From NCBI GenBank assembly GCA_016192075.1, contig JACPUU010000004.1, positions 1 to 64,000 of the forward strand: a stretch of DNA of 64,000 bases, given 5' to 3'. Below the pieces are notes generated by a model. That model searched no databases. It was not told where the DNA came from and was given only the letters and a program-made list of their open reading frames with translations. The translations under genes were made by a program, and so were the position numbers. Shown here piece by piece: positions 1-64,000 of this stretch. Source of the stretch: Bacteroidota bacterium. Its GTDB lineage: Bacteria > Bacteroidota > Bacteroidia > Flavobacteriales_D > Crocinitomicaceae. Positions within the stretch are counted from its first letter, which is position 1. Each line of letters opens with the position of its first letter.

Positions 1-924
1 CCCCAAAGCTCATCAGACACCGGTACCATATCTGTAAGGGCGAATATTCATTCGCCCCAGGACTCAACTGATAATGGTAATGTAACAATAAGGTCGAATT
101 CGCCCCAGGGCTCTATCAACGAACAACATCAATCCGCACAAATGGAATTCTTGAATCATGAACTAACACCACTGCCGCTGGCATCAATAGTCCCATTCAC
201 TGAATTTTCAGAACCTGTATTTGGTCTGAGCATAAATGCCATTGAAAAACGCAAATTAACCGGCAGGTGGGAACTGGGCTTTTCAGTAGGCACGCTGGCC
301 GGTTACCAGGCACATAACCAAAAAATGGGGCTCGATCCAAACGTGCAGATTTTTACGGCAGATAACCTCAGTCTTGAAAATTCAATTACAGGCTCAGGCG
401 TTCAATCGCTCAGTGGATATGCTGAAATTGATGCTACGATCAAAAGACCGCTAGGGCTTGAATTTTCGATTGCCAGAACGTTTGGAAAAAGAGGTTCTGT
501 TGGTTCAGGCATTGGTTTAAACTATTTCACGGGCCAGAATTTGTATCCGTTACAAATGACAATGCGCAGCAATTTTTTAAGTATTTCAATTCCGCTGGTA
601 GTTGATTTTGATTTTGTCAAACGCCGCAGGTTTGAGGTTTCACTGGGTACCGGTGTGGTTAGTGAATTCCCGTTCAGGGTCACTACCAAAACAACCTATA
701 CAACACCTTATGAAACCAGCACTGCCACAAAAGATTTCAGTGGAGGCTATATGGGTTCTGTTCTTTTCAGAACCGGATTCAGTTACCGGTTGAATGAGCA
801 TCTGAAAATCGGGTTAAATCCAAATCTCAGGTACTATTTTTATCAGTCATTAAAAAGTGAGATGCCGGTGCTTGAACGAAATTTCTGGGGTGGCGTGAGT
901 CTTGGTGCTACCTGGACATTCTGA
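1..924 (+). CDS. Outer-membrane beta-barrel protein, 3' part (5' end outside window)
   Basis: The frame is open from base 1, so the gene starts upstream; the ATG at 142 is internal. Visible part: about 45 residues of polar linker rich in Ser, Asn and Gln with repeated Ser-Pro-Gln, then about 255 residues of alternating amphipathic strands ending in aromatic Phe, the usual C-terminal signal of an outer-membrane barrel. Linker plus barrel matches the C-terminal half of the predicted trans-envelope anti-sigma protein at 48800-50494, so the missing N-terminus could hold a cytoplasmic domain and membrane helix. That is inference; a plain OmpW/OmpA-like barrel is also possible. Barrel call fairly sure, function unknown. 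Confidence 0.7.
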   Translation, partial: PQSSSDTGTISVRANIHSPQDSTDNGNVTIRSNSPQGSINEQHQSAQMEFLNHELTPLPLASIVPFTEFSEPVFGLSINAIEKRKLTGRWELGFSVGTLAGYQAHNQKMGLDPNVQIFTADNLSLENSITGSGVQSLSGYAEIDATIKRPLGLEFSIARTFGKRGSVGSGIGLNYFTGQNLYPLQMTMRSNFLSISIPLVVDFDFVKRRRFEVSLGTGVVSEFPFRVTTKTTYTTPYETSTATKDFSGGYMGSVLFRTGFSYRLNEHLKIGLNPNLRYYFYQSLKSEMPVLERNFWGGVSLGATWTF

Positions 925-992
925 TTCGTTTTTTATTTGTGAATTCGTGGCAACCATTTTAGCCGCATTTTTTTCTGCCACCAATGCACGAA

Positions 993-1025
993 TAAAAAAA
1001 CCGCCCCCAAAAATGGAGAGCGGTT
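993..1025 (-). terminator. Rho-independent terminator of the sdh operon
   Basis: On the minus strand a 10-bp stem (AACCGCTCTC paired with GGGGCGGTT-side bases, two G-U pairs) with a loop of about 7 nt is followed by a run of T. It lies 26 bases after the sdhB stop codon. Confidence 0.7.
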
Positions 1026-1050
1026 ACAAAATCAATCAGAAAAACAGCTT

Positions 1051-1812
1051 TTAGTTTTCTTTTTTCAAAGATGCTACCATGTATTCACGGTTCATGCGGG
1101 CAATGTTGTCAAGTGAAATTCCTTTCGGACATTCAACTTCACAGGCACCAGTATTGGTGCAGTTTCCAAAGCCTTCCAGGTCCATTTGGTGAACCATGTT
1201 CAGCACGCGGTCCTGCGCTTCTACTTTTCCTTGCGGTAACAAGGCCAGCTGTGAAACTTTTGCAGATACAAACAGCATAGCCGATGCATTTTTACAGGTT
1301 GCCACGCAGGCTCCGCATCCAATGCAGGTTGCAGCAGAAAATGCTTTGTCGGCGTCATTTTTATTTACCGGCAGGTTGTTGGCATCCTGTGCGGCACCGG
1401 TATTTACAGATACGTATCCGCCGGCCTGAATAATGCGGTCAAAGGCTCCTCTGTCAACAGCCAGATCTTTAATAACCGGGAAAGAATTTGCGCGGAAAGG
1501 TTCAATGTAAATAGTGTCTCCGTCTTTAAATGAACGCATGTGAAGCTGACAGGTTGTAACACCGGTCTGAGGCCCGTGAGCGCGACCGTTGATAACCAGT
1601 GAACACATGCCGCAGATACCTTCACGGCAATCGTGATCAAAAGCAACAGGCTCTTCACCTTTTTCAACAAGCTGTTCGTTTAATACATCCAGCATTTCAA
1701 GAAATGACATGTCCGGCGATACATGATCAACCGGATAGTCAACCAATTTTCCTGAATCTTTAGGGCCTTTCTGGCGCCATATTTTTAATGTTAATTTCAT
1801 TGTGTTTGACAT
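1051..1812 (-). CDS. sdhB: Succinate dehydrogenase/fumarate reductase iron-sulfur subunit
   Basis: Carries electrons from the flavin of SdhA to the membrane quinone site. All three cluster motifs are present: plant-ferredoxin-type [2Fe-2S] ligands C62, C67, C70 and C88; [4Fe-4S] motif [11 protein letters not shown] (C163, 166, 169, 173); and the [3Fe-4S] group C218, C224, C228. The 253-residue length is normal for the family. It is the last gene of the sdhC-A-B operon but is separated from sdhA by 550 bp holding an S23-family gene and inverted repeats. A terminator follows. ATG start, with a second ATG four codons later. Confidence 0.97.
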
Positions 1813-1832
1813 AGCATTTTCAATTATTCATT

Positions 1833-1866
1833 TTAGGAGTTAGCTCTTAGGATTTAGGAGTTAGTA
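1833..1866. repeat. Left arm of inverted repeat flanking the S23 gene
   Basis: 34 bases made of copies of the short word TTAGGAGTTAG. Compared with the reverse complement of 2331-2364, 25 of 34 positions match, including an 11-base perfect run at the inner end (AGGAGTTAGTA). It lies between the S23 stop and the sdhB start. Confidence 0.8.
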
Positions 1867-1898
1867 TCCATACCCTAAAGGTCGCTGCTAAATGAAAA

Positions 1899-2318
1899 TT
1901 AGTAATTTCTTTTTCGTTCCAGAGAAGCAATCAAACTTCGAAGCATTTTACTTGTTTCCTGCAAACTGCTTTTTGATTCAGATAGACTCTCTTTTGGTAA
2001 ATAATTTAAATTTTCAATTAATGTTAATTGTGTCTCAACCTCGCAAAGTGAACCAAACGAAATTTTGAGATGATGGATATAACGGCCAGTAACTGCTACT
2101 CCCCAACCTTCAGCTATATTACTCGGAACGGAAACGGCAGATCTCCTTATTTGTGAAGTAAGTCCGAATTTTTCATCTTCAGGCATTAATGATGTAATTG
2201 AATAGATGTGTTTGACTAATTCCATCCCCTTCTGCCATACCAAAAGGTCCTTATAGGAATTAATCTTCCCATAACTGATGTTTGTTTCTTCAACTATATC
2301 TAAAAACTCATCCTTCAT
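1899..2318 (-). CDS. Four-helix-bundle protein, S23/23S rRNA intervening-sequence family
   Basis: 139 residues with the family signature: an N-terminal DLLVWQKGMELV helix, a central QIRRSAVSVPSNIAEGWG segment, and two further helices around SFGSLCEVETQL and SSLQETSKMLRSL. Proteins of this family were first found in intervening sequences that interrupt 23S rRNA genes in some bacteria; they form small all-helical bundles, often pentameric, and their role is unclear. Here the gene lies between sdhA and sdhB, flanked by imperfect inverted repeats at 1833-1866 and 2331-2364, so it looks like an inserted unit and not an original operon member. Start 13 bases from the right repeat arm. Confidence 0.92.
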   Translation of the reverse strand: MKDEFLDIVEETNISYGKINSYKDLLVWQKGMELVKHIYSITSLMPEDEKFGLTSQIRRSAVSVPSNIAEGWGVAVTGRYIHHLKISFGSLCEVETQLTLIENLNYLPKESLSESKSSLQETSKMLRSLIASLERKRNY

Positions 2319-2330
2319 CCGGTCCTTTTT

Positions 2331-2364
2331 TACTAACTCCTGAGAGCTAATTCCTAACTCCTCT
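2331..2364. repeat. Right arm of inverted repeat flanking the S23 gene
   Basis: Inverted partner of 1833-1866 (25 of 34 bases match in inverted orientation). It overlaps the sdhA stop codon (2363-2365) by two bases. In the sdh transcript the two arms could pair around the S23 reading frame. Confidence 0.8.
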
Positions 2365-4366
2365 ACTTATAGCTCCGTTGAACCAATTTAATATTCTCAA
2401 AAACCAGTTCTTCCTTATGTCTCACCGGTTCATTTTCCAACCCTTTAAATTCCCACGCGGCAACATGTGCAAAATGGTTGTCATCACGCAGTGCTTCTCC
2501 TTCTTCGGTTTGGTATTCTTCACGGAAGTGACCGCCGCACGATTCATTTCTGTTAAGCGCATCGCGGCACATCAGTTCTCCCAGTTCCAGAAAGTCAGCT
2601 ACGCGTCCGGCTTTTTCAAGTTCCTGGTTGAATTCGTTGGCTGCACCGGTAACACGAACGTTGGCCCAGAAATCAGCACGAATAGCTTTAATCTCTTCAA
2701 TAGCCTGTTTCAAACCTTCTGCATTACGGGCCATTCCGCATTTATTCCACATTACTTTTCCAAGTCTTTTGTGGAAATAATCAACCGGTTTGGTTCCTTT
2801 GCTGGATAGGAATTTTTCAATGCGTTCTTTTACCTGTTTTTCGGCTTCGTCAAATTCCGGTGTGTTGGTTGGAATTTTTCCGGTGCGGATATCGTTTGCC
2901 AGGTATTCGCCAATAGTATATGGAATTACAAAGTAACCGTCAGCCAGCCCCTGCATCAATGCTGATGCTCCAAGGCGGTTAGCACCGTGATCAGAGAAGT
3001 TGGCTTCACCCAGCGCATAACAACCCGGAATGGTTGTCATCAGGTTATAATCAACCCAAAGGCCACCCATGGTGTAGTGAACTGCCGGGTAAATCATCAT
3101 CGGCGTTTCGTAAGGATTTTCACCGGTGATTTGCATGTACATGTCAAACAGGTTTCCGTATTTTTCTTTCACTACTTCACGGCCCAGGCGCGTAATAGTC
3201 ATGCTGTCGGGATTCACAATTCCTTTTTTGGTGCATTCAATTTTTCCATAGCGCTCAATGGCTGCAGCAAAATCAAGGTAAACCGCTTCACCGGTTGCAT
3301 TAACACCGTGGCCGGCATCGCATCTTTCTTTTGCAGCGCGTGACGCTACGTCACGTGGCACCAGGTTTCCGAATGACGGGTAACGGCGCTCCAGGTAATA
3401 ATCGCGGTCAGCTTCAGCTAAATCAGTTGGCTTTTTACGTTTTTCACGAATGGCCATCACATCTTCTTTTTTGGCAGGCACCCAAATACGTCCGTCATTT
3501 CGCAGTGACTCTGACATCAACGTCAGTTTAGACTGGTGATCACCTGAAACCGGAATGCAGGTAGGGTGAATTTGGGTATAACATGGATTTCCAAAATAGG
3601 CACCGCGTTTATACGCTTTCCAGGCGGCAGTAGCGTTGCTTCCCATAGCATTGGTTGACAGGAAAAAAACGTTTCCGTAACCACCGGTACACAACAAAAC
3701 GGCGTGTGCTGAATGTCTTTCAATTTCACCGTTAACCAGGTTGCGTGCTATAATACCGCGGGCTTTGCCGCCCACAATAACCATGTCAAGCATTTCATGA
3801 CGGCTGTACATTTTGACGGATCCTTTTGCGACCTCTTTCGAAATAGCAGAGTAAGCACCCAGCAACAATTGCTGGCCTGTTTGTCCGGCAGCATAAAATG
3901 TACGCTGAACCAATGTACCGCCAAATGAACGGTTGTCCAGCATTCCGCCATAATCACGTGCAAAAGGCACACCTTGTGCCACACATTGATCAATAATGTT
4001 GGCGGACACTTCAGCCAGGCGGTGAACATTTGCTTCACGTGCGCGGTAGTCGCCTCCTTTAATTGTATCGTAAAATAAACGGAAAGTTGAGTCGCCGTCA
4101 TTTTTATAATTTTTTGCGGCGTTGATTCCTCCCTGGGCGGCAATAGAGTGCGCACGGCGGGCTGAATCCTGGAAACAAAATGCTTTTACGCTGTATCCCA
4201 TTTCTGCCAGTGAGGCAGCGGCCGATGCACCTGCCAGACCTGTACCAACAACAATGATATCAATAGAGCGTTTATTTGCCGGGTTAACCAGGTTAACGTG
4301 ATCTTTATAATAGGTCCATTTATCTTTAAGATCACTCTTTGGTATTTTTGAATCTAAAACTGACAT
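2363..4366 (-). CDS. sdhA: Succinate dehydrogenase/fumarate reductase flavoprotein subunit
   Basis: Catalytic subunit oxidising succinate to fumarate in the TCA cycle, or the reverse with menaquinol. The N-terminal dinucleotide-binding fold ([17 protein letters not shown], near residues 40-56) is followed by the [14 protein letters not shown] segment whose His carries covalent FAD. The active-site region appears as HPTCIP and later [14 protein letters not shown]. The length of 667 residues fits the Bacteroidota menaquinone-type enzyme. It starts 7 bases after sdhC, so the two are co-transcribed; the stop codon touches the inverted repeat at 2331-2364. Confidence 0.97.
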
Positions 4367-4373
4367 GGTGTAA

Positions 4374-5030
4374 TTAGTTTAACAGTGAAACATAATGGAA
4401 CAAAGCAATTACAATAAATCCCAGCGGAATTGCAATAGCGTAAATGTTTCCTAATTTTTTAATGGCTGGTGTATAGCGGTTGTGGCGGAAACCAACTGAC
4501 TGGAATGAGGACTGGAAACCATGCAGCAGGTGAAGTGCCAGGAAAATAAAAGCGGTGCAATAAAGCGCAACGCGAACCGGGTTTACAAATTTATGCTGCA
4601 GTTCGCCAAAATAGCGGCCAGGATCTTCAGGTCCGAATTCCACATATTTGTAGCCAATTTCAGGGAACCAGAAATCGTAAAAGTGAAGCCCTAAAAATGC
4701 AAGTACGGTTAACCCCGTAATAATCATGTTGCGGGACATCCAGGTTGAATTGGCTGCTGCACCGTTTACGGCATATTTTACAGAGCGGGCCTTTCTGTTT
4801 TTTGCTTCCAGTACAATTCCCATAACCAGGTGAAAAATTACTGCAAACAGCAGAATTGGCTGGATAATGAACTGAATGATTGGGTTATATCCCATAAAAT
4901 GCGAAGCACTGTTAAAGGCATCTGCACTTATAACTGACAAAGAGTTAATGATAAAATGCTGGAATAAAAAAAGGAGCAGGAATAAACCCGAAAGCGCCAT
5001 CAGAATTTTCCTGGCAATGGATGTTTTCAT
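4374..5030 (-). CDS. sdhC: Succinate dehydrogenase cytochrome b subunit (single membrane anchor)
   Basis: 218 residues with about five membrane helices (near residues 10-30, 55-75, 105-120, 155-170 and 195-215) and several helix His residues able to bind two hemes, as in the fused SdhC anchors of Bacteroidota and Bacillus. No sdhD is present, as expected for this type. First gene of the operon. A promoter at 5219-5248 predicts a leader of about 185 nt with a small hairpin near 5106-5124. Confidence 0.95.
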
Positions 5031-5386
5031 GTGTACTGGATTTGTTTTTTAGAAAGGTTACGCAACAATGTCAGACACGATTGACCAACACAAGCAGGGT
5101 TTGCCTGTCCGTCAGACAGACGGGCTTTGAAAGCCTTAGAAATGGTAATATTCCCGTTTTTAAACTGATTCAACCACATTGGCTGAATAATTATTTTGTT
5201 GGTTCGTGTATTCAGAGGCAAAAGTAAGGGTGATTTTAATTCAATCAACACGATCTGTGCGGAACTCGACGAAAACAGATTGTTTAGACTAATTCTAAAT
5301 AATTATTTGGTGTTAATAGTCAGATTAACAATGTTTTATGTTGCCAAGGCGGTTGAAAAAAACTGAGTTTTGAACCTTTAACGTTG
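5031..5386. other. Intergenic region between divergent sdh and suf operons
   Basis: No credible gene in this stretch. It holds the sdh promoter (5219-5248, minus), the sdhC leader with a GTCCGTC/GACGGGC hairpin near 5106-5124, and AT-rich sequence up to the suf promoter at 5387. No tRNA or riboswitch pattern recognised. Confidence 0.6.
5219..5248 (-). promoter_or_regulatory. Bacteroidetes-type promoter of the sdh operon
   Basis: Minus strand: TTG (5246-5248), 19-base spacer, then TACTTTTG (5219-5226), matching the -33/-7 consensus TTG...TAnnTTTG used by the Bacteroidetes primary sigma factor. Confidence 0.65.
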
Positions 5387-5414
5387 TTGTACTGCTTTAA
5401 AAGCCTTAATTTTG
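5387..5414 (+). promoter_or_regulatory. Bacteroidetes-type promoter of the suf operon
   Basis: TTG at 5387-5389, 17-base spacer, TAATTTTG at 5407-5414. The ATG of sufA is 44 bases further on. Confidence 0.65.
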
Positions 5415-5457
5415 CAGTAGAAAGAGATTATTTATATCAAATCTAAATTGTTTGAAC

Positions 5458-5781
5458 ATGATAAAAGTGACTGATTTTGCTAAAAAGAAAGCACTTGAGC
5501 TGATGCACGAAGAGAATAAAGATGGTTTCTTTATTCGGGTTGGTGTTGAAGGCGGAGGCTGTTCAGGGCTCATGTACCAGCTAAAATTTGATAATGAGAT
5601 AAAACCTGAAGATAAAGAATTTGAAGACAACGGAGTTAAGGTGGTGGTTGACAAAAAAAGCGTGCTCTACCTGGTTGGAACAACGCTTGATTTCAGCGGC
5701 GGCTTAAATGGAAAAGGATTTATTTTTTCAAATCCCAATGCAGCCAGAACGTGTGGATGCGGGGAAAGTTTTTCGTTGTAA
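5458..5781 (+). CDS. sufA: A-type iron-sulfur carrier (HesB/IscA/SufA family)
   Basis: 107 residues from the ATG at 5458 (a TTG six bases upstream is less likely). The three conserved cysteines of A-type carriers are present: C35 in EGGGCSGLMY, and C99 and C101 in the C-terminal CGCGE. The protein receives Fe-S clusters from the SufBCD scaffold and delivers them to target enzymes in the cytoplasm. It is the first gene of the suf operon, and is separated from sufB by a 158-bp gap that contains a REP-like repeat. Confidence 0.93.
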   Translation: MIKVTDFAKKKALELMHEENKDGFFIRVGVEGGGCSGLMYQLKFDNEIKPEDKEFEDNGVKVVVDKKSVLYLVGTTLDFSGGLNGKGFIFSNPNAARTCGCGESFSL

Positions 5782-5786
5782 AAATT

Positions 5787-5915
5787 TTGGTGGATGGATT
5801 TACCCTCCTCCCTTGAGGGAGGATTAAGGAGGGTGACCGTAAATTTAGAAGAAACAGAAGAACATACATTAGTTATACTGTCACCCCTCTCAATCTCCCC
5901 TCCAGGGGAGAGGTG
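5787..5915. repeat. REP-like intergenic palindromic repeat, copy A
   Basis: Starts TTGGTGGATG, then CCTCCCTTGAGGGAGG (5806-5822), AAGGAGGGTGACCG, about 45 bases of spacer, and TCACCCCTCT...CTCCCCTCCAGGGGAG. The GGGTGAC and GTCACCC blocks can pair across the spacer, so the whole forms a long branched hairpin. A closely similar element lies at 43498-43676. It ends at the edge of the sufB coding region. Confidence 0.8.
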
Positions 5916-5939
5916 AAAACGATCAAGACAAAGGAAGAA

Positions 5940-7379
5940 ATGGGTTACACAGAAGAAGAATTAGCAAACGACCTGAATAACAAGGAATACGAGTTTGGGT
6001 TTACTTCGAACATCGAGTCGGAAAAATTTCCTGTGGGACTCAGCGAAGAAGTGGTCCGGAAAATTTCAGCTAAAAAAAATGAACCGGATTGGTTGCTGGA
6101 ATACCGTTTAAATGCATTCAAGATTTGGCAGCAAATGACTGAACCAAAATGGGCGCATGTAACCTATCCCAAACCAAAATTTCAGGAAATTTCATACTAC
6201 GCCGCGCCTAAAAAGAAATACGAAAGCTGGGATGATGTTGATCCGGAGATGAAGGCAACCATGGACAAGCTGGGAATTTCAATGGAAGAACAAAAGAAAC
6301 TGACCGGTGTTGCAGTTGATTTTGTGATGGATTCTGTTTCAGTTGCAACTTCCTTTAAAGAAAAACTGGGTGAGTTAAATATCATTTTCTGTTCGTTCAG
6401 TGAAGCAGTTCAGCATCACCCTGAATTGGTTAAAAAGTATTTGGGATCTGTGGTACCTTCCACCGATAATTTTTATGCAGCATTAAATTCGGCTGTTTTT
6501 TCAGATGGATCATTCTGCTACATTCCAAAAGGTGTTCGCTGCCCGATGGAATTATCTACCTATTTCCGGATTAATGAGTCAGGTACCGGTCAGTTTGAGC
6601 GCACGCTGGTTGTTGCAGATGAAGGCAGTTATGTAAGTTACCTTGAAGGCTGCACCGCGCCGCAGCGTGATGAAAATCAATTGCACGCAGCCGTAGTTGA
6701 GTTGATAGCCCTTGACAATGCTGAAATAAAATATTCAACAGTTCAGAATTGGTTCCCCGGAGATAAAGAAGGTAAAGGAGGCGTTTTCAATTTTGTGACC
6801 AAAAGAGGCATGTGTAATACCAATTCCAAAATATCGTGGACGCAGGTTGAGACAGGTTCAGCGGTAACGTGGAAATACCCGTCGTGCATTTTAAAGGGAG
6901 ATAATTCAGTAGGAGAATTTTATTCAGTTGCCGTGACCAATAATTATCAGCAGGCGGATACCGGCACCAAAATGATTCACCTGGGAAAAAACACAAAAAG
7001 TACCGTTATTTCAAAGGGTATTTCTGCCGGAAAATCGCAGAACTCATACCGTGGATTGGTTCAGATTTCAAACCGGGCAGAAAATGCCAGAAACTTTACA
7101 CAGTGTGACAGTTTGCTGATGTCTGACGAATGTGGGGCACATACATTTCCATACATTGAATGCAATAACAAATCAGCCCGGCTTGAGCACGAGGCAACCA
7201 CCTCCAAAATCGGAGAAGATCAGATTTTTTATTGTCAGCAGCGCGGAATTTCAGAAGAGAAAGCCATTAGCCTGATTGTAAACGGATATTGTAAAGAGGT
7301 ATTAAATAAATTACCCATGGAGTTTGCCGTTGAAGCCCAGAAATTGCTGGCAATTTCATTGGAGAACAGTGTTGGTTAA
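5940..7379 (+). CDS. sufB: Fe-S cluster assembly scaffold SufB
   Basis: Core scaffold subunit of the SufBC2D complex, where clusters form. The sequence carries the conserved blocks [29 protein letters not shown], the [11 protein letters not shown] segment and the C-terminal [21 protein letters not shown], which holds the Glu/Cys residues needed for sulfur transfer. The first ATG at 5940 gives 479 residues and matches the usual family N-terminus (YTEEEL); a GTG at 5913 would extend it into the REP-like repeat and is less likely. The stop codon lies inside a perfect 26-bp palindrome. Confidence 0.96.
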
Positions 7380-7390
7380 CCAACACTGTT
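7365..7390. repeat. Perfect 26-bp palindrome at the sufB 3' end
   Basis: AACAGTGTTGGTT followed directly by its exact reverse complement, with no loop. It covers the last sufB codons and the TAA stop (7377-7379). Confidence 0.9.
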
Positions 7391-7391
7391 A

Positions 7392-7413
7392 GCTGCGCGA
7401 TGCATCGCGCAGC
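7392..7413. repeat. Perfect 22-bp palindrome in the sufB-sufC gap
   Basis: GCTGCGCGATG followed directly by its exact reverse complement; one base after the preceding palindrome. No T-run follows, so it is not a typical terminator. Confidence 0.9.
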
Positions 7414-7522
7414 CTTGGGCTTTAGCACAAGTACAATGAAATTCCAAAGGTGTTTAGTTAAAGATAGACAAAGAACAAAAACATAACCCTGCAAATTATT
7501 GCAGGAATTGAGAAAAGAAAAA

Positions 7523-8284
7523 ATGAGCACATTATTAGAGATCAAAAACCTTCATGCTGAGGTAGAAGGAAAACAAATTCTGAAAGGGCTGAATTTAACC
7601 GTAAGGGCAGGTGAAGTACATGCCATTATGGGACCAAACGGTGCCGGAAAATCAACCCTGGCAGCTGTGCTCAGCGGTAAAGAAGGATATACTGTCACGG
7701 CTGGTACAGCCCTGTTTGACGGTGCAGATTTATTTGCGCTGGAAGCGGACGAGCGTGCCAAAGAAGGTTTGTTTCTCGCATTTCAGTATCCGGTTGAAAT
7801 TCCGGGGGTATCCAACATCAACTTTTTGCGCACCGCCATAAATGAAATTCGTGCATACCGCAAACAAGAGCCTGTTTCTGCCAAAGATTTTATGGCACTG
7901 GTCAAAGAAAAATCAAAACTGGTTGAGTTGAAAGATAACCTGGCATCCCGTTCAGTGAATGAGGGCTTTTCAGGCGGTGAAAAAAAGCGCAATGAAATTT
8001 TTCAGATGGCCATGCTTGAACCAAAACTGGCAATTCTGGACGAAACAGATTCAGGCCTGGATATTGATGCCCTGCGCATTGTTGCAAGCGGGGTTAACAA
8101 ACTGAAAAATGCGGGTAATGCCATTGTCGTTATTACGCACTATCAGCGTTTGCTTGACTACATTATTCCTGATTTTGTACATGTGCTGGCAGACGGCCGA
8201 ATAGTAAAAACAGGTGACAAAAGCCTGGCGCTGGAGCTGGAGGAAAAAGGATATGATTGGATTAATACGGCTCAAAAAGTTTAG
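7523..8284 (+). CDS. sufC: Fe-S cluster assembly ATPase SufC
   Basis: Soluble ABC-type ATPase that drives conformational change of the SufBCD scaffold. Walker A is GPNGAGKST (residues 37-45), followed by the Q-loop FQYPVEIPG, a signature [10 protein letters not shown] and Walker B with [12 protein letters not shown], all typical of SufC. ATG at 7523 gives 253 residues; the in-frame TTG at 7499 is not needed. It starts 143 bases after sufB, beyond the two palindromes, and 3 bases before sufD. Confidence 0.97.
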
Positions 8285-8287
8285 AAA

Positions 8288-9541
8288 ATGACTACAGCAC
8301 TTGTCTCTGAAAAACTGGCCGCTTTTATTGCCCCGTTTGAAATTCCGTCAAATGTATTTCAAAAAGAGGCGTATGATAATTTGATTCAGCTTGATTTTCC
8401 TACCACGCGTAATGAGTATTGGAAATATACGCGCGTTGGTAAAATTCAAAATTCAAAACTTAAAATTCAGAAAGAAACCAAACTCACCGCTGATGTGCTT
8501 AAACCTTTTCTGAGCGCAGCGAATTTTATTGTTTTGGAAAACGGAATCTTCAGGGCCGATTTAAGCCACATTTCGGTGGAGGGTGTTAAGGTTGATGTAA
8601 TAAAACCGGCTTTTATTTCTGATGAAACAAAGTTTAACAGTGCCAGTCAGCAGCATCTTTTTACAGCATTGAATGCGACTTATTTCAGTGAACTGATTTC
8701 TATTTCAGTCGCTGAAAAAACAGTAATGAATGAGGCTCTTCAGTTGCTTGTAGTCACGTCCGGAAATGCCGTTTTTTCAAACCCGAGAATTGTAATTGAT
8801 GTTCATAAATATGCAGATGCAAAATTTGAGGCAAGCTATGTGGCATTAAATGCTGATGGCGCGTTTAACAATGTGGTAACAGCGTTTTTTGTAGCTGAAA
8901 ATGCACACGTGGTTTACGACAAAATTCAAAACGAAAACAACCCGGGGTTTCACATTTCAACAGAAGAAGTTGCGCAGGAAAAAAACTCCCGTTTTAAAAT
9001 AAATACCATGACCCTGGATGGGGCCCTGGTGAGAAACAACATCAATATTTCAGTAAACGGAGAGAATTGTGAAACGCACATAAATGGCGCTGTTATTGCA
9101 AAAGAAACCATGCATGTAGACAATCACACCTTTGTCAATCACCGGGTACCCAATTGTTTCAGCAATGAAAATTACAAGTATGTGCTTGATGGTAAATCAA
9201 CCGGTGTTTTTAACGGCCGGGTAATTGTTCAGCAACATGCTCAAAAAATTAATGCGTATCAGAAAAATGCCAACATTCTGCTTTCTGATTTTGCACAAAT
9301 CAACTCTAAACCTGAGCTTGAAATTTATGCAGATGATGTAAAGTGCTCGCATGGGTCAACCACCGGTCAGCTGGATGATGATGCCGTCTTTTACCTGCAG
9401 GCCCGCGGCATCTCCAAAGAAAAAGCAAAAAAACTGCTGGTTGCTGCATTTATTGGTGAAATTACAGAGCAGATTTCATCAGACGAAGTTAAAAAACAGG
9501 TTAACCGGATTCTGGCCGAAAAGCACGACTGGATGTTATAG
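8288..9541 (+). CDS. sufD: Fe-S cluster assembly protein SufD
   Basis: SufB paralogue that pairs with it in the SufBC2D scaffold. The right-handed beta-helix core and the C-terminal block are visible: YADDVKCSHGSTTGQLDDDA and FYLQARGISKEKAKKLL, including the conserved Cys/His of SufD. 417 residues is normal. The N-terminal third (residues 1-150) is poorly conserved, as usual. The operon ends here: the next gene is on the opposite strand 39 bases on, and no sufS or sufE is present in the window. Confidence 0.95.
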   Translation: MTTALVSEKLAAFIAPFEIPSNVFQKEAYDNLIQLDFPTTRNEYWKYTRVGKIQNSKLKIQKETKLTADVLKPFLSAANFIVLENGIFRADLSHISVEGVKVDVIKPAFISDETKFNSASQQHLFTALNATYFSELISISVAEKTVMNEALQLLVVTSGNAVFSNPRIVIDVHKYADAKFEASYVALNADGAFNNVVTAFFVAENAHVVYDKIQNENNPGFHISTEEVAQEKNSRFKINTMTLDGALVRNNINISVNGENCETHINGAVIAKETMHVDNHTFVNHRVPNCFSNENYKYVLDGKSTGVFNGRVIVQQHAQKINAYQKNANILLSDFAQINSKPELEIYADDVKCSHGSTTGQLDDDAVFYLQARGISKEKAKKLLVAAFIGEITEQISSDEVKKQVNRILAEKHDWML

Positions 9542-9580
9542 CATTTCGCGGCGTAACAACCAGAACCGGTTTTATACTGA

Positions 9581-11812
9581 TCAGGATTCAAAAAATTCCA
9601 CACGTCCTGATTCTACATCATACATAGCGCCTACTATGCCAACCTCGCCTGAGGTTATCAGTTCCTGTAGAATTGGACTTTGTACGCGAATTGCCCGTAT
9701 GGACTCATGTACATTTTCAGCAGCAACAGATTGAACGGCTTCTTCACTGCCAATATCCGTATATTTTTTGCTGACCCGTTTTACAGACGGTTGAATTTTG
9801 CTCAGCAGTGCTGTGACATTGCCCATTTCTACGCAATTGCAGGCTGAAATAACGGCGCCGCATTTTGAGTGGCCCAATACAACAATCAGTTTTGAACCGG
9901 CAACTTTACAGGCATATTCCATAGATCCCAGGATATCTTCATTAACAACATTACCGGCAACACGCACGCTGAAAATATCACCCAGTCCCAGGTCAAAAAT
10001 CAATTCGGCCGATGTGCGTGAATCAATACAGCTTAAAACAACGGCAAACGGAAACTGGCCGTCAGATGTATCATTTACCTGTTCCAGCAAATTACGATGC
10101 GCACGCAGGTTTTCAACGAAGCGCTTGTTGCCTGCCTTTAAGGTGTTAAGTGCCAGTTCGGGTGTCATAAGTGTTTGCGTGCGCCTGGTTTGTGTGCGCA
10201 TTTTGGTAACAACCTGTTTCAGCTCCTTCATAATTTTAAAACCGCCCACTTCTTTTAATTCCGGTACACCAATTGTTTCCAGCTGAATTTTTTTGAAAGG
10301 AGCGTCGTAATTTTTGAATTCGTCAATCCGTTCTACCACATCATAATCCATCTCCCTTGATTTGGAACCATCAATAATCAGTACTGACTCGTCAGGTATG
10401 GTTTCAAGCGCATGCACAATACTGGCTTTGTTTAAAAATGAAATTTCTTCAGCCAGGCGCAGCGTGATTTTTTGTTTTCCATTGGCTGATTCGCTGAAAA
10501 AGCGGAATGCGTTTTTGAAATTTTTGCGCAGTACAAAATAGAGCGCGAATACAAAACCAATGGCTATTCCAAAAAGCAGATCGGTGAACAAAACGCCCAG
10601 AATGGTTGCCAGAAAAGGAATAAACTGTTCCCATCCCAGCTTGGCCATTCCCAGGTAAAGAGCTGGTTTTGACAGTTTGTAACCCACCATAATCAGGATG
10701 GCTGCCAGGGCTGAAAGCGGAATCAGGTTCAGGTAGGCTGGTATGAAAATAACAGACAGCAGTAAAATGATTCCATGCGTGACAGTGGCTAATTTGGATT
10801 TACCGCCGGAATTAACGTTGGCAGAACTGCGCACAACAACCTGTGTTATGGGTAATCCGCCAATCATACCTGAAACAATATTACCAATGCCTTGCGCTTT
10901 TAGTTCGCGGTTGACAGGTGTTGATCGTTTTTCAGGATCCAGTTTATCGGTTGCTTCTGTTGAAAGCAGACTCTCCAGGCTGGCAACAAGTGCAAGGGTG
11001 AGAGCAATGATGTACACCTGTGGGTTAGCCAGTGCAGAAAAATCAGGCAAGGTAAAAAAGCTCAGAAATTCCGTAGGTGAATTTGCAACCGGTAATTCAA
11101 CCAGGTGCTTGCCGGACAAGGTTTGTTCAGGAAACCACAACTCAAAACCCCGGTTGAGAAAAATACCGCTGAGTACAACCAGTAAAGCACCTGGCAGAAA
11201 CCGGAATAAGCCCAGTTTTTTCATAAACTTCAGATCAAAAAAAACAAGCAGCGCAAGTGAAATAATGCTGATAATTACTGCACCGGTATTGGAATGTTGA
11301 AAGGCATAATACAGTTCAGAAAAAGTATTGTGGCCGTCTTTCTGGCTGAAAGATTCATCCCCTAAAAAGTCTTCGTCAAATCCAAGGGCGTGTGGAATTT
11401 GTTTCAGAATTAAAATAATACCAATAGCGGCAAGCATGCCTTTGATAACGGAAGATGGAAAGTAATAACCAATGACACCGACCTTTAGAAATCCGGCAAT
11501 AATTTGAAGTACACCCGCCAACACAACGGCCGTCAGAAAAGCTTCAAAACTGCCCAATGTTGAAATGGCTCCAAAAACAATAGTTACAAGGCCTGCAGCC
11601 GGACCCGATACACCCAGCTGGCTGCCGCTTAAAAATCCAACCACAATGCCACCGATAATGCCGGCAATAATACCGGCAAACAGCAAATCAGGTTGTTTGG
11701 TTGAGGCAAGTGCAATTCCAAGGCAAAGCGGCAGTGCAACCAGGTAAACTACCAACCCGGCCGGCAAATCGTGTTTAATATGCTTAAAAAATGAGTTTGT
11801 TTTCATATTCAT
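9581..11812 (-). CDS. SulP-family anion transporter fused to a STAS-like domain and a beta-carbonic anhydrase
   Basis: 743 residues. Residues 1-430 form a SulP transporter (LPAGLVVYLVALPLCLGIAL at the start, then LGVSGPAAGL, and GGLPITQVVVRSSANVNSGG). A STAS-like stretch follows (about 440-520) and a complete beta-class carbonic anhydrase (about 545-743) with zinc ligands C595, H648, C651 and the D597/R599 dyad. SulP-carbonic anhydrase fusions are known and thought to couple bicarbonate (or proton symport) transport to CO2/HCO3- conversion at the inner face; the substrate is inferred. It follows a 108-residue anchored protein by 139 bases and converges with sufD. Confidence 0.93.
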   Translation of the reverse strand: MNMKTNSFFKHIKHDLPAGLVVYLVALPLCLGIALASTKQPDLLFAGIIAGIIGGIVVGFLSGSQLGVSGPAAGLVTIVFGAISTLGSFEAFLTAVVLAGVLQIIAGFLKVGVIGYYFPSSVIKGMLAAIGIILILKQIPHALGFDEDFLGDESFSQKDGHNTFSELYYAFQHSNTGAVIISIISLALLVFFDLKFMKKLGLFRFLPGALLVVLSGIFLNRGFELWFPEQTLSGKHLVELPVANSPTEFLSFFTLPDFSALANPQVYIIALTLALVASLESLLSTEATDKLDPEKRSTPVNRELKAQGIGNIVSGMIGGLPITQVVVRSSANVNSGGKSKLATVTHGIILLLSVIFIPAYLNLIPLSALAAILIMVGYKLSKPALYLGMAKLGWEQFIPFLATILGVLFTDLLFGIAIGFVFALYFVLRKNFKNAFRFFSESANGKQKITLRLAEEISFLNKASIVHALETIPDESVLIIDGSKSREMDYDVVERIDEFKNYDAPFKKIQLETIGVPELKEVGGFKIMKELKQVVTKMRTQTRRTQTLMTPELALNTLKAGNKRFVENLRAHRNLLEQVNDTSDGQFPFAVVLSCIDSRTSAELIFDLGLGDIFSVRVAGNVVNEDILGSMEYACKVAGSKLIVVLGHSKCGAVISACNCVEMGNVTALLSKIQPSVKRVSKKYTDIGSEEAVQSVAAENVHESIRAIRVQSPILQELITSGEVGIVGAMYDVESGRVEFFES

Positions 11813-11951
11813 GTTGAGATAAAATAATAATGGTATTAGTCAAATCAGACTTGATTTGAAACTCAAATGAATATTCTCTTTAAAGAATACAGCGCGTGAG
11901 CCAAAGAAGGTGTAAAACCTTAAGGCAACGCAAAAAAATTAAAAGAGAATA

Positions 11952-12278
11952 TCAGGAAAACAAACCTTCGGGAGGGGGAATAATCACTTTTTGCTCAAGC
12001 AGCTGATAGCTTAGATCATGAGCACTTAAAATTTTAAACCATACGGTTTCACGCAAAAAAAACAAGTAGGCTAATTCTTCAAAATCAACATCCATTTCGT
12101 AAAATGTGCTTCCCTTGTTTTCATTTTCTTTTCCCGGGCTGTCTTCTTCACTCAGGCTGCTTAAAACGGCCATGTCCGTTGAGTCAACTTCATAAAAGAA
12201 ACTCATATCACGCACCACTTCAAGACCCAGCAGGGCAATAATGCAAACCAGTGGTAGTATGAACCTGAATAATTTCAT
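11952..12278 (-). CDS. Small membrane-anchored or secreted protein at the head of the SulP-CA unit
   Basis: 108 residues, not recognised. An N-terminal hydrophobic segment (residues 4-19) is followed by an acidic stretch (SLSEEDSPGKENENKG), a more hydrophobic part, and a Pro-rich end (IIPPPEGLFS). Likely exported and anchored in the inner membrane or released to the periplasm. It precedes the SulP-CA fusion on the same strand. A protein of similar build, without clear sequence identity, heads the DabA unit at 21177-21548. A regulatory or accessory role in carbon uptake is inference. Confidence 0.7.
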   Translation of the reverse strand: MKLFRFILPLVCIIALLGLEVVRDMSFFYEVDSTDMAVLSSLSEEDSPGKENENKGSTFYEMDVDFEELAYLFFLRETVWFKILSAHDLSYQLLEQKVIIPPPEGLFS

Positions 12279-12433
12279 GGGTATCTCACAGTGCTGTTAG
12301 AAAAACAGCTGGTGCTAATTTAATAAGAATTTGAATTACTTGTTCAGGAAAATACGCTGAAATGTGGTTAGAACGATCACAAGCCCCTTGGTGCAATGTA
12401 GAACCGGAAAAGCAGATAGTGTTTTCAAACGCT

Positions 12434-12441
12434 TATCTTTG
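12434..12441 (+). promoter_or_regulatory. -7 promoter box before the carbonic anhydrase gene
   Basis: TATCTTTG, matching TAnnTTTG exactly, 17 bases before the ATG. No clear -33 TTG at the expected distance. Confidence 0.5.
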
Positions 12442-12458
12442 AGTAATTAATAGCGTGT

Positions 12459-13106
12459 ATGAGTAAGTCAGCAAAAGATCTTTTAGCGGGTAATTTGATT
12501 TGGGTAGAACAAACCAACAAATTAAAGCCCGGTTTTTTTAATGAACTGGCCCAAAACCAATCACCGGAATTTTTATGGATTGGCTGTTCAGACAGCCGCG
12601 TGCCTGCGAGCGATATTACCAACACCATGCCCGGAGCCATTTTTGTACAGCGAAACATTGCAAATATGGTGATACATACTGATGCTAACCTGTTAAGTGT
12701 TGTCAACTACGCGGTGAAAATTCTGAAAGTGAAGCACATCATTGTGTGCGGCCACTATGGCTGCGGTGGCGTTTCTGCTGCAATGAGCAACCAGAATTTT
12801 GGCTTTCTGGATAACTGGCTGATGCATATCAAAGATGTTTATCGTTTGCATGAAGATGAACTGGATGCGATTGAAGATGATCAGCAGCGGTTTGACCGTT
12901 ATGTGGAGTTGAATATTATTGAACAGGTTCACAACCTGTCTAAAGTTTCGTTTATTCAGGAAGAATGGCATACCGGCGAGTATCCATATATCCACGGGTG
13001 GGTTTACAGTCTTGAAAATGGAAGGATCAAGGACCTGAACGTAACGGTAAACAACAGTCAGAAACTGGATGATATTTACCGCTACAAACCCCGGAAAAAA
13101 AGTTAA
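12459..13106 (+). CDS. can: Beta-class carbonic anhydrase
   Basis: 215 residues; interconverts CO2 and bicarbonate in the cytoplasm. Zinc ligands C43, H99 and C102 (CSDSR and HYGCGG motifs) with catalytic dyad D45/R47 are all present. Similar to Can/CynT enzymes. It is the only plus-strand gene of the carbon island, lies between the two minus-strand transport units, and its 3' end overlaps the porin gene tail-to-tail by 4 bases. Its own -7 promoter box is at 12434. Confidence 0.96.
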   Translation: MSKSAKDLLAGNLIWVEQTNKLKPGFFNELAQNQSPEFLWIGCSDSRVPASDITNTMPGAIFVQRNIANMVIHTDANLLSVVNYAVKILKVKHIIVCGHYGCGGVSAAMSNQNFGFLDNWLMHIKDVYRLHEDELDAIEDDQQRFDRYVELNIIEQVHNLSKVSFIQEEWHTGEYPYIHGWVYSLENGRIKDLNVTVNNSQKLDDIYRYKPRKKS

Positions 13107-14428
13107 ATCATAATTTGATATTGCAGCTGAATCATTCCGCGGTGGTGTGAATAATTGATGGTTCCGTCAGGCGCTGTATTAAACACCGGGCGCCCCTGGT
13201 AGTTCAGACTTAGTTTGGAATTGTTTGTACCGTTTATCAGCCAGTTAAAACCAAATTCATACATCACAATATTATCCTGCATCCGGTCAAAATCTGAAAC
13301 CTGTGTGGCACCATAGAATTGCAATGTTCCTTTACCTAAAAGTTCTTTTTTCATCAGGTATGCCAGCTGAACGTAGAGTGTTGAACCCGTTCCAACCATG
13401 GGGAATGCATTACCGGCGCCGTTAAAAGATCCGGATGAATTAACCCCGTTTGCCGGATTCATAACACCAATGTTGCGTATATAATTTGGTCCCAGGTTAA
13501 AATAATTATACGCAACATAACAGGTAACAGCATTTTGTTTTTCCTTGTTCAGCGGTAGGTCTGTAAAAAAATCAGCCCCCAGCAAAAGCATATCGCTGTG
13601 TGCTGTGTCTCCCGCAGGGGCGAGATTCCACATAGCATCCGGCTGATAAATAAAACCAGCTCCCAAATTGATTACCTTTTTCTTTCCCAGGTACGAGCCC
13701 GCGGTGTATGGAACCACATTGTCTTCCGGGTCAGCAAACTGGTACATAAAATAACCCTGTGATTGCAATTTTGCAGGTTCAGGACTAAAGTCTGCATTCA
13801 CATTGAGTGAGTTTATTGGAACAATGGCATTTTGGACAGCCATGGGTTTTGTAAGTGCTACACGGTAATCCAGTTTCCCCAGTTTTCCTTTGGCATAAAG
13901 ACTCAGTTTTCGTAAAAGCTGGTCATTAATACCACTTGTTGTCTGCTGGTAAAGTGGCGCATCCAGGGTTAAAATACTTCCGGTTGCAGGTGAAGCATAG
14001 CGTGCCAATCCACTCCATCCGGTCAGTCCTGCCCCCAGCGAGAGCATTTTATCGTGTACGTTAAATTCGGTTACGGCATCGTGAAAAAAAGCACCCTGAA
14101 ATTGTTTGGAATTATAGGTGAAATTATTCATTCCAAATTGCGTATAAAAAAACACGCGCGGTGAAATTTGCCCGAATAACTGCATGCGTGTCCGGCGTAA
14201 ACCAATGTCAACAATTTGCTGTTGTGCGTAGCCGTTAACCATGGTTCCGGGGTTGGCATCGGTATAACGCAGCCAGGTTTGATTCAGAAACGTAAAGCGG
14301 ATAAATTCTTTTCCGTCATCAGACAGGTTCAAACGAATCATGTTTCCTTTTTGCATTCCGGTTTGGGAATGTGCTATGAGGCAGAGCATACCGAGGGTAC
14401 ACGCTGCAATGTATTTCAGAAACCTCAT
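13103..14428 (-). CDS. Porin-like outer-membrane beta-barrel protein
   Basis: 441 residues from the ATG at 14428, which gives a clean signal peptide (MRFLKYIAACTLGMLCLIA, cut after HSQ) 4 bases after the SulP stop; an upstream ATG at 14464 inside SulP would spoil it. The mature part has many amphipathic strands typical of Bacteroidota porins, with blocks such as RRTRMQLFGQISPRVFFYTQFG. Distantly like phosphate-selective OprO/OprP porins; the true substrate is unknown. Position as last gene of the dab-SulP unit suggests anion entry (bicarbonate?) across the outer membrane, which is inference. Confidence 0.85.
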   Translation of the reverse strand: MRFLKYIAACTLGMLCLIAHSQTGMQKGNMIRLNLSDDGKEFIRFTFLNQTWLRYTDANPGTMVNGYAQQQIVDIGLRRTRMQLFGQISPRVFFYTQFGMNNFTYNSKQFQGAFFHDAVTEFNVHDKMLSLGAGLTGWSGLARYASPATGSILTLDAPLYQQTTSGINDQLLRKLSLYAKGKLGKLDYRVALTKPMAVQNAIVPINSLNVNADFSPEPAKLQSQGYFMYQFADPEDNVVPYTAGSYLGKKKVINLGAGFIYQPDAMWNLAPAGDTAHSDMLLLGADFFTDLPLNKEKQNAVTCYVAYNYFNLGPNYIRNIGVMNPANGVNSSGSFNGAGNAFPMVGTGSTLYVQLAYLMKKELLGKGTLQFYGATQVSDFDRMQDNIVMYEFGFNWLINGTNNSKLSLNYQGRPVFNTAPDGTINYSHHRGMIQLQYQIMI

Positions 14429-14432
14429 CGCA

Positions 14433-16601
14433 TTATTGCTTTTGGTCTTCGAGAATTTTGACAAGCGCCGCGGCTTTTTGATTCAGCCTGACAATTTCAT
14501 CGGGCTTTAAAAAGCGGAAATGTGACCGAAGCAGAATATTTTCACCGTTGCTGATCAGGCAAAGGTCTTTATTTGATTCAAAAAATTCGAGCACATCTTT
14601 GGTGAATAAAGCACGCACTGCTTGTGCATCTTCACCTTTCAGCAAATAATTTTTAGAGAACGCCGGGTTTGAATCAAAATTGATATCGTCCCCTGAAACC
14701 ATACTGGTCAGTTTATCAACAAAGGTTTCTTCACTCATGTAAAATTTAGGGAGCGGTTTTAACCCTGAAATTTTGAGTGCAGTCAGTGTTTGAAATTCAG
14801 TTGTTGTGCGGGCACCTTCCTGCGTTGTAATGTCAGCCGTGGTGTAAGAAATGAAAGGGTTAGAATTAATTACCAGGTTTTCCAGTGAAACAATTTGTTT
14901 ACGCAGGGTAATGGTGTAAAAATCCCAGGCTCCGTTCCAGTCTTGTTTAAGGGTATAGTTCCAGCCTTGTGATGCAGCCAGTGAAAGCAAATCAGTTTGC
15001 CTGCGGCTGAGTTGTTTTGAAACGGCTTTTCGCTCAATGCCTGAGCGTTTTTCTGCCATGGCATGTTCAGAAACGCCTACCAGGTGCGTCATGTTCCGGT
15101 ATTCCAGGTGAATTCCATCCCGTTTTAACAGTTTCCGGTATGTCTCAAGGTGATGAACAACGGTATGATCTACCAGTGTTACTTCTGAAAAATCAAGATG
15201 AACTTTGTTGCCTGCAATGGCTTTATCCAGTCTTTTTTTCAGGGAAAGGTAGTTGGAGAAAAACAGGGTTCCTTTTAAACTGACAGTGTCACCGTTGGTA
15301 ATAGAATCTACGCTGAATGTATTTTTCAGGGAGGCACCTTTTGCAAAAATAAAAATGTAATTTGCCAGAATACCAATGCCAATTCCAATAAGCAAATCAG
15401 TAACCAGCACACCAATCAGTGTAATCAGAAAAACAACCAGTTCTGACAGCCCTATCTCAGCTGTATGTTTGAATTCACGTGGATGCGCTAATCGGAATCC
15501 GGTAAAAACCAACATGGCGGCAAGGGCTGCGGTTGGAATCAGTTCAATTGCAAACGAAAGAATCAAAACATAAACCAGCAGCAAAGCACCGTGATAAAAA
15601 TTGGCCCATTGTGTTTTACCGCCGTTGTTAATGTTGGCTGATGAACGTACAATTTCTGAAATCATTGGAAGCCCGCCAATAGCCGCCGCCAGCGAGGAAC
15701 CTGAACCCATGGCAACCAGATCTTTGTCAAGGTTAGCACATCGTTTGTAGGGATCAAGACTGTCAACCGCTTTGGCACTCAATAAACTTTCAATGGCAGA
15801 TACCAGGGTGAATCCTGTTACTGCAATCCAGAAGGCCCCCATACCAATTTTTTCAAAACTTGGAAACTGAATTCCATCTGCGCCAAATAAATGATCCGGC
15901 ATATCTACAAACAACAGGTGGTCAGTGCCCATATAACGTGCTACCGGAACTATAATAATCAACACCCACATAGGTGCGGGAATCATTTTGACCAGTTTGA
16001 TTTTGACCATCTGGTGAATAACCAATATGGCCAGGGCAAGCAGGGCAATAACAATGGCATATATGTTAGCCTCAGACAATGCTGCCGGAATTTCTCCGAC
16101 AGTTTCAATGATCTCTTTTTTGGGTGTTGCAAGACCAATTGCCGGAAAGAATTGTTTGATCATAATGATGATTCCAATGGCTGCCAGCATTCCATGAACC
16201 GCTGCTGAGGGAAAGTAGTCCCCCACTTTTCCAACTTTAAGAAGCCCCAGCAGGGTAATGATTGCGCCGGCAATAATAATGGCACCCAGGGCGTGAGGGT
16301 AACCTGCAAAACCGTGATCGGCACCGGCGCCACCCAGTGATTCAATGGCGCTGTAAGATATTACAATGAGTCCGGCAGCGGGCCCGCTGATGGTTACAAA
16401 ACTACCGGCCAGGCGTGAAGCAAAAATACCACCGACAATAGCCGTAATGAGTCCGGCTAAAGGCGGAAAACCCGAGGCAAGTGCAATTCCAATGCAAAGG
16501 GGTAAAGCAATCAGAGATACACTGAAGCCTGAAATAAAATCGTCCTTGAAATGCGCTTTCAGCGCAGCAAGTCCGGTTTTTGGCAACTGAACTTTTTCCA
16601 T
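14433..16601 (-). CDS. SulP-family anion transporter with STAS domain and unusual C-terminal extension
   Basis: 722 residues. SulP membrane part about 1-425, with VTISGPAAGLIVI and GGLPMISEIVRSSANINNGG; STAS domain about 430-525, including VHLDFSEVTLVDHTVVHHL. About 195 further residues are not part of usual SulP proteins; they hold a charged linker (ERKAVSKQLSRRQTD) and a folded-looking region with SNPAFSKNYLLKGED and AVRALFTKDVLEFF. Substrate likely bicarbonate (BicA-like) given the neighbours, but sulfate cannot be excluded. It sits 37 bases after dabB and 4 bases before the porin. Confidence 0.9.
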   Translation of the reverse strand: MEKVQLPKTGLAALKAHFKDDFISGFSVSLIALPLCIGIALASGFPPLAGLITAIVGGIFASRLAGSFVTISGPAAGLIVISYSAIESLGGAGADHGFAGYPHALGAIIIAGAIITLLGLLKVGKVGDYFPSAAVHGMLAAIGIIIMIKQFFPAIGLATPKKEIIETVGEIPAALSEANIYAIVIALLALAILVIHQMVKIKLVKMIPAPMWVLIIIVPVARYMGTDHLLFVDMPDHLFGADGIQFPSFEKIGMGAFWIAVTGFTLVSAIESLLSAKAVDSLDPYKRCANLDKDLVAMGSGSSLAAAIGGLPMISEIVRSSANINNGGKTQWANFYHGALLLVYVLILSFAIELIPTAALAAMLVFTGFRLAHPREFKHTAEIGLSELVVFLITLIGVLVTDLLIGIGIGILANYIFIFAKGASLKNTFSVDSITNGDTVSLKGTLFFSNYLSLKKRLDKAIAGNKVHLDFSEVTLVDHTVVHHLETYRKLLKRDGIHLEYRNMTHLVGVSEHAMAEKRSGIERKAVSKQLSRRQTDLLSLAASQGWNYTLKQDWNGAWDFYTITLRKQIVSLENLVINSNPFISYTTADITTQEGARTTTEFQTLTALKISGLKPLPKFYMSEETFVDKLTSMVSGDDINFDSNPAFSKNYLLKGEDAQAVRALFTKDVLEFFESNKDLCLISNGENILLRSHFRFLKPDEIVRLNQKAAALVKILEDQKQ

Positions 16602-16638
16602 ATAATTTTTTTTGTGGAGAGAATTTTTTAACTATTTT

Positions 16639-18507
16639 CTAGGTTGATCGTCCCGCTATCGGGTGATCGGTTTTAATGTGTGGTCCCATAAAGATTCGTG
16701 CGTAGAGCCGAATCAGGGCAAGGCCGTTTATAACGAAACTCAGTGCTACAAAAAGCAAGAGCAATACCTGGTTTACCTCAATATGACTGAATATTAAATC
16801 TTCTCCAACAAAGGCCGGTGTGATTGGAAAGCCAGCCATGCCAAGACAGGAAAGTAAAAAGAGAAGCGCCGGTTTTTTATACTCGTAGGAGTGACCCTGA
16901 AAGCGATTCAGATCCATGTTGGTTTCGCGCCTGCCAAGCCATCTTAAAACAAAAAATCCGACGATACCTGAAAAAATAACGCCCGATAGATAAAGCACCA
17001 TATCCAGGTAATCAAATTCAGCGTTGAAGGTAATGGCCAGCGCAATCCACAGGTGATTCTGAAATATCAGCAGCCAGCTAAAGCGTACATCGTGTCTTTT
17101 TACAAATGATTTAAGACTTAATATCAAGCCCGTAAATGCAAAAACAACAGGAAGGGTATGACGCAAATCGGCCGGAATTTCATCCTGGAAAATCAGCAGT
17201 ACACAACCAGTTGTAAACAAGGGAACAAAAATGATCAGCGCTACTTTTTGATTAATAAAGCCCAACATATTTCCGGCGCGTTTAACCGGTGCCCACAGGT
17301 AATAAAATACCAGCGAATCAAGGCCCCATTCTTTGAGGCTCATCAGGTAAAGTGTGTTGGCCATTTTTTGGCGGAATCCCGAAAGGCGGATTTCTTCACG
17401 TGGCTTGAAATTGTAGAATTGCTCACGAATCAGGTAAGTAACTACGGACGGCGAAACCAGCAACTGGTAGCTTCTCAAAAAGGCGTTTCCGGCAAAGTGA
17501 ATGAGTGCAAGCACTTCAAGGCCGCAGGCAATTTCAATGAAAATAATTCCAATCTGCGATACTGATGAATAAGCTACCTGTGCTTTAACGGATGATTGAA
17601 CGCGCGCTGAAAAAGAAGCCAGTACGGCGGTTACAAGACCAATGGCAATGACAATAACACGCACTACCGGTTGATGTTCCCAAAAAGGGAATGTGCGCAG
17701 TAAAATAAATGCACCAATGTGAACCGACAATGAACTGTAGAAAATGGCACTGGATGGAGTAGGCCCTTCCATGGCACGCGGCAGCCAGAATGAAAACGGA
17801 AACTGCGCTGATTTTGCAACTGCGGCAAGCAGTATAAGCAGTGATGCAAATAATCCAATCCACGCATGTTCGTGCAAATGATGGCTGACAGAAACCTCGT
17901 TGTTGAGCTGCAGAAAAGTGATGTTTTCATGCCACAGGTGATGGCTCAGCCACATGGTCAGAATCAAACCAATGTCACCAATGCGGTACACTGAAAAAAC
18001 TTTCATGGCATTTTTCACCGGCAAATACCGGTCACGGTAAAATGCAATCAGGAGAAATGACGAAACACCTAAAATTTCCCAACCCAGGAAAAGGGTTTCA
18101 AAATTTCCGGAAAAAATGGTGATGTTATACCCCAGGTAGAAAAACAGCAGTGTGTTGAAGAACCGCTTGTATCCCTCTTCACGGTGCATGTAGTAGCGGC
18201 TGTAAACGGTAATCAAAAAAGTCAGCAATGATCCTACCAGCAGGTAAACAGCTGTGATTCTGTCGAAATACAGATCAATAAAAAATTCGTATCCATCCGT
18301 TGAATAAATGACAAATTCTTTCAGGTTGAAAGTTTCCATACCACTGAACAGCCAAACTCCCACAAACCCGGCAGATACCAGGAAATGGATTCCGACAGAC
18401 CCGAATGATACACCTGAGATGGCGTTTTCATTTTTTTTCGGAATCAGCAGGCTCAGCAAAAATCCGGACAAGGGTATGAGTACTAAAAGCGCTATAAACA
18501 AATTCAT
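16639..18507 (-). CDS. dabB: DabB, NuoL-like membrane subunit of the inorganic-carbon transporter
   Basis: 622 residues of proton-conducting membrane transporter type (Proton_antipo_M), with many membrane helices and NuoL hallmarks: LFLGWEILGVSSFLLIAFY, LLAAVAKSAQFPFSFWLPRAMEGPTP split over two helices, and AYSSVSQIGI. In the DAB complex, DabB is thought to supply cation flow that energises one-way CO2 hydration by DabA. The paired dabA rules out a stray complex I subunit. The start ATG overlaps the dabA stop by 4 bases, so the two are translationally coupled. Confidence 0.93.
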   Translation of the reverse strand: MNLFIALLVLIPLSGFLLSLLIPKKNENAISGVSFGSVGIHFLVSAGFVGVWLFSGMETFNLKEFVIYSTDGYEFFIDLYFDRITAVYLLVGSLLTFLITVYSRYYMHREEGYKRFFNTLLFFYLGYNITIFSGNFETLFLGWEILGVSSFLLIAFYRDRYLPVKNAMKVFSVYRIGDIGLILTMWLSHHLWHENITFLQLNNEVSVSHHLHEHAWIGLFASLLILLAAVAKSAQFPFSFWLPRAMEGPTPSSAIFYSSLSVHIGAFILLRTFPFWEHQPVVRVIVIAIGLVTAVLASFSARVQSSVKAQVAYSSVSQIGIIFIEIACGLEVLALIHFAGNAFLRSYQLLVSPSVVTYLIREQFYNFKPREEIRLSGFRQKMANTLYLMSLKEWGLDSLVFYYLWAPVKRAGNMLGFINQKVALIIFVPLFTTGCVLLIFQDEIPADLRHTLPVVFAFTGLILSLKSFVKRHDVRFSWLLIFQNHLWIALAITFNAEFDYLDMVLYLSGVIFSGIVGFFVLRWLGRRETNMDLNRFQGHSYEYKKPALLFLLSCLGMAGFPITPAFVGEDLIFSHIEVNQVLLLLFVALSFVINGLALIRLYARIFMGPHIKTDHPIAGRST

Positions 18508-21008
18508 ACCAGTTGATTTTTAAGGGTGAATACTGGCAGGTTTTCAGCTGTGCTTTCAATCATGGCGGCATAATCTGACACCGAAGCTATGCCGGATGAC
18601 ACGGTTTGATACGGTTCAAATTTCTCATCTAAAAAACGGAACACACGTCCTGTTTCCGGATCAATTACCACCAGGTGAATCCATTCGTGTTTGAACCATT
18701 CATACGTTGCCGCCACCAGGCGAATTGTTTTCAAAACCACTTCAGGTTTTTGTTCAACAACAATCAGCAGGCGCAGCGGATCATGAATTTCAATCATCTG
18801 TTGCGGTAAACCAGGTCTCAGATCACCTTCAATACCGTTGGCAACTCCAATCAAACCCATTACATTGTGCGGCAGTTTTGAACCTGCTCCCAGCTTATGA
18901 TTATCAACCCGTGAGAAATAATATTCCAGGTTAATACCCCCGCAAACAGGTGCAGCTGCATTCAAAATGCCCAGCAGGTATCTTCCCTCAGGGTCAATGG
19001 TGGGGTCGTATGAATTTAAAAATGAACGTCTGTCCAGGCAAAGTTTCTGAGTAAGTTCCCGGCGTCCTATAACACACAGGGTGTTGGTTGCATGGTTGTA
19101 TTCAGGCCTTGGCTCAAAAAGAGATACCGAGCGCAGGCGTACACGTTTGTGCACATCGGCGGCATCCCTTTTGGTATTAACCAGGTCAAATCTGCGTGAC
19201 CGTTCTTTGGCATTCAGGTTGAGCGCCCGCGAAAAAACAACGGTGTTTTTCTCATGGATTGACTGGAGTTCAGTACTCAGGTGTTCAACATCGTAAAAGT
19301 GAAAATCATCGCAGGTAGTGTCATGCAGTCCGCCCAGAAATTTTGATTTTTCCGGAATTGAAATGCCGCGTGCTGCTAATCCTGAACGCACATCCGGGTG
19401 ATTGGCCATAATGCTGAAAACACGCGCATTTACTGATCCCGGACGCCCTGAGCAGGCACCGCAATCGTAGGCCGCAAAGTGGGTGTTGTTGGTGCTGCTT
19501 GCACCATGACCGATCACATAAATGAGCGGGGCAAAATTAGTTACCAGCCCGGTGCTTTTCAGCACGGTTTCAACCCGGTCAATCATTTCAGGTACGGAGT
19601 ATCCAACCTGCAGCCCGTCTATTTTATTTTTAGGATCGGCATTCACAACGGTCAGGGATGAAAACTGATCCATGTGCCTGAATGACGAGGCAGATGCCGG
19701 TGAAATACTGGGCTTAAAAACATTGATAAAAAGTTTGAACGCGCTCCAGAATCCAACCGTTTGTGCAATGATCCAGCCACTGAAAAGATTGTGTGCGCGT
19801 TTGTTAAAGTGCACGTCTTTTTTGTGTTTTCCCTGGTCTGATTCTTCACAAATCAGGTGTTTGGGTGTAACCGGCAACGGGCATATTTTGGTATGGAATT
19901 TTCCATGCTGCGGTTGGTAATAGGTATCAATGGCAAAATGCCCGGGCGTGCCAAAAGTCTGACAGTTTGGGTCCAGGTTTTCGATATACTCACGCAACGA
20001 AATTTCGCGGTCATCGATGCAGAAAAATGCCTGGAATGATATGCCGTTTTTAGCATCAGGCAATTCTCTTTCTGTAAGCAGTCCCTTAATTACGTCATCG
20101 TAGTACGACCATTCATAGGCCTCTTGCCAAATGGCATAAAGATCATCCAGCTCGGTTTTTTCAAAATCTGAAAAAAGTGCCGTAGGCCTTTGTTTTAAGG
20201 TATGCGCCAGTGGTTTCCAGTTTGCACCAAACCGGTGATCCATGGTATCAATCTCAAGCATCAGCTCTAACAGAATCAAGTCATGTAAACTGATTTTGCG
20301 CTGATCAAGCAATGTCTGGGGCTGCTCTTCAATAACGGCAACAAGGCCAGACCAGCCCGGATGTTCGAATTGCTGATCAAAAACGTATTGCTCAAAAAGA
20401 GACTCTTCACCAACCAGTATTTTAAGCAGTTCTTTGATAGTGGTTTTCTGATCATGCAGCAAAACACGGGCGCGGTCAGTTCTGAAAAAACCTGAAAAGC
20501 TGTTTTTTTCAAGGTGCCTGATTGCCTCCAGCAAAGTCATGTGGTGAATGGGAAAAGGCCACAGGGCAACTCCCTGGTCAAGATAACTGTTGAGAATTCT
20601 GAAAACATTTACGTGAACACGACCATTCAGATCAAAGTGATACTGGTCTTTCCAGTGCGCTCTCAGTGCACCAATGCGTTTTTGCAATTGCTGATTGTGG
20701 CCGGGCTGAAAAAGTTTTTTCAGGTAGCCTTCAACCTGGTCAGGTCCTTTGATCCTGGAAATGGTTTGTTTGAGAATCTCCGGGTTGATCTTTCCGGCGT
20801 TATACAAATTCCGGTATTCGTTTAATGAAAGATAGACTTTATAGCCCAGCATTTTTGACGCCATGGCAAGTCCGTCATGAAATTTCTGGTCCTGAAATTC
20901 ATGCAGTGTATTGTGATGCACAAAATCCTTTAACGGGGCCTGTGCGGGTAAGTAATGTTTGAGGTTGTGAAGCAGGTGATGCTCATCAAAACCTTTTGAA
21001 TCATGCAT
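18504..21008 (-). CDS. dabA: DabA, zinc-dependent CO2-hydrating subunit of the inorganic-carbon transporter (UPF0753/DUF2309)
   Basis: 834 residues, the usual length. The zinc-site pattern known from Halothiobacillus DabA is conserved: C330 and D332 in FFCIDDRE, then H501 in VIGHGASS and C516 in AYDCGACSG; the 15-residue His-Cys spacing also fits. DabA resembles a beta-carbonic anhydrase site inside a large soluble protein held on the membrane by DabB. Family members raise cytoplasmic bicarbonate in autotrophs and also in some heterotrophs and pathogens. It is preceded by a 168-bp gap with a hairpin, and that by the small anchored protein at 21177-21548. Confidence 0.96.
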   Translation of the reverse strand: MHDSKGFDEHHLLHNLKHYLPAQAPLKDFVHHNTLHEFQDQKFHDGLAMASKMLGYKVYLSLNEYRNLYNAGKINPEILKQTISRIKGPDQVEGYLKKLFQPGHNQQLQKRIGALRAHWKDQYHFDLNGRVHVNVFRILNSYLDQGVALWPFPIHHMTLLEAIRHLEKNSFSGFFRTDRARVLLHDQKTTIKELLKILVGEESLFEQYVFDQQFEHPGWSGLVAVIEEQPQTLLDQRKISLHDLILLELMLEIDTMDHRFGANWKPLAHTLKQRPTALFSDFEKTELDDLYAIWQEAYEWSYYDDVIKGLLTERELPDAKNGISFQAFFCIDDREISLREYIENLDPNCQTFGTPGHFAIDTYYQPQHGKFHTKICPLPVTPKHLICEESDQGKHKKDVHFNKRAHNLFSGWIIAQTVGFWSAFKLFINVFKPSISPASASSFRHMDQFSSLTVVNADPKNKIDGLQVGYSVPEMIDRVETVLKSTGLVTNFAPLIYVIGHGASSTNNTHFAAYDCGACSGRPGSVNARVFSIMANHPDVRSGLAARGISIPEKSKFLGGLHDTTCDDFHFYDVEHLSTELQSIHEKNTVVFSRALNLNAKERSRRFDLVNTKRDAADVHKRVRLRSVSLFEPRPEYNHATNTLCVIGRRELTQKLCLDRRSFLNSYDPTIDPEGRYLLGILNAAAPVCGGINLEYYFSRVDNHKLGAGSKLPHNVMGLIGVANGIEGDLRPGLPQQMIEIHDPLRLLIVVEQKPEVVLKTIRLVAATYEWFKHEWIHLVVIDPETGRVFRFLDEKFEPYQTVSSGIASVSDYAAMIESTAENLPVFTLKNQLV

Positions 21009-21074
21009 GTTTAATATGATTTCCTGTTTGACAAATGGTTAAAAGAACAGATGTCTTAAAAATTCCGGTTTATC

Positions 21075-21099
21075 AAAATTGCCCTGATCAGGCAATTAA
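21075..21099 (-). terminator. Hairpin between the leader gene and dabA (possible attenuator)
   Basis: AATTGCC (21077-21083) and GGCAATT (21091-21097) pair perfectly around a 7-base loop. On the minus strand only TTTTGAT follows, so it is weak as a terminator and may instead lower or tune read-through into dabA. Confidence 0.4.
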
Positions 21100-21176
21100 A
21101 GTTGATTTGAATGAGGTATATAAATACACCATGCAGCCAACCGGGTGGCTAATACATTCAAACACTTTGCAGGATT

Positions 21177-21548
21177 CTAAATAAGGATGGACCGCAATCG
21201 CACATAACCGGGAGTGTGGTATTCGGCTAGTGATTTCGAAATAACCGGGACATTATCTGATGCCGGAATTTCTACTTTGGCTGCTAAGTAACCTGAGTCG
21301 AAGAGTGAGGGCAACAGCCCTTCTTCGTTTATTTCGTTGTCTTCAGTGCGGGTTTGCTCTTCCTTGTCTTCAATTTCGAAAGGTTGATCAATCGGCGCGT
21401 CGTTGTGAACACAGTTGAATTTTGCCGTAATGATTAGTTCAGCGCTTTTGGGCGATGTGAAACGAAAGCCTCTTATCCCAATAAAGGAAACGGTTGCCAC
21501 CAGGGCAAGACCGAAAAGACAAAAGCGGCTCAATGATTTAAAATTCAT
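21177..21548 (-). CDS. Small anchored protein at the head of the dabAB-SulP-porin unit
   Basis: 123 residues, not recognised. N-terminal hydrophobic segment (residues 8-25) after a basic start, then a Cys-containing stretch (AKFNCVHND), an acidic middle (EIEDKEEQTRTEDNEINEE) and a C-terminal part ending VRLRSILI. Likely inner-membrane anchored with the bulk in the periplasm. The strong promoter at 21572-21602 reads first into this gene, so it is the first product of the unit. Same general build as the protein at 11952-12278. Function unknown. Confidence 0.7.
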   Translation of the reverse strand: MNFKSLSRFCLFGLALVATVSFIGIRGFRFTSPKSAELIITAKFNCVHNDAPIDQPFEIEDKEEQTRTEDNEINEEGLLPSLFDSGYLAAKVEIPASDNVPVISKSLAEYHTPGYVRLRSILI

Positions 21549-21571
21549 TCAAAAACGACTGTTTTCAACTA

Positions 21572-21602
21572 CAAATGTAGAACTATTTAGTTTGAGTCCA
21601 AA
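21572..21602 (-). promoter_or_regulatory. Bacteroidetes-type promoter of the small protein-dabA-dabB-SulP-porin unit
   Basis: Minus strand: TTTG (21599-21602), 19-base spacer, TACATTTG (21572-21579). Both boxes fit the consensus. The predicted transcript starts about 20 bases before the ATG at 21548. Confidence 0.7.
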
Positions 21603-21618
21603 TAAATTCACGTTTAAA

Positions 21619-22464
21619 TTAAGTTAAAAGACGTGTCAGTTCACCGTACTCAATTACTTTGCCGGTGACTGATTTAACACAAAGTTTATTTACCGCAGCA
21701 TTTTTTGACGGGAAAAGCGAAGATACCGTGGCTTGAATATCAGTGATGCTGAGTCTTGGAGAATAGGTATTGGCAATAATAAACCCACCGGGTTCAGCCA
21801 GTGAAACAGCCAGTTCAAGCAGTTCACTGAATTTGTCTTCAATTTTCCAGCGCTCTTTATTGGCTCCAAGTCCAAAAGCCGGCGGATCCATACAAATGCC
21901 CCGGTATTTGTTTCCGCGTTTTACTTCGCGCTGTGCAAATTTAAGTGCGTCTTCCAGAATCCAGTGTATATCTGAAAGCCCTGATGATTCCATGTTTTCT
22001 TTTCCCCAGCTGATAATTTGTTTGACAGAGTCACAATGAAATACAGCAGCTCCTTTGCTCCGGGCAACCAATGAAACAGCACCGGTATACCCAAAAAGGT
22101 TCAGAAACCGGTCTCCCGGGTTGAGGTGGTTTGAAACAAAATCCCAGTTATAACTTTGTTCCGGAAACACGCCAATGTGTTTGAATCGGGTAAGTTTCAG
22201 GTTAAGTGTAACAGACTGAAATTTAATCTGCCATTCTCTGGGTGTTCCGGCTTTCAGTTCCTGCCATTCACCTGAATTGGCTGAGTGTTCGGTAAACTCA
22301 AAATGTGCCAGGTTTTTCCATTCTGACTCCGGAGAACCGGGTTTGAAATAGGCATTGCGGTCAGGCCTTATTGTAATGATTTTGCCCCAGCGCTCCAGTT
22401 TTTTAGCGTTGCCGGCATCCAGCAGTTCATAGTCGTTCCAATGGTTTGCAAATACACGTGACAT
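21619..22464 (-). CDS. Class I SAM-dependent methyltransferase (RlmI/RlmK-like)
   Basis: 281 residues from the ATG at 22464. SAM-binding motif I is FLNLFGYTGAVSL, with CDSVKQIISWGKEN after it and the catalytic-type motif MDPPAFG followed by a beta-hairpin pattern, as in 23S rRNA m5C methyltransferases of the RlmI group. The N-terminal PUA-like domain of RlmI is absent, so the exact RNA target is uncertain. An upstream in-frame ATG at 22518 is unlikely because a -7 box (TACTTTTG) lies between it and 22464. Confidence 0.85.
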   Translation of the reverse strand: MSRVFANHWNDYELLDAGNAKKLERWGKIITIRPDRNAYFKPGSPESEWKNLAHFEFTEHSANSGEWQELKAGTPREWQIKFQSVTLNLKLTRFKHIGVFPEQSYNWDFVSNHLNPGDRFLNLFGYTGAVSLVARSKGAAVFHCDSVKQIISWGKENMESSGLSDIHWILEDALKFAQREVKRGNKYRGICMDPPAFGLGANKERWKIEDKFSELLELAVSLAEPGGFIIANTYSPRLSITDIQATVSSLFPSKNAAVNKLCVKSVTGKVIEYGELTRLLT

Positions 22465-22468
22465 GGGG

Positions 22469-22476
22469 CAAAAGTA
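22469..22476 (-). promoter_or_regulatory. -7 promoter box just before the methyltransferase ATG
   Basis: TACTTTTG on the minus strand, four bases before the ATG at 22464, matching TAnnTTTG. It implies a very short or absent leader and supports the shorter start. Confidence 0.45.
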
Positions 22477-22599
22477 GTTGAAATAGAACAGCAAAAAAAT
22501 CAGGAATTCAAAATTCATTCCGGCAGATGTCAGAATTAAGATTTATCTTGAGGTGACCAACAAGGTATTTGTGACATAAACCGGGGTAAAAAGGGTACC

Positions 22600-24003
22600 A
22601 TGAAAAAGAAGTTTTATCTGCTGATTTCCTTGCTCTTTGCGCTGCAATTTTCAGTTGCGCAGCGTGACAGCCCGGAATCACCGTTGATTGATTTGACCAT
22701 TGTTTTGAAAGTACAGGACACCGGAGAACCGGTAAACGGGGTTACCTTAAAAATTACCGGCAGTGACAGTTCGCAGCGAATTTTTACCACAGATATCACC
22801 GGTACCATGCGATTCATTTACAACGAAAACACCGGTTTTTTGAAATCAGGGAACAGCTATAGCGTTGAAGCAACAGGTGCAGGTGCAAAATTTTTTGGAG
22901 TGGAAGACTCTTTTTCAACCATGCAAATTATAGAAAACACGCGTTTGATTCGTGAGTATGGAATACTAAAAATGTGTTCTGTCGGACATCCGAAAACAAT
23001 TCCTTCGCTGAATATCAAAGGCATTCTTACTGAAATTGATTCAGCGTCGCAGGACAGTCTGGATTATTTGTACGCACTGATGATTGAAAACCCTTCCATG
23101 GTTGTTTCCATTACCAGCTTATTTGAGTTTGAAATGGATATTACCCCCTTTTGGAGACGTTCTGAAGCGGTGCGTGCCCGCCTTGTTGAAATGGGAATTC
23201 CGAAAGAACGCCTGATTGTCAAAATTGCAACCTACAGTGAGCAAACAGATTTGGCAATTCAAAACAGACAAAAGGGCAATGTGATTTTTGGCATTGAGTC
23301 GTTTGGATATGTTCCGGCTGTCACTTTTTCTCCGCCTGATTCAGCGCAAAATGAACCGGCATTGATACTCAGAATAACAGATATGGAAGAAGAAACACCT
23401 GTGGCTAATGCCCGCGGATATGTCATCAGGAATAATACGGACACCATCACATTCACAAGTAATGAAAACGGAGAGGTAACAATTAATCAATCAACCCATG
23501 CCGGATTTTTGCAGGAAAATGCAGTGTACGAAATTTATGTTATGGGTATACTCAGGGAGTACTCATCGTATCTGACAATGTTTGAAACCGGCAGCTTTTC
23601 ACAAAAAAAGAAACTGATCTGGAAAATTGAACTGGAAAATAGCAGTCATACCGGTGAGCCGCCGCCCATTGTGTTTGAAAAAAAATCCTGCGAATTGGAT
23701 TCAGCCAATCGTGAAGTACTTACCTATTTTTACGACCTGCTTTCAGAGAATTCAACCATTTTGGTTGAGGTTGCGGGTGCAGTTGATCGGGAAACCAAAG
23801 AAAAATTGGCCTGGAAAAGGGTTGAGGTAATTCAGAAAGAATTGATTTTAATGGGCATTGATCCGGCGAGAATTCAAACGAATGTTTACCTGCGGCCGTC
23901 AGTACCGGTTGAGAAAACAGAAGATCCGGCATTTCTGTTACAAACAACTGCATTCAGCGATATCCGGTTCAGGATTGTGTCGTTTGGGTATGTTCCGGAA
24001 TAA
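22600..24003 (+). CDS. Secreted protein with two tandem units of beta-sandwich plus degenerate OmpA-like domain
   Basis: 467 residues with signal peptide (cleavage near SVAQ). Residues 28-100 and about 255-330 look like carboxypeptidase-regulatory-type beta sandwiches (GEPVNGVTLKITG; TPVANARGYVI). Each is followed by an OmpA-like alpha/beta segment (about 128-240 and 350-467), with helices such as RRSEAVRARLVEMGIPKERL and KRVEVIQKELILMGIDPARI, and each half ends in the same SFGYVP motif. The layout shows internal duplication. The peptidoglycan-binding residues are poorly kept. Probably periplasmic or surface; function unknown. Confidence 0.75.
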   Translation: MKKKFYLLISLLFALQFSVAQRDSPESPLIDLTIVLKVQDTGEPVNGVTLKITGSDSSQRIFTTDITGTMRFIYNENTGFLKSGNSYSVEATGAGAKFFGVEDSFSTMQIIENTRLIREYGILKMCSVGHPKTIPSLNIKGILTEIDSASQDSLDYLYALMIENPSMVVSITSLFEFEMDITPFWRRSEAVRARLVEMGIPKERLIVKIATYSEQTDLAIQNRQKGNVIFGIESFGYVPAVTFSPPDSAQNEPALILRITDMEEETPVANARGYVIRNNTDTITFTSNENGEVTINQSTHAGFLQENAVYEIYVMGILREYSSYLTMFETGSFSQKKKLIWKIELENSSHTGEPPPIVFEKKSCELDSANREVLTYFYDLLSENSTILVEVAGAVDRETKEKLAWKRVEVIQKELILMGIDPARIQTNVYLRPSVPVEKTEDPAFLLQTTAFSDIRFRIVSFGYVPE

Positions 24004-24022
24004 TTGTTTTTATGAAATTCGC

Positions 24023-24217
24023 ATGACTTCAGACAACCAGAAAATAACCTGTACCAATTGCGGAACCGAATTTGAATGCGGCGCCAATACGCATGACTGT
24101 TGGTGTAACGCCGTACCCAACATTATGCCGGTGCAAGGGAATTCGTGTTGGTGCCCAAAATGTTTACAGCAACAGATAACACAGCAGCAGGAGCGGTTGA
24201 ACAAATCAAAAGAATGA
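24023..24217 (+). CDS. Cysteine-rich CWC-type small protein
   Basis: 64 residues. It contains CTNCGTEFECG, HDCWCN and NSCWCPKC, the cysteine pattern of the Cys_rich_CWC family, small proteins thought to bind zinc or another metal in the cytoplasm. No signal peptide. ATG at 24023, 20 bases after the OmpA-like gene, so probably co-transcribed. Function unknown. Confidence 0.85.
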   Translation: MTSDNQKITCTNCGTEFECGANTHDCWCNAVPNIMPVQGNSCWCPKCLQQQITQQQERLNKSKE

Positions 24218-24686
24218 TGGCGAGACCGTTATTTTGTACATGACGCATTGGAACGAAAAAAATTTCCTGATTAAAGTCTGTCAAAAAAAGTTAGCTCTCC
24301 AAGAATCAGGTGGTCTTAATTCATGTGCCGTTTTGGGGTGATGAGAAAGCAGTCGGCCAATCTGCTATTGTTTTGGTATGACATTGTATGTCAAGTTGTT
24401 AAGCGCGCATTTTGGCGACATTTTTCAGTCGCCGAAACTTCGTTTTTTCCAACCTGCACCGGTCCGGCTGAATTCATTTTTGTTCCGATGATTGTGTGCC
24501 CCGGCATCTGCTGATTTGTTTTTTTACAGTTGGTAAGGATTGCAAAGACTGTCTCTTTTGATTTTTTATGATCCGCCTCATGTTGCTCTATGAGGCCTTG
24601 TTTCGCTTGCAATCGCAGCTGTTTTTTTGATTTCAGACGGGTGTAAAATAAACTACCTTGCATCAAAACTAAAATCACCTGGAAAA
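24218..24686. other. Intergenic region with several hairpins, no convincing gene
   Basis: Reading frames here have no protein-like composition. Three perfect stems are visible: TGACAT/ATGTCA (24379-24393), GGCGAC/GTCGCC (24414-24433) and GCCTCAT/ATGAGGC (24575-24596). A small RNA or decayed gene is possible, but nothing recognisable. Confidence 0.4.
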
Positions 24687-25055
24687 ATGAAAAATCACTC
24701 TTTTCTTTCCGTTTTTGTATTGATTCTTTTTGCCCTTGGAGGGACACTTCTGAGCTGCGAAAAAGAAGCGGTGCAGCCTGAATCACAACCTGAAGAAACA
24801 CAAATACCACTGGTGTATGATTCACTCTATTTATCCGGCAAAGTACTGTTGCACCAAACCTGCACCATTGTTGCGGTGGCTGAAGGAAATGAACTTTCTT
24901 ATTCGTGGGAACTGAACCTGGGTACCTTGCTTGGATCAGGAAGTTCAGTGACGTTCAATGCCTGTTGTGCCGGCAATCATAACGTGAAATGCACGGTTAC
25001 TGATGGCTACGGCAATTCACAATGCAAAGAGGTTAACATTTTTGTGCCGGAATAG
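24687..25055 (+). CDS. Lipoprotein with PKD-like domain
   Basis: 122 residues. Lipoprotein signal with lipobox LLSC, so it is lipidated and sent to the outer or inner membrane. After a Glu/Pro/Gln-rich linker (residues 25-45) comes one PKD/Ig-like sandwich with SYSWELNLGTLLGSGS and a pattern ending CTVTDGYGNSQ. Four to five extra cysteines in the domain suggest disulfides. It ends 2 bases before the HMA-barrel gene, so the two are co-transcribed and may work together. Function unknown. Confidence 0.8.
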   Translation: MKNHSFLSVFVLILFALGGTLLSCEKEAVQPESQPEETQIPLVYDSLYLSGKVLLHQTCTIVAVAEGNELSYSWELNLGTLLGSGSSVTFNACCAGNHNVKCTVTDGYGNSQCKEVNIFVPE

Positions 25056-25057
25056 GT

Positions 25058-26308
25058 ATGCTGAAGTGGTTGTTTAGTGCGCTGTTTAGTGCCGGAATGT
25101 ATGCTGCTTCATATTCGCAGTGCTGCGGTCAAAGCACCCCAACCGGTGGTGTTGGAAACATGGGAACATTAAACCGCAATGCGCTGCAGGTTGTGGTATT
25201 TCACCGCTACAGCTCGTCTGTCAATCAAAAGGCAGATAATCCGTATTTAATTCTTGATGCCAATTATAATTTTATAGGAACATCTGTTTCGTATGGATTG
25301 ACAAAAAAATACACGCTTGAAACAGAATTAGGATACTTTATTAATAAAACACAGCGGTATAAACTGAACCCTGTTTATACGCTGAAAGGGTTTGGATTTT
25401 CAAATGGTGTTGTCTCTGTCAAAAGGAGTTTGTTCAAAGCTGAAAAATCCGGCTGGGAAATTGTTGGCGGACTTGGGTTGAAATTTCCGTTTACCACCAA
25501 TTATCAAATGGTAGATGGGGTTCAGTTACCCATAGACAATCAGCCGTCTACCTGTGCTTTTGGCATTGTACCAAAAATTCTGGTGTTCAAAAAATATCCA
25601 AAACAAAAACTGACCTTTTTATTTATTCACCGGCCCGATATCAATTTCAGAAATAAAAATGGCTATACCTATGGAAGTGGTTTTACATCAAGCCTGTTTG
25701 TTTCAAAAGAACTGAGTTTTATTTCCAAAAATACAACCGGTGTTCTACAGGTCAGAAATGAAATTCGCCTGAATGATATTAAAACAGACGGTTATGCGGC
25801 AGAAACAACCGGCAGCAAATTGCTGTTTATTTCACCGCAGATCGGGCAGGTTTTCGGGAAGAATTATTTTTTGTCTTTTACCTATGATTTTCCCGTTTAT
25901 CAGCAGTTCAATACAGAGAAACTGAAATATAAACAGGCGTTCACGTTTAGCTTTGTGATGAATGTTCCGAATTGTAAAATTACCCGCGATCAGGGAGTTG
26001 AGCTGAATGAAGAAACAGGCATTTCGGTGTCTATGGTTCACCAGGATACAACCTTCAGGGTTTATGGCAAATGTGAAATGTGCAAGGCCAGTATTGAAAC
26101 CCGGCTGTTAAACCTGGATGGTGTGGATACCGCTGTCTGGGACATAGAATCCAATATGCTTACATTGCGGTACGATCCGGCAAAAATAACACCCGACAAA
26201 ATCAAAACAGAATTGGCGCTCATTGGGTACGATACAGATTCGCACCGGGCCAGTAAGAAAGCGTATAAAAATTTACACGCCTGTTGCAAATATGAGCGAC
26301 CGGGATGA
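25058..26308 (+). CDS. Outer-membrane beta-barrel protein with C-terminal heavy-metal-associated (HMA) domain
   Basis: 416 residues. Signal peptide, then a Cys pair (SQCCGQS) at the mature N-terminus, then about 280 residues of amphipathic strands (barrel). The last 85 residues form an HMA domain with metal motif GKCEMC (C339, C342), the usual VDTAVWDIESNMLTLRYDP strand pair, and a terminal HACC (H407, C409, C410). HMA domains bind Cu(I) or similar soft metals. A barrel tethered to a periplasmic HMA domain suggests metal efflux or sensing at the outer membrane, by inference. No metal ATPase or CzcA gene is adjacent. Confidence 0.82.
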   Translation: MLKWLFSALFSAGMYAASYSQCCGQSTPTGGVGNMGTLNRNALQVVVFHRYSSSVNQKADNPYLILDANYNFIGTSVSYGLTKKYTLETELGYFINKTQRYKLNPVYTLKGFGFSNGVVSVKRSLFKAEKSGWEIVGGLGLKFPFTTNYQMVDGVQLPIDNQPSTCAFGIVPKILVFKKYPKQKLTFLFIHRPDINFRNKNGYTYGSGFTSSLFVSKELSFISKNTTGVLQVRNEIRLNDIKTDGYAAETTGSKLLFISPQIGQVFGKNYFLSFTYDFPVYQQFNTEKLKYKQAFTFSFVMNVPNCKITRDQGVELNEETGISVSMVHQDTTFRVYGKCEMCKASIETRLLNLDGVDTAVWDIESNMLTLRYDPAKITPDKIKTELALIGYDTDSHRASKKAYKNLHACCKYERPG

Positions 26309-26337
26309 TTGTCATTTAGGAGGCATGACAATTTTTT
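26307..26337 (+). terminator. Rho-independent terminator after the HMA-barrel gene
   Basis: ATTGTCAT and ATGACAAT pair perfectly over 8 bp around a 9-base loop, followed by six T. The stem begins in the stop codon. Confidence 0.75.
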
Positions 26338-26360
26338 AGAGATTGTTTAAACAAGATTAT

Positions 26361-26523
26361 TCCCCGCAGATTACCGCAGAAAAGGATCGCTGATATCGCG
26401 GATTTACATCACGGGAAGATTGAACTTACGGTCAATCCTGTTGAACAATAAAGGTAGATTTATTCGCTTAAAAAATTGATCTGCGATTATCCGCGGAAAA
26501 ATCTGCGGGTTCTGCGGGAAAAT
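26361..26523. repeat. Dispersed TCTGCGG-type repeat, copy before glyS (3' side)
   Basis: Two clusters (26362-26404, 26477-26523) of the words GCAGATT, TCTGCG and ATCCGCGG, e.g. GATCTGCGATTATCCGCGG then ATCTGCGGG twice. The same words in the same order lie at 28301-28385 on the other side of glyS. Confidence 0.65.
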
Positions 26524-26538
26524 CTATAAATGTTAGGT

Positions 26539-28107
26539 TTACCAGATTTCGATAGTCGGTTCAGTAGGTCTTTGCATCAGCAGTTTCCGCATATTCACTT
26601 TTTCATCAATGATACGATGAAGATCAGTAATCAAAACACGTTCCTGTTTCATGGTATCGCGGTCACGAATGGTCACTTTATGATCAACCAGTGAATCGTG
26701 ATCTACGGTAACGGAGAACGGCGTACCAATAGCATCTTGTCTGCGGTAACGTTTTCCGATAGAATCTTTTTCGTCGTATTGTGTGGTGAAATCTATTTTC
26801 AGTGAATCAATAATTTCACGCGCTTTTTCAGGCAAACCGTCTTTTTTCACCAGTGGCATCACTGCTACTTTATACGGTGCCAACGCTGGCGGAATAGAAA
26901 GTACAACGCGTTCGGTTCCATCTTCCAATTTTTCATTTTTGTATGATTGAGAAAGAATTGCGAGGAACATCCGGTCTAATCCAATTGACGTTTCCACCAC
27001 ATACGGGATATACGATTCGTTGGTCTCAGGGTCAAAGAAGCGCAGTTTTTTTCCGGAGAATTCTTCATGCTGTTTCAAGTCAAAATCAGTACGCGAGTGA
27101 ATGCCTTCCAACTCTTTAAACCCGAACGGAAATTCATGTTCAATGTCGCAGGCTGCATTGGCGTAGTGCGCCAGTTTAATGTGATCGTGAAAGCGGTAAA
27201 CTTTATCACCGAAACCTAATGCCAGGTGCCAGTTCATTCTGAAATTTTTCCAGTGTTCATACCATTTCATTTCTTCACCCGGTTTCACAAAAAACTGCAT
27301 TTCCATTTGTTCAAATTCACGCATTCTGAAAATGAACTGACGGGCTACAATCTCATTCCGGAACGCTTTTCCAATCTGTGCAATTCCAAACGGAATTTTC
27401 ATACGGCCTGATTTCTGAACGTTCAGAAAATTGACAAAAATTCCCTGGGCTGTTTCAGGTCTTAAATAAATTTTAGCAGATTCGCCGGATACAGACCCAA
27501 GTTCTGTCGCAAACATCAGGTTGAACTGGCGTACTTCGGTCCAGTTTTTGGTTCCGCTGATCGGGCAGACAATACCCAGGTCATCAATCAGGTTTTTCAG
27601 TTCATCCAGTTTACTGTTTTCTAAACAATCACGCATTTTGTCTTCAATGCCTTTGATCTCAGCTCTGCGGCGAACTACGTTTGGATTGGTGTTTTTAAAA
27701 GTGGCTTCGTCAAAAGCATCGCCGTATTTGGCACGCGCTTTTTCAATGTCTTTTTCATTTTTAGCGCGTATTTTTTCAATGTGCTCTTCAATCAACACAT
27801 CCGCGCGGTATCTTTTTTTAGAATCTTTGTTGTCAATTAACGGATCATTGAAGGCATCTACGTGACCGGATGCTTTCCAGGTAGTTGGATGCATAAAAAT
27901 AGCTGCATCAATTCCCACAATATTTTCATGCATGTGCACCATGGCTTTCCACCAATAATTTTTGATGTTGTTTTTCAGCTCGGCACCTAACTGACCGTAA
28001 TCATAGGTTGCACTGAGTCCGTCATAAATTTCACTCGACGGAAAAACAAATCCGTATTCTTTGGCGTGTCCGATAATATCTTTCAGTTTATCTTCCTGTA
28101 CTGACAT
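26539..28107 (-). CDS. glyS: Glycine--tRNA ligase (alpha2, archaeal/eukaryotic type)
   Basis: 522 residues; charges tRNA-Gly. Class II motifs are visible: motif 2 region FRNEIVARQFIFRMREFEQME with the FFVKPGEE block, motif 3 VVETSIGLDRMFLAIL, and a C-terminal anticodon-binding domain (VAVMPLVKKDGL to the end). This is the single-chain homodimer type and not the alpha2beta2 type. ATG at 28107 is chosen because a consensus promoter (28127-28156) lies inside the longer frame that begins at 28161. Confidence 0.95.
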   Translation of the reverse strand: MSVQEDKLKDIIGHAKEYGFVFPSSEIYDGLSATYDYGQLGAELKNNIKNYWWKAMVHMHENIVGIDAAIFMHPTTWKASGHVDAFNDPLIDNKDSKKRYRADVLIEEHIEKIRAKNEKDIEKARAKYGDAFDEATFKNTNPNVVRRRAEIKGIEDKMRDCLENSKLDELKNLIDDLGIVCPISGTKNWTEVRQFNLMFATELGSVSGESAKIYLRPETAQGIFVNFLNVQKSGRMKIPFGIAQIGKAFRNEIVARQFIFRMREFEQMEMQFFVKPGEEMKWYEHWKNFRMNWHLALGFGDKVYRFHDHIKLAHYANAACDIEHEFPFGFKELEGIHSRTDFDLKQHEEFSGKKLRFFDPETNESYIPYVVETSIGLDRMFLAILSQSYKNEKLEDGTERVVLSIPPALAPYKVAVMPLVKKDGLPEKAREIIDSLKIDFTTQYDEKDSIGKRYRRQDAIGTPFSVTVDHDSLVDHKVTIRDRDTMKQERVLITDLHRIIDEKVNMRKLLMQRPTEPTIEIW

Positions 28108-28126
28108 GGTGGTGTAATTTTGGGGA

Positions 28127-28156
28127 CAAAGATAATCATTCCACGCTAAGCTCAAA
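28127..28156 (-). promoter_or_regulatory. Bacteroidetes-type promoter of glyS
   Basis: Minus strand: TTTG (28153-28156), 18-base spacer, TATCTTTG (28127-28134). Predicted leader of about 15-20 nt. Confidence 0.7.
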
Positions 28157-28434
28157 CGCATCGTGTATTCTCATACCAGGCGGAGTCCGGAAGAATATGG
28201 CACAAGGGCACAAAGGGTTGTCACTAAGAAGCTGTTTAAAAATCAAACCCGATATAACCCGATGTGCAGATTTCCAGCAGAATTAGCGCCGATTTATTTT
28301 CGCAGATCAACGCTGATTTTTTGTATTCCAATCCAGGATCTGCGATAATCCGCGGCATTTTTCTGCGGCAATCAACGGGAAAATTTTTAATCACAGAATT
28401 ATCATCGCTGAAAAGCAAGGAATATTTGTCAAAA
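28157..28434. other. Intergenic region upstream of the 28435 gene
   Basis: No supported gene. An in-frame extension of the downstream gene reaches 28264 but runs through the repeat at 28301-28385, so it is not coding. Otherwise AT-rich sequence. Confidence 0.5.
28301..28385. repeat. Dispersed TCTGCGG-type repeat, copy upstream of glyS
   Basis: Words CGCAGATC, GATCTGCGATAATCCGCGG and TTCTGCGG, in the same order as 26477-26523. Together the two copies bracket glyS. Confidence 0.65.
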
Positions 28435-30048
28435 ATGATACATTTAGGTATGAAAAATTCGTTTCAAACCAACGTTCAGCTGCTCAAAAGCAGTGCAGCG
28501 GTTTTCAATCAGCCTGATCAGAAAATTCAACTGCTGAAGGCGCTGATGGCCAATAAACTTCCAAATGACACTAGTTTACAGGAGTATCACGACCTGTTGC
28601 TTTTTATCAGTGCGCATCCTGAAAGCACCCGCGTATTGAAGCTGGCTGAGTTAGAACTGGCCCGTATTTCAGAGCATTTAAAAATTCCGCGAAATGGTAA
28701 ACACGAATTGTTTGCAGACAGCGGTTTGCCTTATACAACAATGATCACCCGGTATTCACACGATTTATTGGTGTGGATGCAGCAGGCGGGGTATCACATG
28801 AGCCTGGATTCGTTTGAGGAAGATGGAACGGAACTGAATGACTTATTGAAGCTCACCTTGCCATCAATCATCCGCGATGAAACAACGGCAGGTCTTGGTA
28901 ATGAAGAGTTGCTTGATCGTCTGCGAATAAAACCGGAAGACAGACTTACTTTTCTGCTGAACGAATTTTCTAAACTCAATCACCTGCCTTACATCAAAGA
29001 TCAGTTGTGGAATGCCATGAAACCATTTATCAGCATTCAATTTGATAAACCCGGCTTTTCAAAGTCATACAACTGTTTCAACCTGGCACCCGTTTTTTTT
29101 CACAGTCATTTATTGAAGAAATTCAATCACAAAAACACACTGGGTGAAGCACTGCCACAACCGGCCCGGTTGACAAAAAAACAAGAGTCAGATTTGATGG
29201 CGGTGATCCGCAACTCCATGATTCAAACTCTGCGTGAAACAGATACGGCTACGTATATGGATGAATCAAGCCTTCGTTATTTTATGCTGGATCGTGGAAT
29301 TTCAGTTGCCATTTACGGCATGCAATTTAACCGGCAGCTGCCGCTGCAATCATACATCGGCTATACGCTTTTCAAAAACGGATTTCCGGCAGCCTATGGT
29401 GGTAGTTGGATTTACGGACGCTCTGCAAAATTTGGATTGAATGTATTTGAAGCATTCCGGGGTGGTGAATCGGGTTTAATGATGTGTGAATTGCTGCGCG
29501 TGTATATGCACACGTTTAATTTGAATTACATTGAAGTGGATGCTTTTCAGTTTGGAAAAGATAATATGGATGGCATTCGATCCGGGGCCTATTGGTTCTA
29601 TTACCGCTACGGTTTCAGATCACTGAATCCAAAATTGAAACAACTGGCTCAGAAAGAATTTCAGAAGATCAAAACCAAACCCGGATACCGCAGCAGCGAA
29701 AAAACGCTGTTGGGGCTTGCAGAAAGTAACATTGCACTGAAAACGGTTGGCGCAAAACCATTTGACGTGGAGTTGGTCAGTGAAAAAGTGATTGATTTTG
29801 TCGCCAAAAAATTTAAGGGAGATATGATCAAAGCCGCTGCAGTTTGTAAAGAAAATTTCAGAAATCAAACCAAACTTTCAGAGACTTTAAGTTCAGATCA
29901 GGAACTGGTTTTGGAAGAGGTTGCACTTTTTGCCGCCGCCGCAAAAATTACAGATCAGAAAAGGCTGGACCTTTTAAGAAAAATGATTCCTGCAAAAGTG
30001 GGTGATCCCTATACGTATAATCAACTGGTGATTGCTTTCAGGGAATAA
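28435..30048 (+). CDS. Conserved-looking protein of unknown function, possible acyltransferase fold
   Basis: 537 residues from the ATG at 28435 (or 532 from 28450). No signal peptide or membrane segment; probably cytoplasmic. Residues 350-460 hold GGSWIYGRSAKFGLNVFEAF, RGGESGLMMCELLR, then a strand (YIEVDAFQFG) and SGAYWFYYRYGFRSL. The order strand, RGG(E/S) loop, helix, strand, and aromatic-rich end recalls GNAT acyltransferases, but the acetyl-CoA loop is not convincing. The N-terminal 300 residues are mostly helical. Tail-to-tail with the DUF6445-type gene, 2 bases apart. Confidence 0.75.
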   Translation: MIHLGMKNSFQTNVQLLKSSAAVFNQPDQKIQLLKALMANKLPNDTSLQEYHDLLLFISAHPESTRVLKLAELELARISEHLKIPRNGKHELFADSGLPYTTMITRYSHDLLVWMQQAGYHMSLDSFEEDGTELNDLLKLTLPSIIRDETTAGLGNEELLDRLRIKPEDRLTFLLNEFSKLNHLPYIKDQLWNAMKPFISIQFDKPGFSKSYNCFNLAPVFFHSHLLKKFNHKNTLGEALPQPARLTKKQESDLMAVIRNSMIQTLRETDTATYMDESSLRYFMLDRGISVAIYGMQFNRQLPLQSYIGYTLFKNGFPAAYGGSWIYGRSAKFGLNVFEAFRGGESGLMMCELLRVYMHTFNLNYIEVDAFQFGKDNMDGIRSGAYWFYYRYGFRSLNPKLKQLAQKEFQKIKTKPGYRSSEKTLLGLAESNIALKTVGAKPFDVELVSEKVIDFVAKKFKGDMIKAAAVCKENFRNQTKLSETLSSDQELVLEEVALFAAAAKITDQKRLDLLRKMIPAKVGDPYTYNQLVIAFRE

Positions 30049-30050
30049 CC

Positions 30051-30701
30051 TCAGGCCAATTTCATTTTATGGGTGTTCCAGTCAACACCAATGCGATAGG
30101 TTTGATAAATGCGTCCGTTTTTCAGGCTGTCACCAAAGTGGTTGGTAGCTGAGTGAAAAACGCCCGATGGATAGGCTACCATGCGGTTGAAAACATGACC
30201 CACCCGGTCAACTTCAATCCATTTGGATCTGTTTTTGGCGTCGGTTTCCAATTCGTTGCGCAGGCCGGTTAACGTCATGCCCAGTTTTTTTGCGTCGCGT
30301 GATGTTACCGCATCGGTAACACCGGTGCGTTTGTGTTTCCATAGCGAGGTTCCGCAGTCATACGGCAAATCAGGTGTCAGGTAAATCAATACCGTAATAT
30401 CATTGGCTGGGTAATCAGCATGTACACCCGGCACTTCTTTTTTAGTGCCTTTTGCAAAACCGTGATAAAAAACGCCGTTTTCCAGCAACGGATCAGTGTC
30501 CCACCGGTTAATTTTTATGCCCAGAATTTTTTCCAGTTTTTGCCTGATTCCTTGTTCATGATAAACACAAGTACTTCTGAACCCGGTCACATTTTCAGGT
30601 TCGTGAAAACGGGCATTTTTTGCCGCTGAAATAACCATTGCCGGGTTGTCGTAGAAATTGTCTTTGACTAAAAGAAACCGGTTATACATGCGTTTTTCCA
30701 T
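30051..30701 (-). CDS. DUF6445-type protein, putative Fe(II)/2-oxoglutarate oxygenase
   Basis: 216 residues, no signal peptide. The metal-binding triad of the cupin-like oxygenases is visible: H94 and D96 in PGVHADYPAN, and H183 in PSGVFHSATNHFG, with R197/R203 (NGRIYQTYRIG) as a possible 2-oxoglutarate anchor. Members are often found near tryptophan-halogenase and TonB-receptor genes; here the neighbours are an unknown protein and a glycosyltransferase, so the substrate is unknown. ATG at 30701; MYNRF at 30689 is an alternative. Confidence 0.75.
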   Translation of the reverse strand: MEKRMYNRFLLVKDNFYDNPAMVISAAKNARFHEPENVTGFRSTCVYHEQGIRQKLEKILGIKINRWDTDPLLENGVFYHGFAKGTKKEVPGVHADYPANDITVLIYLTPDLPYDCGTSLWKHKRTGVTDAVTSRDAKKLGMTLTGLRNELETDAKNRSKWIEVDRVGHVFNRMVAYPSGVFHSATNHFGDSLKNGRIYQTYRIGVDWNTHKMKLA

Positions 30702-30854
30702 AGGAGCAATTTTATCAGGGTTAAGTAAAAATAGAAATTCATTTCATTTAGCCTGCCTTTTAGAAGCTGACTTTCATCAACTTGTAGCAAACAGGGCATT
30801 TGTAAAATCAAGGAAAGATGGCTGACGAGCAGATTTTCAGACTATCTTAGACTT

Positions 30855-31817
30855 GTGCAATTACAACCGGCCGATATTTCAAACAGGCGTATTCTTGTTT
30901 CTCCGCTCGACTGGGGAATGGGACACACCACACGTTGTATTTCGCTTATGCGGCAGTTGCAAAACCAGGGCAACACGCTCATTTTTGCCGGCAATCAAGC
31001 CCAGCGTGAATTCATAGCACGTGAATTTTCAAACCTGAAAACCATTCACCTTGATGGGTACAATGTATCCCTCGACCCCGCCAAATCAACCTACCTGCAA
31101 ATGCTTTGGCAGTTGGCAAAAATCAAAAAGGCCATTGAAGCAGAAAACCAGGCTGTACAAAAACTGGTGCTGGATGAAAAGATAGACCTGGTGCTGTCTG
31201 ACAACCGGTATGGGCTTTTCAGTTCTAGCACAAAAAACATTTTGATCACACACCAGCTGAATCTGAAACTGCCGGTAATGGGTAGTTTTGTAAATCGCAA
31301 AATAAAACACTGGGTTGAAAAATTTGATTGTGTCTGGGTGCCTGATAATGCGGTTAAACCGGTTTGCGGTGAATTGCTCAATGCAAGGGTGAATGTTCCG
31401 GTTGTATTTATTGGTCATTTGTGCCGGTTCAAAAAACAAGCCGCCCCGGTAAACTATGATTTGCTTGCCATTGTATCGGGTCCTGAACCTGCGCGCACTG
31501 ATTTTGCCAATAAGTTGAAAGCATACCTGGGCCGTCAGGACAAAAGAGTTGCCCTGGTGGGTGCATCGGGGAATAATTCAGCCATTGCTTTTTTTGAAAA
31601 TCCATCTTCGGCTGAACTTGAAAAATTAATCAATGAATCGGATGTGATTATTTCCAGGGCCGGGTACACCACCATTATGGAGCTATTAACGCTGGAGAAA
31701 AAAGCAATACTTATTCCAACCCCCGGTCAGTTTGAGCAGGAATATCTGGCAACCGTAATTAAAAGTACACGAATCCGCTTTGTGGACGAAAAGACCTTTT
31801 TTAAAAAAGACGGATGA
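30855..31817 (+). CDS. Glycosyltransferase of the GT-B fold (MurG-like, family 28 type)
   Basis: 320 residues. N-terminal half starts RILVSPLDWGMGHTTRCI, the GxGHxxR-like loop of UDP-sugar transferases. The C-terminal half has VGASGNN and the nucleotide-sugar segment SDVIISRAGYTTIMELLTL followed by ILIPTPGQFEQEYLA. Like MurG and monogalactosyldiacylglycerol synthase, but donor and acceptor are unknown. No ATG near the start; GTG at 30855 fits the conserved N-terminus best. Confidence 0.85.
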   Translation: MQLQPADISNRRILVSPLDWGMGHTTRCISLMRQLQNQGNTLIFAGNQAQREFIAREFSNLKTIHLDGYNVSLDPAKSTYLQMLWQLAKIKKAIEAENQAVQKLVLDEKIDLVLSDNRYGLFSSSTKNILITHQLNLKLPVMGSFVNRKIKHWVEKFDCVWVPDNAVKPVCGELLNARVNVPVVFIGHLCRFKKQAAPVNYDLLAIVSGPEPARTDFANKLKAYLGRQDKRVALVGASGNNSAIAFFENPSSAELEKLINESDVIISRAGYTTIMELLTLEKKAILIPTPGQFEQEYLATVIKSTRIRFVDEKTFFKKDG

Positions 31818-31874
31818 ATTTTGGTTAACAAACGCTCAAGGCTGTTTTATTTAGATTCAGTTTAAATGATTGTG

Positions 31875-31894
31875 ACCGGATGAACCGGTTTTTT
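31875..31894 (+). terminator. Short terminator after the glycosyltransferase gene
   Basis: ACCGG and CCGGT pair over 5 bp around ATGAA, followed by TTTTTT. Short stem, so moderate support. Confidence 0.45.
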
Positions 31895-31959
31895 GTTAAA
31901 AAACAATCAGACAGGCACATGAATCTGAAAAAAGCGTTATTTTCGGAGCCTCTTAAAAC

Positions 31960-32373
31960 TTGTTATCTGTGAAAGATTTTGTTGAATTTGAAAAGGCCAT
32001 TGTAAAACGTACCGATGGTGATATTTTAGTTACAACCTATAAAAAGGCTGCCATTATTGACCTGATTGATGCCAAAGAACTGGATGCTATCTACGTGACC
32101 ATGGCGCAGGGGAGTGAGGTTTTTTTATTGGTTGATTTAACTGCACCGGACGCTGACCTTTCAAATGAAGCACAGGCTTATTTTTCACGCAGGGCACGCA
32201 TCGTTCCTTCTATAAAAGCAGCAGCAATTGTTATTAATACATTGCGTGCAAGAATTGTGGCGCGGTTTTACATTCAGTATTTTAAACCCCTGTATGCAAC
32301 CAAAATTTTTGGAAGCATTGAAGAGGCACAAATCTGGTTTGAATCGGTCCGTAAAGAAGAGCTGGTCAGTTAA
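31960..32373 (+). CDS. Small STAS/SpoIIAA-like protein (DUF7793-like)
   Basis: 137 residues, cytoplasmic. Alternating strands and helices (GDILVTTYKKAAIIDLI; EVFLLVDLTAP) and an ending with IVARFYIQYFKPLYATKIF and EEAQIWFESV, as in small STAS-like proteins common in Bacteroidota. No ATG: TTG at 31960 or GTG at 31969 are the candidate starts. Neighbouring genes give no clue to function. Confidence 0.7.
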   Translation: MLSVKDFVEFEKAIVKRTDGDILVTTYKKAAIIDLIDAKELDAIYVTMAQGSEVFLLVDLTAPDADLSNEAQAYFSRRARIVPSIKAAAIVINTLRARIVARFYIQYFKPLYATKIFGSIEEAQIWFESVRKEELVS

Positions 32374-32385
32374 CCGTTTACTGCA

Positions 32386-32967
32386 TTAATTTGCACAATC
32401 ACATCCCAGGTCAAACTCAATTTTTACCCAGGGTAGAAGCGCATTCCATTTTTTTTGAAAATCGTTGCTGTAGGTAATTCCACGCAAATCCATAGCGCGC
32501 AGTTTACGCATGGTGGTAAGGGCCATTGGCAAATCCTGAATGGGGTTAAACCAGATATCAATGGTAACCAGTTCCTGCAAATTTCCAATACATTCAGGCA
32601 GGTAACGGATATTGTTTTTCCCCAGGTAAATAGTACGCAGTTGAGTGTTCTGGCAAATAGCTGTTGAAAAGGTATCCAGGTTATTTTTTTCCAGGTTCAG
32701 AATCTGCAGGTTGGGAAAATAAAAAGTGTCAGGCAGTGATGTTAATTTGTTTTGAGACAGGTTCAGTTCCTGTAGATTTTTGAACCGGTAAATGGTTTCC
32801 GGTACTGCTGTCAGTCTGTTTTTAGAAAGATCAAGCCGGTAGACAGAATCCGGGTTAGCCGCAAGGGCCTCATCCAGGGAATAATAAATTTTGCCGGTTT
32901 GCGCAAAACTCTCAGATGACCAGGTCAGAATACTGCTCCAGAATATGGCGGCAATGAGTTTCGTCAT
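32386..32967 (-). CDS. Secreted leucine-rich-repeat protein
   Basis: 193 residues with signal peptide (residues 1-22, MTKLIAAIFWSS...SFAQ). About five LRR units from residue 45 (LDLSKNRLTAVPETIYRFKN, LNLSQNKLTSLPDTF, LNLEKNNLDTF, IYLGKNNIRYLPECI and so on), ending in GCDCAN. Probably periplasmic or surface and protein-binding. The signal-peptide start at 32967 makes it overlap the ribF 3' end by 56 bases. Confidence 0.88.
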   Translation of the reverse strand: MTKLIAAIFWSSILTWSSESFAQTGKIYYSLDEALAANPDSVYRLDLSKNRLTAVPETIYRFKNLQELNLSQNKLTSLPDTFYFPNLQILNLEKNNLDTFSTAICQNTQLRTIYLGKNNIRYLPECIGNLQELVTIDIWFNPIQDLPMALTTMRKLRAMDLRGITYSNDFQKKWNALLPWVKIEFDLGCDCAN

Positions 32968-33859
32968 GTTTTAGTTGTTCAGTTAAGGCTTCCAGCGATG
33001 CAAAATTTTTCTCTTCCCGCACACGGTCTATCAAATATACAACCAATTCGTCGCCATAAATGGTTTCAGAAAAATTGAAAATATGAATTTCAACTCTTCG
33101 TTCACCACCGGCTGAAACGGTTGGACGGTTTCCAATATTCATCATACCGTGATACACCTTGTTGTGATGTTTCACTTTTACCGCAAATACACCGCTTTTG
33201 GGAATAAGCTGAATGCTAGGTGTTTTAACATTTGCTGTTGGAAAACCAATTTTGGTGCCAATGCGGTCACCTTGCACCACAGTGCCTTTAAAATGATAGG
33301 TTGAACCTAAAAAGAGATTGGCCTCTTTGATATTTCCGGTTGAAATAGCTTCTCGTATTTTGGTTGAACTTACGCTGGTGAGTGATTCTGTAACAGCCGG
33401 AATTTCATCCACAAAAAAGCCATATACAGGTGCCAGTTCGCGCAGCAGTTCAATAGAGCCTTCGCGGTTGCGCCCAAAATGATGGTTGTAGCCAATGGTC
33501 AGCGTATGAATGTGCAGCTGGTTTACCAGGATATTACGCACAAATTCAGTAGCCGAAAGCCTCGAGAACTCGCGGGTAAATGGAAAAAGAATCAAATGGT
33601 CAACGCCCATTTTTTCCAGTTTTTCAATGCGCTCTTCAATGGTTTGAATGAGTTCAAGTCCATGGTCATCAGGGTTTAATGCAACTCTTGGGTGCGGGTG
33701 AAATGTAAAAACAACACTTTCACCGCCAATTTGCCTGGCTGTAGCCATTAAATGATTCAGAATAGACTGGTGCCCCAAATGAACGCCATCAAAGGTGCCC
33801 AGTGTAAGAACCGGCTTTTTGATGAAGGGCAGATTTTCCAATGATTGATGAACTTTCAA
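32912..33859 (-). CDS. ribF: Bifunctional riboflavin kinase/FAD synthetase
   Basis: 315 residues; converts riboflavin to FMN and FAD. N-terminal nucleotidyltransferase: LTLGTFDGVHLGHQSI (HxGH-type) and VSSTKIREAISTGN (the STxxR-like motif). C-terminal riboflavin kinase: GDRIGTKIGFPTANV and the NIGNRPTV segment. The start codon is TTG at 33857-33859; MKV after it fits the family N-terminus and no in-frame ATG is near. A -7 box (TACCTTTG) is at 33894-33901. Confidence 0.95.
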   Translation of the reverse strand: MKVHQSLENLPFIKKPVLTLGTFDGVHLGHQSILNHLMATARQIGGESVVFTFHPHPRVALNPDDHGLELIQTIEERIEKLEKMGVDHLILFPFTREFSRLSATEFVRNILVNQLHIHTLTIGYNHHFGRNREGSIELLRELAPVYGFFVDEIPAVTESLTSVSSTKIREAISTGNIKEANLFLGSTYHFKGTVVQGDRIGTKIGFPTANVKTPSIQLIPKSGVFAVKVKHHNKVYHGMMNIGNRPTVSAGGERRVEIHIFNFSETIYGDELVVYLIDRVREEKNFASLEALTEQLKHDETHCRHILEQYSDLVI

Positions 33860-33893
33860 AACGCTTGCTTTTTCAGGTGTTTTTAACCTTTTT

Positions 33894-33901
33894 CAAAGGT
33901 A
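33894..33901 (-). promoter_or_regulatory. -7 promoter box of ribF
   Basis: TACCTTTG on the minus strand, about 35 bases before the TTG start; fits TAnnTTTG. Confidence 0.45.
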
Positions 33902-33946
33902 TATAAAAAACTTTCAACAATAATCGGTCGTCTACTGAAAAACCGT

Positions 33947-33954
33947 TAACTTTG
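33947..33954 (+). promoter_or_regulatory. -7 promoter box of atpD
   Basis: TAACTTTG, 40 bases before the ATG; fits TAnnTTTG. The -33 box is less clear. Confidence 0.5.
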
Positions 33955-33991
33955 CACCGCGAAAAAACGGATTTTTAATCATAAAACGTAA

Positions 33992-35497
<1,506 letters not shown>

Positions 35498-35507
35498 TCC
35501 GATCAGC

Positions 35508-35801
35508 ATGTTATTAGAAGTAATTACACCCGACGAATTGTTGTATAAAGGCAACGTAAACCACGTGGTTCTGCCAGGTCTTGATGGCTCTTTCGGTATT
35601 CTGAATCAGCACGCACCCATGATTTCAGCACTCGCTAAAGGTCAGATTAAAGTAGACCAGAACGTGAGTGAAAACCAGGATGAAGATTTGTACAATGGTA
35701 AACTGAACGCTAAACATAAAAATGACGCCAGTTTTGTCTTTGATATTCGCGGCGGTGTTATCGAAGTAAAAGAAAATAAAATAATGGTATTGGCTGAATA
35801 A
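35508..35801 (+). CDS. atpC: F-type ATP synthase subunit epsilon (short form)
   Basis: 97 residues. The N-terminal beta-sandwich is complete (LEVITPDELLYKGNVNHVVLPG, then GSFGILNQHAPMISAL). The C-terminal helical pair that can inhibit ATP hydrolysis in E. coli is absent, as in many Bacteroidota. A strong terminator follows at 35821. Confidence 0.95.
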   Translation: MLLEVITPDELLYKGNVNHVVLPGLDGSFGILNQHAPMISALAKGQIKVDQNVSENQDEDLYNGKLNAKHKNDASFVFDIRGGVIEVKENKIMVLAE

Positions 35802-35820
35802 GCCTGAAGACACAAACAAA

Positions 35821-35849
35821 AAAGCCCGGAAATTATTCCGGGCTTTTTT
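35821..35849 (+). terminator. Rho-independent terminator after atpC
   Basis: AAAGCCCGGAA and TTCCGGGCTTT pair almost perfectly around a short loop, followed by a run of six T. Confidence 0.85.
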
Positions 35850-35874
35850 GTTTGCAGCAGGGAAGTGGTCACCA

Positions 35875-35952
35875 GGGAAGACCCATGAGGGAGTGTGGCA
35901 CTCGTGTTAAAAACCATCTTTGCCATATCCCGCTTCCCTCATGGCTCTTCCC
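35875..35952. repeat. Imperfect inverted repeat downstream of atpC
   Basis: GGGAAGACCCATGAGGGA (35875-35892) and TTCCCTCATGGCTCTTCCC (about 35934-35952) are nearly inverse, with about 40 bases between. A possible relative of the REP-like elements at 5787 and 43498, but the core words differ. Confidence 0.55.
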
Positions 35953-36045
35953 CCAACATCCCTCCTAAACTTTGTTAAAGCAACAAGTACGAATGTTTTA
36001 GCACGTTACATTTACACGTAAATCCCAAAAAAATCAGCAAATTTG

Positions 36046-36053
36046 TAGCTTTG
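36046..36053 (+). promoter_or_regulatory. -7 promoter box of uppS
   Basis: TAGCTTTG, ending three bases before the ATG at 36057. The transcript would be nearly leaderless. Confidence 0.5.
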
Positions 36054-36056
36054 CCA

Positions 36057-36800
36057 ATGAGTTATAAAGATCAGTTAGATATGAACCGCATTCCGCAGCA
36101 TGTTGCCATCATCATGGATGGTAATGGCCGCTGGGCTAAAGAAAAGGGACAAGCGCGTTTATTTGGTCATGCTACAGGTGTTGAAGCTGTCCGTGAAGCA
36201 CTCACGGCCGCATCTGAGGTGAAAGTGAAATACCTGACACTTTATGCTTTTTCAACTGAAAACTGGAACCGGCCCAAAGAAGAGGTAGATGGTCTGATGG
36301 ACCTGTTGGTAAAAACCATTTCAAGTGAGCTTGAATCACTCAATAACAATGACGTGCGGCTGCTTTCTATTGGAAACATGGCTGAACTGCCGGCCGCTTG
36401 CCGTGAAGAGTTGCAGCTTGCCATTGAAAAAACCAAAAACAATGCCGGAACGGTTCTGATTCTGGCCCTGAACTATAGTTCAAAATCAGAAATCAAGACT
36501 GCAATAAAACAAATAGCACAGCGTTATAAGAACGGCGAAATAACGCTTGATCAGATAACCGATGACCTGGTAAGTAATCATTTATACACGGCTGGCATTC
36601 CTGACCCTGAATTGATGATCAGAACCAGCGGTGAAATACGGATCAGCAATTTTTTGCTCTGGCAACTGGCATACAGTGAGCTGCATTTTACCTCAAAGTT
36701 CTGGCCCGACTTTAAGAAAGAAGATTTTTACCAGGCTATTTATGAATACCAGCAGCGTGAACGCAGATTTGGAAAAGTAAGCGAACAAGTACAACCGTGA
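36057..36800 (+). CDS. uppS: Isoprenyl transferase (undecaprenyl diphosphate synthase)
   Basis: 247 residues; makes the C55 carrier lipid for cell-wall and surface glycans. The signature HVAIIMDGNGRWAK contains the catalytic Asp; YLTLYAFSTENWNRP and the C-terminal LMIRTSGEIRISNFLLWQ follow. Start ATG at 36057; a TTG six bases earlier overlaps the -7 box and is unlikely. It leads directly into bamA (TGATG overlap). Confidence 0.96.
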   Translation: MSYKDQLDMNRIPQHVAIIMDGNGRWAKEKGQARLFGHATGVEAVREALTAASEVKVKYLTLYAFSTENWNRPKEEVDGLMDLLVKTISSELESLNNNDVRLLSIGNMAELPAACREELQLAIEKTKNNAGTVLILALNYSSKSEIKTAIKQIAQRYKNGEITLDQITDDLVSNHLYTAGIPDPELMIRTSGEIRISNFLLWQLAYSELHFTSKFWPDFKKEDFYQAIYEYQQRERRFGKVSEQVQP

Positions 36801-39445
36801 TGATGAAATTGAAACAAATTCTATTGGGACTGATTTTTCTGGCAGGCACACTGTCTTTTGCAATGCCGGTTCCACAAGGTCAGGGTAATGTAATTGGTGG
36901 AGACAATTCCTACCTCAACCCCCAGAAATATACCATTGCCGGTGTGCGTGTTGCCGGTGTACCGTATTACGACGAAAGCGCCATTATCCTTATTTCAGGC
37001 CTTACCGTTGGTAAAGAAATTACCATTCCCGGTGAAGACATTGCCAACGCCATTAAAAAATTGTGGGAGCAGGAACTGTTTTCAGATGTGCAGATTCTGA
37101 TGGATGGCGCACCCAAACCAAACGGTGATGTATACCTGATTATTCAGGTAGAGGGCCGCCCTAAATTGTCCAGCTTTACATTTGCCCTGAATGGAGAAGT
37201 ATCCAAATCAGAGGCTGATAAAATACGCGAAATTATCAACCTGTACTCCGGTAAAACAATTACCGAATCACTGGTTAAGAATACCGAGAATACAATCCGT
37301 AATTTTTACCAGGACAAGGGATACCTGAAAACGGTTGTTAAAATTGATCAGTTGATGGATACCACCGCTTTCAATTCACGCAAATTTCTGATTACGGTTA
37401 CCAAAGGAGAAAAAATCAAAATCGGAGCCATCAATTTTTACGATAATGAACTTACACAATTCCAGGCAGAGGATTCCAAATTTGAAAAATGGAAAATGGC
37501 CAATTCGGTTTCAGACCGCGGCTTGAAACGCGGCATGGAAGACACCAAGGAAACCGGTATCATGCGCATTTTCAAACGGTCTAAATTTAACCGCACGGCG
37601 TATGAGCGTGACAAAGCCGCCGTGGTTGATAAATACAACGCCATTGGCATGCGTGACGCCGTAATTCTGAGAGACTCGATTTACACAATTGATGAAAAAC
37701 ACATTGGCATTGATATTTATGTGAGCCAGGGTGACCGTTATTATTTTGGTGATATTACCTGGGTTGGAAACACCAAATACCGCAGCGGGCAGCTGGACAC
37801 CTTGCTCGGTATTAAAAAAGGAGATGTGTACAACAAACAGTTACTTGAACAGCGTCTCTACATGAGTATGGACGGACGTGATGTGACGTCTCTGTATATG
37901 GACCGCGGTTACCTGTTCTTTAACATTCAGCCCGTTGAAATGAACATTGATTCCAACAACTACATCAACTACGAATTGCGTATTTCAGAGGGCAAAGAAG
38001 CCCGTATAAAAAACATCATTATTAAGGGAAATACCAAAACCAATGACAATGTAATTCTGCGTGAAATCAGAACCAAACCGGGAGATTTGTTTAACCGGAA
38101 TGACATTATCCGTACACAGCGTGAATTGGCCAACCTGGGTTATTTTGACCCGGAGCAGTTTCAGGTAAATCCTATTCCAAATGCGGTTGACGGAACGGTA
38201 GATATTGAATACACCGTGGTTGAAAAATCATCTGACCAGATTGAACTTTCCGGTGGTTATGGAGCCGGCCGTTTAATCGGGACACTCGGGTTGTCGTTTA
38301 CAAATTTCTCTACCAAAAACTTCTTCAAATTCGGCAAGGGTTATTGGGCTCCTTTACCATCTGGTGATGGCCAGCGCCTGAGCCTGCGCGGTCAAACATA
38401 CGGCCGTGGGTACCAATCATACAACATGTCCTTTTCAGAACCGTGGTTAGGGGGTAAAAAACCAACCTCGTTTTCTGTTTTCATGTCCCATTCCCTGATC
38501 ACCAACTCATTGGCTAAAACCGATGCAAGTTACAGCCAAACCTCTATTACATCAGTAGGTACGGGAATTGGCTCACGCCTCAAGTGGCCGGATGATTATT
38601 TCCAGATTTACAGTGAGTTCACCTATTCATACTATGATCTCACCAAGTCACAGTATTTTATTTTCTCAGACGGATACTCCAATAACATTGCCCTTTCAGC
38701 TGTTATTTCACGTAACTCTGTGTCTGATCCTATTTACCCGCGCAGCGGTTCCAAATTTACGCTGACACTGAAGTCTACATTGCCTTACTCAGCATTCGAA
38801 AATTATTCGGCTGAAGAGTATCTGGCCATGTCTGACCAGGAGCGGTATAAGTATGCTGAGTATTATAAAATCAAATTTTCAGGAGAATGGTACATGCCAT
38901 TAACACAAAATAAAAAACTGGTATTGCGCACCAAGTTTGGTTTTGGGTTTATGGGTGCTTACAATGCATCCAAAGGTGATTCGCCGTTTGAGCGTTTTTA
39001 CCTGGGTGGCAGTGGTTTGAACGGAACCTGGCAGTTTGACGGCCGTGAAATTATTGCGTTGCGCGGTTATGGAAGCGGCAGCAGCAGCCCTATTTCACCA
39101 ACAACCGGCGGAACCGTTATTACCCGTTATTCATTAGAGCTGCGTTACCCGCTTTCACTGAATCCAAGTGCCACGATTTATGGACTGGCTTTTATTGAAG
39201 CCGGAAATACGTATAGCAATCTCCGTGATTTTAATCCGTTTAACGTGAAACGCGCTGCAGGTGCGGGTGTTCGTATCTTTTTGCCAATGTTTGGTATGCT
39301 GGGCGTTGACTTTGCCTGGGGCTTTGATCCGCTTGATCCGGGGTCAGCCGGGTTTACAAATTCTTCAGACAACCCTGGTATTAATGGAAACGGTTGGGTT
39401 TTTGGTGTGTTCCCGGTTATTGGCGTAACACTTGGCGATTTGTAA
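36800..39445 (+). CDS. bamA: Outer-membrane protein assembly factor BamA
   Basis: About 881 residues. Signal peptide (residues 1-22), then POTRA domains (about 30-450), with typical segments such as GRPKLSSFTFALNG and KARI/EARIKNIIIKGNTKT, then a C-terminal 16-strand barrel with the lid-lock motif region (RFYLGGSGLNGTWQFDGREI) and a final aromatic strand. It inserts outer-membrane barrels. The start ATG overlaps the uppS stop; a second ATG follows 3 bases later. Co-transcribed with uppS and the OmpH genes. Confidence 0.96.
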   Translation: MMKLKQILLGLIFLAGTLSFAMPVPQGQGNVIGGDNSYLNPQKYTIAGVRVAGVPYYDESAIILISGLTVGKEITIPGEDIANAIKKLWEQELFSDVQILMDGAPKPNGDVYLIIQVEGRPKLSSFTFALNGEVSKSEADKIREIINLYSGKTITESLVKNTENTIRNFYQDKGYLKTVVKIDQLMDTTAFNSRKFLITVTKGEKIKIGAINFYDNELTQFQAEDSKFEKWKMANSVSDRGLKRGMEDTKETGIMRIFKRSKFNRTAYERDKAAVVDKYNAIGMRDAVILRDSIYTIDEKHIGIDIYVSQGDRYYFGDITWVGNTKYRSGQLDTLLGIKKGDVYNKQLLEQRLYMSMDGRDVTSLYMDRGYLFFNIQPVEMNIDSNNYINYELRISEGKEARIKNIIIKGNTKTNDNVILREIRTKPGDLFNRNDIIRTQRELANLGYFDPEQFQVNPIPNAVDGTVDIEYTVVEKSSDQIELSGGYGAGRLIGTLGLSFTNFSTKNFFKFGKGYWAPLPSGDGQRLSLRGQTYGRGYQSYNMSFSEPWLGGKKPTSFSVFMSHSLITNSLAKTDASYSQTSITSVGTGIGSRLKWPDDYFQIYSEFTYSYYDLTKSQYFIFSDGYSNNIALSAVISRNSVSDPIYPRSGSKFTLTLKSTLPYSAFENYSAEEYLAMSDQERYKYAEYYKIKFSGEWYMPLTQNKKLVLRTKFGFGFMGAYNASKGDSPFERFYLGGSGLNGTWQFDGREIIALRGYGSGSSSPISPTTGGTVITRYSLELRYPLSLNPSATIYGLAFIEAGNTYSNLRDFNPFNVKRAAGAGVRIFLPMFGMLGVDFAWGFDPLDPGSAGFTNSSDNPGINGNGWVFGVFPVIGVTLGDL

Positions 39446-39492
39446 AACATCTGATTCACAACATTTGAGTTTTAGATTAATTTTGAAAGACT

Positions 39493-40020
39493 ATGAAGCG
39501 TTTAGTAGCATTTTTTATAGGATTGATAGCCTGCTCACAACTGGCAGTGGCTCAAAAATACGGGTATGTTGATACGCAGTACATTCTGGAAAATATACCG
39601 GAATATACTGAGGCCCAGGAGCAATTAAACAAGTTGTCTGAGCAATGGCAGACAGAGATTGAAGAAAAATTTGCGCTGGTTGAAAAAAAACACCGCGAAT
39701 ATGAGACAGAGGCAATTCTGTTGCCCGATGAAATTAAGAAACAGCGCCAGAAAGAGATTGACGAGCTTCGTTTATCTGCCATGGAACTGCAAAAGCAGCG
39801 TTTTGGAGTAGGCGGTGACCTTTTTAAAAAGCGTGAAGAGCTCATAAAACCAATTCAGGATCGTATCTTTGAGGCCATTCAGCAAGTTGCGGTTGAACGG
39901 CAGTATTCATTTATTTTTGACAAGGCTAACCAGTCAAACCTTTTATACGCCGACCCTAAATTTGACATATCTGATGCAGTACTTCAGAAAATGGGCATAA
40001 AAGTTGCTAAACGTAATTAA
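39493..40020 (+). CDS. OmpH/Skp-family periplasmic chaperone, first copy
   Basis: 175 residues. Signal peptide ending near AVAQ, then YGYVDTQYILENIPEYTEAQEQL and a long charged coiled coil (about residues 50-120), the tentacle region that holds unfolded outer-membrane proteins. It ends with a short strand region (DISDAVLQKMGIKV). It follows bamA by 47 bases and is followed by a paralogue. Confidence 0.92.
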   Translation: MKRLVAFFIGLIACSQLAVAQKYGYVDTQYILENIPEYTEAQEQLNKLSEQWQTEIEEKFALVEKKHREYETEAILLPDEIKKQRQKEIDELRLSAMELQKQRFGVGGDLFKKREELIKPIQDRIFEAIQQVAVERQYSFIFDKANQSNLLYADPKFDISDAVLQKMGIKVAKRN

Positions 40021-40098
40021 CTAAACATAAACTAACCATTCCGGGATACGTTCAGATAAAACGTATTTACTAAAAATACCGGAAGCAAATTAACTCGT

Positions 40099-40644
40099 AT
40101 GAATCTGATTAAAAAAACTGTACTTTCTGTAATCGCTCTGCTGGCGTTGAGTTTTTATTCTTTTAACACCCAGGCACAGACAGTCAAATTTGCACACATT
40201 GATTACCTGAAAGTGGTTGATAGTATTCCATCTATGATGACCGCAGACAGAGAGGTAAAAGGCTTTCTGGATGCCGGTGAAAAAACCGTTGCAGAAATGG
40301 AAAAAGCGTTTGAAGAAGCGTATAATCAATACCTGCTTGATAAACCAACACTGTCAACCGTTATGGTTGAATTGCGTGAAAAACAACTGATGGAACAGCA
40401 ACAGATGATTGATTATAAAAGACAATCACTGCAGCAGGACCTGGAAATTCTGAACGAGCGCCTTTACGGACCTATTGAAGATAACCTGGTAAAGGCTATT
40501 GAAATTGTTGCACAACGTCACAAGGTAACCTATGTACTTGAAAAAAGCACCACGCTTTATACTGACCCCGTAGGCGGGCTTGATCTGACAGCAGAGGTGC
40601 GCACTGAATTGCTCCGCCTTGAGAAAGAAAGAACCGGATTGTAG
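40099..40644 (+). CDS. OmpH/Skp-family periplasmic chaperone, second copy
   Basis: 181 residues. Signal peptide (residues 1-26, ending NTQA), then VKFAHIDYLKVVDSIPSM and a coiled coil from about residue 50 to 130. Weakly similar to the first copy, so an old duplicate. It ends before a terminator at 40677. Together with BamA and UppS it forms an envelope-building operon. Confidence 0.9.
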   Translation: MNLIKKTVLSVIALLALSFYSFNTQAQTVKFAHIDYLKVVDSIPSMMTADREVKGFLDAGEKTVAEMEKAFEEAYNQYLLDKPTLSTVMVELREKQLMEQQQMIDYKRQSLQQDLEILNERLYGPIEDNLVKAIEIVAQRHKVTYVLEKSTTLYTDPVGGLDLTAEVRTELLRLEKERTGL

Positions 40645-40676
40645 TTCATTGTCAGCGAATAATAGAAGATACTTCA

Positions 40677-40706
40677 AAGGCCATCCGTTGTGATGGTCTT
40701 TTTTTT
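40677..40706 (+). terminator. Rho-independent terminator after the second ompH gene
   Basis: GGCCATC pairs with GATGGTC around a 6-base loop, followed by eight T. It ends only 12 bases before the murI ATG. Confidence 0.8.
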
Positions 40707-40718
40707 ACCTTTATCTCA

Positions 40719-41516
40719 ATGAACAAACCCATTGGCATATTTGATTCGGGTATTGGCGGACTTACCGTTGCAAAAGCTATTGCAGAAGCATTACCCAATG
40801 AGACAATTATTTATTTTGGAGATACGGCCCACTTACCGTATGGTGATAAATCGAAAGAATCTATTACCATGTACTCCAAACGCATTACCGGTTTTTTGCT
40901 GGCAAAAGGCTGCAAGGCCATTGTAATTGCCTGTAATACGGCTTCAGCACATGCGTATGCTGATCTGAAAAAATTCTACCCGAAAGTTCCCATCATCAAT
41001 GTAATTGACCCCACCGTAGAATATTGCCTGGGCAAATACAAAAAAGGCAAAATTGGTGTTATTGCAACCCGGGGTACAATCAAGTCACGCATCTATCCGC
41101 GCAAACTGTTAAAGGCAAATTCAAAACTCGAAGTGCCGCAAACGGCTACACCTTTATTGGCACCAATGATTGAAGAGGGTTTCTTCAATAATAAAATTTC
41201 AAAAACCATTATCAATTCATACCTGTCGACCAAAAATTTTGAAAAAATTGATGCATTGATTCTGGCCTGTACGCATTATCCACTGATCAAAAAAGAAGTG
41301 ATTGCATTTTTCAAACGCCCGGTTGAGGTAATTGATTCGGCATCGGTTGTTGCCGATTACACCAAAAAAACACTGAAAGACCTGGGCCTTTTGAGTAAAA
41401 AGAAAGAGGGTAAAGATTTGTTTTACATTTCTGATTATACCGAGTCGTTTGAAGAAACATCCAAGTTGTTTTTTGGTGATGTAATTGACCTGAAAGAAGA
41501 GCGGATATGGGATTAA
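40719..41516 (+). CDS. murI: Glutamate racemase
   Basis: 265 residues; supplies D-glutamate for peptidoglycan. Both catalytic cysteines are visible: AIVIACNTASAHA (N-terminal) and LILACTHYPLI (C-terminal), and the N-terminus has IGIFDSGIGGLTV. It follows the terminator closely and may have its own promoter in the T-rich stretch (TACCTTTA at 40706-40713, one base off the -7 box). Confidence 0.97.
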   Translation: MNKPIGIFDSGIGGLTVAKAIAEALPNETIIYFGDTAHLPYGDKSKESITMYSKRITGFLLAKGCKAIVIACNTASAHAYADLKKFYPKVPIINVIDPTVEYCLGKYKKGKIGVIATRGTIKSRIYPRKLLKANSKLEVPQTATPLLAPMIEEGFFNNKISKTIINSYLSTKNFEKIDALILACTHYPLIKKEVIAFFKRPVEVIDSASVVADYTKKTLKDLGLLSKKKEGKDLFYISDYTESFEETSKLFFGDVIDLKEERIWD

Positions 41517-41884
41517 AATGAGACCCTGATTTCAAAAGACGCAGTCGCCTTGAAATCAGTTGGTCGAATTTTATCCTGACTGGATGCACCGCAGGTGCAG
41601 GAATGTCAGGATCTGCCCCAAAGCGTCAAGCGCAGCGAAGACGGGTCTCGCGGGTTCGTTTGTGGTTTGCAGTCGCATTGAAATCAGCTGGTCGAATTTT
41701 TATCCTGACTGGATGCACCGCAGGTGCAGGAACGTCAGGATCTGCCCCAAAGCGTCAAGCGCAGCGAAGACGGATCTCGCGGTTCGTTTGTGGTTTGCAG
41801 TCGCCTTGAAATCAGCCGATCAAAAATTTGCCCTGATTTTTGCCGCAGATTGGAATCATTTTGAGAAAATCGTACATTTAACGT
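41517..41884. other. Intergenic region between murI and the membrane protein
   Basis: Holds the 128-bp tandem repeat (41541-41815) and a weak promoter for the next gene: TTG at about 41849, 19 bases, then TACATTTA at 41873-41880. No gene. Confidence 0.6.
41541..41815. repeat. 128-bp tandem repeat (two full units and a partial third)
   Basis: Unit 1 is 41541-41668, unit 2 is 41669-41796, and unit 3 stops after about 19 bases. Units 1 and 2 differ at only a few positions. Each holds a nested hairpin: ATCCTGAC...GTCAGGAT outside and TGCACC-GCA-GGTGCA inside. The 128-base period is not a multiple of 3, so the repeat is not coding. An outer pair CTGATTTCAA (41526-41535) / TTGAAATCAG (41550-41559) is also perfect. 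Confidence 0.9.
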
Positions 41885-42319
41885 ATGCGCAGAGCCCTGA
41901 ACATTTATCATCTCGTCAATTTATTGCATATTCTTTTTTATGCATACCTGATGGTGCGTGTGTTGAATATTGGAAATATCCGTGGTTTGGTAGAGGGCAA
42001 TTCACGACTTATTTTGATTGGGTATTTCATCGTTTTTATAGCGTTAACCTATTATGCCAGAAAAGTTGGTAACGGGCTTGAAAACCCTATGAGAACAGTT
42101 CCTCTGGCGCGTATACTGCATTTTATATCACTGGCTGTTTTTGTGCTGGCCTTTGTGTTGTTTTCACAGCTGGGGCGGGGATATATTTATTTAATGCTGC
42201 TCAGTTTTCCAATAGATAGTATTGCGTTCATTATTGCATACCGTAATTCACAGCCGCAGGAAAAAGACGCAGACAATTTACTGGATGATTTTTCAGATTC
42301 TGAAACCGATTCGCAGTGA
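41885..42319 (+). CDS. Small integral membrane protein, function unknown
   Basis: 144 residues with four likely membrane helices (about residues 8-28, 42-58, 75-92, 98-117) and an acidic cytoplasmic-looking tail (DADNLLDDFSDSETDSQ). No catalytic motif recognised. Its neighbours (tandem repeat, Rieske oxygenase) give no functional clue. Start ATG at 41885. Confidence 0.75.
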   Translation: MRRALNIYHLVNLLHILFYAYLMVRVLNIGNIRGLVEGNSRLILIGYFIVFIALTYYARKVGNGLENPMRTVPLARILHFISLAVFVLAFVLFSQLGRGYIYLMLLSFPIDSIAFIIAYRNSQPQEKDADNLLDDFSDSETDSQ

Positions 42320-42385
42320 AAAGTACCTGATCAGGTGGTGTTTTAAAAGAGCCGGCCGGCCCCATTAAATCTCATTATTCTTACC

Positions 42386-42393
42386 TATCTTCG
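42386..42393 (+). promoter_or_regulatory. -7 promoter box of the Rieske oxygenase gene
   Basis: TATCTTCG, one base off TAnnTTTG, 15 bases before the ATG. Confidence 0.4.
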
Positions 42394-42408
42394 TATAAAT
42401 CAGTTCGT

Positions 42409-43497
42409 ATGAAAATTCACGAAGACATTCGCATAGCGTCCACGCTGGATGGTACGTTTTACAATTCACCGGAACGGTTTGAAGCGTCCAGGCAAAAATT
42501 GTTTGAACGCAGCTGGCAGATTATTGGTGAATCTGATTTGGTCAAGGTTCCACAGGCGGCATATCCGTTTGAATTTATGGAAGGTTTTATTACAGAACCG
42601 CTGCTATTGACGCGTGATAAAAATGACCAGTTACGTTGCATGTCTAATGTGTGTACGCACCGCGGAAATATACTGGTTGATAACCCGTGTATTTTGAATG
42701 GGGGCATCTCTTGTTCGTATCACGGCAGGCGCTTTGGGCTCGACGGCTGTTTTAAAGCAATGCCTGAAACTGAAGGTATGGTTGATTTTCCATCACAGCG
42801 TGATAACCTGACAAAACTGGAGGTAAAGCAGTGGAAACAATTTTTATTTACCTCACTGAATCCTACCATGGATTTTAATGACCTGGTTGGAGAAATGGAA
42901 AAGCGGGTGGGGTGGATGCCCATTGAGAATTTTATTTTTGATGCAAACCGGTCACGTGAATACCTGGTGAAAGCAAACTGGGCCCTTTATTGTGACAATT
43001 ACCTGGAGGGTTTTCACATTCCTTACATTCACCGTGATTTGGCCAAGGCGCTCGATTATGATGGTTATAAAAGTGAAATTTACAAGTATTCAAACTTACA
43101 GCTGGGTGTTGCCAAAGGCGGAGAAATGGCGTTTGATCTGCCCCAGTCCTCGCCTGATTATGGCAAACGAATTGGTGCCTATTATTACTGGCTGTTTCCA
43201 AACGTCATGTTTAATTTTTACCCGTGGGGATTGTCACTCAACATTATTCGCCCGTTGCAGCATAACCTGACAAGAGTAATTTTCAAATCATTTGTGTGGG
43301 ATTATTCAAAGATAGATGCCGGCGCAGGCGCCTTACTGGATAGGGTAGAACGTGAAGATGAAGCCATTGTGGAAAATGTACAAAAGGGAATTTCATCGCG
43401 CTTGTATGGCAAAGGAAGATATTCTCCCAAAATGGAGCAGGGGGTGCATCATTTTCACCGGTTGATTGCCGATTTTTTGATGACGCCGCTGGATTAA
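42409..43497 (+). CDS. Rieske non-heme iron oxygenase, alpha subunit type
   Basis: 362 residues. Rieske [2Fe-2S] ligands C82 and H84 (CTHRGNIL) and C102 and H105 (CSYHGRRF). The mononuclear iron site follows: N197, H203 and H208 in DNYLEGFHIPYIH, with a C-terminal Asp as the likely third ligand. Closest in look to the choline/glycine-betaine monooxygenase group (small-substrate RHO). No reductase or ferredoxin gene is adjacent, so a general ferredoxin must supply electrons. The substrate is unknown. Confidence 0.9.
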   Translation: MKIHEDIRIASTLDGTFYNSPERFEASRQKLFERSWQIIGESDLVKVPQAAYPFEFMEGFITEPLLLTRDKNDQLRCMSNVCTHRGNILVDNPCILNGGISCSYHGRRFGLDGCFKAMPETEGMVDFPSQRDNLTKLEVKQWKQFLFTSLNPTMDFNDLVGEMEKRVGWMPIENFIFDANRSREYLVKANWALYCDNYLEGFHIPYIHRDLAKALDYDGYKSEIYKYSNLQLGVAKGGEMAFDLPQSSPDYGKRIGAYYYWLFPNVMFNFYPWGLSLNIIRPLQHNLTRVIFKSFVWDYSKIDAGAGALLDRVEREDEAIVENVQKGISSRLYGKGRYSPKMEQGVHHFHRLIADFLMTPLD

Positions 43498-43676
43498 TTG
43501 GTGGATGAAAAAATGTGTTTTGGTTTTCCTCCCTTGAGGGAGGACCAAGGAGGGTGACTGCAAAAGTTTATAGGGTGAACGCAGAAGATTTTTGACTACA
43601 TGATGCTTCTACTTTCACCCTCGCCTTCGCATAGCTTTGGCGGCGCAAGGCCTCTGTGTCTCCCCTCAAGGGGAGA
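43498..43676. repeat. REP-like intergenic palindromic repeat, copy B
   Basis: Starts TTGGTGGATG like copy A, then CCTCCCTTGAGGGAGG, AAGGAGGGTGACTG, a longer spacer, TTTCACCCTCGCC and CTCCCCTCAAGGGGAG. The spacer holds an extra hairpin-like part (TTCGCATAGCTTTGGCGGC). Copy A is at 5787-5915. Confidence 0.8.
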
Positions 43677-43729
43677 AAATAGGTGCGTCTATTTTTTTGT
43701 ATGGCAGAAGGCATTTAGAGAAGTATTAA

Positions 43730-44068
43730 TCACAACTCCAACTCAATCATTGGATCCCAGAACAATTTTTCGAAATCAACCACGCGGTCATTCTTCACCT
43801 TAATGCCTTCTTTTTTTAAGGCTTTTTCCATGGCTTCAGGTGGTGAGAAATGATGTTTGCCCGTAAGCATGCCGTTGCGGTTTAAAACACGGTGAGCAGG
43901 AACCGGTTTTTGCTGTGACCCGGAAGCATTCATGGCGTAGCCTACAGCTCTGCTTGATTTAGCGGTGCCCAGATATTTGGCAATTGCGCCGTAAGAAGTA
44001 ACACGTCCTTTTGGAATGAGGCGAACTACTTCGTAGACGTCCCTGAAAAAATCTTTTTTTGAATCCAT
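43730..44068 (-). CDS. Alkyltransferase-like protein (ATL), catalytically inactive MGMT homologue
   Basis: 112 residues. The O6-alkylguanine-DNA alkyltransferase fold is clear (IPKGRVTSYGAIAKYLG, SRAVGYAMNA), but the active-site motif PCHRV is PAHRV here (A58 in place of Cys). ATL proteins bind O6-alkylguanine, flip it out and hand it to nucleotide-excision repair. It overlaps the unknown gene at 44026 by 43 bases, so the two are co-transcribed. Confidence 0.93.
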   Translation of the reverse strand: MDSKKDFFRDVYEVVRLIPKGRVTSYGAIAKYLGTAKSSRAVGYAMNASGSQQKPVPAHRVLNRNGMLTGKHHFSPPEAMEKALKKEGIKVKNDRVVDFEKLFWDPMIELEL

Positions 44069-44553
44069 GCCATTGCTTTTTTCACAGAGTGCATAATTGG
44101 ATTGGCAGGTGGTAATTCTTCGGTATTTAACAAGTAGAAATAACCGTTTTTAAGAGACGCCAGCAGGCAAGGTTCCTGTGATGATCCAAAGCGTGGAATC
44201 AGTACCACATAATCACTGAAGCAGGCAGATAAATAACGCTGCTCATTTTTAATGTTAAGAATGGTATCAACAGAAAAAGAGCCTTTATATTCAGCCGAAT
44301 CCGTAAACCGGTAAGCTCCCAGGCGAATGCGCTGCTGAATGTCTCTTTTCCGGCAAATACGGTTAAAATCAAGCCGCAGTTCATCTACGTGACTCATCTG
44401 ACCACGATTTCCGGTGCGGATCATATCTCTGATTGCATCCTCTGCCAATTGTTCTGAAGCAAAAAGATTTTTTACTTCAAAAACTGTTTCATCTGAATTC
44501 GAAACGCGAATTTCAGACAACTCCCCATCACTATAAAATCGAGCTAATTTCAA
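44026..44553 (-). CDS. Protein of unknown function upstream of ATL
   Basis: 175 residues, cytoplasmic, not recognised. Helical charged first half (EQLAEDAIRDMIRTGNRGQM; FNRICRKRDIQQRIRLG), then a strand-rich part (SACFSDYVVLIPRFG; NGYFYLLNTEELP) ending in an amphipathic helix (VKKAMAWIQKKIF). No ATG at the 5' end: TTG at 44553 is the best start. Overlaps the ATL gene, so a link to DNA damage is possible but unproven. Confidence 0.65.
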   Translation of the reverse strand: MKLARFYSDGELSEIRVSNSDETVFEVKNLFASEQLAEDAIRDMIRTGNRGQMSHVDELRLDFNRICRKRDIQQRIRLGAYRFTDSAEYKGSFSVDTILNIKNEQRYLSACFSDYVVLIPRFGSSQEPCLLASLKNGYFYLLNTEELPPANPIMHSVKKAMAWIQKKIFSGTSTK

Positions 44554-44670
44554 GGTCTTTGTTTTCTTTTAATACGAACCGGATTTCGTGCGGTTGCCTC
44601 TAAAATTAGGAAAATTCACTTCTTTTAACCGGTTGAGCAACTGTTATTTTTAAACAAAAATTGTTGAAAA

Positions 44671-45354
44671 TCAATGAACTTTGAAGCGGCAATACTTGAT
44701 TTTGAACCCTTTAGCTGAAAATAGTTGCTCGTAATAGGTTCTGATGGTCAGAATTTCACGCGTGTCGGCATCAAGTGATTCAGGCATTTCACCATATAAA
44801 TCCCAGGTTTTTTCAAGTAGGGTATAGCCATGTTCCTGAATTTGTTCCAGGGTCGATTCAAACAGCAAATCGTTGTCCGTTTTCAGGTGAATGAGGCCAC
44901 CCGGTTTTAGAAATTTTTTGTACAACTCCACAAAGTGTTTTGAGCTTAACCGTTTATTTGGTTTTTGCGGCTGTGGGTCAGAAAAAGTAAGCCAGATTTC
45001 ATCTACTTCATCCGGGCCAAAAAAGGCATCAATAAAGTCAATGCGTGTTCTTAAAAAAGCAATGTTGGGCAGTTTTTCATCCATCACTGTTTTTGCACCA
45101 TACCAGATTCTTGCTCCCTTAATGTCAATTCCAAGGTAGTTTTTGTCCGGATATTTTTTTCCAAGGCCAACAGAATATTCTCCTTTTCCACAGCCTAATT
45201 CCAGAATCAGCGGATTGTCATTTTTGAAATACGTACTGCGCCAGTTTCCTTTTAACGCGTAGTTTTTGCTTTTACAGTCGTCCATGGTGGGTTCAAAAAC
45301 GCACGGCATGATTTTGATATCCGCAAAGCGAAAGAGCTTTTTCTTTTTACCCAT
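44671..45354 (-). CDS. trmB: tRNA (guanine-N7-)-methyltransferase
   Basis: 227 residues; methylates G46 in tRNA. SAM motif LELGCGKGEYSVGLG, then YLGIDIKGARIW, and the catalytic block DEIWLTFSDPQPQKPNKRLS with KHFVELYKKFLKPGG. Typical TrmB length. It starts 2 bases after the HEAT-like gene, so they are co-transcribed. Confidence 0.95.
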   Translation of the reverse strand: MGKKKKLFRFADIKIMPCVFEPTMDDCKSKNYALKGNWRSTYFKNDNPLILELGCGKGEYSVGLGKKYPDKNYLGIDIKGARIWYGAKTVMDEKLPNIAFLRTRIDFIDAFFGPDEVDEIWLTFSDPQPQKPNKRLSSKHFVELYKKFLKPGGLIHLKTDNDLLFESTLEQIQEHGYTLLEKTWDLYGEMPESLDADTREILTIRTYYEQLFSAKGFKIKYCRFKVH

Positions 45355-45356
45355 GG

Positions 45357-45899
45357 TTAATCTTCATTCAGGCGCTTTAACAAAACGCCGATCTGAATCA
45401 GCAAATCAATTTTTGGTGATGACTCATTTTTGTGTTCAGAGAGATAATTTCCAAGAATTACAAGTGATTCACTGAGCACTTCATCTGAAGGTATGCCTTC
45501 CAGATTTTCAATAATTGTTTCAACCTCAAAAACCTCCAACAGGTCACTTTCACAGGCAATTTCAACCAGTTCAGCAATATAATCATGGTAGTCAAGTCCT
45601 GAATTCCAGATTGACGAAAGTAAAAGTTGCTTTTGCGCAGCATACTTTTTATTCACCAGGCAAGCCATAATTTGTTTTGGAACTTTGGATGATTTGATGT
45701 TATTGAGCAAATCAACAATTTCTGATTTCAGCTCGTCTGACCGGGTTGCGGCCCAGGTATCCAGCAGCGGTTCAACAACTGTTTCATTCCCATGTGCGCG
45801 CAATGATTCTACGGCTTCAAGTTGTTTGGCAATATTATTGGAAACCAGATCGGCCAGTAACAATTGCAATTTTTTGTTTTTACTTTTTTCTTCTGCCAT
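45357..45899 (-). CDS. HEAT-repeat-like protein, function unknown
   Basis: 180 residues from the ATG at 45899 (longer frame to 45956 runs into a hairpin region and is less likely). Fully helical, with HEAT-like pairs such as AKQLEAVESLRAHGNETVVEPLLDTW and SDELKSEIVDLLNNI. No signal peptide. Probably a scaffold or binding protein. It is co-transcribed with trmB. Confidence 0.75.
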   Translation of the reverse strand: MAEEKSKNKKLQLLLADLVSNNIAKQLEAVESLRAHGNETVVEPLLDTWAATRSDELKSEIVDLLNNIKSSKVPKQIMACLVNKKYAAQKQLLLSSIWNSGLDYHDYIAELVEIACESDLLEVFEVETIIENLEGIPSDEVLSESLVILGNYLSEHKNESSPKIDLLIQIGVLLKRLNED

Positions 45900-45969
45900 G
45901 GTGGTCAAAATCGATTGGATGCAAAAAGCGCATCCTGAAATAAATAGCTGCGCCATTGCGCTTTATTTA

Positions 45970-45992
45970 CCTGTCTGTTTGGCACAGACAGG
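45970..45992. repeat. Perfect 9-bp stem-loop
   Basis: CCTGTCTGT and ACAGACAGG around TTGGC. Lies between rnpB and the HEAT-like gene; no T-run follows on either strand. Confidence 0.6.
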
Positions 45993-46072
45993 AATCAGAC
46001 CCGGTAATTTTACCTGCGTGAACATGCGCGTTGGCAAGCGCTGCAGAATCACCGTATCGTTGATTAAAAAAA

Positions 46073-46487
46073 GCAAACCTGTAAGCCGGGTTCTGTATCC
46101 TGAAGGTAAGCGTCAGGACTCTTGTCATTTATCTGGCCGTGAAGTCACCCGCACGATCAATCTATCTACCCTCCGGGTTACAACTTGCGTTGAAAAGGCC
46201 GAGCAGACCTGACCCCGGTTTACATGATATTTCAGCTCATGAGGTTTACCGTGCCGTTGTTATCACTAACAACGCGGTGAGCTCTTACCTCACCTTTTCA
46301 CCTTTTCCATCCGAAGCCTTGGCGTAGGATGGTAGTTTAATTTTCTGTGGCACTTTCTGTCTCCCGCTTTCGCGGAATCCTTCCCGTTAGGAAGCATGAT
46401 GCTCTGCGCTGCCCGGACTTTCCTCTCTCACCCACCAAAGCACCGCGAAGGTGGATCAGTTAAGGCAACAGCGACAAGACGGTTTGC
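46073..46487 (-). ncRNA. rnpB: RNase P RNA (class A)
   Basis: 415 nt catalytic RNA that trims tRNA 5' ends. Minus strand shows the conserved core: GAGGAAAGTCCGGGCAGC near the 5' end, ACAGAAAGTGCCACAGAAA, the GGTGAAAAGGTGAGGTAAGA region, and ACAGAACCCGGCTTACAGG at the 3' end. Ends are set by the P1 helix: GCAAACC (5') pairs with GGTTTGC (3'). A T-run follows. A -7 box (TATCTTTG, 46492-46499) ends four bases before the 5' end. Confidence 0.95.
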
Positions 46488-46491
46488 GGTG

Positions 46492-46522
46492 CAAAGATAA
46501 TGCAATTGAATGGAATGCACAA
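46492..46522 (-). promoter_or_regulatory. Promoter of rnpB
   Basis: Minus strand: TTG (46520-46522), 20-base spacer, TATCTTTG (46492-46499). The predicted start four bases further on coincides with the first base of P1. Confidence 0.65.
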
Positions 46523-46573
46523 GAAGGGTGCGGTGTGGCTGATGCTTTTAAGTTGGTGCCAGCTGGTCAAAAA

Positions 46574-46610
46574 AACGGTCGTCAAATTTTTGACGACCGT
46601 TTTTTTTAAG
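46574..46610 (-). terminator. Rho-independent terminator after the T9SS cargo gene
   Basis: ACGGTCGTCAAA and TTTGACGACCGT pair perfectly around a short loop, with A/T runs on both sides, so it could act in both directions. It closes the sigma-factor operon. Confidence 0.85.
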
Positions 46611-46627
46611 TAAGAAGCCAGGTTATA

Positions 46628-47722
46628 TTATTCAATAATCAGTTTGGCAGATGAAACACCTGTGTCTCCGATTAATTTTACGAGATAAATTCCGTTGGTC
46701 CAGTTTTGAATGTCAATATTCATGACAGATTCTGTTACGGTGTTTTGATAAACAACTGCTCCGGCAACATTGTAAATGAGTACCTGGTTTACGTCCTGAT
46801 CCAGTGTCAGGTTCACCATGCTGCTAGCCGGGTTTGGATAAATAGTTCCGGCAAAATCTGCATATTCGTCAATGCCTGCAAGGTTGCGTGACTGATCTCT
46901 GAACTCAACACGAGTAACAGTTTCATTGCCGCCAATAACCTGCGCTACAGCTTTCATAACCGGAATTTTATTGGTTGTTGTCCACCAGGTATAGTGTACC
47001 TCATCGGGGGTTGGTAATTCCAGCCAGGTGCCGCCAAACCCCAAATCAACGTAAACAGAATCATCATAGGCCAGTTCTGAACGCACGCGTATGGCATCAA
47101 ACGTTCCAAAGCGTGTGGTAATTGAACCCCAGCCATCAACGGTAGATGTGCGATATTGGTAACGCTGAAAAATACCATTAAATGCCGGATTCAGATCCAC
47201 ATAAATATAGGAGTCTGAAGTCCAGGAATCAGTATACGTCATGGGTAAAGCATATTCCATATCAATGGTATCTGCCGCCATAGGTACTTCATAACCATTC
47301 AGCGTTAATCCCATACCCACATTTTCAACAGCAGATGAAGAAATTTTTACAAAGCCCACCGGTTTTTCAACTGTTATTCCTGCGCCTGAAGCGCCGGCGA
47401 GGTCAAAACCAACCAGGTCGTAATAATAGTCAGATGCGTAATCAGGTTCAAAAATAATGTTGTTGAATTGTAGCTGATACAACGCACTTGCATCTGCAAC
47501 ATTGAAAAAGGTATCAACGCGTTGTGATGCAATGTGGAGATTGGAATAGTCCCAGGTGTAATTGGCACCGGTTCCGGTTAAATCAAGTGTTAAATCGTCA
47601 GAGACGCTTACGAGCACAGTATCGTCGGGACTGGCAAAATCACTTTGTGTAATGGTAATTTGAGCGCCGGCTTCAGTCAATACTAAAATTAAACTGAAAG
47701 AGAGTAAAAGTTGTTTCATCAA
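46628..47722 (-). CDS. Secreted protein with T9SS type A sorting domain
   Basis: 364 residues. Signal peptide (residues 1-20), a beta-rich body of unknown fold, and a C-terminal sorting domain (about 285-364): DFAGTIYPNPASSMVNLTL, VLIYNVAGAVVYQNTV and GIYLVKLIGDTG. Such cargo crosses the outer membrane by the type IX system and is attached to the surface or released. Last gene of the sigma factor operon, 13 bases after the lipoprotein. Confidence 0.92.
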   Translation of the reverse strand: MMKQLLLSFSLILVLTEAGAQITITQSDFASPDDTVLVSVSDDLTLDLTGTGANYTWDYSNLHIASQRVDTFFNVADASALYQLQFNNIIFEPDYASDYYYDLVGFDLAGASGAGITVEKPVGFVKISSSAVENVGMGLTLNGYEVPMAADTIDMEYALPMTYTDSWTSDSYIYVDLNPAFNGIFQRYQYRTSTVDGWGSITTRFGTFDAIRVRSELAYDDSVYVDLGFGGTWLELPTPDEVHYTWWTTTNKIPVMKAVAQVIGGNETVTRVEFRDQSRNLAGIDEYADFAGTIYPNPASSMVNLTLDQDVNQVLIYNVAGAVVYQNTVTESVMNIDIQNWTNGIYLVKLIGDTGVSSAKLIIE

Positions 47723-47735
47723 TTGCGGGATTTAA

Positions 47736-48800
47736 TTATTTTAAACCAACACTTAACGTGCCTGTCATTTGAGGCAAATATAATGAATCACTTTGATTTT
47801 CATTGAATAAGGTTGATCCAAAATCAAAATCAAACCGGGTAGATGAAGGGCTGAACTGGGCATCAATAATGGTTTGAATATTAGCAATACCGAATGAGCT
47901 GAGCAGGTTTTGTTCCGCATTTTCGGATGAGTACCAGGTGCCATCTTTGTACATAGAAACTATAACGTTTCCAAAGTGACTTGAAGGTTCTTCCGGAGAC
48001 AGGTAATAGTATTTCATTTGCCAGTAGAATTCACCGTCTTTCATGCGGATAAGTGTGGTATGTTCGGCCTCATTACTGTTTAAATCATTGATCATGTGGC
48101 GCAATTCATAAATGCCATCTGCCAGTTCTTTTTCAAAAACCGGTTCCTGTGATACCAGCTGACCGTTCAGGTACCAGGAGTGCATTCCGTCCAGGGTTTC
48201 AGGTGTTACAACCAGGGTGTCACCCAGTCCGTTGCTGTGGAATTGCGGATTAACTGTATTGTATTCAAAACCGTAACGCACCGGCAGGTTAAAACTTTCA
48301 CTGCTGCTGTAATCTGTAAATTTAATAACGAGGTTGTTTACGCCGTATTCGTCAAAAGGAACTTCACTCATGAACTCAAAATCATTGAATTCATTTTTTA
48401 CAAGCACATAGTTAAACTGGGAATAATTCATTCCAAAATTGAATTTAATGCTGCCTGTTTTGTGAACCAGGTAATCGGTTTCTCCGGTTTTTACAGCGGC
48501 AATTGTTGTACCGTCATAAACAATTTCAGGGCGCAGAATTTCAACCCGTATAGCCATATCACCAGTGCCTGCGTTGATTTGGCCGTAATACGTTTCAATG
48601 CCATTCATTGAACCTGTTCCAAAAGAAAGGCTGGTTTGATCAATACCTACCACCCAATTAATAGAGTCTCCGTTGACCAAACCCCGGATCGAATAATAAG
48701 GAGCATTTGCTTCAGGCAATTCAGGCAGTTCTTCTTTTTTACAAGAAAACATAGCAAGTGCAATAAGTAATCCCGGTATGTAGTAGTTTGTAAGTTTCAT
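47736..48800 (-). CDS. Lipoprotein, function unknown
   Basis: 354 residues with lipobox LAMFSC (lipidated Cys 20) and a following KKEELPELPE linker. The body is beta-rich, with a PKD-like stretch (around GLGDTLVVTPETLDGMHSWYLNG). No enzyme motif seen. Its ATG overlaps the stop of the trans-envelope protein by 1 base (TAATG), so it is tightly coupled to that gene. Confidence 0.85.
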   Translation of the reverse strand: MKLTNYYIPGLLIALAMFSCKKEELPELPEANAPYYSIRGLVNGDSINWVVGIDQTSLSFGTGSMNGIETYYGQINAGTGDMAIRVEILRPEIVYDGTTIAAVKTGETDYLVHKTGSIKFNFGMNYSQFNYVLVKNEFNDFEFMSEVPFDEYGVNNLVIKFTDYSSSESFNLPVRYGFEYNTVNPQFHSNGLGDTLVVTPETLDGMHSWYLNGQLVSQEPVFEKELADGIYELRHMINDLNSNEAEHTTLIRMKDGEFYWQMKYYYLSPEEPSSHFGNVIVSMYKDGTWYSSENAEQNLLSSFGIANIQTIIDAQFSPSSTRFDFDFGSTLFNENQSDSLYLPQMTGTLSVGLK

Positions 48801-50494
48801 TAGAGTTTGCGAAGGAAAGTATATTTTAAACCAACGGTAGCATTCATTTCATGATCAAATGTGTTGTCTGAAATAAATTCATTGTCTGACCGGTCAAAGA
48901 ATCCAAAACTGCCGTTCATTTGAATGGTAAATCGCTGCGTAAAGGCATATTCGTATCCAAAACCAAAACGCAGATCCAGTTTATTCAAGCCTTCTTTAAC
49001 GCCCCAGTTGTTGTTAACGGTTGTTATTTCTTCATCTGCTTTTACTTTATAAGACATGTTGCTTTGTACAAAAACGAGGTAATCAACACCGAGTGAAACA
49101 CGCAGGCTGTTTTTTGCATTCAGGCGGTAAGATGCCAAACCGCTCACGTTGGCATAAATCATATCTTTCAGCTGAAGTTTATACCAGAATTTATCGACAC
49201 CGCCCTGCAGGTTAAACACACTCACTCTGCCTTCTGTTCCAAAGTCATTCTGACGCACGTGATTCAGGCTTGCTGTACCACCAAATTCAAAATTTCTGAG
49301 CCGGCCAAATCCGGTGCGTTTATACTCAATACCAAACGATGTTCGGAGTGTTGGTGTAAATTCAAAAACACCATATTTGTTTCCAACGCCAGCATTGCCA
49401 ATAAATGAAAGTGTGTGTGTAGGTGCCAGGCTAAAGCGTTTGATTTCAACCGGAGGTCCTGAATAGGCTGACACCACATCCTGATTCAGTTCATTCACTG
49501 TATTTGTAGGCAGTGACAACAGGTTTGTGTTCAGGTCTGATTCTTCAAGCGCCAGCAATGGTTCATTGATATACTGTATTCCGGTTTGCACCGCTGAATG
49601 ATCGGTTTGATTTTGAGGTGCTGTATTTGCCAGATCGATAGGTATACCGGTCTGATTATTTTCAGTGGAATTAGGATCGTTTCCGGTAGTACCACCAGTC
49701 AGGTCATTTCTGTTTTCAGTTACGTTGTTGCTGGCATCGAATGACTGGGTGCTGTTAAGCTGAGCAGCCTGTGAATGCGTGTAGTTATGTGTTGTATTGT
49801 TTGATTCAGCAACGTGTTCGTTAACCTGATTTTCGAAACGGTTTGAGGTATTATCCAGGTTTGTTTGCTGTGTTGTTTCAGCATCAGCAAATTGGCTGAA
49901 AATAGCTTTTGGTGCGGTAGGGTGTGATGCTAACGTAGCCGGAACGCGATTGCCGTTTAACAGCTGATAAATGCCTCCAAAAGACACTAACAGCAATACT
50001 GCTGCAACGGCTGACCAGCGGAAGAAAAATACTTTCCGGTCGGCGTGATCCAGTAAATTTCTGGCTTCATTCCAGTAGGCAGATTTGTATTCATAATGCA
50101 GCCCTTCATTTTGCAAAGCCTGATCAGCATCACTCCAGAAAGCCGGATGATAATCGGCGGTAACAGAATTGGCAGCAGCGTTAAACGCAATGTCTTGCTC
50201 AATGATTGGGGCTTCACTCAAAAAGGAATTCCAGGCATTTGCCGGATAATCAACCGCTGCATTTTCAGCAGCTGATTTAAAAGCATCATCCAGAAAGGCA
50301 TCATCAATTGCACCGGTCAAATCCATATCCGGCATGGCAACAGTGTGTCCTGCCGCAATTTTAAAAGCAGTATCAAGCGAGTCGTCATTTAACTGCGCTT
50401 CAACGTCATTCCAGAATTCAGGCTTGTAGGAGAAATGTTGCTCCCCGGCCGCTTTTCTGAAATAATCATCCATATGTTGATCGTCTGTTTTCAT
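48800..50494 (-). CDS. Predicted dual-membrane-spanning anti-sigma factor (Dma-like)
   Basis: 564 residues, no signal peptide. Residues 1-150 (cytoplasmic) contain four to five degenerate 30-residue repeats of the form AFxxAAxxxxxxYxPAxWNxxxxxL (about 11-40, 43-70, 71-100, 103-131, 132-151). One membrane helix at 155-178, then a long Asn/Thr/Gln-rich linker (180-350) and a C-terminal outer-membrane barrel (360-564) ending TFLRKL. It directly follows the ECF sigma gene (3-base gap). This is the layout of the Dma proteins of Bacteroides, where one chain spans both membranes and holds the sigma factor; family assignment is inferred from layout. Confidence 0.8.
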   Translation of the reverse strand: MKTDDQHMDDYFRKAAGEQHFSYKPEFWNDVEAQLNDDSLDTAFKIAAGHTVAMPDMDLTGAIDDAFLDDAFKSAAENAAVDYPANAWNSFLSEAPIIEQDIAFNAAANSVTADYHPAFWSDADQALQNEGLHYEYKSAYWNEARNLLDHADRKVFFFRWSAVAAVLLLVSFGGIYQLLNGNRVPATLASHPTAPKAIFSQFADAETTQQTNLDNTSNRFENQVNEHVAESNNTTHNYTHSQAAQLNSTQSFDASNNVTENRNDLTGGTTGNDPNSTENNQTGIPIDLANTAPQNQTDHSAVQTGIQYINEPLLALEESDLNTNLLSLPTNTVNELNQDVVSAYSGPPVEIKRFSLAPTHTLSFIGNAGVGNKYGVFEFTPTLRTSFGIEYKRTGFGRLRNFEFGGTASLNHVRQNDFGTEGRVSVFNLQGGVDKFWYKLQLKDMIYANVSGLASYRLNAKNSLRVSLGVDYLVFVQSNMSYKVKADEEITTVNNNWGVKEGLNKLDLRFGFGYEYAFTQRFTIQMNGSFGFFDRSDNEFISDNTFDHEMNATVGLKYTFLRKL

Positions 50495-50497
50495 GCT

Positions 50498-51067
50498 TCA
50501 GGCCCAAACCTCGTAACCGTTCGACTGTCTTAATTTAAGTACCATTTCGCGCAGCAGTTTCCGCGCGTTGGACAAGTGCCATTTTGATGTTCCGTCTGAA
50601 ATGGCAAGCATGTCTCCGATTTCTTTGTGTGTGTATCCGTCAATGACATACAGGTTAAACACTTTACGGGATACTTCCGGCAATCTTTTCAGAAGCCCCA
50701 TTAAAACGTCTGTTTCCATTTTTGACCACACGTCATTTTCTATAACTTCACTTTTTATTTCAAGTTCACGATCTGTTTCTTTAGCATCAACAAGCTGCAG
50801 GTAATTCTTGTTTTTTCTGAATTCATCAATGATGGTATTCATGACAATTCGTCTCACCCAGGCCTCAAATGGGGTATCAGCTTTCAGCTTATCCAGATTC
50901 CGGCAGACTTTGACAAACCCAATGTTGAGGACACCTCTGGCATCTTCTTCATTACGGTGATAACGCATGCACGTTGGCATTACTTTGACATAATACCATT
51001 CGTAGAGTTTTTCCTGCGCTCTGCGGTCATTCTTTTTACAGGCTTCAATCAGCTTGTTATCTATCAT
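50498..51067 (-). CDS. ECF-type RNA polymerase sigma factor
   Basis: 189 residues from the ATG at 51067. Sigma region 2 holds EKLYEWYYVKVMPTCMRYHRNEEDA and FEAWVRRIVMNTIIDEFRKNK; region 4 has LPEVSRKVFNLYVIDGYTHKEIGDML and a helix-turn-helix ending WHLSNARKLLRE. First gene of the operon; the next gene is its predicted anti-sigma factor. The target promoters cannot be read from this window. Confidence 0.94.
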   Translation of the reverse strand: MIDNKLIEACKKNDRRAQEKLYEWYYVKVMPTCMRYHRNEEDARGVLNIGFVKVCRNLDKLKADTPFEAWVRRIVMNTIIDEFRKNKNYLQLVDAKETDRELEIKSEVIENDVWSKMETDVLMGLLKRLPEVSRKVFNLYVIDGYTHKEIGDMLAISDGTSKWHLSNARKLLREMVLKLRQSNGYEVWA

Positions 51068-51228
51068 ACACAGCAAGTTTAGTCAAAAAAGACCAACCGG
51101 TTTTTAAACCGGCCGGCCTGAATAAGTAGTCCATTACAGTAAACCCAAAAAACTATAACAAACATTTTTCTATATCTAAAGACGAGATTGACTAACTTAG
51201 GGTTGGAAAAAATCCGGTTTTTTTTGAT

Positions 51229-51714
51229 ATGCTTGAACTTTTACTCTTGCGACATGGCAAAGCGATTAAGAATCAGTCAGATACAGATGATTTTAGCCGG
51301 CATTTGAACCGGGAAGGCACCGCACAGGTAAACCAGGTTGGGTTTATTCTCCGCAGCCAGAATCGTGACATTGGGCAAATAATAAGCTCTGGTGCAACCA
51401 GGGCGCTCGAAACGGCTGAAATAATAAATCATTTTATGGGGGTTGGAAAGGTTGAATACGATGATGCCCTCTACCTGACTGATAAGACGACCATTTTGCA
51501 TAAATTATGTACAACCGGAAAAGCAAAGGTATTGCTTTACGTGGGGCATAATAACGGAATTTCAGATCTGGCAAGCTATCTGACCGGTTTAAACATTGAA
51601 ATGTCAACCTCTGAATTGATTACCATAATGTTTGATGCAACTGATTGGAAAATGATAACCGGGCACAGTGGTAAATTGGTCAACCGTCTCGTTCCGGACA
51701 TATATTCATTTTAA
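51229..51714 (+). CDS. sixA: SixA-type histidine phosphatase
   Basis: 161 residues, small member of the histidine phosphatase (phosphoglycerate mutase-like) superfamily. Catalytic LLLLRHGKA (His 9), then SSGATRALETAEII with the second Arg, and VGHNNGISDLA with the second His. SixA in E. coli dephosphorylates a phosphotransfer protein; the substrate here is unknown. It is followed by ruvC 3 bases on. Confidence 0.88.
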   Translation: MLELLLLRHGKAIKNQSDTDDFSRHLNREGTAQVNQVGFILRSQNRDIGQIISSGATRALETAEIINHFMGVGKVEYDDALYLTDKTTILHKLCTTGKAKVLLYVGHNNGISDLASYLTGLNIEMSTSELITIMFDATDWKMITGHSGKLVNRLVPDIYSF

Positions 51715-51717
51715 GGA

Positions 51718-52272
51718 ATGAAAACAGACAGAATAATATTGGGTGTGGATCCGGGAACAGTTGTAATGGGCTACGGTTTAATTCACGTATGCAACGACAA
51801 GTTGTCTTTGATGAATTTTGGAATTCTCCGGTTGAGCAAGCTTGAAAATCAGCCAGACCGGCTGAAACGTATTTTTGATCGCATGGACCAGTTAATTCTG
51901 GAATATAAGCCGGATGAAATGGCCATTGAAGCACCCTTTTTTGGAAAAAATGTTCAATCGATGCTGAAGTTGGGCCGGGCCCAGGGTGTATGTATCGCTG
52001 CTGCGTTAAACCGGAGCATTCCGTTTGAAGAATATTCTCCCCGCAAAATAAAACAGTCATTAACAGGCAGCGGTAATGCTTCCAAAGAGCAGGTTGCGCA
52101 CATGCTGATGCGGTTATTGGGTATTAAAGACATGCCTGATTACCTGGATGCAACCGATGGGCTTGCAGCGGCTGTTTGCCATCATTATCAAAAAGGAGTA
52201 GGGCATAACAACAAAGTCAAATCCGGCTCCTGGAAAGCGTTTCTTACAGATAATCCCAAACGGGTTAAATAG
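51718..52272 (+). CDS. ruvC: Crossover junction endodeoxyribonuclease RuvC
   Basis: 184 residues; resolves Holliday junctions. First catalytic Asp in [16 protein letters not shown], then [11 protein letters not shown] (Glu) and the C-terminal [16 protein letters not shown] (two Asp). Complete RNase H-like site. Co-transcribed with sixA; tail-to-tail with the HIT gene, 4 bases apart. Confidence 0.96.
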
Positions 52273-52276
52273 TGTT

Positions 52277-52666
52277 TCAGGCCTGCTGAAGTTTTTGGGC
52301 AATGGCTGCAAGTTCATCCTGCGTGAGGCTCAGTTTGGGCTGGCTGAAATCCATATCTTTCATAGCGTTGATTGGAATGAGGTGAATGTGCGCATGCGGC
52401 ACTTCAAGCCCTATTACCGCAACGCCTACTTTTTTGCAGGGGAATGACGAATGGATTTTTTTACTGACCATTTTGGCAAAAACCATCATTTCAGAAAGTA
52501 AAGCGTCATCCAGGTCAAAAATATAATCGGTTTCTGTTTTAGGGATAACAAGTGTATGTCCTTTTTGAAGGGGAGCAATATCCAGAAATGCCAGAAATTT
52601 TGCATTTTCAGCCACTTTGTGACAAGGAATTTCACCGGCTGCAATTCGTGAAAAGAGCGTTGCCAT
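52277..52666 (-). CDS. HIT-family nucleotide-binding hydrolase
   Basis: 129 residues with the histidine triad HAHIHLIP and preceding conserved CHKVAEN and KGHTLVIPKTE segments. HINT/HIT proteins hydrolyse nucleoside phosphoramidates or related substrates. Its ATG overlaps the greA stop by 1 base. Confidence 0.95.
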   Translation of the reverse strand: MATLFSRIAAGEIPCHKVAENAKFLAFLDIAPLQKGHTLVIPKTETDYIFDLDDALLSEMMVFAKMVSKKIHSSFPCKKVGVAVIGLEVPHAHIHLIPINAMKDMDFSQPKLSLTQDELAAIAQKLQQA

Positions 52667-53139
52667 TAGCGTGATATTTCAATAATTTCAAATTTCATGG
52701 TGCCATTTGGCACCTTTACATCGGCCAGGTCACCTACCTTTTTGCCCAGTAATCCCTTTCCAATAGGTGAGTCAATCGATATTTTTCCTTCTTTCAGGTT
52801 GGCCTCATTTTCGGCAACCAGGGTGTAGGTCACCTGGGTACCGTTTGTGGTGTTTTTGATTTTAACCCGGGAGAGGATTAATACTTTGGAAGTGTCCATT
52901 TGTGACTCGTCCACAATTCGGGCATTGGCAACAATGTCTTCCAGTTTTGCAATTTTGGCCTCGAGCAGTCCCTGGGCTTCTTTTGCTGCATCGTATTCGG
53001 CATTTTCTGAAAGATCACCCTTGTCGCGGGCCTCGGCAATTTGTTGTGAAACACGCGGGCGTTCAATGCTTTTCAGCTGATGCAATTCATCTTTGAGCTT
53101 TTTAAGGCCGTCTGCTGTATAGTATCTTAACTGTGACAT
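52666..53139 (-). CDS. greA: Transcription elongation factor GreA
   Basis: 157 residues; rescues backtracked RNA polymerase by stimulating transcript cleavage. N-terminal coiled coil with RDKGDLSENAEYDAAKEAQ (the acidic tip) and the C-terminal FKBP-like domain with ISIDSPIGKGLLGKKVGD. Complete. A promoter was not clear, and the terminator of the preceding gene lies just upstream. Confidence 0.97.
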   Translation of the reverse strand: MSQLRYYTADGLKKLKDELHQLKSIERPRVSQQIAEARDKGDLSENAEYDAAKEAQGLLEAKIAKLEDIVANARIVDESQMDTSKVLILSRVKIKNTTNGTQVTYTLVAENEANLKEGKISIDSPIGKGLLGKKVGDLADVKVPNGTMKFEIIEISR

Positions 53140-53151
53140 AGAGTTATTATT

Positions 53152-53188
53152 AAAAAAAACAAGAGAGCCCGTATGAGGGCTCCCTTGT
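53152..53188 (-). terminator. Rho-independent terminator after the PorV-like gene
   Basis: Minus strand: ACAAGGGAGCCC and GGGCTCTCTTGT pair around a 6-base loop, followed by eight T. It separates the three-gene surface operon from greA. Confidence 0.85.
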
Positions 53189-53208
53189 CATCAAAGATAG
53201 TAGATTTT

Positions 53209-54285
53209 TTATTTTATATCAATAGTCAAACCAATTGTGTGGCATCCATTGAAAGGGCGCGCATGACGGTAAGCGTAGTTAATGCCGAGCATGTTTTTGT
53301 TTTTACCAACAATGGCATTAACAGTAACACCTGCAGTCAAACCGCTCATTGCCGTTACACGTGAGTCAAAGATGAAATCTTTAGAGAAGATGCCTTTTTC
53401 ATAAACGTAACCGGCATTGATATCAAATTTGGCTTTTTCTGTTCCCATGTTGAAGTTTAGCCCGAGTTTGAACTGATCACTTGAGAATGAGTTAGCCGTA
53501 AATGCACCTGCCAGTGTCAGTTTATAGGTTTCACTAAAGTTAAAGTCGTATGAACCGCCCATTGCAAGGAGTGAAGGCATTTCAAAAGCCGCAGAACGTT
53601 GTTCAAGGGTTGCAAGGTCACCAGTTTCAGGATACATAATCTGAAGTGCAAGACCGTCTCCTTTGAATGTCATGGTTGGACCTACGTTTTTCAGCGTGAT
53701 ACCAAACTTAATCTGGTCTTCTTCACCGGTTACATAACGAATTCCTGCATCAATGGCAACACCGGTTCCTCTGAGGTTTGAAATACTTTCAGAAACAACT
53801 TTGAAATTGATACCACCGTAAATTGAATTTGAGAATTCCCGGGCATAACCTACGTTGAAGTTTGAGTAGATAGGAGAGAATTCACCAAGACCGCCTTCAG
53901 GCAAATCAACGGTTGTAATCTGGATATCTCCAAAGCCCATAGACATAACTGAAACGGAGATAACAGAGGCGTCAGAAACACGTTGTGCAATACCGGCGCT
54001 GTTGATATTAACTCCGGATCCGCCCAGCCAGCTGGTACGGTCAAAACGAATTTGTGTTTTTGAAGTAAATGCAAGTCCTGCAATGTTGGTGTAAATAGCA
54101 TCGACACCATTAACGCAGGCAACACCTGCATCTGCCCATGAAGCACTAGGGCCCCACGGATTGATTAGCAATTCGGTTGCACCTGCAGAACCAACACGGT
54201 CTCCGTTACCAGCAAATACGCTTGCTGAACCACTCAATACCGATGCGGCCAGGAGAATTGATTTTGTTATTATATTCATTTTCAT
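53209..54285 (-). CDS. PorV/PorQ-family outer-membrane protein
   Basis: 358 residues. Signal peptide (residues 1-25), then GDRVGSAGATELLINPWGPS and the barrel pattern of the PorV/PorQ (UPF0164) family, with GVAIDAGIRYVTGEEDQIKFGITLKN split as alternating strands. PorV shuttles T9SS cargo from the translocon to the attachment complex. Position directly after the 1370-residue secreted protein suggests a partner for that cargo (inference). ATG at 54285, with another at 54279. Confidence 0.85.
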   Translation of the reverse strand: MKMNIITKSILLAASVLSGSASVFAGNGDRVGSAGATELLINPWGPSASWADAGVACVNGVDAIYTNIAGLAFTSKTQIRFDRTSWLGGSGVNINSAGIAQRVSDASVISVSVMSMGFGDIQITTVDLPEGGLGEFSPIYSNFNVGYAREFSNSIYGGINFKVVSESISNLRGTGVAIDAGIRYVTGEEDQIKFGITLKNVGPTMTFKGDGLALQIMYPETGDLATLEQRSAAFEMPSLLAMGGSYDFNFSETYKLTLAGAFTANSFSSDQFKLGLNFNMGTEKAKFDINAGYVYEKGIFSKDFIFDSRVTAMSGLTAGVTVNAIVGKNKNMLGINYAYRHARPFNGCHTIGLTIDIK

Positions 54286-54309
54286 GACTAATTTTCCTTA
54301 CTAAAAGTT

Positions 54310-57300
54310 CTACAAGTTGTCCAAATCAGGTTGTCTTAAGACGCCATACCATTTCAGTATTTTTTCTTCTTCACCAATTTGATTACCGGATGAATCAACC
54401 AGTGGTATTTTGATGTGGATCAGGTAAACGCCGCCGGCAATAGGAATGCCTTTGTAGTTTTGTAAGTCCCAATCAAGAGAGGTCAACGGATCATCTTTTT
54501 CAAAGCTGCGCACAAGTGCCCCCTGCATGTTGAAGATGGTAATGGTACAGCGCTCCGGCAGGTTGGTAATTTTTACCCGGTTGTCCAGTTTGCTGGTTTC
54601 ATAAGAGCTGTAAGCGTAGTATGGGTTAGGAACAACGTTGATGTTATCAATAACTGAAACCAGCTGATCAGAGTTCATGGTAATTGTTGGATCAGTAATG
54701 GTGAACATGTACATTGGACGGCCATTGTTTTCACCCTGCACGGTACGTTCTTCGTAAGGTTTGTTAATGCGGGTGCTGATTTTTACATCCGTTTGCAGCA
54801 GTTCAGCATCTGGCAACAGCATTGGTTCGAAAACCCACATACAGTTTTTCCAGGCGGCCAGGAAGTTTGTATTTCTTGTACCGGTAGCAACGCTCATATC
54901 CCATTTTTCAGCAAGCCATGCACCTTCGTCGTAATTAGGGCATCCGCTGTTGTCAACGTTTTCACCAAATACATATACATAGTGCATTCCACCAAACAGC
55001 GGGTTTCCAACATTATCTGCAAAACTTGAAGTTGGGTTCCAGATCATGTCTTTTCCGTTGTCACCACCTAACCATGAGTTTTCAGCAAATGCCATGTTCA
55101 GACGGGCACCTGTGTTTACGTCAATGGCGTAACCCGGGAACCATCCAAAGCCGGTTGTTCCGGTAGCATCTGGCTGACCATCTTTGCCTACAGAGACATC
55201 AGATCTCATTTGCAGAACGGCATCACCGTGTTCTGTTTGGGTAGTATTATCATTAATTTCAATAACCGGGCAACGGGTCCATTTTGATTGGTCTGATGTA
55301 ATAATGATATCAACGTCATGCAGCTCTACGAAACTTGCCTTGGTCTGCGAAGCAGAAATGGTTGACCACCATCCTCCCGGATCCGGATCAACGTAAGTGT
55401 GTCCCGGACGGCCAAGTGGCATACCGTAGCACTCATAACCAACACGGTTATATGGAGCAATGGTACCGTTTAATAATTTTTCATAGGCCTGTTCATCATC
55501 CAGTGCATGGTCATTGTAGAAACATGGGTTATTGATCCATGCTGTAGCTACGCACTCAGTATTGTCAGTTGCATTTTCGCTGGCAGTTCCTGAACGGATC
55601 CAGTTGGTAGGATAGTAACTGTCATTATCAGGAACACCCCACAACCACATTTTAGATGAATCTTCGTAGGTAATGGTAGCGTCAATAGGGTCAGTATAAT
55701 AACCGGCCGGAGGACCTGCAGTATAGAATTTTTGGGTAATGTTTACTGAAATACCCCAGTCAAGGATCAGTTGCTCATTGGCTACGCCGATAGTATAGTC
55801 AGACCATACAGTATCTGTTACACCCTGATAGGTGCGTGAAATCCACCATGTATCTTCATTAACGCTGGCAGAATCCTGACCAAAGCCAAGGGTATAGGTT
55901 CCGGCTTGAAGATTGAGAGGATCAATTACCTTAATGTCAACCGGGCCGGCACCGCTCTGATATGTTGGATGGTCAGCACGTCCGTTGGCCAGAATTTCAT
56001 CTACAGTTGCATCTGTAAGTTCCATAAATGTTCCACCGTTACCAACACCTTCAATTTGTGTGATTTCAGGCTGATAGCCATAAGATGTGGTGAAAATGGT
56101 TCCGTCGTTTTCCGGCGTTGGATCATGTGGAATACCTACCACTGCTTCAATACCTTTACCACTGCCAGAGATACGTGACCTGAGGTATGGAATTTTTTGT
56201 CCATCCAGAAGTGTAGCATCATTTGGATCATATTCTTTGTACTGGTTGTATGCATATGCCACAGCGATGTAATAATATTTTTTGTGGTTTACGAGTGTTC
56301 TGTTACCAGTTGCAAATAAGTCTTCGGTAATAACAAACGAGTGTTTCAGACCGGCATCAGCGCCTTCAACCATAACGGCAGGGATACTGATATCCAATTG
56401 CTCATCGTAGGTATAGTTAACGAGTTTGGAAACACCATTTTCAATATCGCACTGCGCAACCAGACGGGCCTGAGAAATATCTTCTAATTGGGAAACTGAA
56501 GCAAACTCATCTTTCATCTGGAAAATCTGGTATCCTTCAAACCAGAAAGTATCATCGTAATAAATACCCTGATCAATTAATTCATCCGGAGTGATGATAT
56601 TGATTTTATCTTTTTCAAAATACGATTCAATGTCCATTCCCGGAGGGTCTGTCAAATAAAGGATTAATGAGTTCTCCATTTCCTGAATAGTCAGGTTTGG
56701 CGCTACAGGTGGTTCAACCAGTTCAAAACAGTTGTCAAATAAAGCCTGAGCTTTTGTATCGGCTGTTTTCATGGTACGTACCGAAGCTTCAAGATCTGTT
56801 TCGCTGCTGCGGCCATAAACCACACCTACAGTAATGTTATTTACCGCACCTGGTTTAAGGGTAAACGGACCAGCAGATTGAATAAAACGTCTGTCAGCAG
56901 GAGCATTACCGGCTTGAATTTCGGTCCATTCAATTCCAGGATCAACACCGTTTGTACCCCAGTTAAGCGGATCTGAATCTCCAGGGAACATAAATGCTGC
57001 ATCGAGGCTGGTTGTTCCGGTGTTTAATCCGTTTCCACCAAATTTCATAACCTGGCCATTGGTCCAGATTCCTTTCATGTAACGGTAGTAATCAGTAGCG
57101 CTGTTAGGCTCTCCGTTTGGTCCGCCGGCGTTATTGTAGTATACAAAACGACGCATTCCATAGCGTTCGTTATCTACAACAGCATCACCATAACCAATTC
57201 CGTTCAATGCCTCTTCAGCACCAATTCCTTTCGCATTGTCAATACCATCAACATCCTGGTAAGGACCTTCAAAGAAGTCAATTCCAACTGCCGGAGGGTT

Positions 57301-58422
57301 GTTACCATAACCAGGCTGTCCATTTGCTCCTTCATCGTTTGCGTCTCCGTTATAGGCATAACCAAGTCCTCTTGTAACATCACAACCAACATAGTCATCG
57401 GATGATTTTCCAACATCGGGGTCAGCCCATTGTCCAAAATAAGTTTCGGTGAGGGTTTGTGTACCGCGGTTAATCAATTCATAGTTGTAAAAGGTCATGT
57501 CATTGACAGCGTCATCTGTTGCAAAGGCAAATGCCTGAGCACGGATTTCCATTCCAATAGGGTCACCATTTGTTTCGGTGTGGATGTTTCCTTTATCGTT
57601 GAATACCCACCAGTGTGTTTCATCACCAAAAAGCGTTACACGACGGTCATTGCGGCAATCAATTTCATCACGGATATCGTACCATGGGTAGTCACCGTCG
57701 TTGATAGGGTCATAAATTCCGTTAGGTGATTGTCCCGGAGGCGCATTGTCGTAAAAAGGTGCCAGGTAAAAATCTTCACCTAATGAAACGTCACCATGAG
57801 CAGGCCATGCAACGATACGTGAAAGAACCTCATCATCGAGTGCTTCAACCTCTTCACAATCTTCCGGATCAAGAACGCCGTTTTCGCAATTCCACCAGGT
57901 GATGAAAGCCTGAACTTCGGCTTTACGGATGGTAAAGAACTTATCATATTTTGTACATTCTTCAGGGATGATGTCAGCTGCACCATTGTCTCTTACAAGG
58001 ATCAAATCAGCATTTTGTGGTACAAACGGGTTGTAATTTCCGCTGCCCTGAATGAGTCCTCCAAGAGGGCCAGGCCAAAAGTCATTACCGGTTCTGAATT
58101 TATGAGCAGCCAGTTTAAGCTGACCATTGACGTCTTCACCACCCATCCAGAGTGCTCCGGAATAGAGTACGTGATTACCTGAACCAACCGGAACTTCATA
58201 CGATGCAAACGAATTTGCCCTGTCCTGCCACATACTACCACCGGTTTCAACCAGGGCGCGCACGTTGTTGAATTCCATAAAAAGACGCTCATTTGCAGGC
58301 GAGCATCCTGCAGCTCTATCATCCCCGTCAGAAACGACCGGAGCATGATCGTTGTAGGATTTGTAAGCAAGCGAATTACCCGCTAACCCCATCACCACAA
58401 TACTTACGATTATTCTCTTCAT
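54310..58422 (-). CDS. Very large secreted surface protein, T9SS-like C-terminus
   Basis: 1370 residues. Signal peptide (residues 1-19), then a conserved-looking first part (VRALVETGGSMWQDR, YSGALWMGGEDVNGQLKLAA, FWPGPLGG), a long aspartate- and asparagine-rich body with many possible calcium-binding patches, and a C-terminal region NINVVPNPYYAYSSYE, ITIFNMQGALVRSFEKD and GGVYLIHIKI that resembles a T9SS/FlgD-like sorting domain with an extra tail (LRQPDLDNL). Function unknown. It lies between a TonB receptor and a PorV-like gene in one operon. Confidence 0.85.
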   Translation of the reverse strand: MKRIIVSIVVMGLAGNSLAYKSYNDHAPVVSDGDDRAAGCSPANERLFMEFNNVRALVETGGSMWQDRANSFASYEVPVGSGNHVLYSGALWMGGEDVNGQLKLAAHKFRTGNDFWPGPLGGLIQGSGNYNPFVPQNADLILVRDNGAADIIPEECTKYDKFFTIRKAEVQAFITWWNCENGVLDPEDCEEVEALDDEVLSRIVAWPAHGDVSLGEDFYLAPFYDNAPPGQSPNGIYDPINDGDYPWYDIRDEIDCRNDRRVTLFGDETHWWVFNDKGNIHTETNGDPIGMEIRAQAFAFATDDAVNDMTFYNYELINRGTQTLTETYFGQWADPDVGKSSDDYVGCDVTRGLGYAYNGDANDEGANGQPGYGNNPPAVGIDFFEGPYQDVDGIDNAKGIGAEEALNGIGYGDAVVDNERYGMRRFVYYNNAGGPNGEPNSATDYYRYMKGIWTNGQVMKFGGNGLNTGTTSLDAAFMFPGDSDPLNWGTNGVDPGIEWTEIQAGNAPADRRFIQSAGPFTLKPGAVNNITVGVVYGRSSETDLEASVRTMKTADTKAQALFDNCFELVEPPVAPNLTIQEMENSLILYLTDPPGMDIESYFEKDKINIITPDELIDQGIYYDDTFWFEGYQIFQMKDEFASVSQLEDISQARLVAQCDIENGVSKLVNYTYDEQLDISIPAVMVEGADAGLKHSFVITEDLFATGNRTLVNHKKYYYIAVAYAYNQYKEYDPNDATLLDGQKIPYLRSRISGSGKGIEAVVGIPHDPTPENDGTIFTTSYGYQPEITQIEGVGNGGTFMELTDATVDEILANGRADHPTYQSGAGPVDIKVIDPLNLQAGTYTLGFGQDSASVNEDTWWISRTYQGVTDTVWSDYTIGVANEQLILDWGISVNITQKFYTAGPPAGYYTDPIDATITYEDSSKMWLWGVPDNDSYYPTNWIRSGTASENATDNTECVATAWINNPCFYNDHALDDEQAYEKLLNGTIAPYNRVGYECYGMPLGRPGHTYVDPDPGGWWSTISASQTKASFVELHDVDIIITSDQSKWTRCPVIEINDNTTQTEHGDAVLQMRSDVSVGKDGQPDATGTTGFGWFPGYAIDVNTGARLNMAFAENSWLGGDNGKDMIWNPTSSFADNVGNPLFGGMHYVYVFGENVDNSGCPNYDEGAWLAEKWDMSVATGTRNTNFLAAWKNCMWVFEPMLLPDAELLQTDVKISTRINKPYEERTVQGENNGRPMYMFTITDPTITMNSDQLVSVIDNINVVPNPYYAYSSYETSKLDNRVKITNLPERCTITIFNMQGALVRSFEKDDPLTSLDWDLQNYKGIPIAGGVYLIHIKIPLVDSSGNQIGEEEKILKWYGVLRQPDLDNL

Positions 58423-58454
58423 AATCTACTGAATTTGAATATTATTTTATTTGA

Positions 58455-61400
58455 TTAAAAATCAAATTTTACACCTATACGAATTGTTCTTGGAAGACCT
58501 AAGTTGAAAGGATTTTGAACTTTCATCAGGTAATAATCCCTGAATGACTGTTCATCCAACTGACTTTGAATGGAAGTCTGATACTGCGATGCAGCCAGGT
58601 AACCATCATCAGTGGCGTTACCGGTTGCACGGTATACGTTAAGTACATTCTGAATATTGAACAGGTTTGTTACCCTGCAATAAACGTTCAGGTAGGCAGC
58701 CTTCTTTTTATCTTCATCATCTCCAAACTCAAGGTTGAAGTTACGGTCAACCTGTAAGTCTAATCTGTAGGTCCATGGTTTTCTGGAACCATTCAAGGTA
58801 CCATCAAGCTGTGAAGCATTTGGAGAAAGAAGTGCATCTCCGATTGGTTGTTTCATACCTGAATATGGGGTACCTGAACCAATGTTTGTTACCAGGTTCA
58901 ATCCGGTGTTTCCAAACACTTCAAAATCACCAATTTTTGGACCGTTGTAATCTTTTCCGGTTCCATAACGGTAGTCAATTACGATGCTGAACGCATGGCG
59001 CTGATCATATGAATACGGGAAGATTGTGCGGAGATTTGGTTCACCCGAGTTAACAAGGCTAAGTGCTGAGTTGGCATCTGATCCGGTTCCGTTTGCGAAC
59101 TGTAATGTATAGGCGGCAGTCATACGGATATTCCCTGTTCTTCTAAGGTCATACGATACGGTTAATCCTTTTACAGTACCAAAATCTCTGTTTCCATAAG
59201 TACGGTAAGTGTTTGGATATGCCTGGAAAACGCTCATCAACTGAACCTGGTTACGTTGTTCTTTGTAGAACGCTGAAATTTTCAGGGACGATGTTTTGCT
59301 CAATACCTGTTGGAATCCAAGTTCATAGTCAATGGTTTTTTCTGGTTTCAGATCCGGGTTATTGATAATAACGTTTCTGGTTTGCATGAACTGATAATCA
59401 ATAGGGTCAAAACGATTTCCGGTTGTAGGACGTTTTGTCAAGATATCGTAGTGAGCAAAGAAAGAAGCCTCATCTGAAATCGGGAACGAGAATGCGATAC
59501 GCGGCATTACGTTGATTTGTGGTTTGTAATCACCAAAAGCATCGGCAGTAGGTTGTGCTTTGTTGGCCGCTTCAAGACCTTCTTCAGTCAACCATGGTGC
59601 AATTCCTTTGCTGCCGGCAAGTACAGCAGGGTCGGCAACTTCAACACCGTTTGCATCATACCAGGTGTCACCGCTGCGGTAACCATTAATGGCTGTAACA
59701 TTGTTTACATCGTTTACATAAACAACATAATCAGACCCCATGTTGGCAGGGTGTGTGATTGACTGACCGTTTTCGAATTGTGTTACTTCACCAACTGTTT
59801 TAGCTGTATAAAGCAGGTATTTGTCATTCAATACAGGCTGGTTGGCATCAAACATATCTACGCGTACACCAACGTTGAAGATAATGTCTTCAAATGCAAA
59901 TTTATCCATTACATAACCGGCCATGTAAATAGGTTGGAAGGCTCCAATGTGGCGGGTGTAGTTACCATCTGAATTGAATTCAGTAAAGTATTTTTCAATG
60001 TCGGTATTTCCTCTTACTTTTTCACCGGTGTGGTCATAACCATACCAGCTGAAAATGGTGTTACCTGAGTTCAGGAGTTCGTCTGCGCTGAACATGTTAA
60101 TTTTAAAGAAATCAGGATCAAGGGCATCAATGTCTACGAAGTCAGTTCCATCAGGATCAAGACCCAGTTCTTTTCTGACATTATAATCGAAGAAATACTG
60201 TGCATCGTTGGCTTGTTGTCCGCCGTAATCACCAGGGGCAGCGTTCAAACGATCGTAAGTAACACGCGGGAATGTTCCGTAAAAATCATACGTTGATCCG
60301 GCAACACTTTTATCGTATTCCAGAATGTGGTTATTCATGTACTGACGGGCAATAGTCCAGATACCAATTGGTCCGCCGCCGAAGTTACGGTCCCAACGCT
60401 GCTCATATTCAAACCCCAGTGAAATAGCGTGGTCGTTCAGATTGATTGTTCCTGAACCGGTAATACGGAACTGGTCAGCCTGTGAGTAGCCATAGTAATT
60501 ATAAGGTGTTCCAAGGTTTTCCCAAATACCATAAACGTTGTCAGGAACGTCACCGTTACGAAGTGCACCACCTTGTTGTAACTGGAACTGGTTTTCATAG
60601 TTTCCGGTAACGTTGTTGGCATAGATTTCATAATACTGGCTGGTGATGGCTGCAAAGGCAGCATTGTTGGCAGAAGCGGTAAAAGCTACCAGTGTATCTT
60701 CATATCCGTTGTGAATCAAACTGTCTCCATCGGCATTGAATTCATAGGTTGGTTGTCTGTAAGTAACAAATTGTCCAACGTGGCCATAGTTAAAAATACG
60801 ATCCTGGTGAGTAGCATCCCAGCTTCTGTCATACGATTGTGAATAGTCAATCATTACCGAATAGAAAGCGCTTTTAATTTTTGAACTTGAACCTTCTTCA
60901 GAATTGTTAAAGCGTTGTGTGAAACGACCATAAACCCTCCAGTCAAAGCTGGTGTTTTGTCCAAAGTTGTCAAAGTTCATCAGGGAGTTATTGTATGAAT
61001 AACCTCTTCCGGTATTATAAGCGGCAGAACCACCAAATGTAAGGTTGATAGAAGGACCAGCGTTAACATCAATCTTTCCGGCAGCAGCGGCTGATCTGCT
61101 GCGTGCATTCATTCTCCAGCGGGTTTTTTCAAAATCTGAAAGTGACTCATCTTCATTGAATCTGAGGAAGCTGGCATTATAATACGTTCCCTGACCAAGA
61201 CCTGTAGGTCTGAGTGGGTTAGCAAGCAGGGAGTCACGAACATCTTCTTTGATTCTATAGGTTCCGCCGTTTGCAGTTGGGCGGTTATCAAGTTCATCGG
61301 TATAGTTCATGGAGATAAAGAATCCGAGAATTGGTTTTGTTTTTTCACCGGTTGAATCTTTTTTCATCAGGAGTGGTCCAGAGATCATACCTTCAACCAG

Positions 61401-62204
61401 GTTGTAGGCATATTTATCAAGACCAATTACTTTACCATCATAACCAATCGGGTTTTTACCATTCAGGTAGAAACCAGAAGTTACACCTTCAAATGATCCG
61501 AAATATTGTGCAGAAGGACCACGTGTTGTGATAGAGATGATACCACCTGTAACGTCACCGTAGTTTGCGGGAACACCACCTGTGATTACAGATACTTCCT
61601 GCATGGCAGCTTTTGGAAGCGAAGATGAACCACGTACTTTAATACCATCGATATAATAATAGGAGTCTTCTGAACGGGCACCGCGAATACTTAATGCGCC
61701 TGAGCCTTCTGCCGAGTAAACACCCCCAACGGTAGTTGCAATTCCTGTTGCATCACGGGTTGGCATTTTGGAAATATCTTCCCTCGAAACAGTACCTCCG
61801 GAAGCTCCACCATCTTTATTAATGAGTGGTACCGAGTAGGTAATAACCTCAACCACATCGAGCATCTCAGCACTTTGACCAAGCTGAAGATCATCGAGCA
61901 GGGTATATTTATCAGAGCTGACAACGACACCTGTTTGTCTGACAGTTTGATATCCGACAAATCGTAACTCTACATCATATTGACCAGGTGCAAGTGAACT
62001 GATGAGAAATTTACCGGCAAAATCGGTAGCGGCATATCCTTTTTGTTGTTCGCCCTGAAAGACGATAACTTTGACAAAGGGGAGTGGTTCGCCTGTTGTT
62101 TTATCAGTAACCGTTCCTTTGATCGAACCAGTTCCGGTTTGGGCAAAAACGAAACCAACTGACAACAAGAATGTTGTGATTACTAATCGGAGGTTTTTCA
62201 GCAT
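58455..62204 (-). CDS. TonB-dependent outer-membrane receptor with carboxypeptidase-regulatory-like N-terminal domain
   Basis: 1249 residues. Signal peptide (1-22), carboxypeptidase-regulatory-like domain (about 25-115: GSIKGTVTDKTTGEPLPFVKV), plug domain (about 120-235: ATGIATTVGGVYSAEGSGALSIRG, then GVPANYGDVTGGIISITTRG), and a large barrel ending in RTIRIGVKFDF. No SusD-like partner is adjacent, so it is not a typical polysaccharide locus. It heads the three-gene surface operon. A -7 box (TAATTTTG, 62318-62325) suggests a leader of about 110 nt. Confidence 0.95.
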   Translation of the reverse strand: MLKNLRLVITTFLLSVGFVFAQTGTGSIKGTVTDKTTGEPLPFVKVIVFQGEQQKGYAATDFAGKFLISSLAPGQYDVELRFVGYQTVRQTGVVVSSDKYTLLDDLQLGQSAEMLDVVEVITYSVPLINKDGGASGGTVSREDISKMPTRDATGIATTVGGVYSAEGSGALSIRGARSEDSYYYIDGIKVRGSSSLPKAAMQEVSVITGGVPANYGDVTGGIISITTRGPSAQYFGSFEGVTSGFYLNGKNPIGYDGKVIGLDKYAYNLVEGMISGPLLMKKDSTGEKTKPILGFFISMNYTDELDNRPTANGGTYRIKEDVRDSLLANPLRPTGLGQGTYYNASFLRFNEDESLSDFEKTRWRMNARSRSAAAAGKIDVNAGPSINLTFGGSAAYNTGRGYSYNNSLMNFDNFGQNTSFDWRVYGRFTQRFNNSEEGSSSKIKSAFYSVMIDYSQSYDRSWDATHQDRIFNYGHVGQFVTYRQPTYEFNADGDSLIHNGYEDTLVAFTASANNAAFAAITSQYYEIYANNVTGNYENQFQLQQGGALRNGDVPDNVYGIWENLGTPYNYYGYSQADQFRITGSGTINLNDHAISLGFEYEQRWDRNFGGGPIGIWTIARQYMNNHILEYDKSVAGSTYDFYGTFPRVTYDRLNAAPGDYGGQQANDAQYFFDYNVRKELGLDPDGTDFVDIDALDPDFFKINMFSADELLNSGNTIFSWYGYDHTGEKVRGNTDIEKYFTEFNSDGNYTRHIGAFQPIYMAGYVMDKFAFEDIIFNVGVRVDMFDANQPVLNDKYLLYTAKTVGEVTQFENGQSITHPANMGSDYVVYVNDVNNVTAINGYRSGDTWYDANGVEVADPAVLAGSKGIAPWLTEEGLEAANKAQPTADAFGDYKPQINVMPRIAFSFPISDEASFFAHYDILTKRPTTGNRFDPIDYQFMQTRNVIINNPDLKPEKTIDYELGFQQVLSKTSSLKISAFYKEQRNQVQLMSVFQAYPNTYRTYGNRDFGTVKGLTVSYDLRRTGNIRMTAAYTLQFANGTGSDANSALSLVNSGEPNLRTIFPYSYDQRHAFSIVIDYRYGTGKDYNGPKIGDFEVFGNTGLNLVTNIGSGTPYSGMKQPIGDALLSPNASQLDGTLNGSRKPWTYRLDLQVDRNFNLEFGDDEDKKKAAYLNVYCRVTNLFNIQNVLNVYRATGNATDDGYLAASQYQTSIQSQLDEQSFRDYYLMKVQNPFNLGLPRTIRIGVKFDF

Positions 62205-62317
62205 AAGTAAGCGTATTTGTTAAATATTCCTAAAATACAATAGCCGGTAAATATAGCTAAATAATAATTGGACGACCAAAAAAAAATAACAAATTCTTAA
62301 CGATCAAAATCCATTGT

Positions 62318-62325
62318 CAAAATTA
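62318..62325 (-). promoter_or_regulatory. -7 promoter box upstream of the TonB receptor gene
   Basis: TAATTTTG on the minus strand, fits TAnnTTTG; no clear -33 box at the expected spacing. Confidence 0.4.
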
Positions 62326-62375
62326 GGGACTGAATAAGAAAGTTTAAAGCGAAAAAGAGAACAATTGAGACGTAA

Positions 62376-62669
62376 TTATACCAGTCTATTATTCTTCATT
62401 GGTTTGCCTTTCTGGCGACGTTTTGCATTGCGGGCTGCGCGCTTCATGCGTTTGCGGGTTTCTTTATCCTGGTTGTTCCAGTGTTTTTTACCAGAACGTT
62501 TGCGGGAACTGTAGCTGCTTTTGAGACCTTTACTCTTTCTGCCAGAGCCTCCGCCGGATTTTACGGTTTTGGCTCCCTTGTCCTGATTATAGGCAACAGG
62601 TGGAACAAGGGTAAACGATGCAATAATTATTACTAATTTCGTTATAGAAGAGAGTAGCTTCCGTTTCAT
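62376..62669 (-). CDS. Small basic secreted protein, function unknown
   Basis: 97 residues. Signal peptide (1-28), then a Gly/Ser/Lys-rich linker (GGGSGRKSKGLKSSYSSRKR) and a very basic helix (ETRKRMKRAARNAKRRQKGK). Highly positive, so it may bind nucleic acid, LPS or acidic surface polymers; this is inference. Its ATG overlaps the ATG of the divergent lipoprotein gene by 2 bases. -7 box TATATTTG at 62674-62681 on the minus strand. Confidence 0.75.
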   Translation of the reverse strand: MKRKLLSSITKLVIIIASFTLVPPVAYNQDKGAKTVKSGGGSGRKSKGLKSSYSSRKRSGKKHWNNQDKETRKRMKRAARNAKRRQKGKPMKNNRLV

Positions 62670-63102
62670 GTCTCAAATATATTCAAGAAATATTATCTCA
62701 GGGTTGGTTTTGTGCGCTTTTTTGACAAATTCGTGCAAAGAAGAAAAGTACCCCATTCCAAATGTTCCTGTGAATGTAACGATAAATCTTGATTTGCCGT
62801 CTTATCAGGCATTGAATTCTCCCGGTGGTTATGCATATGTTAACGGGGGCTCCAGGGGATTAGTCGTTTATCGTAATTTTGATGAGTTTGTTGCGCTTGA
62901 TCGGCACTCAACCTATAATTCAGATGATGACTGTGCAATTGTCAGCGTAAATCCTGACAACATTTTTGAACTCATTGATACCTGTTCTGGTTCACGCTTC
63001 AGCATTATAAATGGTGCGGTTATTGAAGGGCCTGCCAAATTCGGACTGAAGCGTTACACCTCCTACTGGGATGGTGCTTACACCGTAAATATTTATAACT
63101 AA
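62668..63102 (+). CDS. Lipoprotein with degenerate Rieske-like fold
   Basis: 144 residues. Lipobox LTNSC (Cys 23). The body has the strand order of small Rieske-like lipoproteins of Bacteroidota: GLVVYRNFDEFVALDRHSTY, DDDCAIVSVN, DTCSGSRFSIINGAVIEGPA and the final YTVNIYN. The Cys-x-His pairs of a true Rieske cluster are missing, so a [2Fe-2S] cluster is unlikely. Its -7 box (TAATTTCG, 62634-62641) lies inside the divergent gene. Confidence 0.75.
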   Translation: MSQIYSRNIISGLVLCAFLTNSCKEEKYPIPNVPVNVTINLDLPSYQALNSPGGYAYVNGGSRGLVVYRNFDEFVALDRHSTYNSDDDCAIVSVNPDNIFELIDTCSGSRFSIINGAVIEGPAKFGLKRYTSYWDGAYTVNIYN

Positions 63103-63103
63103 A

Positions 63104-63132
63104 AAAAGCTCCCCGTTTACCGGAGAGCTTTT
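63104..63132. terminator. Bidirectional terminator between the lipoprotein and ahcY
   Basis: AAAAGCTC and GAGCTTTT pair perfectly and extend with inner CCGG-type pairs; A and T runs flank both sides. Confidence 0.8.
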
Positions 63133-63160
63133 CAATTAATTCAGTTCTAAAAGCAGACTG

Positions 63161-64000
63161 CTAGTATCTGTAATGGTCTGATTTGAAAGGACCGTTTACC
63201 GTAACTCCAATATAGTTTGCCTGTTCTTCAGATAATTTTTCAAGCTCAACACCAATTTTAGCAAGGTGTAAGCTGGCTACTTTTTCATCCAGGTGTTTTG
63301 GCAAAGTATAAACGTCGTTTTTATAGTTGGCAGAATTTTTCCAAAGTTCAAGTTGTGCCAGTGTCTGGTTTGTAAATGAGTTTGACATTACAAAAGACGG
63401 GTGACCTGTAGCACAGCCAAGGTTTACCAGGCGGCCTTCAGCCAGCACAATGATGTCTTTACCGTTGAGTGTGTAAAGATCAACCTGTGGTTTAATTTCC
63501 ACTTTTGTTTTGCCGTGGTTTTTATTTAACCAGGCCATATCAATTTCATTGTCAAAGTGACCAATGTTGCAAACTATGGCTTTGTCTTTCATTTTTTCAA
63601 AATGACGACCTACCACAATGTTTTTGTTACCTGTTGCTGTTACAATGATATCAGCCTCCAATACGGCTTTGTCCATTGGTTTAACTTCAAATCCGTCCAT
63701 TGCAGCCTGCAGCGCACAGATTGGGTCAATTTCAGTAACAATAACACGTGCACCAGATCCTTTTAACGATGCAGCAGATCCTTTTCCAACATCACCATAA
63801 CCGGCAACAACGGCAACTTTACCTGCCATCATAATATCGGTTGCACGACGGATAGCATCTACCAGCGATTCTTTACAGCCGTATTTATTGTCAAATTTAG
63901 ATTTGGTAACAGAGTCGTTTACGTTAATTGCCGGCATAACCAGCGTTCCGTTTTTAACGCGCTCATACAATCTGTGAACACCGGTTGTGGTTTCTTCAGA
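63161..64000 (-). CDS. ahcY: Adenosylhomocysteinase, C-terminal two thirds (5' end outside window)
   Basis: Frame open to the window edge ([14 protein letters not shown] at the truncated end), so the start lies beyond 64000. It hydrolyses S-adenosylhomocysteine to adenosine and homocysteine in the methyl cycle. The NAD-binding motif [28 protein letters not shown] and the C-terminal FKSDHYRY (Lys/Tyr contact with NAD) are visible. Confidence 0.97.

Follow-up and report, generated by a model that had tools for sequence, protein, structure and literature searches.

The window, that is, the whole 64,000-nucleotide stretch of DNA that was analysed, includes an sdh operon located on the minus strand. 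In the direction of transcription the operon comprises sdhC, which codes for the cytochrome b subunit (nucleotides 4374 to 5030; TIGR02046, 162.7 bits), sdhA, which codes for the flavoprotein subunit (2363 to 4366; NF005749, 1178 bits, and TIGR01811), and sdhB, which codes for the iron-sulfur subunit (1051 to 1812; NF005746, 442.5 bits). Most of the junction between sdhA, the upstream neighbor, and sdhB, the downstream neighbor, is occupied by a unit (1833 to 2364, minus strand) consisting of an S23 gene (1899 to 2318, minus strand) and a heptamer arm on each side of it. Read in the sense of the S23 gene, the 5′ arm (2331 to 2364, minus strand) has the structure AGGAGTT AGGAATT AGCTCTC AGGAGTT AG and directly adjoins the sdhA stop codon (2363 to 2365). 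The 3′ arm (1833 to 1866, minus strand), which on the plus strand reads TTAGGAG TTAGCTC TTAGGAT TTAGGAG TTAG, resembles the dispersed copies described below. Both arms are degenerate arrays of a 7-mer with a period of 7. An inverted-repeat scan of 6 kb showed that nucleotides 1835 to 1866 and 2331 to 2362 are 78% complementary over 32 nt and that the inner 11 nt (1856 to 1866 and 2331 to 2341) pair perfectly. The original prediction, according to which an S23-family gene lies between sdhA and sdhB, is enclosed by inverted repeats with a perfect inner 11 nt, and has a right arm touching the sdhA stop codon, was thus confirmed, the flanking genes being identified by curated families; it was silent on the 7-base period of the arms. 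The same scan also returned an unrelated inverted pair of 30 nt and 77%, with its arms 1,724 nt apart, and therefore the match between the arms would prove little taken alone: judged by length and identity only, the sdhA-sdhB inverted repeat is not beyond chance. It is more than chance because the arm word recurs across the genome. The S23 gene is the only ORF of at least 60 amino acids within the unit, which includes no REP-associated tyrosine (Y1) transposase, and a search of nucleotides 1700 to 2500 against Rfam gave no match at E values up to 1.

The S23 gene codes for a 139-amino acid protein of the four-helix-bundle family also known as 23S-rRNA-IVP. Its amino acid sequence matched PF05635 (E 8.1e-36, 122.9 bits against a cut-off of 33.8), TIGR02436 (E 4.4e-34, 117 bits against a cut-off of 24), and the Xanthomonas S23 protein of solved structure, XCC0516 (PDB 2gsc, E 5.9e-20), which has been described as a homopentamer (PMC4990558). 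A weaker match was found to Avd (NF033474, E 2.8e-5; PF22296, E 1.9e-4), an accessory protein of diversity-generating retroelements (PMC10053308), the score of 24.4 bits being well below the Avd equivalog cut-off of 80. The S23 genes are under purifying selection, with dN/dS ratios of 0.05 to 0.15 in eight of the ten pairs that yielded a value, three of these eight having a dS above 1 and hence an unsure ratio; the two remaining pairs, both with L121, had ratios of 0.25 and 0.48, and for an eleventh pair no dS was obtained. The protein encoded by the unit is not basic (pI 6.3, compared with medians of 8.5 to 9.0). We know of no catalytic site in S23 proteins, which are common and have a solved structure and, to our knowledge, no known function. 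The source genome (4.65 Mb) harbors four S23 genes. One of them, L003 (C8:43122-43430), is a divergent S23 gene without a clear heptamer frame that, by eye, lies beside a tRNA-like sequence and inverted repeats.

The arms of the sdhA-sdhB unit recur in the source genome, mostly without a gene. The arm word TTAGGAGTTAG has 40 matches, compared with one for the reversed control, and these fall into 17 places when matches within 1 kb of each other are merged. Two of the 40 are in the sdhA-sdhB unit and 11 are in a single tandem array. Twelve places were read, allowing up to two mismatches per arm word: ten have the form of a hairpin without a gene, the loop measuring 9 to 131 nt, one is the sdhA-sdhB unit, and one is the tandem array, which lacks an inverted partner. 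The array (L017, C7:89158-89664) is composed of about five 117-bp units, each including a TTAGGAG arm. A 13-mer spanning the distinctive TTAGCTC unit, TTAGCTCTTAGGA, has 22 matches with at most one mismatch, against two for its control, including two in the sdhA-sdhB unit and five in the tandem array. Eighteen of these 22 are on the plus strands of the contigs and four on the minus strands, five of the 18 being those of the one tandem array. Across the dispersed copies the variant heptamers come in the same order, which indicates that the arms form one homologous dispersed family. As in REPIN/RAYT systems, then, short dispersed hairpins share the flanks of a protein gene. A lag-7 array scan was also tried as a copy finder on 400 kb of the same genome and returned two arrays at the strict threshold and three at a looser one; the strict scan finds few arrays because the arms are short and degenerate, and word searches did better.

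A second S23 unit of this genome, L001, located between hisB and hisH, has a different arm word, TAAGGAGTAAG, with 19 matches in the genome, three of them within the unit itself, and none for the control. The strict pattern built on the arm word of the fourth S23 gene, L004, has two copies, one in its own unit, against none for the control, and no dispersal was seen with it. One of the gene-less hairpins of this genome (L008) lies between homologs of cysD and cysN, and two other genomes, G002 and G041, carry S23 units exactly at this cysD-cysN site, which was named by domains.

To follow the unit in relatives, 59 genomes were searched, the source and 58 members of its family and order. An sdhB match was found in 55, the sdhA-sdhB junction was examined in 53 of these, and 52 junctions were readable. 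An S23 unit of 414 to 550 nt is present at 11 of the 52, the source included; the junction is 45 nt or shorter in 30 and 57 to 111 nt long in nine. This patchy distribution does not agree with a unit present in all relatives, which was one part of the outcome that the original prediction had named as adverse to it. The G017 junction, 301 nt long, is heptamer-like in sequence, and no S23 gene was detected in it. In G014 (L250, 76-703, minus strand) it includes a nucleotidyltransferase and HepT-like pair instead of S23 (PF01909, E 6.1e-13; PF01934, E 2.9e-28), and the sdhA-sdhB gap therefore seems to accept other small cassettes too. Two genomes of a single genus differ at this site: G001 has the unit, and the junction of G023 is 66 nt long and, by eye, looks like a left arm with nothing else of the unit. 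Arm words vary from genome to genome, and the S23 proteins found at the sdh site are mostly each other's relatives. Reading the 52 junctions by eye, we noticed no target-site duplication; these comparisons yielded no clean strain-level pair with and without the unit, and no insertion, excision or transposition was observed in them. The source sdhB has its nearest counterparts in G054 and G044 (85%), and the S23 protein of G054 is the sister of the source S23 in the tree; for this reason the S23 gene and the sdh operon may travel together.

Other operons of the order carry S23 units as well. The enlarged order-level set consists of 77 distinct genes chosen among the matches listed, namely the best per genome and others by E value, and is not a random sample; 49 of these 77, or 50 of the 78 rows in which one gene stands twice, are at eight sites common to at least two loci, the commonest being fad (18), sdh (11), and suf (8). 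In example loci the hisB-hisH, accB-accC, and sufB-sufC sites were identified by curated families; the fad site has a FadB-like gene, below the family cut-off, followed by a thiolase, and the carbamoyl-phosphate synthase site (L300) was recognized by the downstream large subunit only. Both neighbors are co-oriented with S23 in 54 of the 77 genes from the matches listed, and both are opposed in three. The same arrangement is found in 24 of the 29 genes under 45% GC within the cross-phylum set described below (the best 80 loci and plasmids). A simple ORF caller gave both neighbors co-oriented in 26/33 order-level, 48/85 cross-phylum, and 10/30 GC-rich xanthomonad loci; since this caller is misled by high GC, the enlarged order-level and low-GC counts are preferred. 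S23 units prefer co-directional operon junctions.

In a tree of S23 proteins (78 rows, 77 of them different, and 126 columns, with many unresolved forks; L004 is absent) the proteins cluster by site. The number of label changes was two for sdh against 10.2 after shuffling, five against 15.0 for fad, and two against 7.6 for suf; two small sites are barely clustered or not at all. Ten of the 11 sdh rows, from hosts of families f1, f3, f8, f10, f11, and f13, form one group. Exceptions include L042 (G032), a fad-group S23 located at the sdh site, and L082 (G051), an sdh-type S23 at another location. Clustering by site across host families suggests that most copies are old residents and that movement is slow. 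It appears from these comparisons that the units mostly stay at their site, are often lost, and occasionally change site.

The period-7 inverted flanks were then considered as a general feature of S23 genes. A cross-phylum set was composed of the best 80 S23 loci among named genomes and five cyanobacterial plasmid loci, the latter chosen from 26 plasmid records with an S23 match; it included 90 S23 genes, 88 of them usable, and related loci, such as those of Xanthomonas, were counted separately. An array was scored when a window within a 250-nt flank had at least 18 of 28 positions matching at lag 7. By this measure 68 of the 88 genes in this set of the best 80 loci and plasmids have a flanking array, compared with 11 of 76 windows about 1 kb away. 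Among other lags the same genes gave counts of 0 to 6 at lags 3-6 and 9-13, 13 at lag 8, and 56 at lag 14, a harmonic of 7. The two flanks of a gene match each other as inverted sequences with a score of at least 16 in 67 of these 88, as direct sequences in 28, and as inverted sequences with swapped partners in nine; the inverted score is below 14 in 14 of the 88. An order-level set of 33 genes behaved similarly, with lag 7 in 23/33 against 3/28 and scores reached by 25 inverted, 14 direct, and five swapped pairs; L004, which is below the search threshold, was added by hand to this set and is absent from the later one. Among the 77 distinct order-level genes from the matches listed, 47 have lag 7, 20 have lag 8, and 63 have either; the order-level counts include L003, the S23 gene without a clear heptamer frame. 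The genome G053 includes three related S23 genes with three different arm words, which makes a strict pairing between protein and word doubtful. Two of the plasmid loci, L114 and L115 (Nostoc and Anabaena plasmids), are S23 units with heptamer-like flanks, one located between two ribonucleotide reductase genes and the other between cas6 and cas4; the ribonucleotide reductase genes run on the strand opposite to the unit.

The abundance of heptamers in a genome was compared with the presence of S23 in a sample of 149 Xanthomonas-family genomes drawn around a center picked for having S23; 64 of them include an S23 gene. The pattern GGGANTCGGGANTC derives from GGGANTC, the word found in the arms of many xanthomonad S23 units; its median number of matches is 113 in the 64 genomes with S23 and 0 in the 85 without (Mann-Whitney p 4e-14, a test that ignores relatedness). 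At least 10 matches were found in 47/64 of the former and 12/85 of the latter. In the 17 S23-bearing genomes with fewer than 10 matches, some have other words in the S23 flanks, as read by eye. The presence of S23 is not phylogenetically clustered in a SufB tree of 29 genomes (nine changes against 10.0 after shuffling), which came from a stratified sample of 15+15 with G219 left out for want of a usable SufB. Independent contrasts of S23 and heptamers over five pairs, with 2.5 the same way and 0.1 the opposite way, did not reach significance (p 0.25), the test having too little power. The reversed GGGANTC control word is abundant in G077 (the genome of L185, Thiohalocapsa halophila) and G111, with 143 and 97 matches, respectively, and is probably another heptamer family. 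Five S23-rich genomes from the order of the source, sampled over 400 kb in total, gave 14 lag-7 arrays; a single genome accounts for nine of these, and two genomes gave no array. Five S23-null genomes, sampled over about 377 kb, gave none.

Twenty dispersed places were read in two genomes reached via Rhodanobacter and Dokdonella loci. All 20 are inverted pairs, a result favored by the choice of places, which were picked for close plus and minus matches. One of the 20 is an S23 unit; in the other 19 the loops, which are mostly unrelated to each other, measure 24 to 159 nt and could not accommodate an S23 gene. A comparison of the 20 loops in all 190 pairs gave eight similar pairs, with similarities 15 to 26 nt long, and the internal relatedness expected of MITEs was not found in this two-genome set; the loops of the source genome were read by eye.

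Could the association be passive, with S23 an ordinary operon passenger and heptamer arrays growing by slippage near operon junctions irrespective of S23? The tested heptamer word does reach at least 10 matches in the 12 genomes without S23 mentioned above, and heptamer repeats have been published with no mention of S23 in the parts of the reports that are accessible (PMC4692102, PMC4679880, PMC2700814). However, the arrays are tied to S23 in many phyla (68/88 versus 11/76 in the best 80 loci and plasmids), the flanks are inverted with respect to each other (67/88 versus 9/88 swapped in the same set), and slippage neither makes inverted partners nor spreads an ordered series of heptamers to distant sites. 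We consider a passive association very improbable. Another possibility is that the unit acts as an intervening sequence at the mRNA level, as the original prediction had proposed: RNase III would cut the folded arms, the S23 segment would be released, and sdhCA and sdhB would become separate messages. On this view the arms would be kept for their function in RNA. In the predicted RNA of the unit the arms pair over 9+4+11 bp, with a z score of −2.31 for the whole unit and two of 100 shuffled sequences folding as well. The rRNA intervening sequence of Coxiella, in which an S23 gene and heptamers are likewise present and RNase III cuts at the first repeat (PMC4990558), indicates that such a transcript can be processed. 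In three groups of units the arms at one site pair better on average with their own partner than with other partners (sdh, 10 of the 11 units, −32.9 versus −23.5 kcal/mol; fad, 18 units, −30.2 versus −21.8; suf, 8 units, −35.0 versus −31.0), but the own arm is the best partner in only 4/10, 7/18, and 3/8 of them, respectively. An RNA helix accommodates G·U but not A·C, and arms retained for their folding in mRNA would therefore be expected to have G·U mismatches in preference to A·C ones in the sense strand. No excess of G·U was found among the arm mismatches of 137 units (G·U 254, A·C 263, p 0.73). The order-level subset had 116 G·U and 90 A·C (p 0.08; 101 and 73 at a stricter threshold, p 0.04) and the cross-phylum subset leaned the other way (111 and 140, p 0.08). 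The mismatches therefore give no indication that the complementarity of the arms is maintained by RNA pairing, and of the mRNA proposal the predicted folding and the Coxiella precedent stand while the expected trace in the mismatches does not appear; we think it unlikely that this is why the unit exists.

A role in host regulation is to our judgment equally unlikely. S23 would in that case be a post-transcriptional regulator that binds the heptamers at operon junctions and tunes subunit ratios, with its own arms serving autoregulation and the dispersed hairpins constituting its regulon. Purifying selection on S23, the stable site-specific S23 lineages extending over several host families, and the co-oriented operon junctions would all suit a regulator, and a regulatory role has been suggested for the TAACTGA heptamers (PMC4679880). 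On the other hand, the distribution is patchy (11/52 sdh junctions, 64/149 Xanthomonas-family genomes), the words are not constant within an order or among the related S23 genes of a single genome, and nothing requires the gene of a regulator to be nested among the sites that it binds in many unrelated operons.

The explanation to which we incline, with somewhat better than even confidence, is that the sdhA-sdhB unit is the gene-bearing form of a widespread, heptamer-bounded selfish unit resembling the intervening sequences, and that S23 promotes the spread of the arms. The mobility of the unit is inferred from the comparison of genomes. The suggestion of a mobile unit, also made in the original prediction, agrees with the patchy presence at the sdh junction, the other recurrent sites, the gene-less copies, and the link between S23 and repeats; the clustering of S23 by site speaks against frequent movement. 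According to this selfish-unit model, an S23 gene set between inverted arrays of a 7-base word peculiar to the genome would be the autonomous form and the gene-less arms scattered in the genome would be non-autonomous hairpins. S23, as a relative of Avd, may bind its own unit at the heptamer arms and, in trans, the arms of the gene-less copies, and may help host enzymes to copy or insert the arm-bounded DNA. The lack of an RNA-strand signature in the mismatches makes a DNA-level or copying mechanism preferable, and S23 probably acts at the level of DNA or of the copying of nucleic acids. Insertion directly after a stop codon and ahead of the following gene, co-directional with transcription, would let the host operon express the unit with little harm, and any folding or cleavage of the stem in mRNA would be a side effect by which the unit is better tolerated. 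Inheritance in place would be the rule for the unit at any one site, with frequent loss and rare movement, and the classical intervening sequences of 23S rRNA would represent insertions of such units into rRNA. Against the selfish unit as a general rule are the observations that in Coxiella S23p was judged not to be made in vivo and its ORF to be under reductive evolution (PMC4990558), and that, in the study of Rehm et al., heptamers of Xanthomonas and Nostoc showed no association with mobile elements and genomic stability was increased in their vicinity (PMC4692102).

A broader proposal, which we advance tentatively and hold to be a little short of an even chance, is that S23 proteins are the drivers of an unnamed class of mobile elements present in many phyla, consisting of inverted-heptamer units that lack a recognizable transposase and probably spread by the copying of arm-bounded nucleic acid, with S23 as an Avd-like adaptor. 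Many of the heptamer repeats of Xanthomonas, Nostoc, Beggiatoaceae, and Geobacter would then be gene-less offspring and the rRNA intervening sequences would be insertions into rRNA. If S23 and the heptamers belong to a single system, the one would account for the other: S23 would acquire a probable ligand, namely inverted arrays of a 7-base word; the heptamer repeats, so far treated in separate reports for xanthomonads, cyanobacteria, sulfur bacteria, and Geobacter, would acquire a probable driver; and the rRNA intervening sequences would become part of a wider family. In the open literature, excluding subscription journals and bioRxiv, we found nothing joining S23 with heptamers outside rRNA or describing such units at operon junctions.

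Among known systems, REPIN/RAYT consist of short dispersed hairpins tied to a protein gene that has the same flanking repeats, with words specific to each genome. The sdh unit shares the dispersed hairpins with the flanks of a protein gene and the genome-specific words, and differs in having a four-helix S23 protein instead of a tyrosine transposase, arms with a period of 7, and loops that are mostly unrelated. This last property also separates the heptamer hairpins from ordinary MITEs. S23 belongs to the same superfamily as the Avd protein of diversity-generating retroelements; as noted, its score is far from the Avd cut-off (24.4 against 80), and its direct neighbors are sdhA and sdhB. Heptamers have been reported as GGGAATC and GGGGA(C/T)T in Xanthomonas and Nostoc, TAACTGA in Beggiatoaceae, and GGGACCG in Geobacter (PMC4692102, PMC4679880, PMC2700814), and two Xanthomonas genomes have 70 and 75 inverted heptamer pairs (PMC4692102). 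Like the words of the S23 arms, they are seven bases long and mostly intergenic, and in many xanthomonad S23 units the arms are built from the Xanthomonas word; the accessible parts of these reports draw no link to S23, and in one of the three no transfer mechanism was evident.

Intervening sequences with an S23 ORF are found in the 23S rRNA of Leptospira and Coxiella. The sdh unit resembles them in having an S23 ORF inside an inverted repeat, a similar size and, as in Coxiella, heptamers. It is unlike them in being located in a protein operon, between sdhA and sdhB, instead of in 23S rRNA, and in having dispersed gene-less copies of its arms in the source genome. The Coxiella intervening sequence is 428 nt long, and tandem GACAGAT heptamers, whose number varies between strains, precede its S23 ORF (PMC4990558). 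That ORF is described as decaying, whereas S23 is under purifying selection in the pairs compared here. The paper on the Coxiella intervening sequence is the nearest published precedent (PMC4990558); the sdh unit can be considered a unit of the same type in a protein operon, which is new, and S23 and its heptamers as one mobile system would, if mobility is shown, be a new kind.
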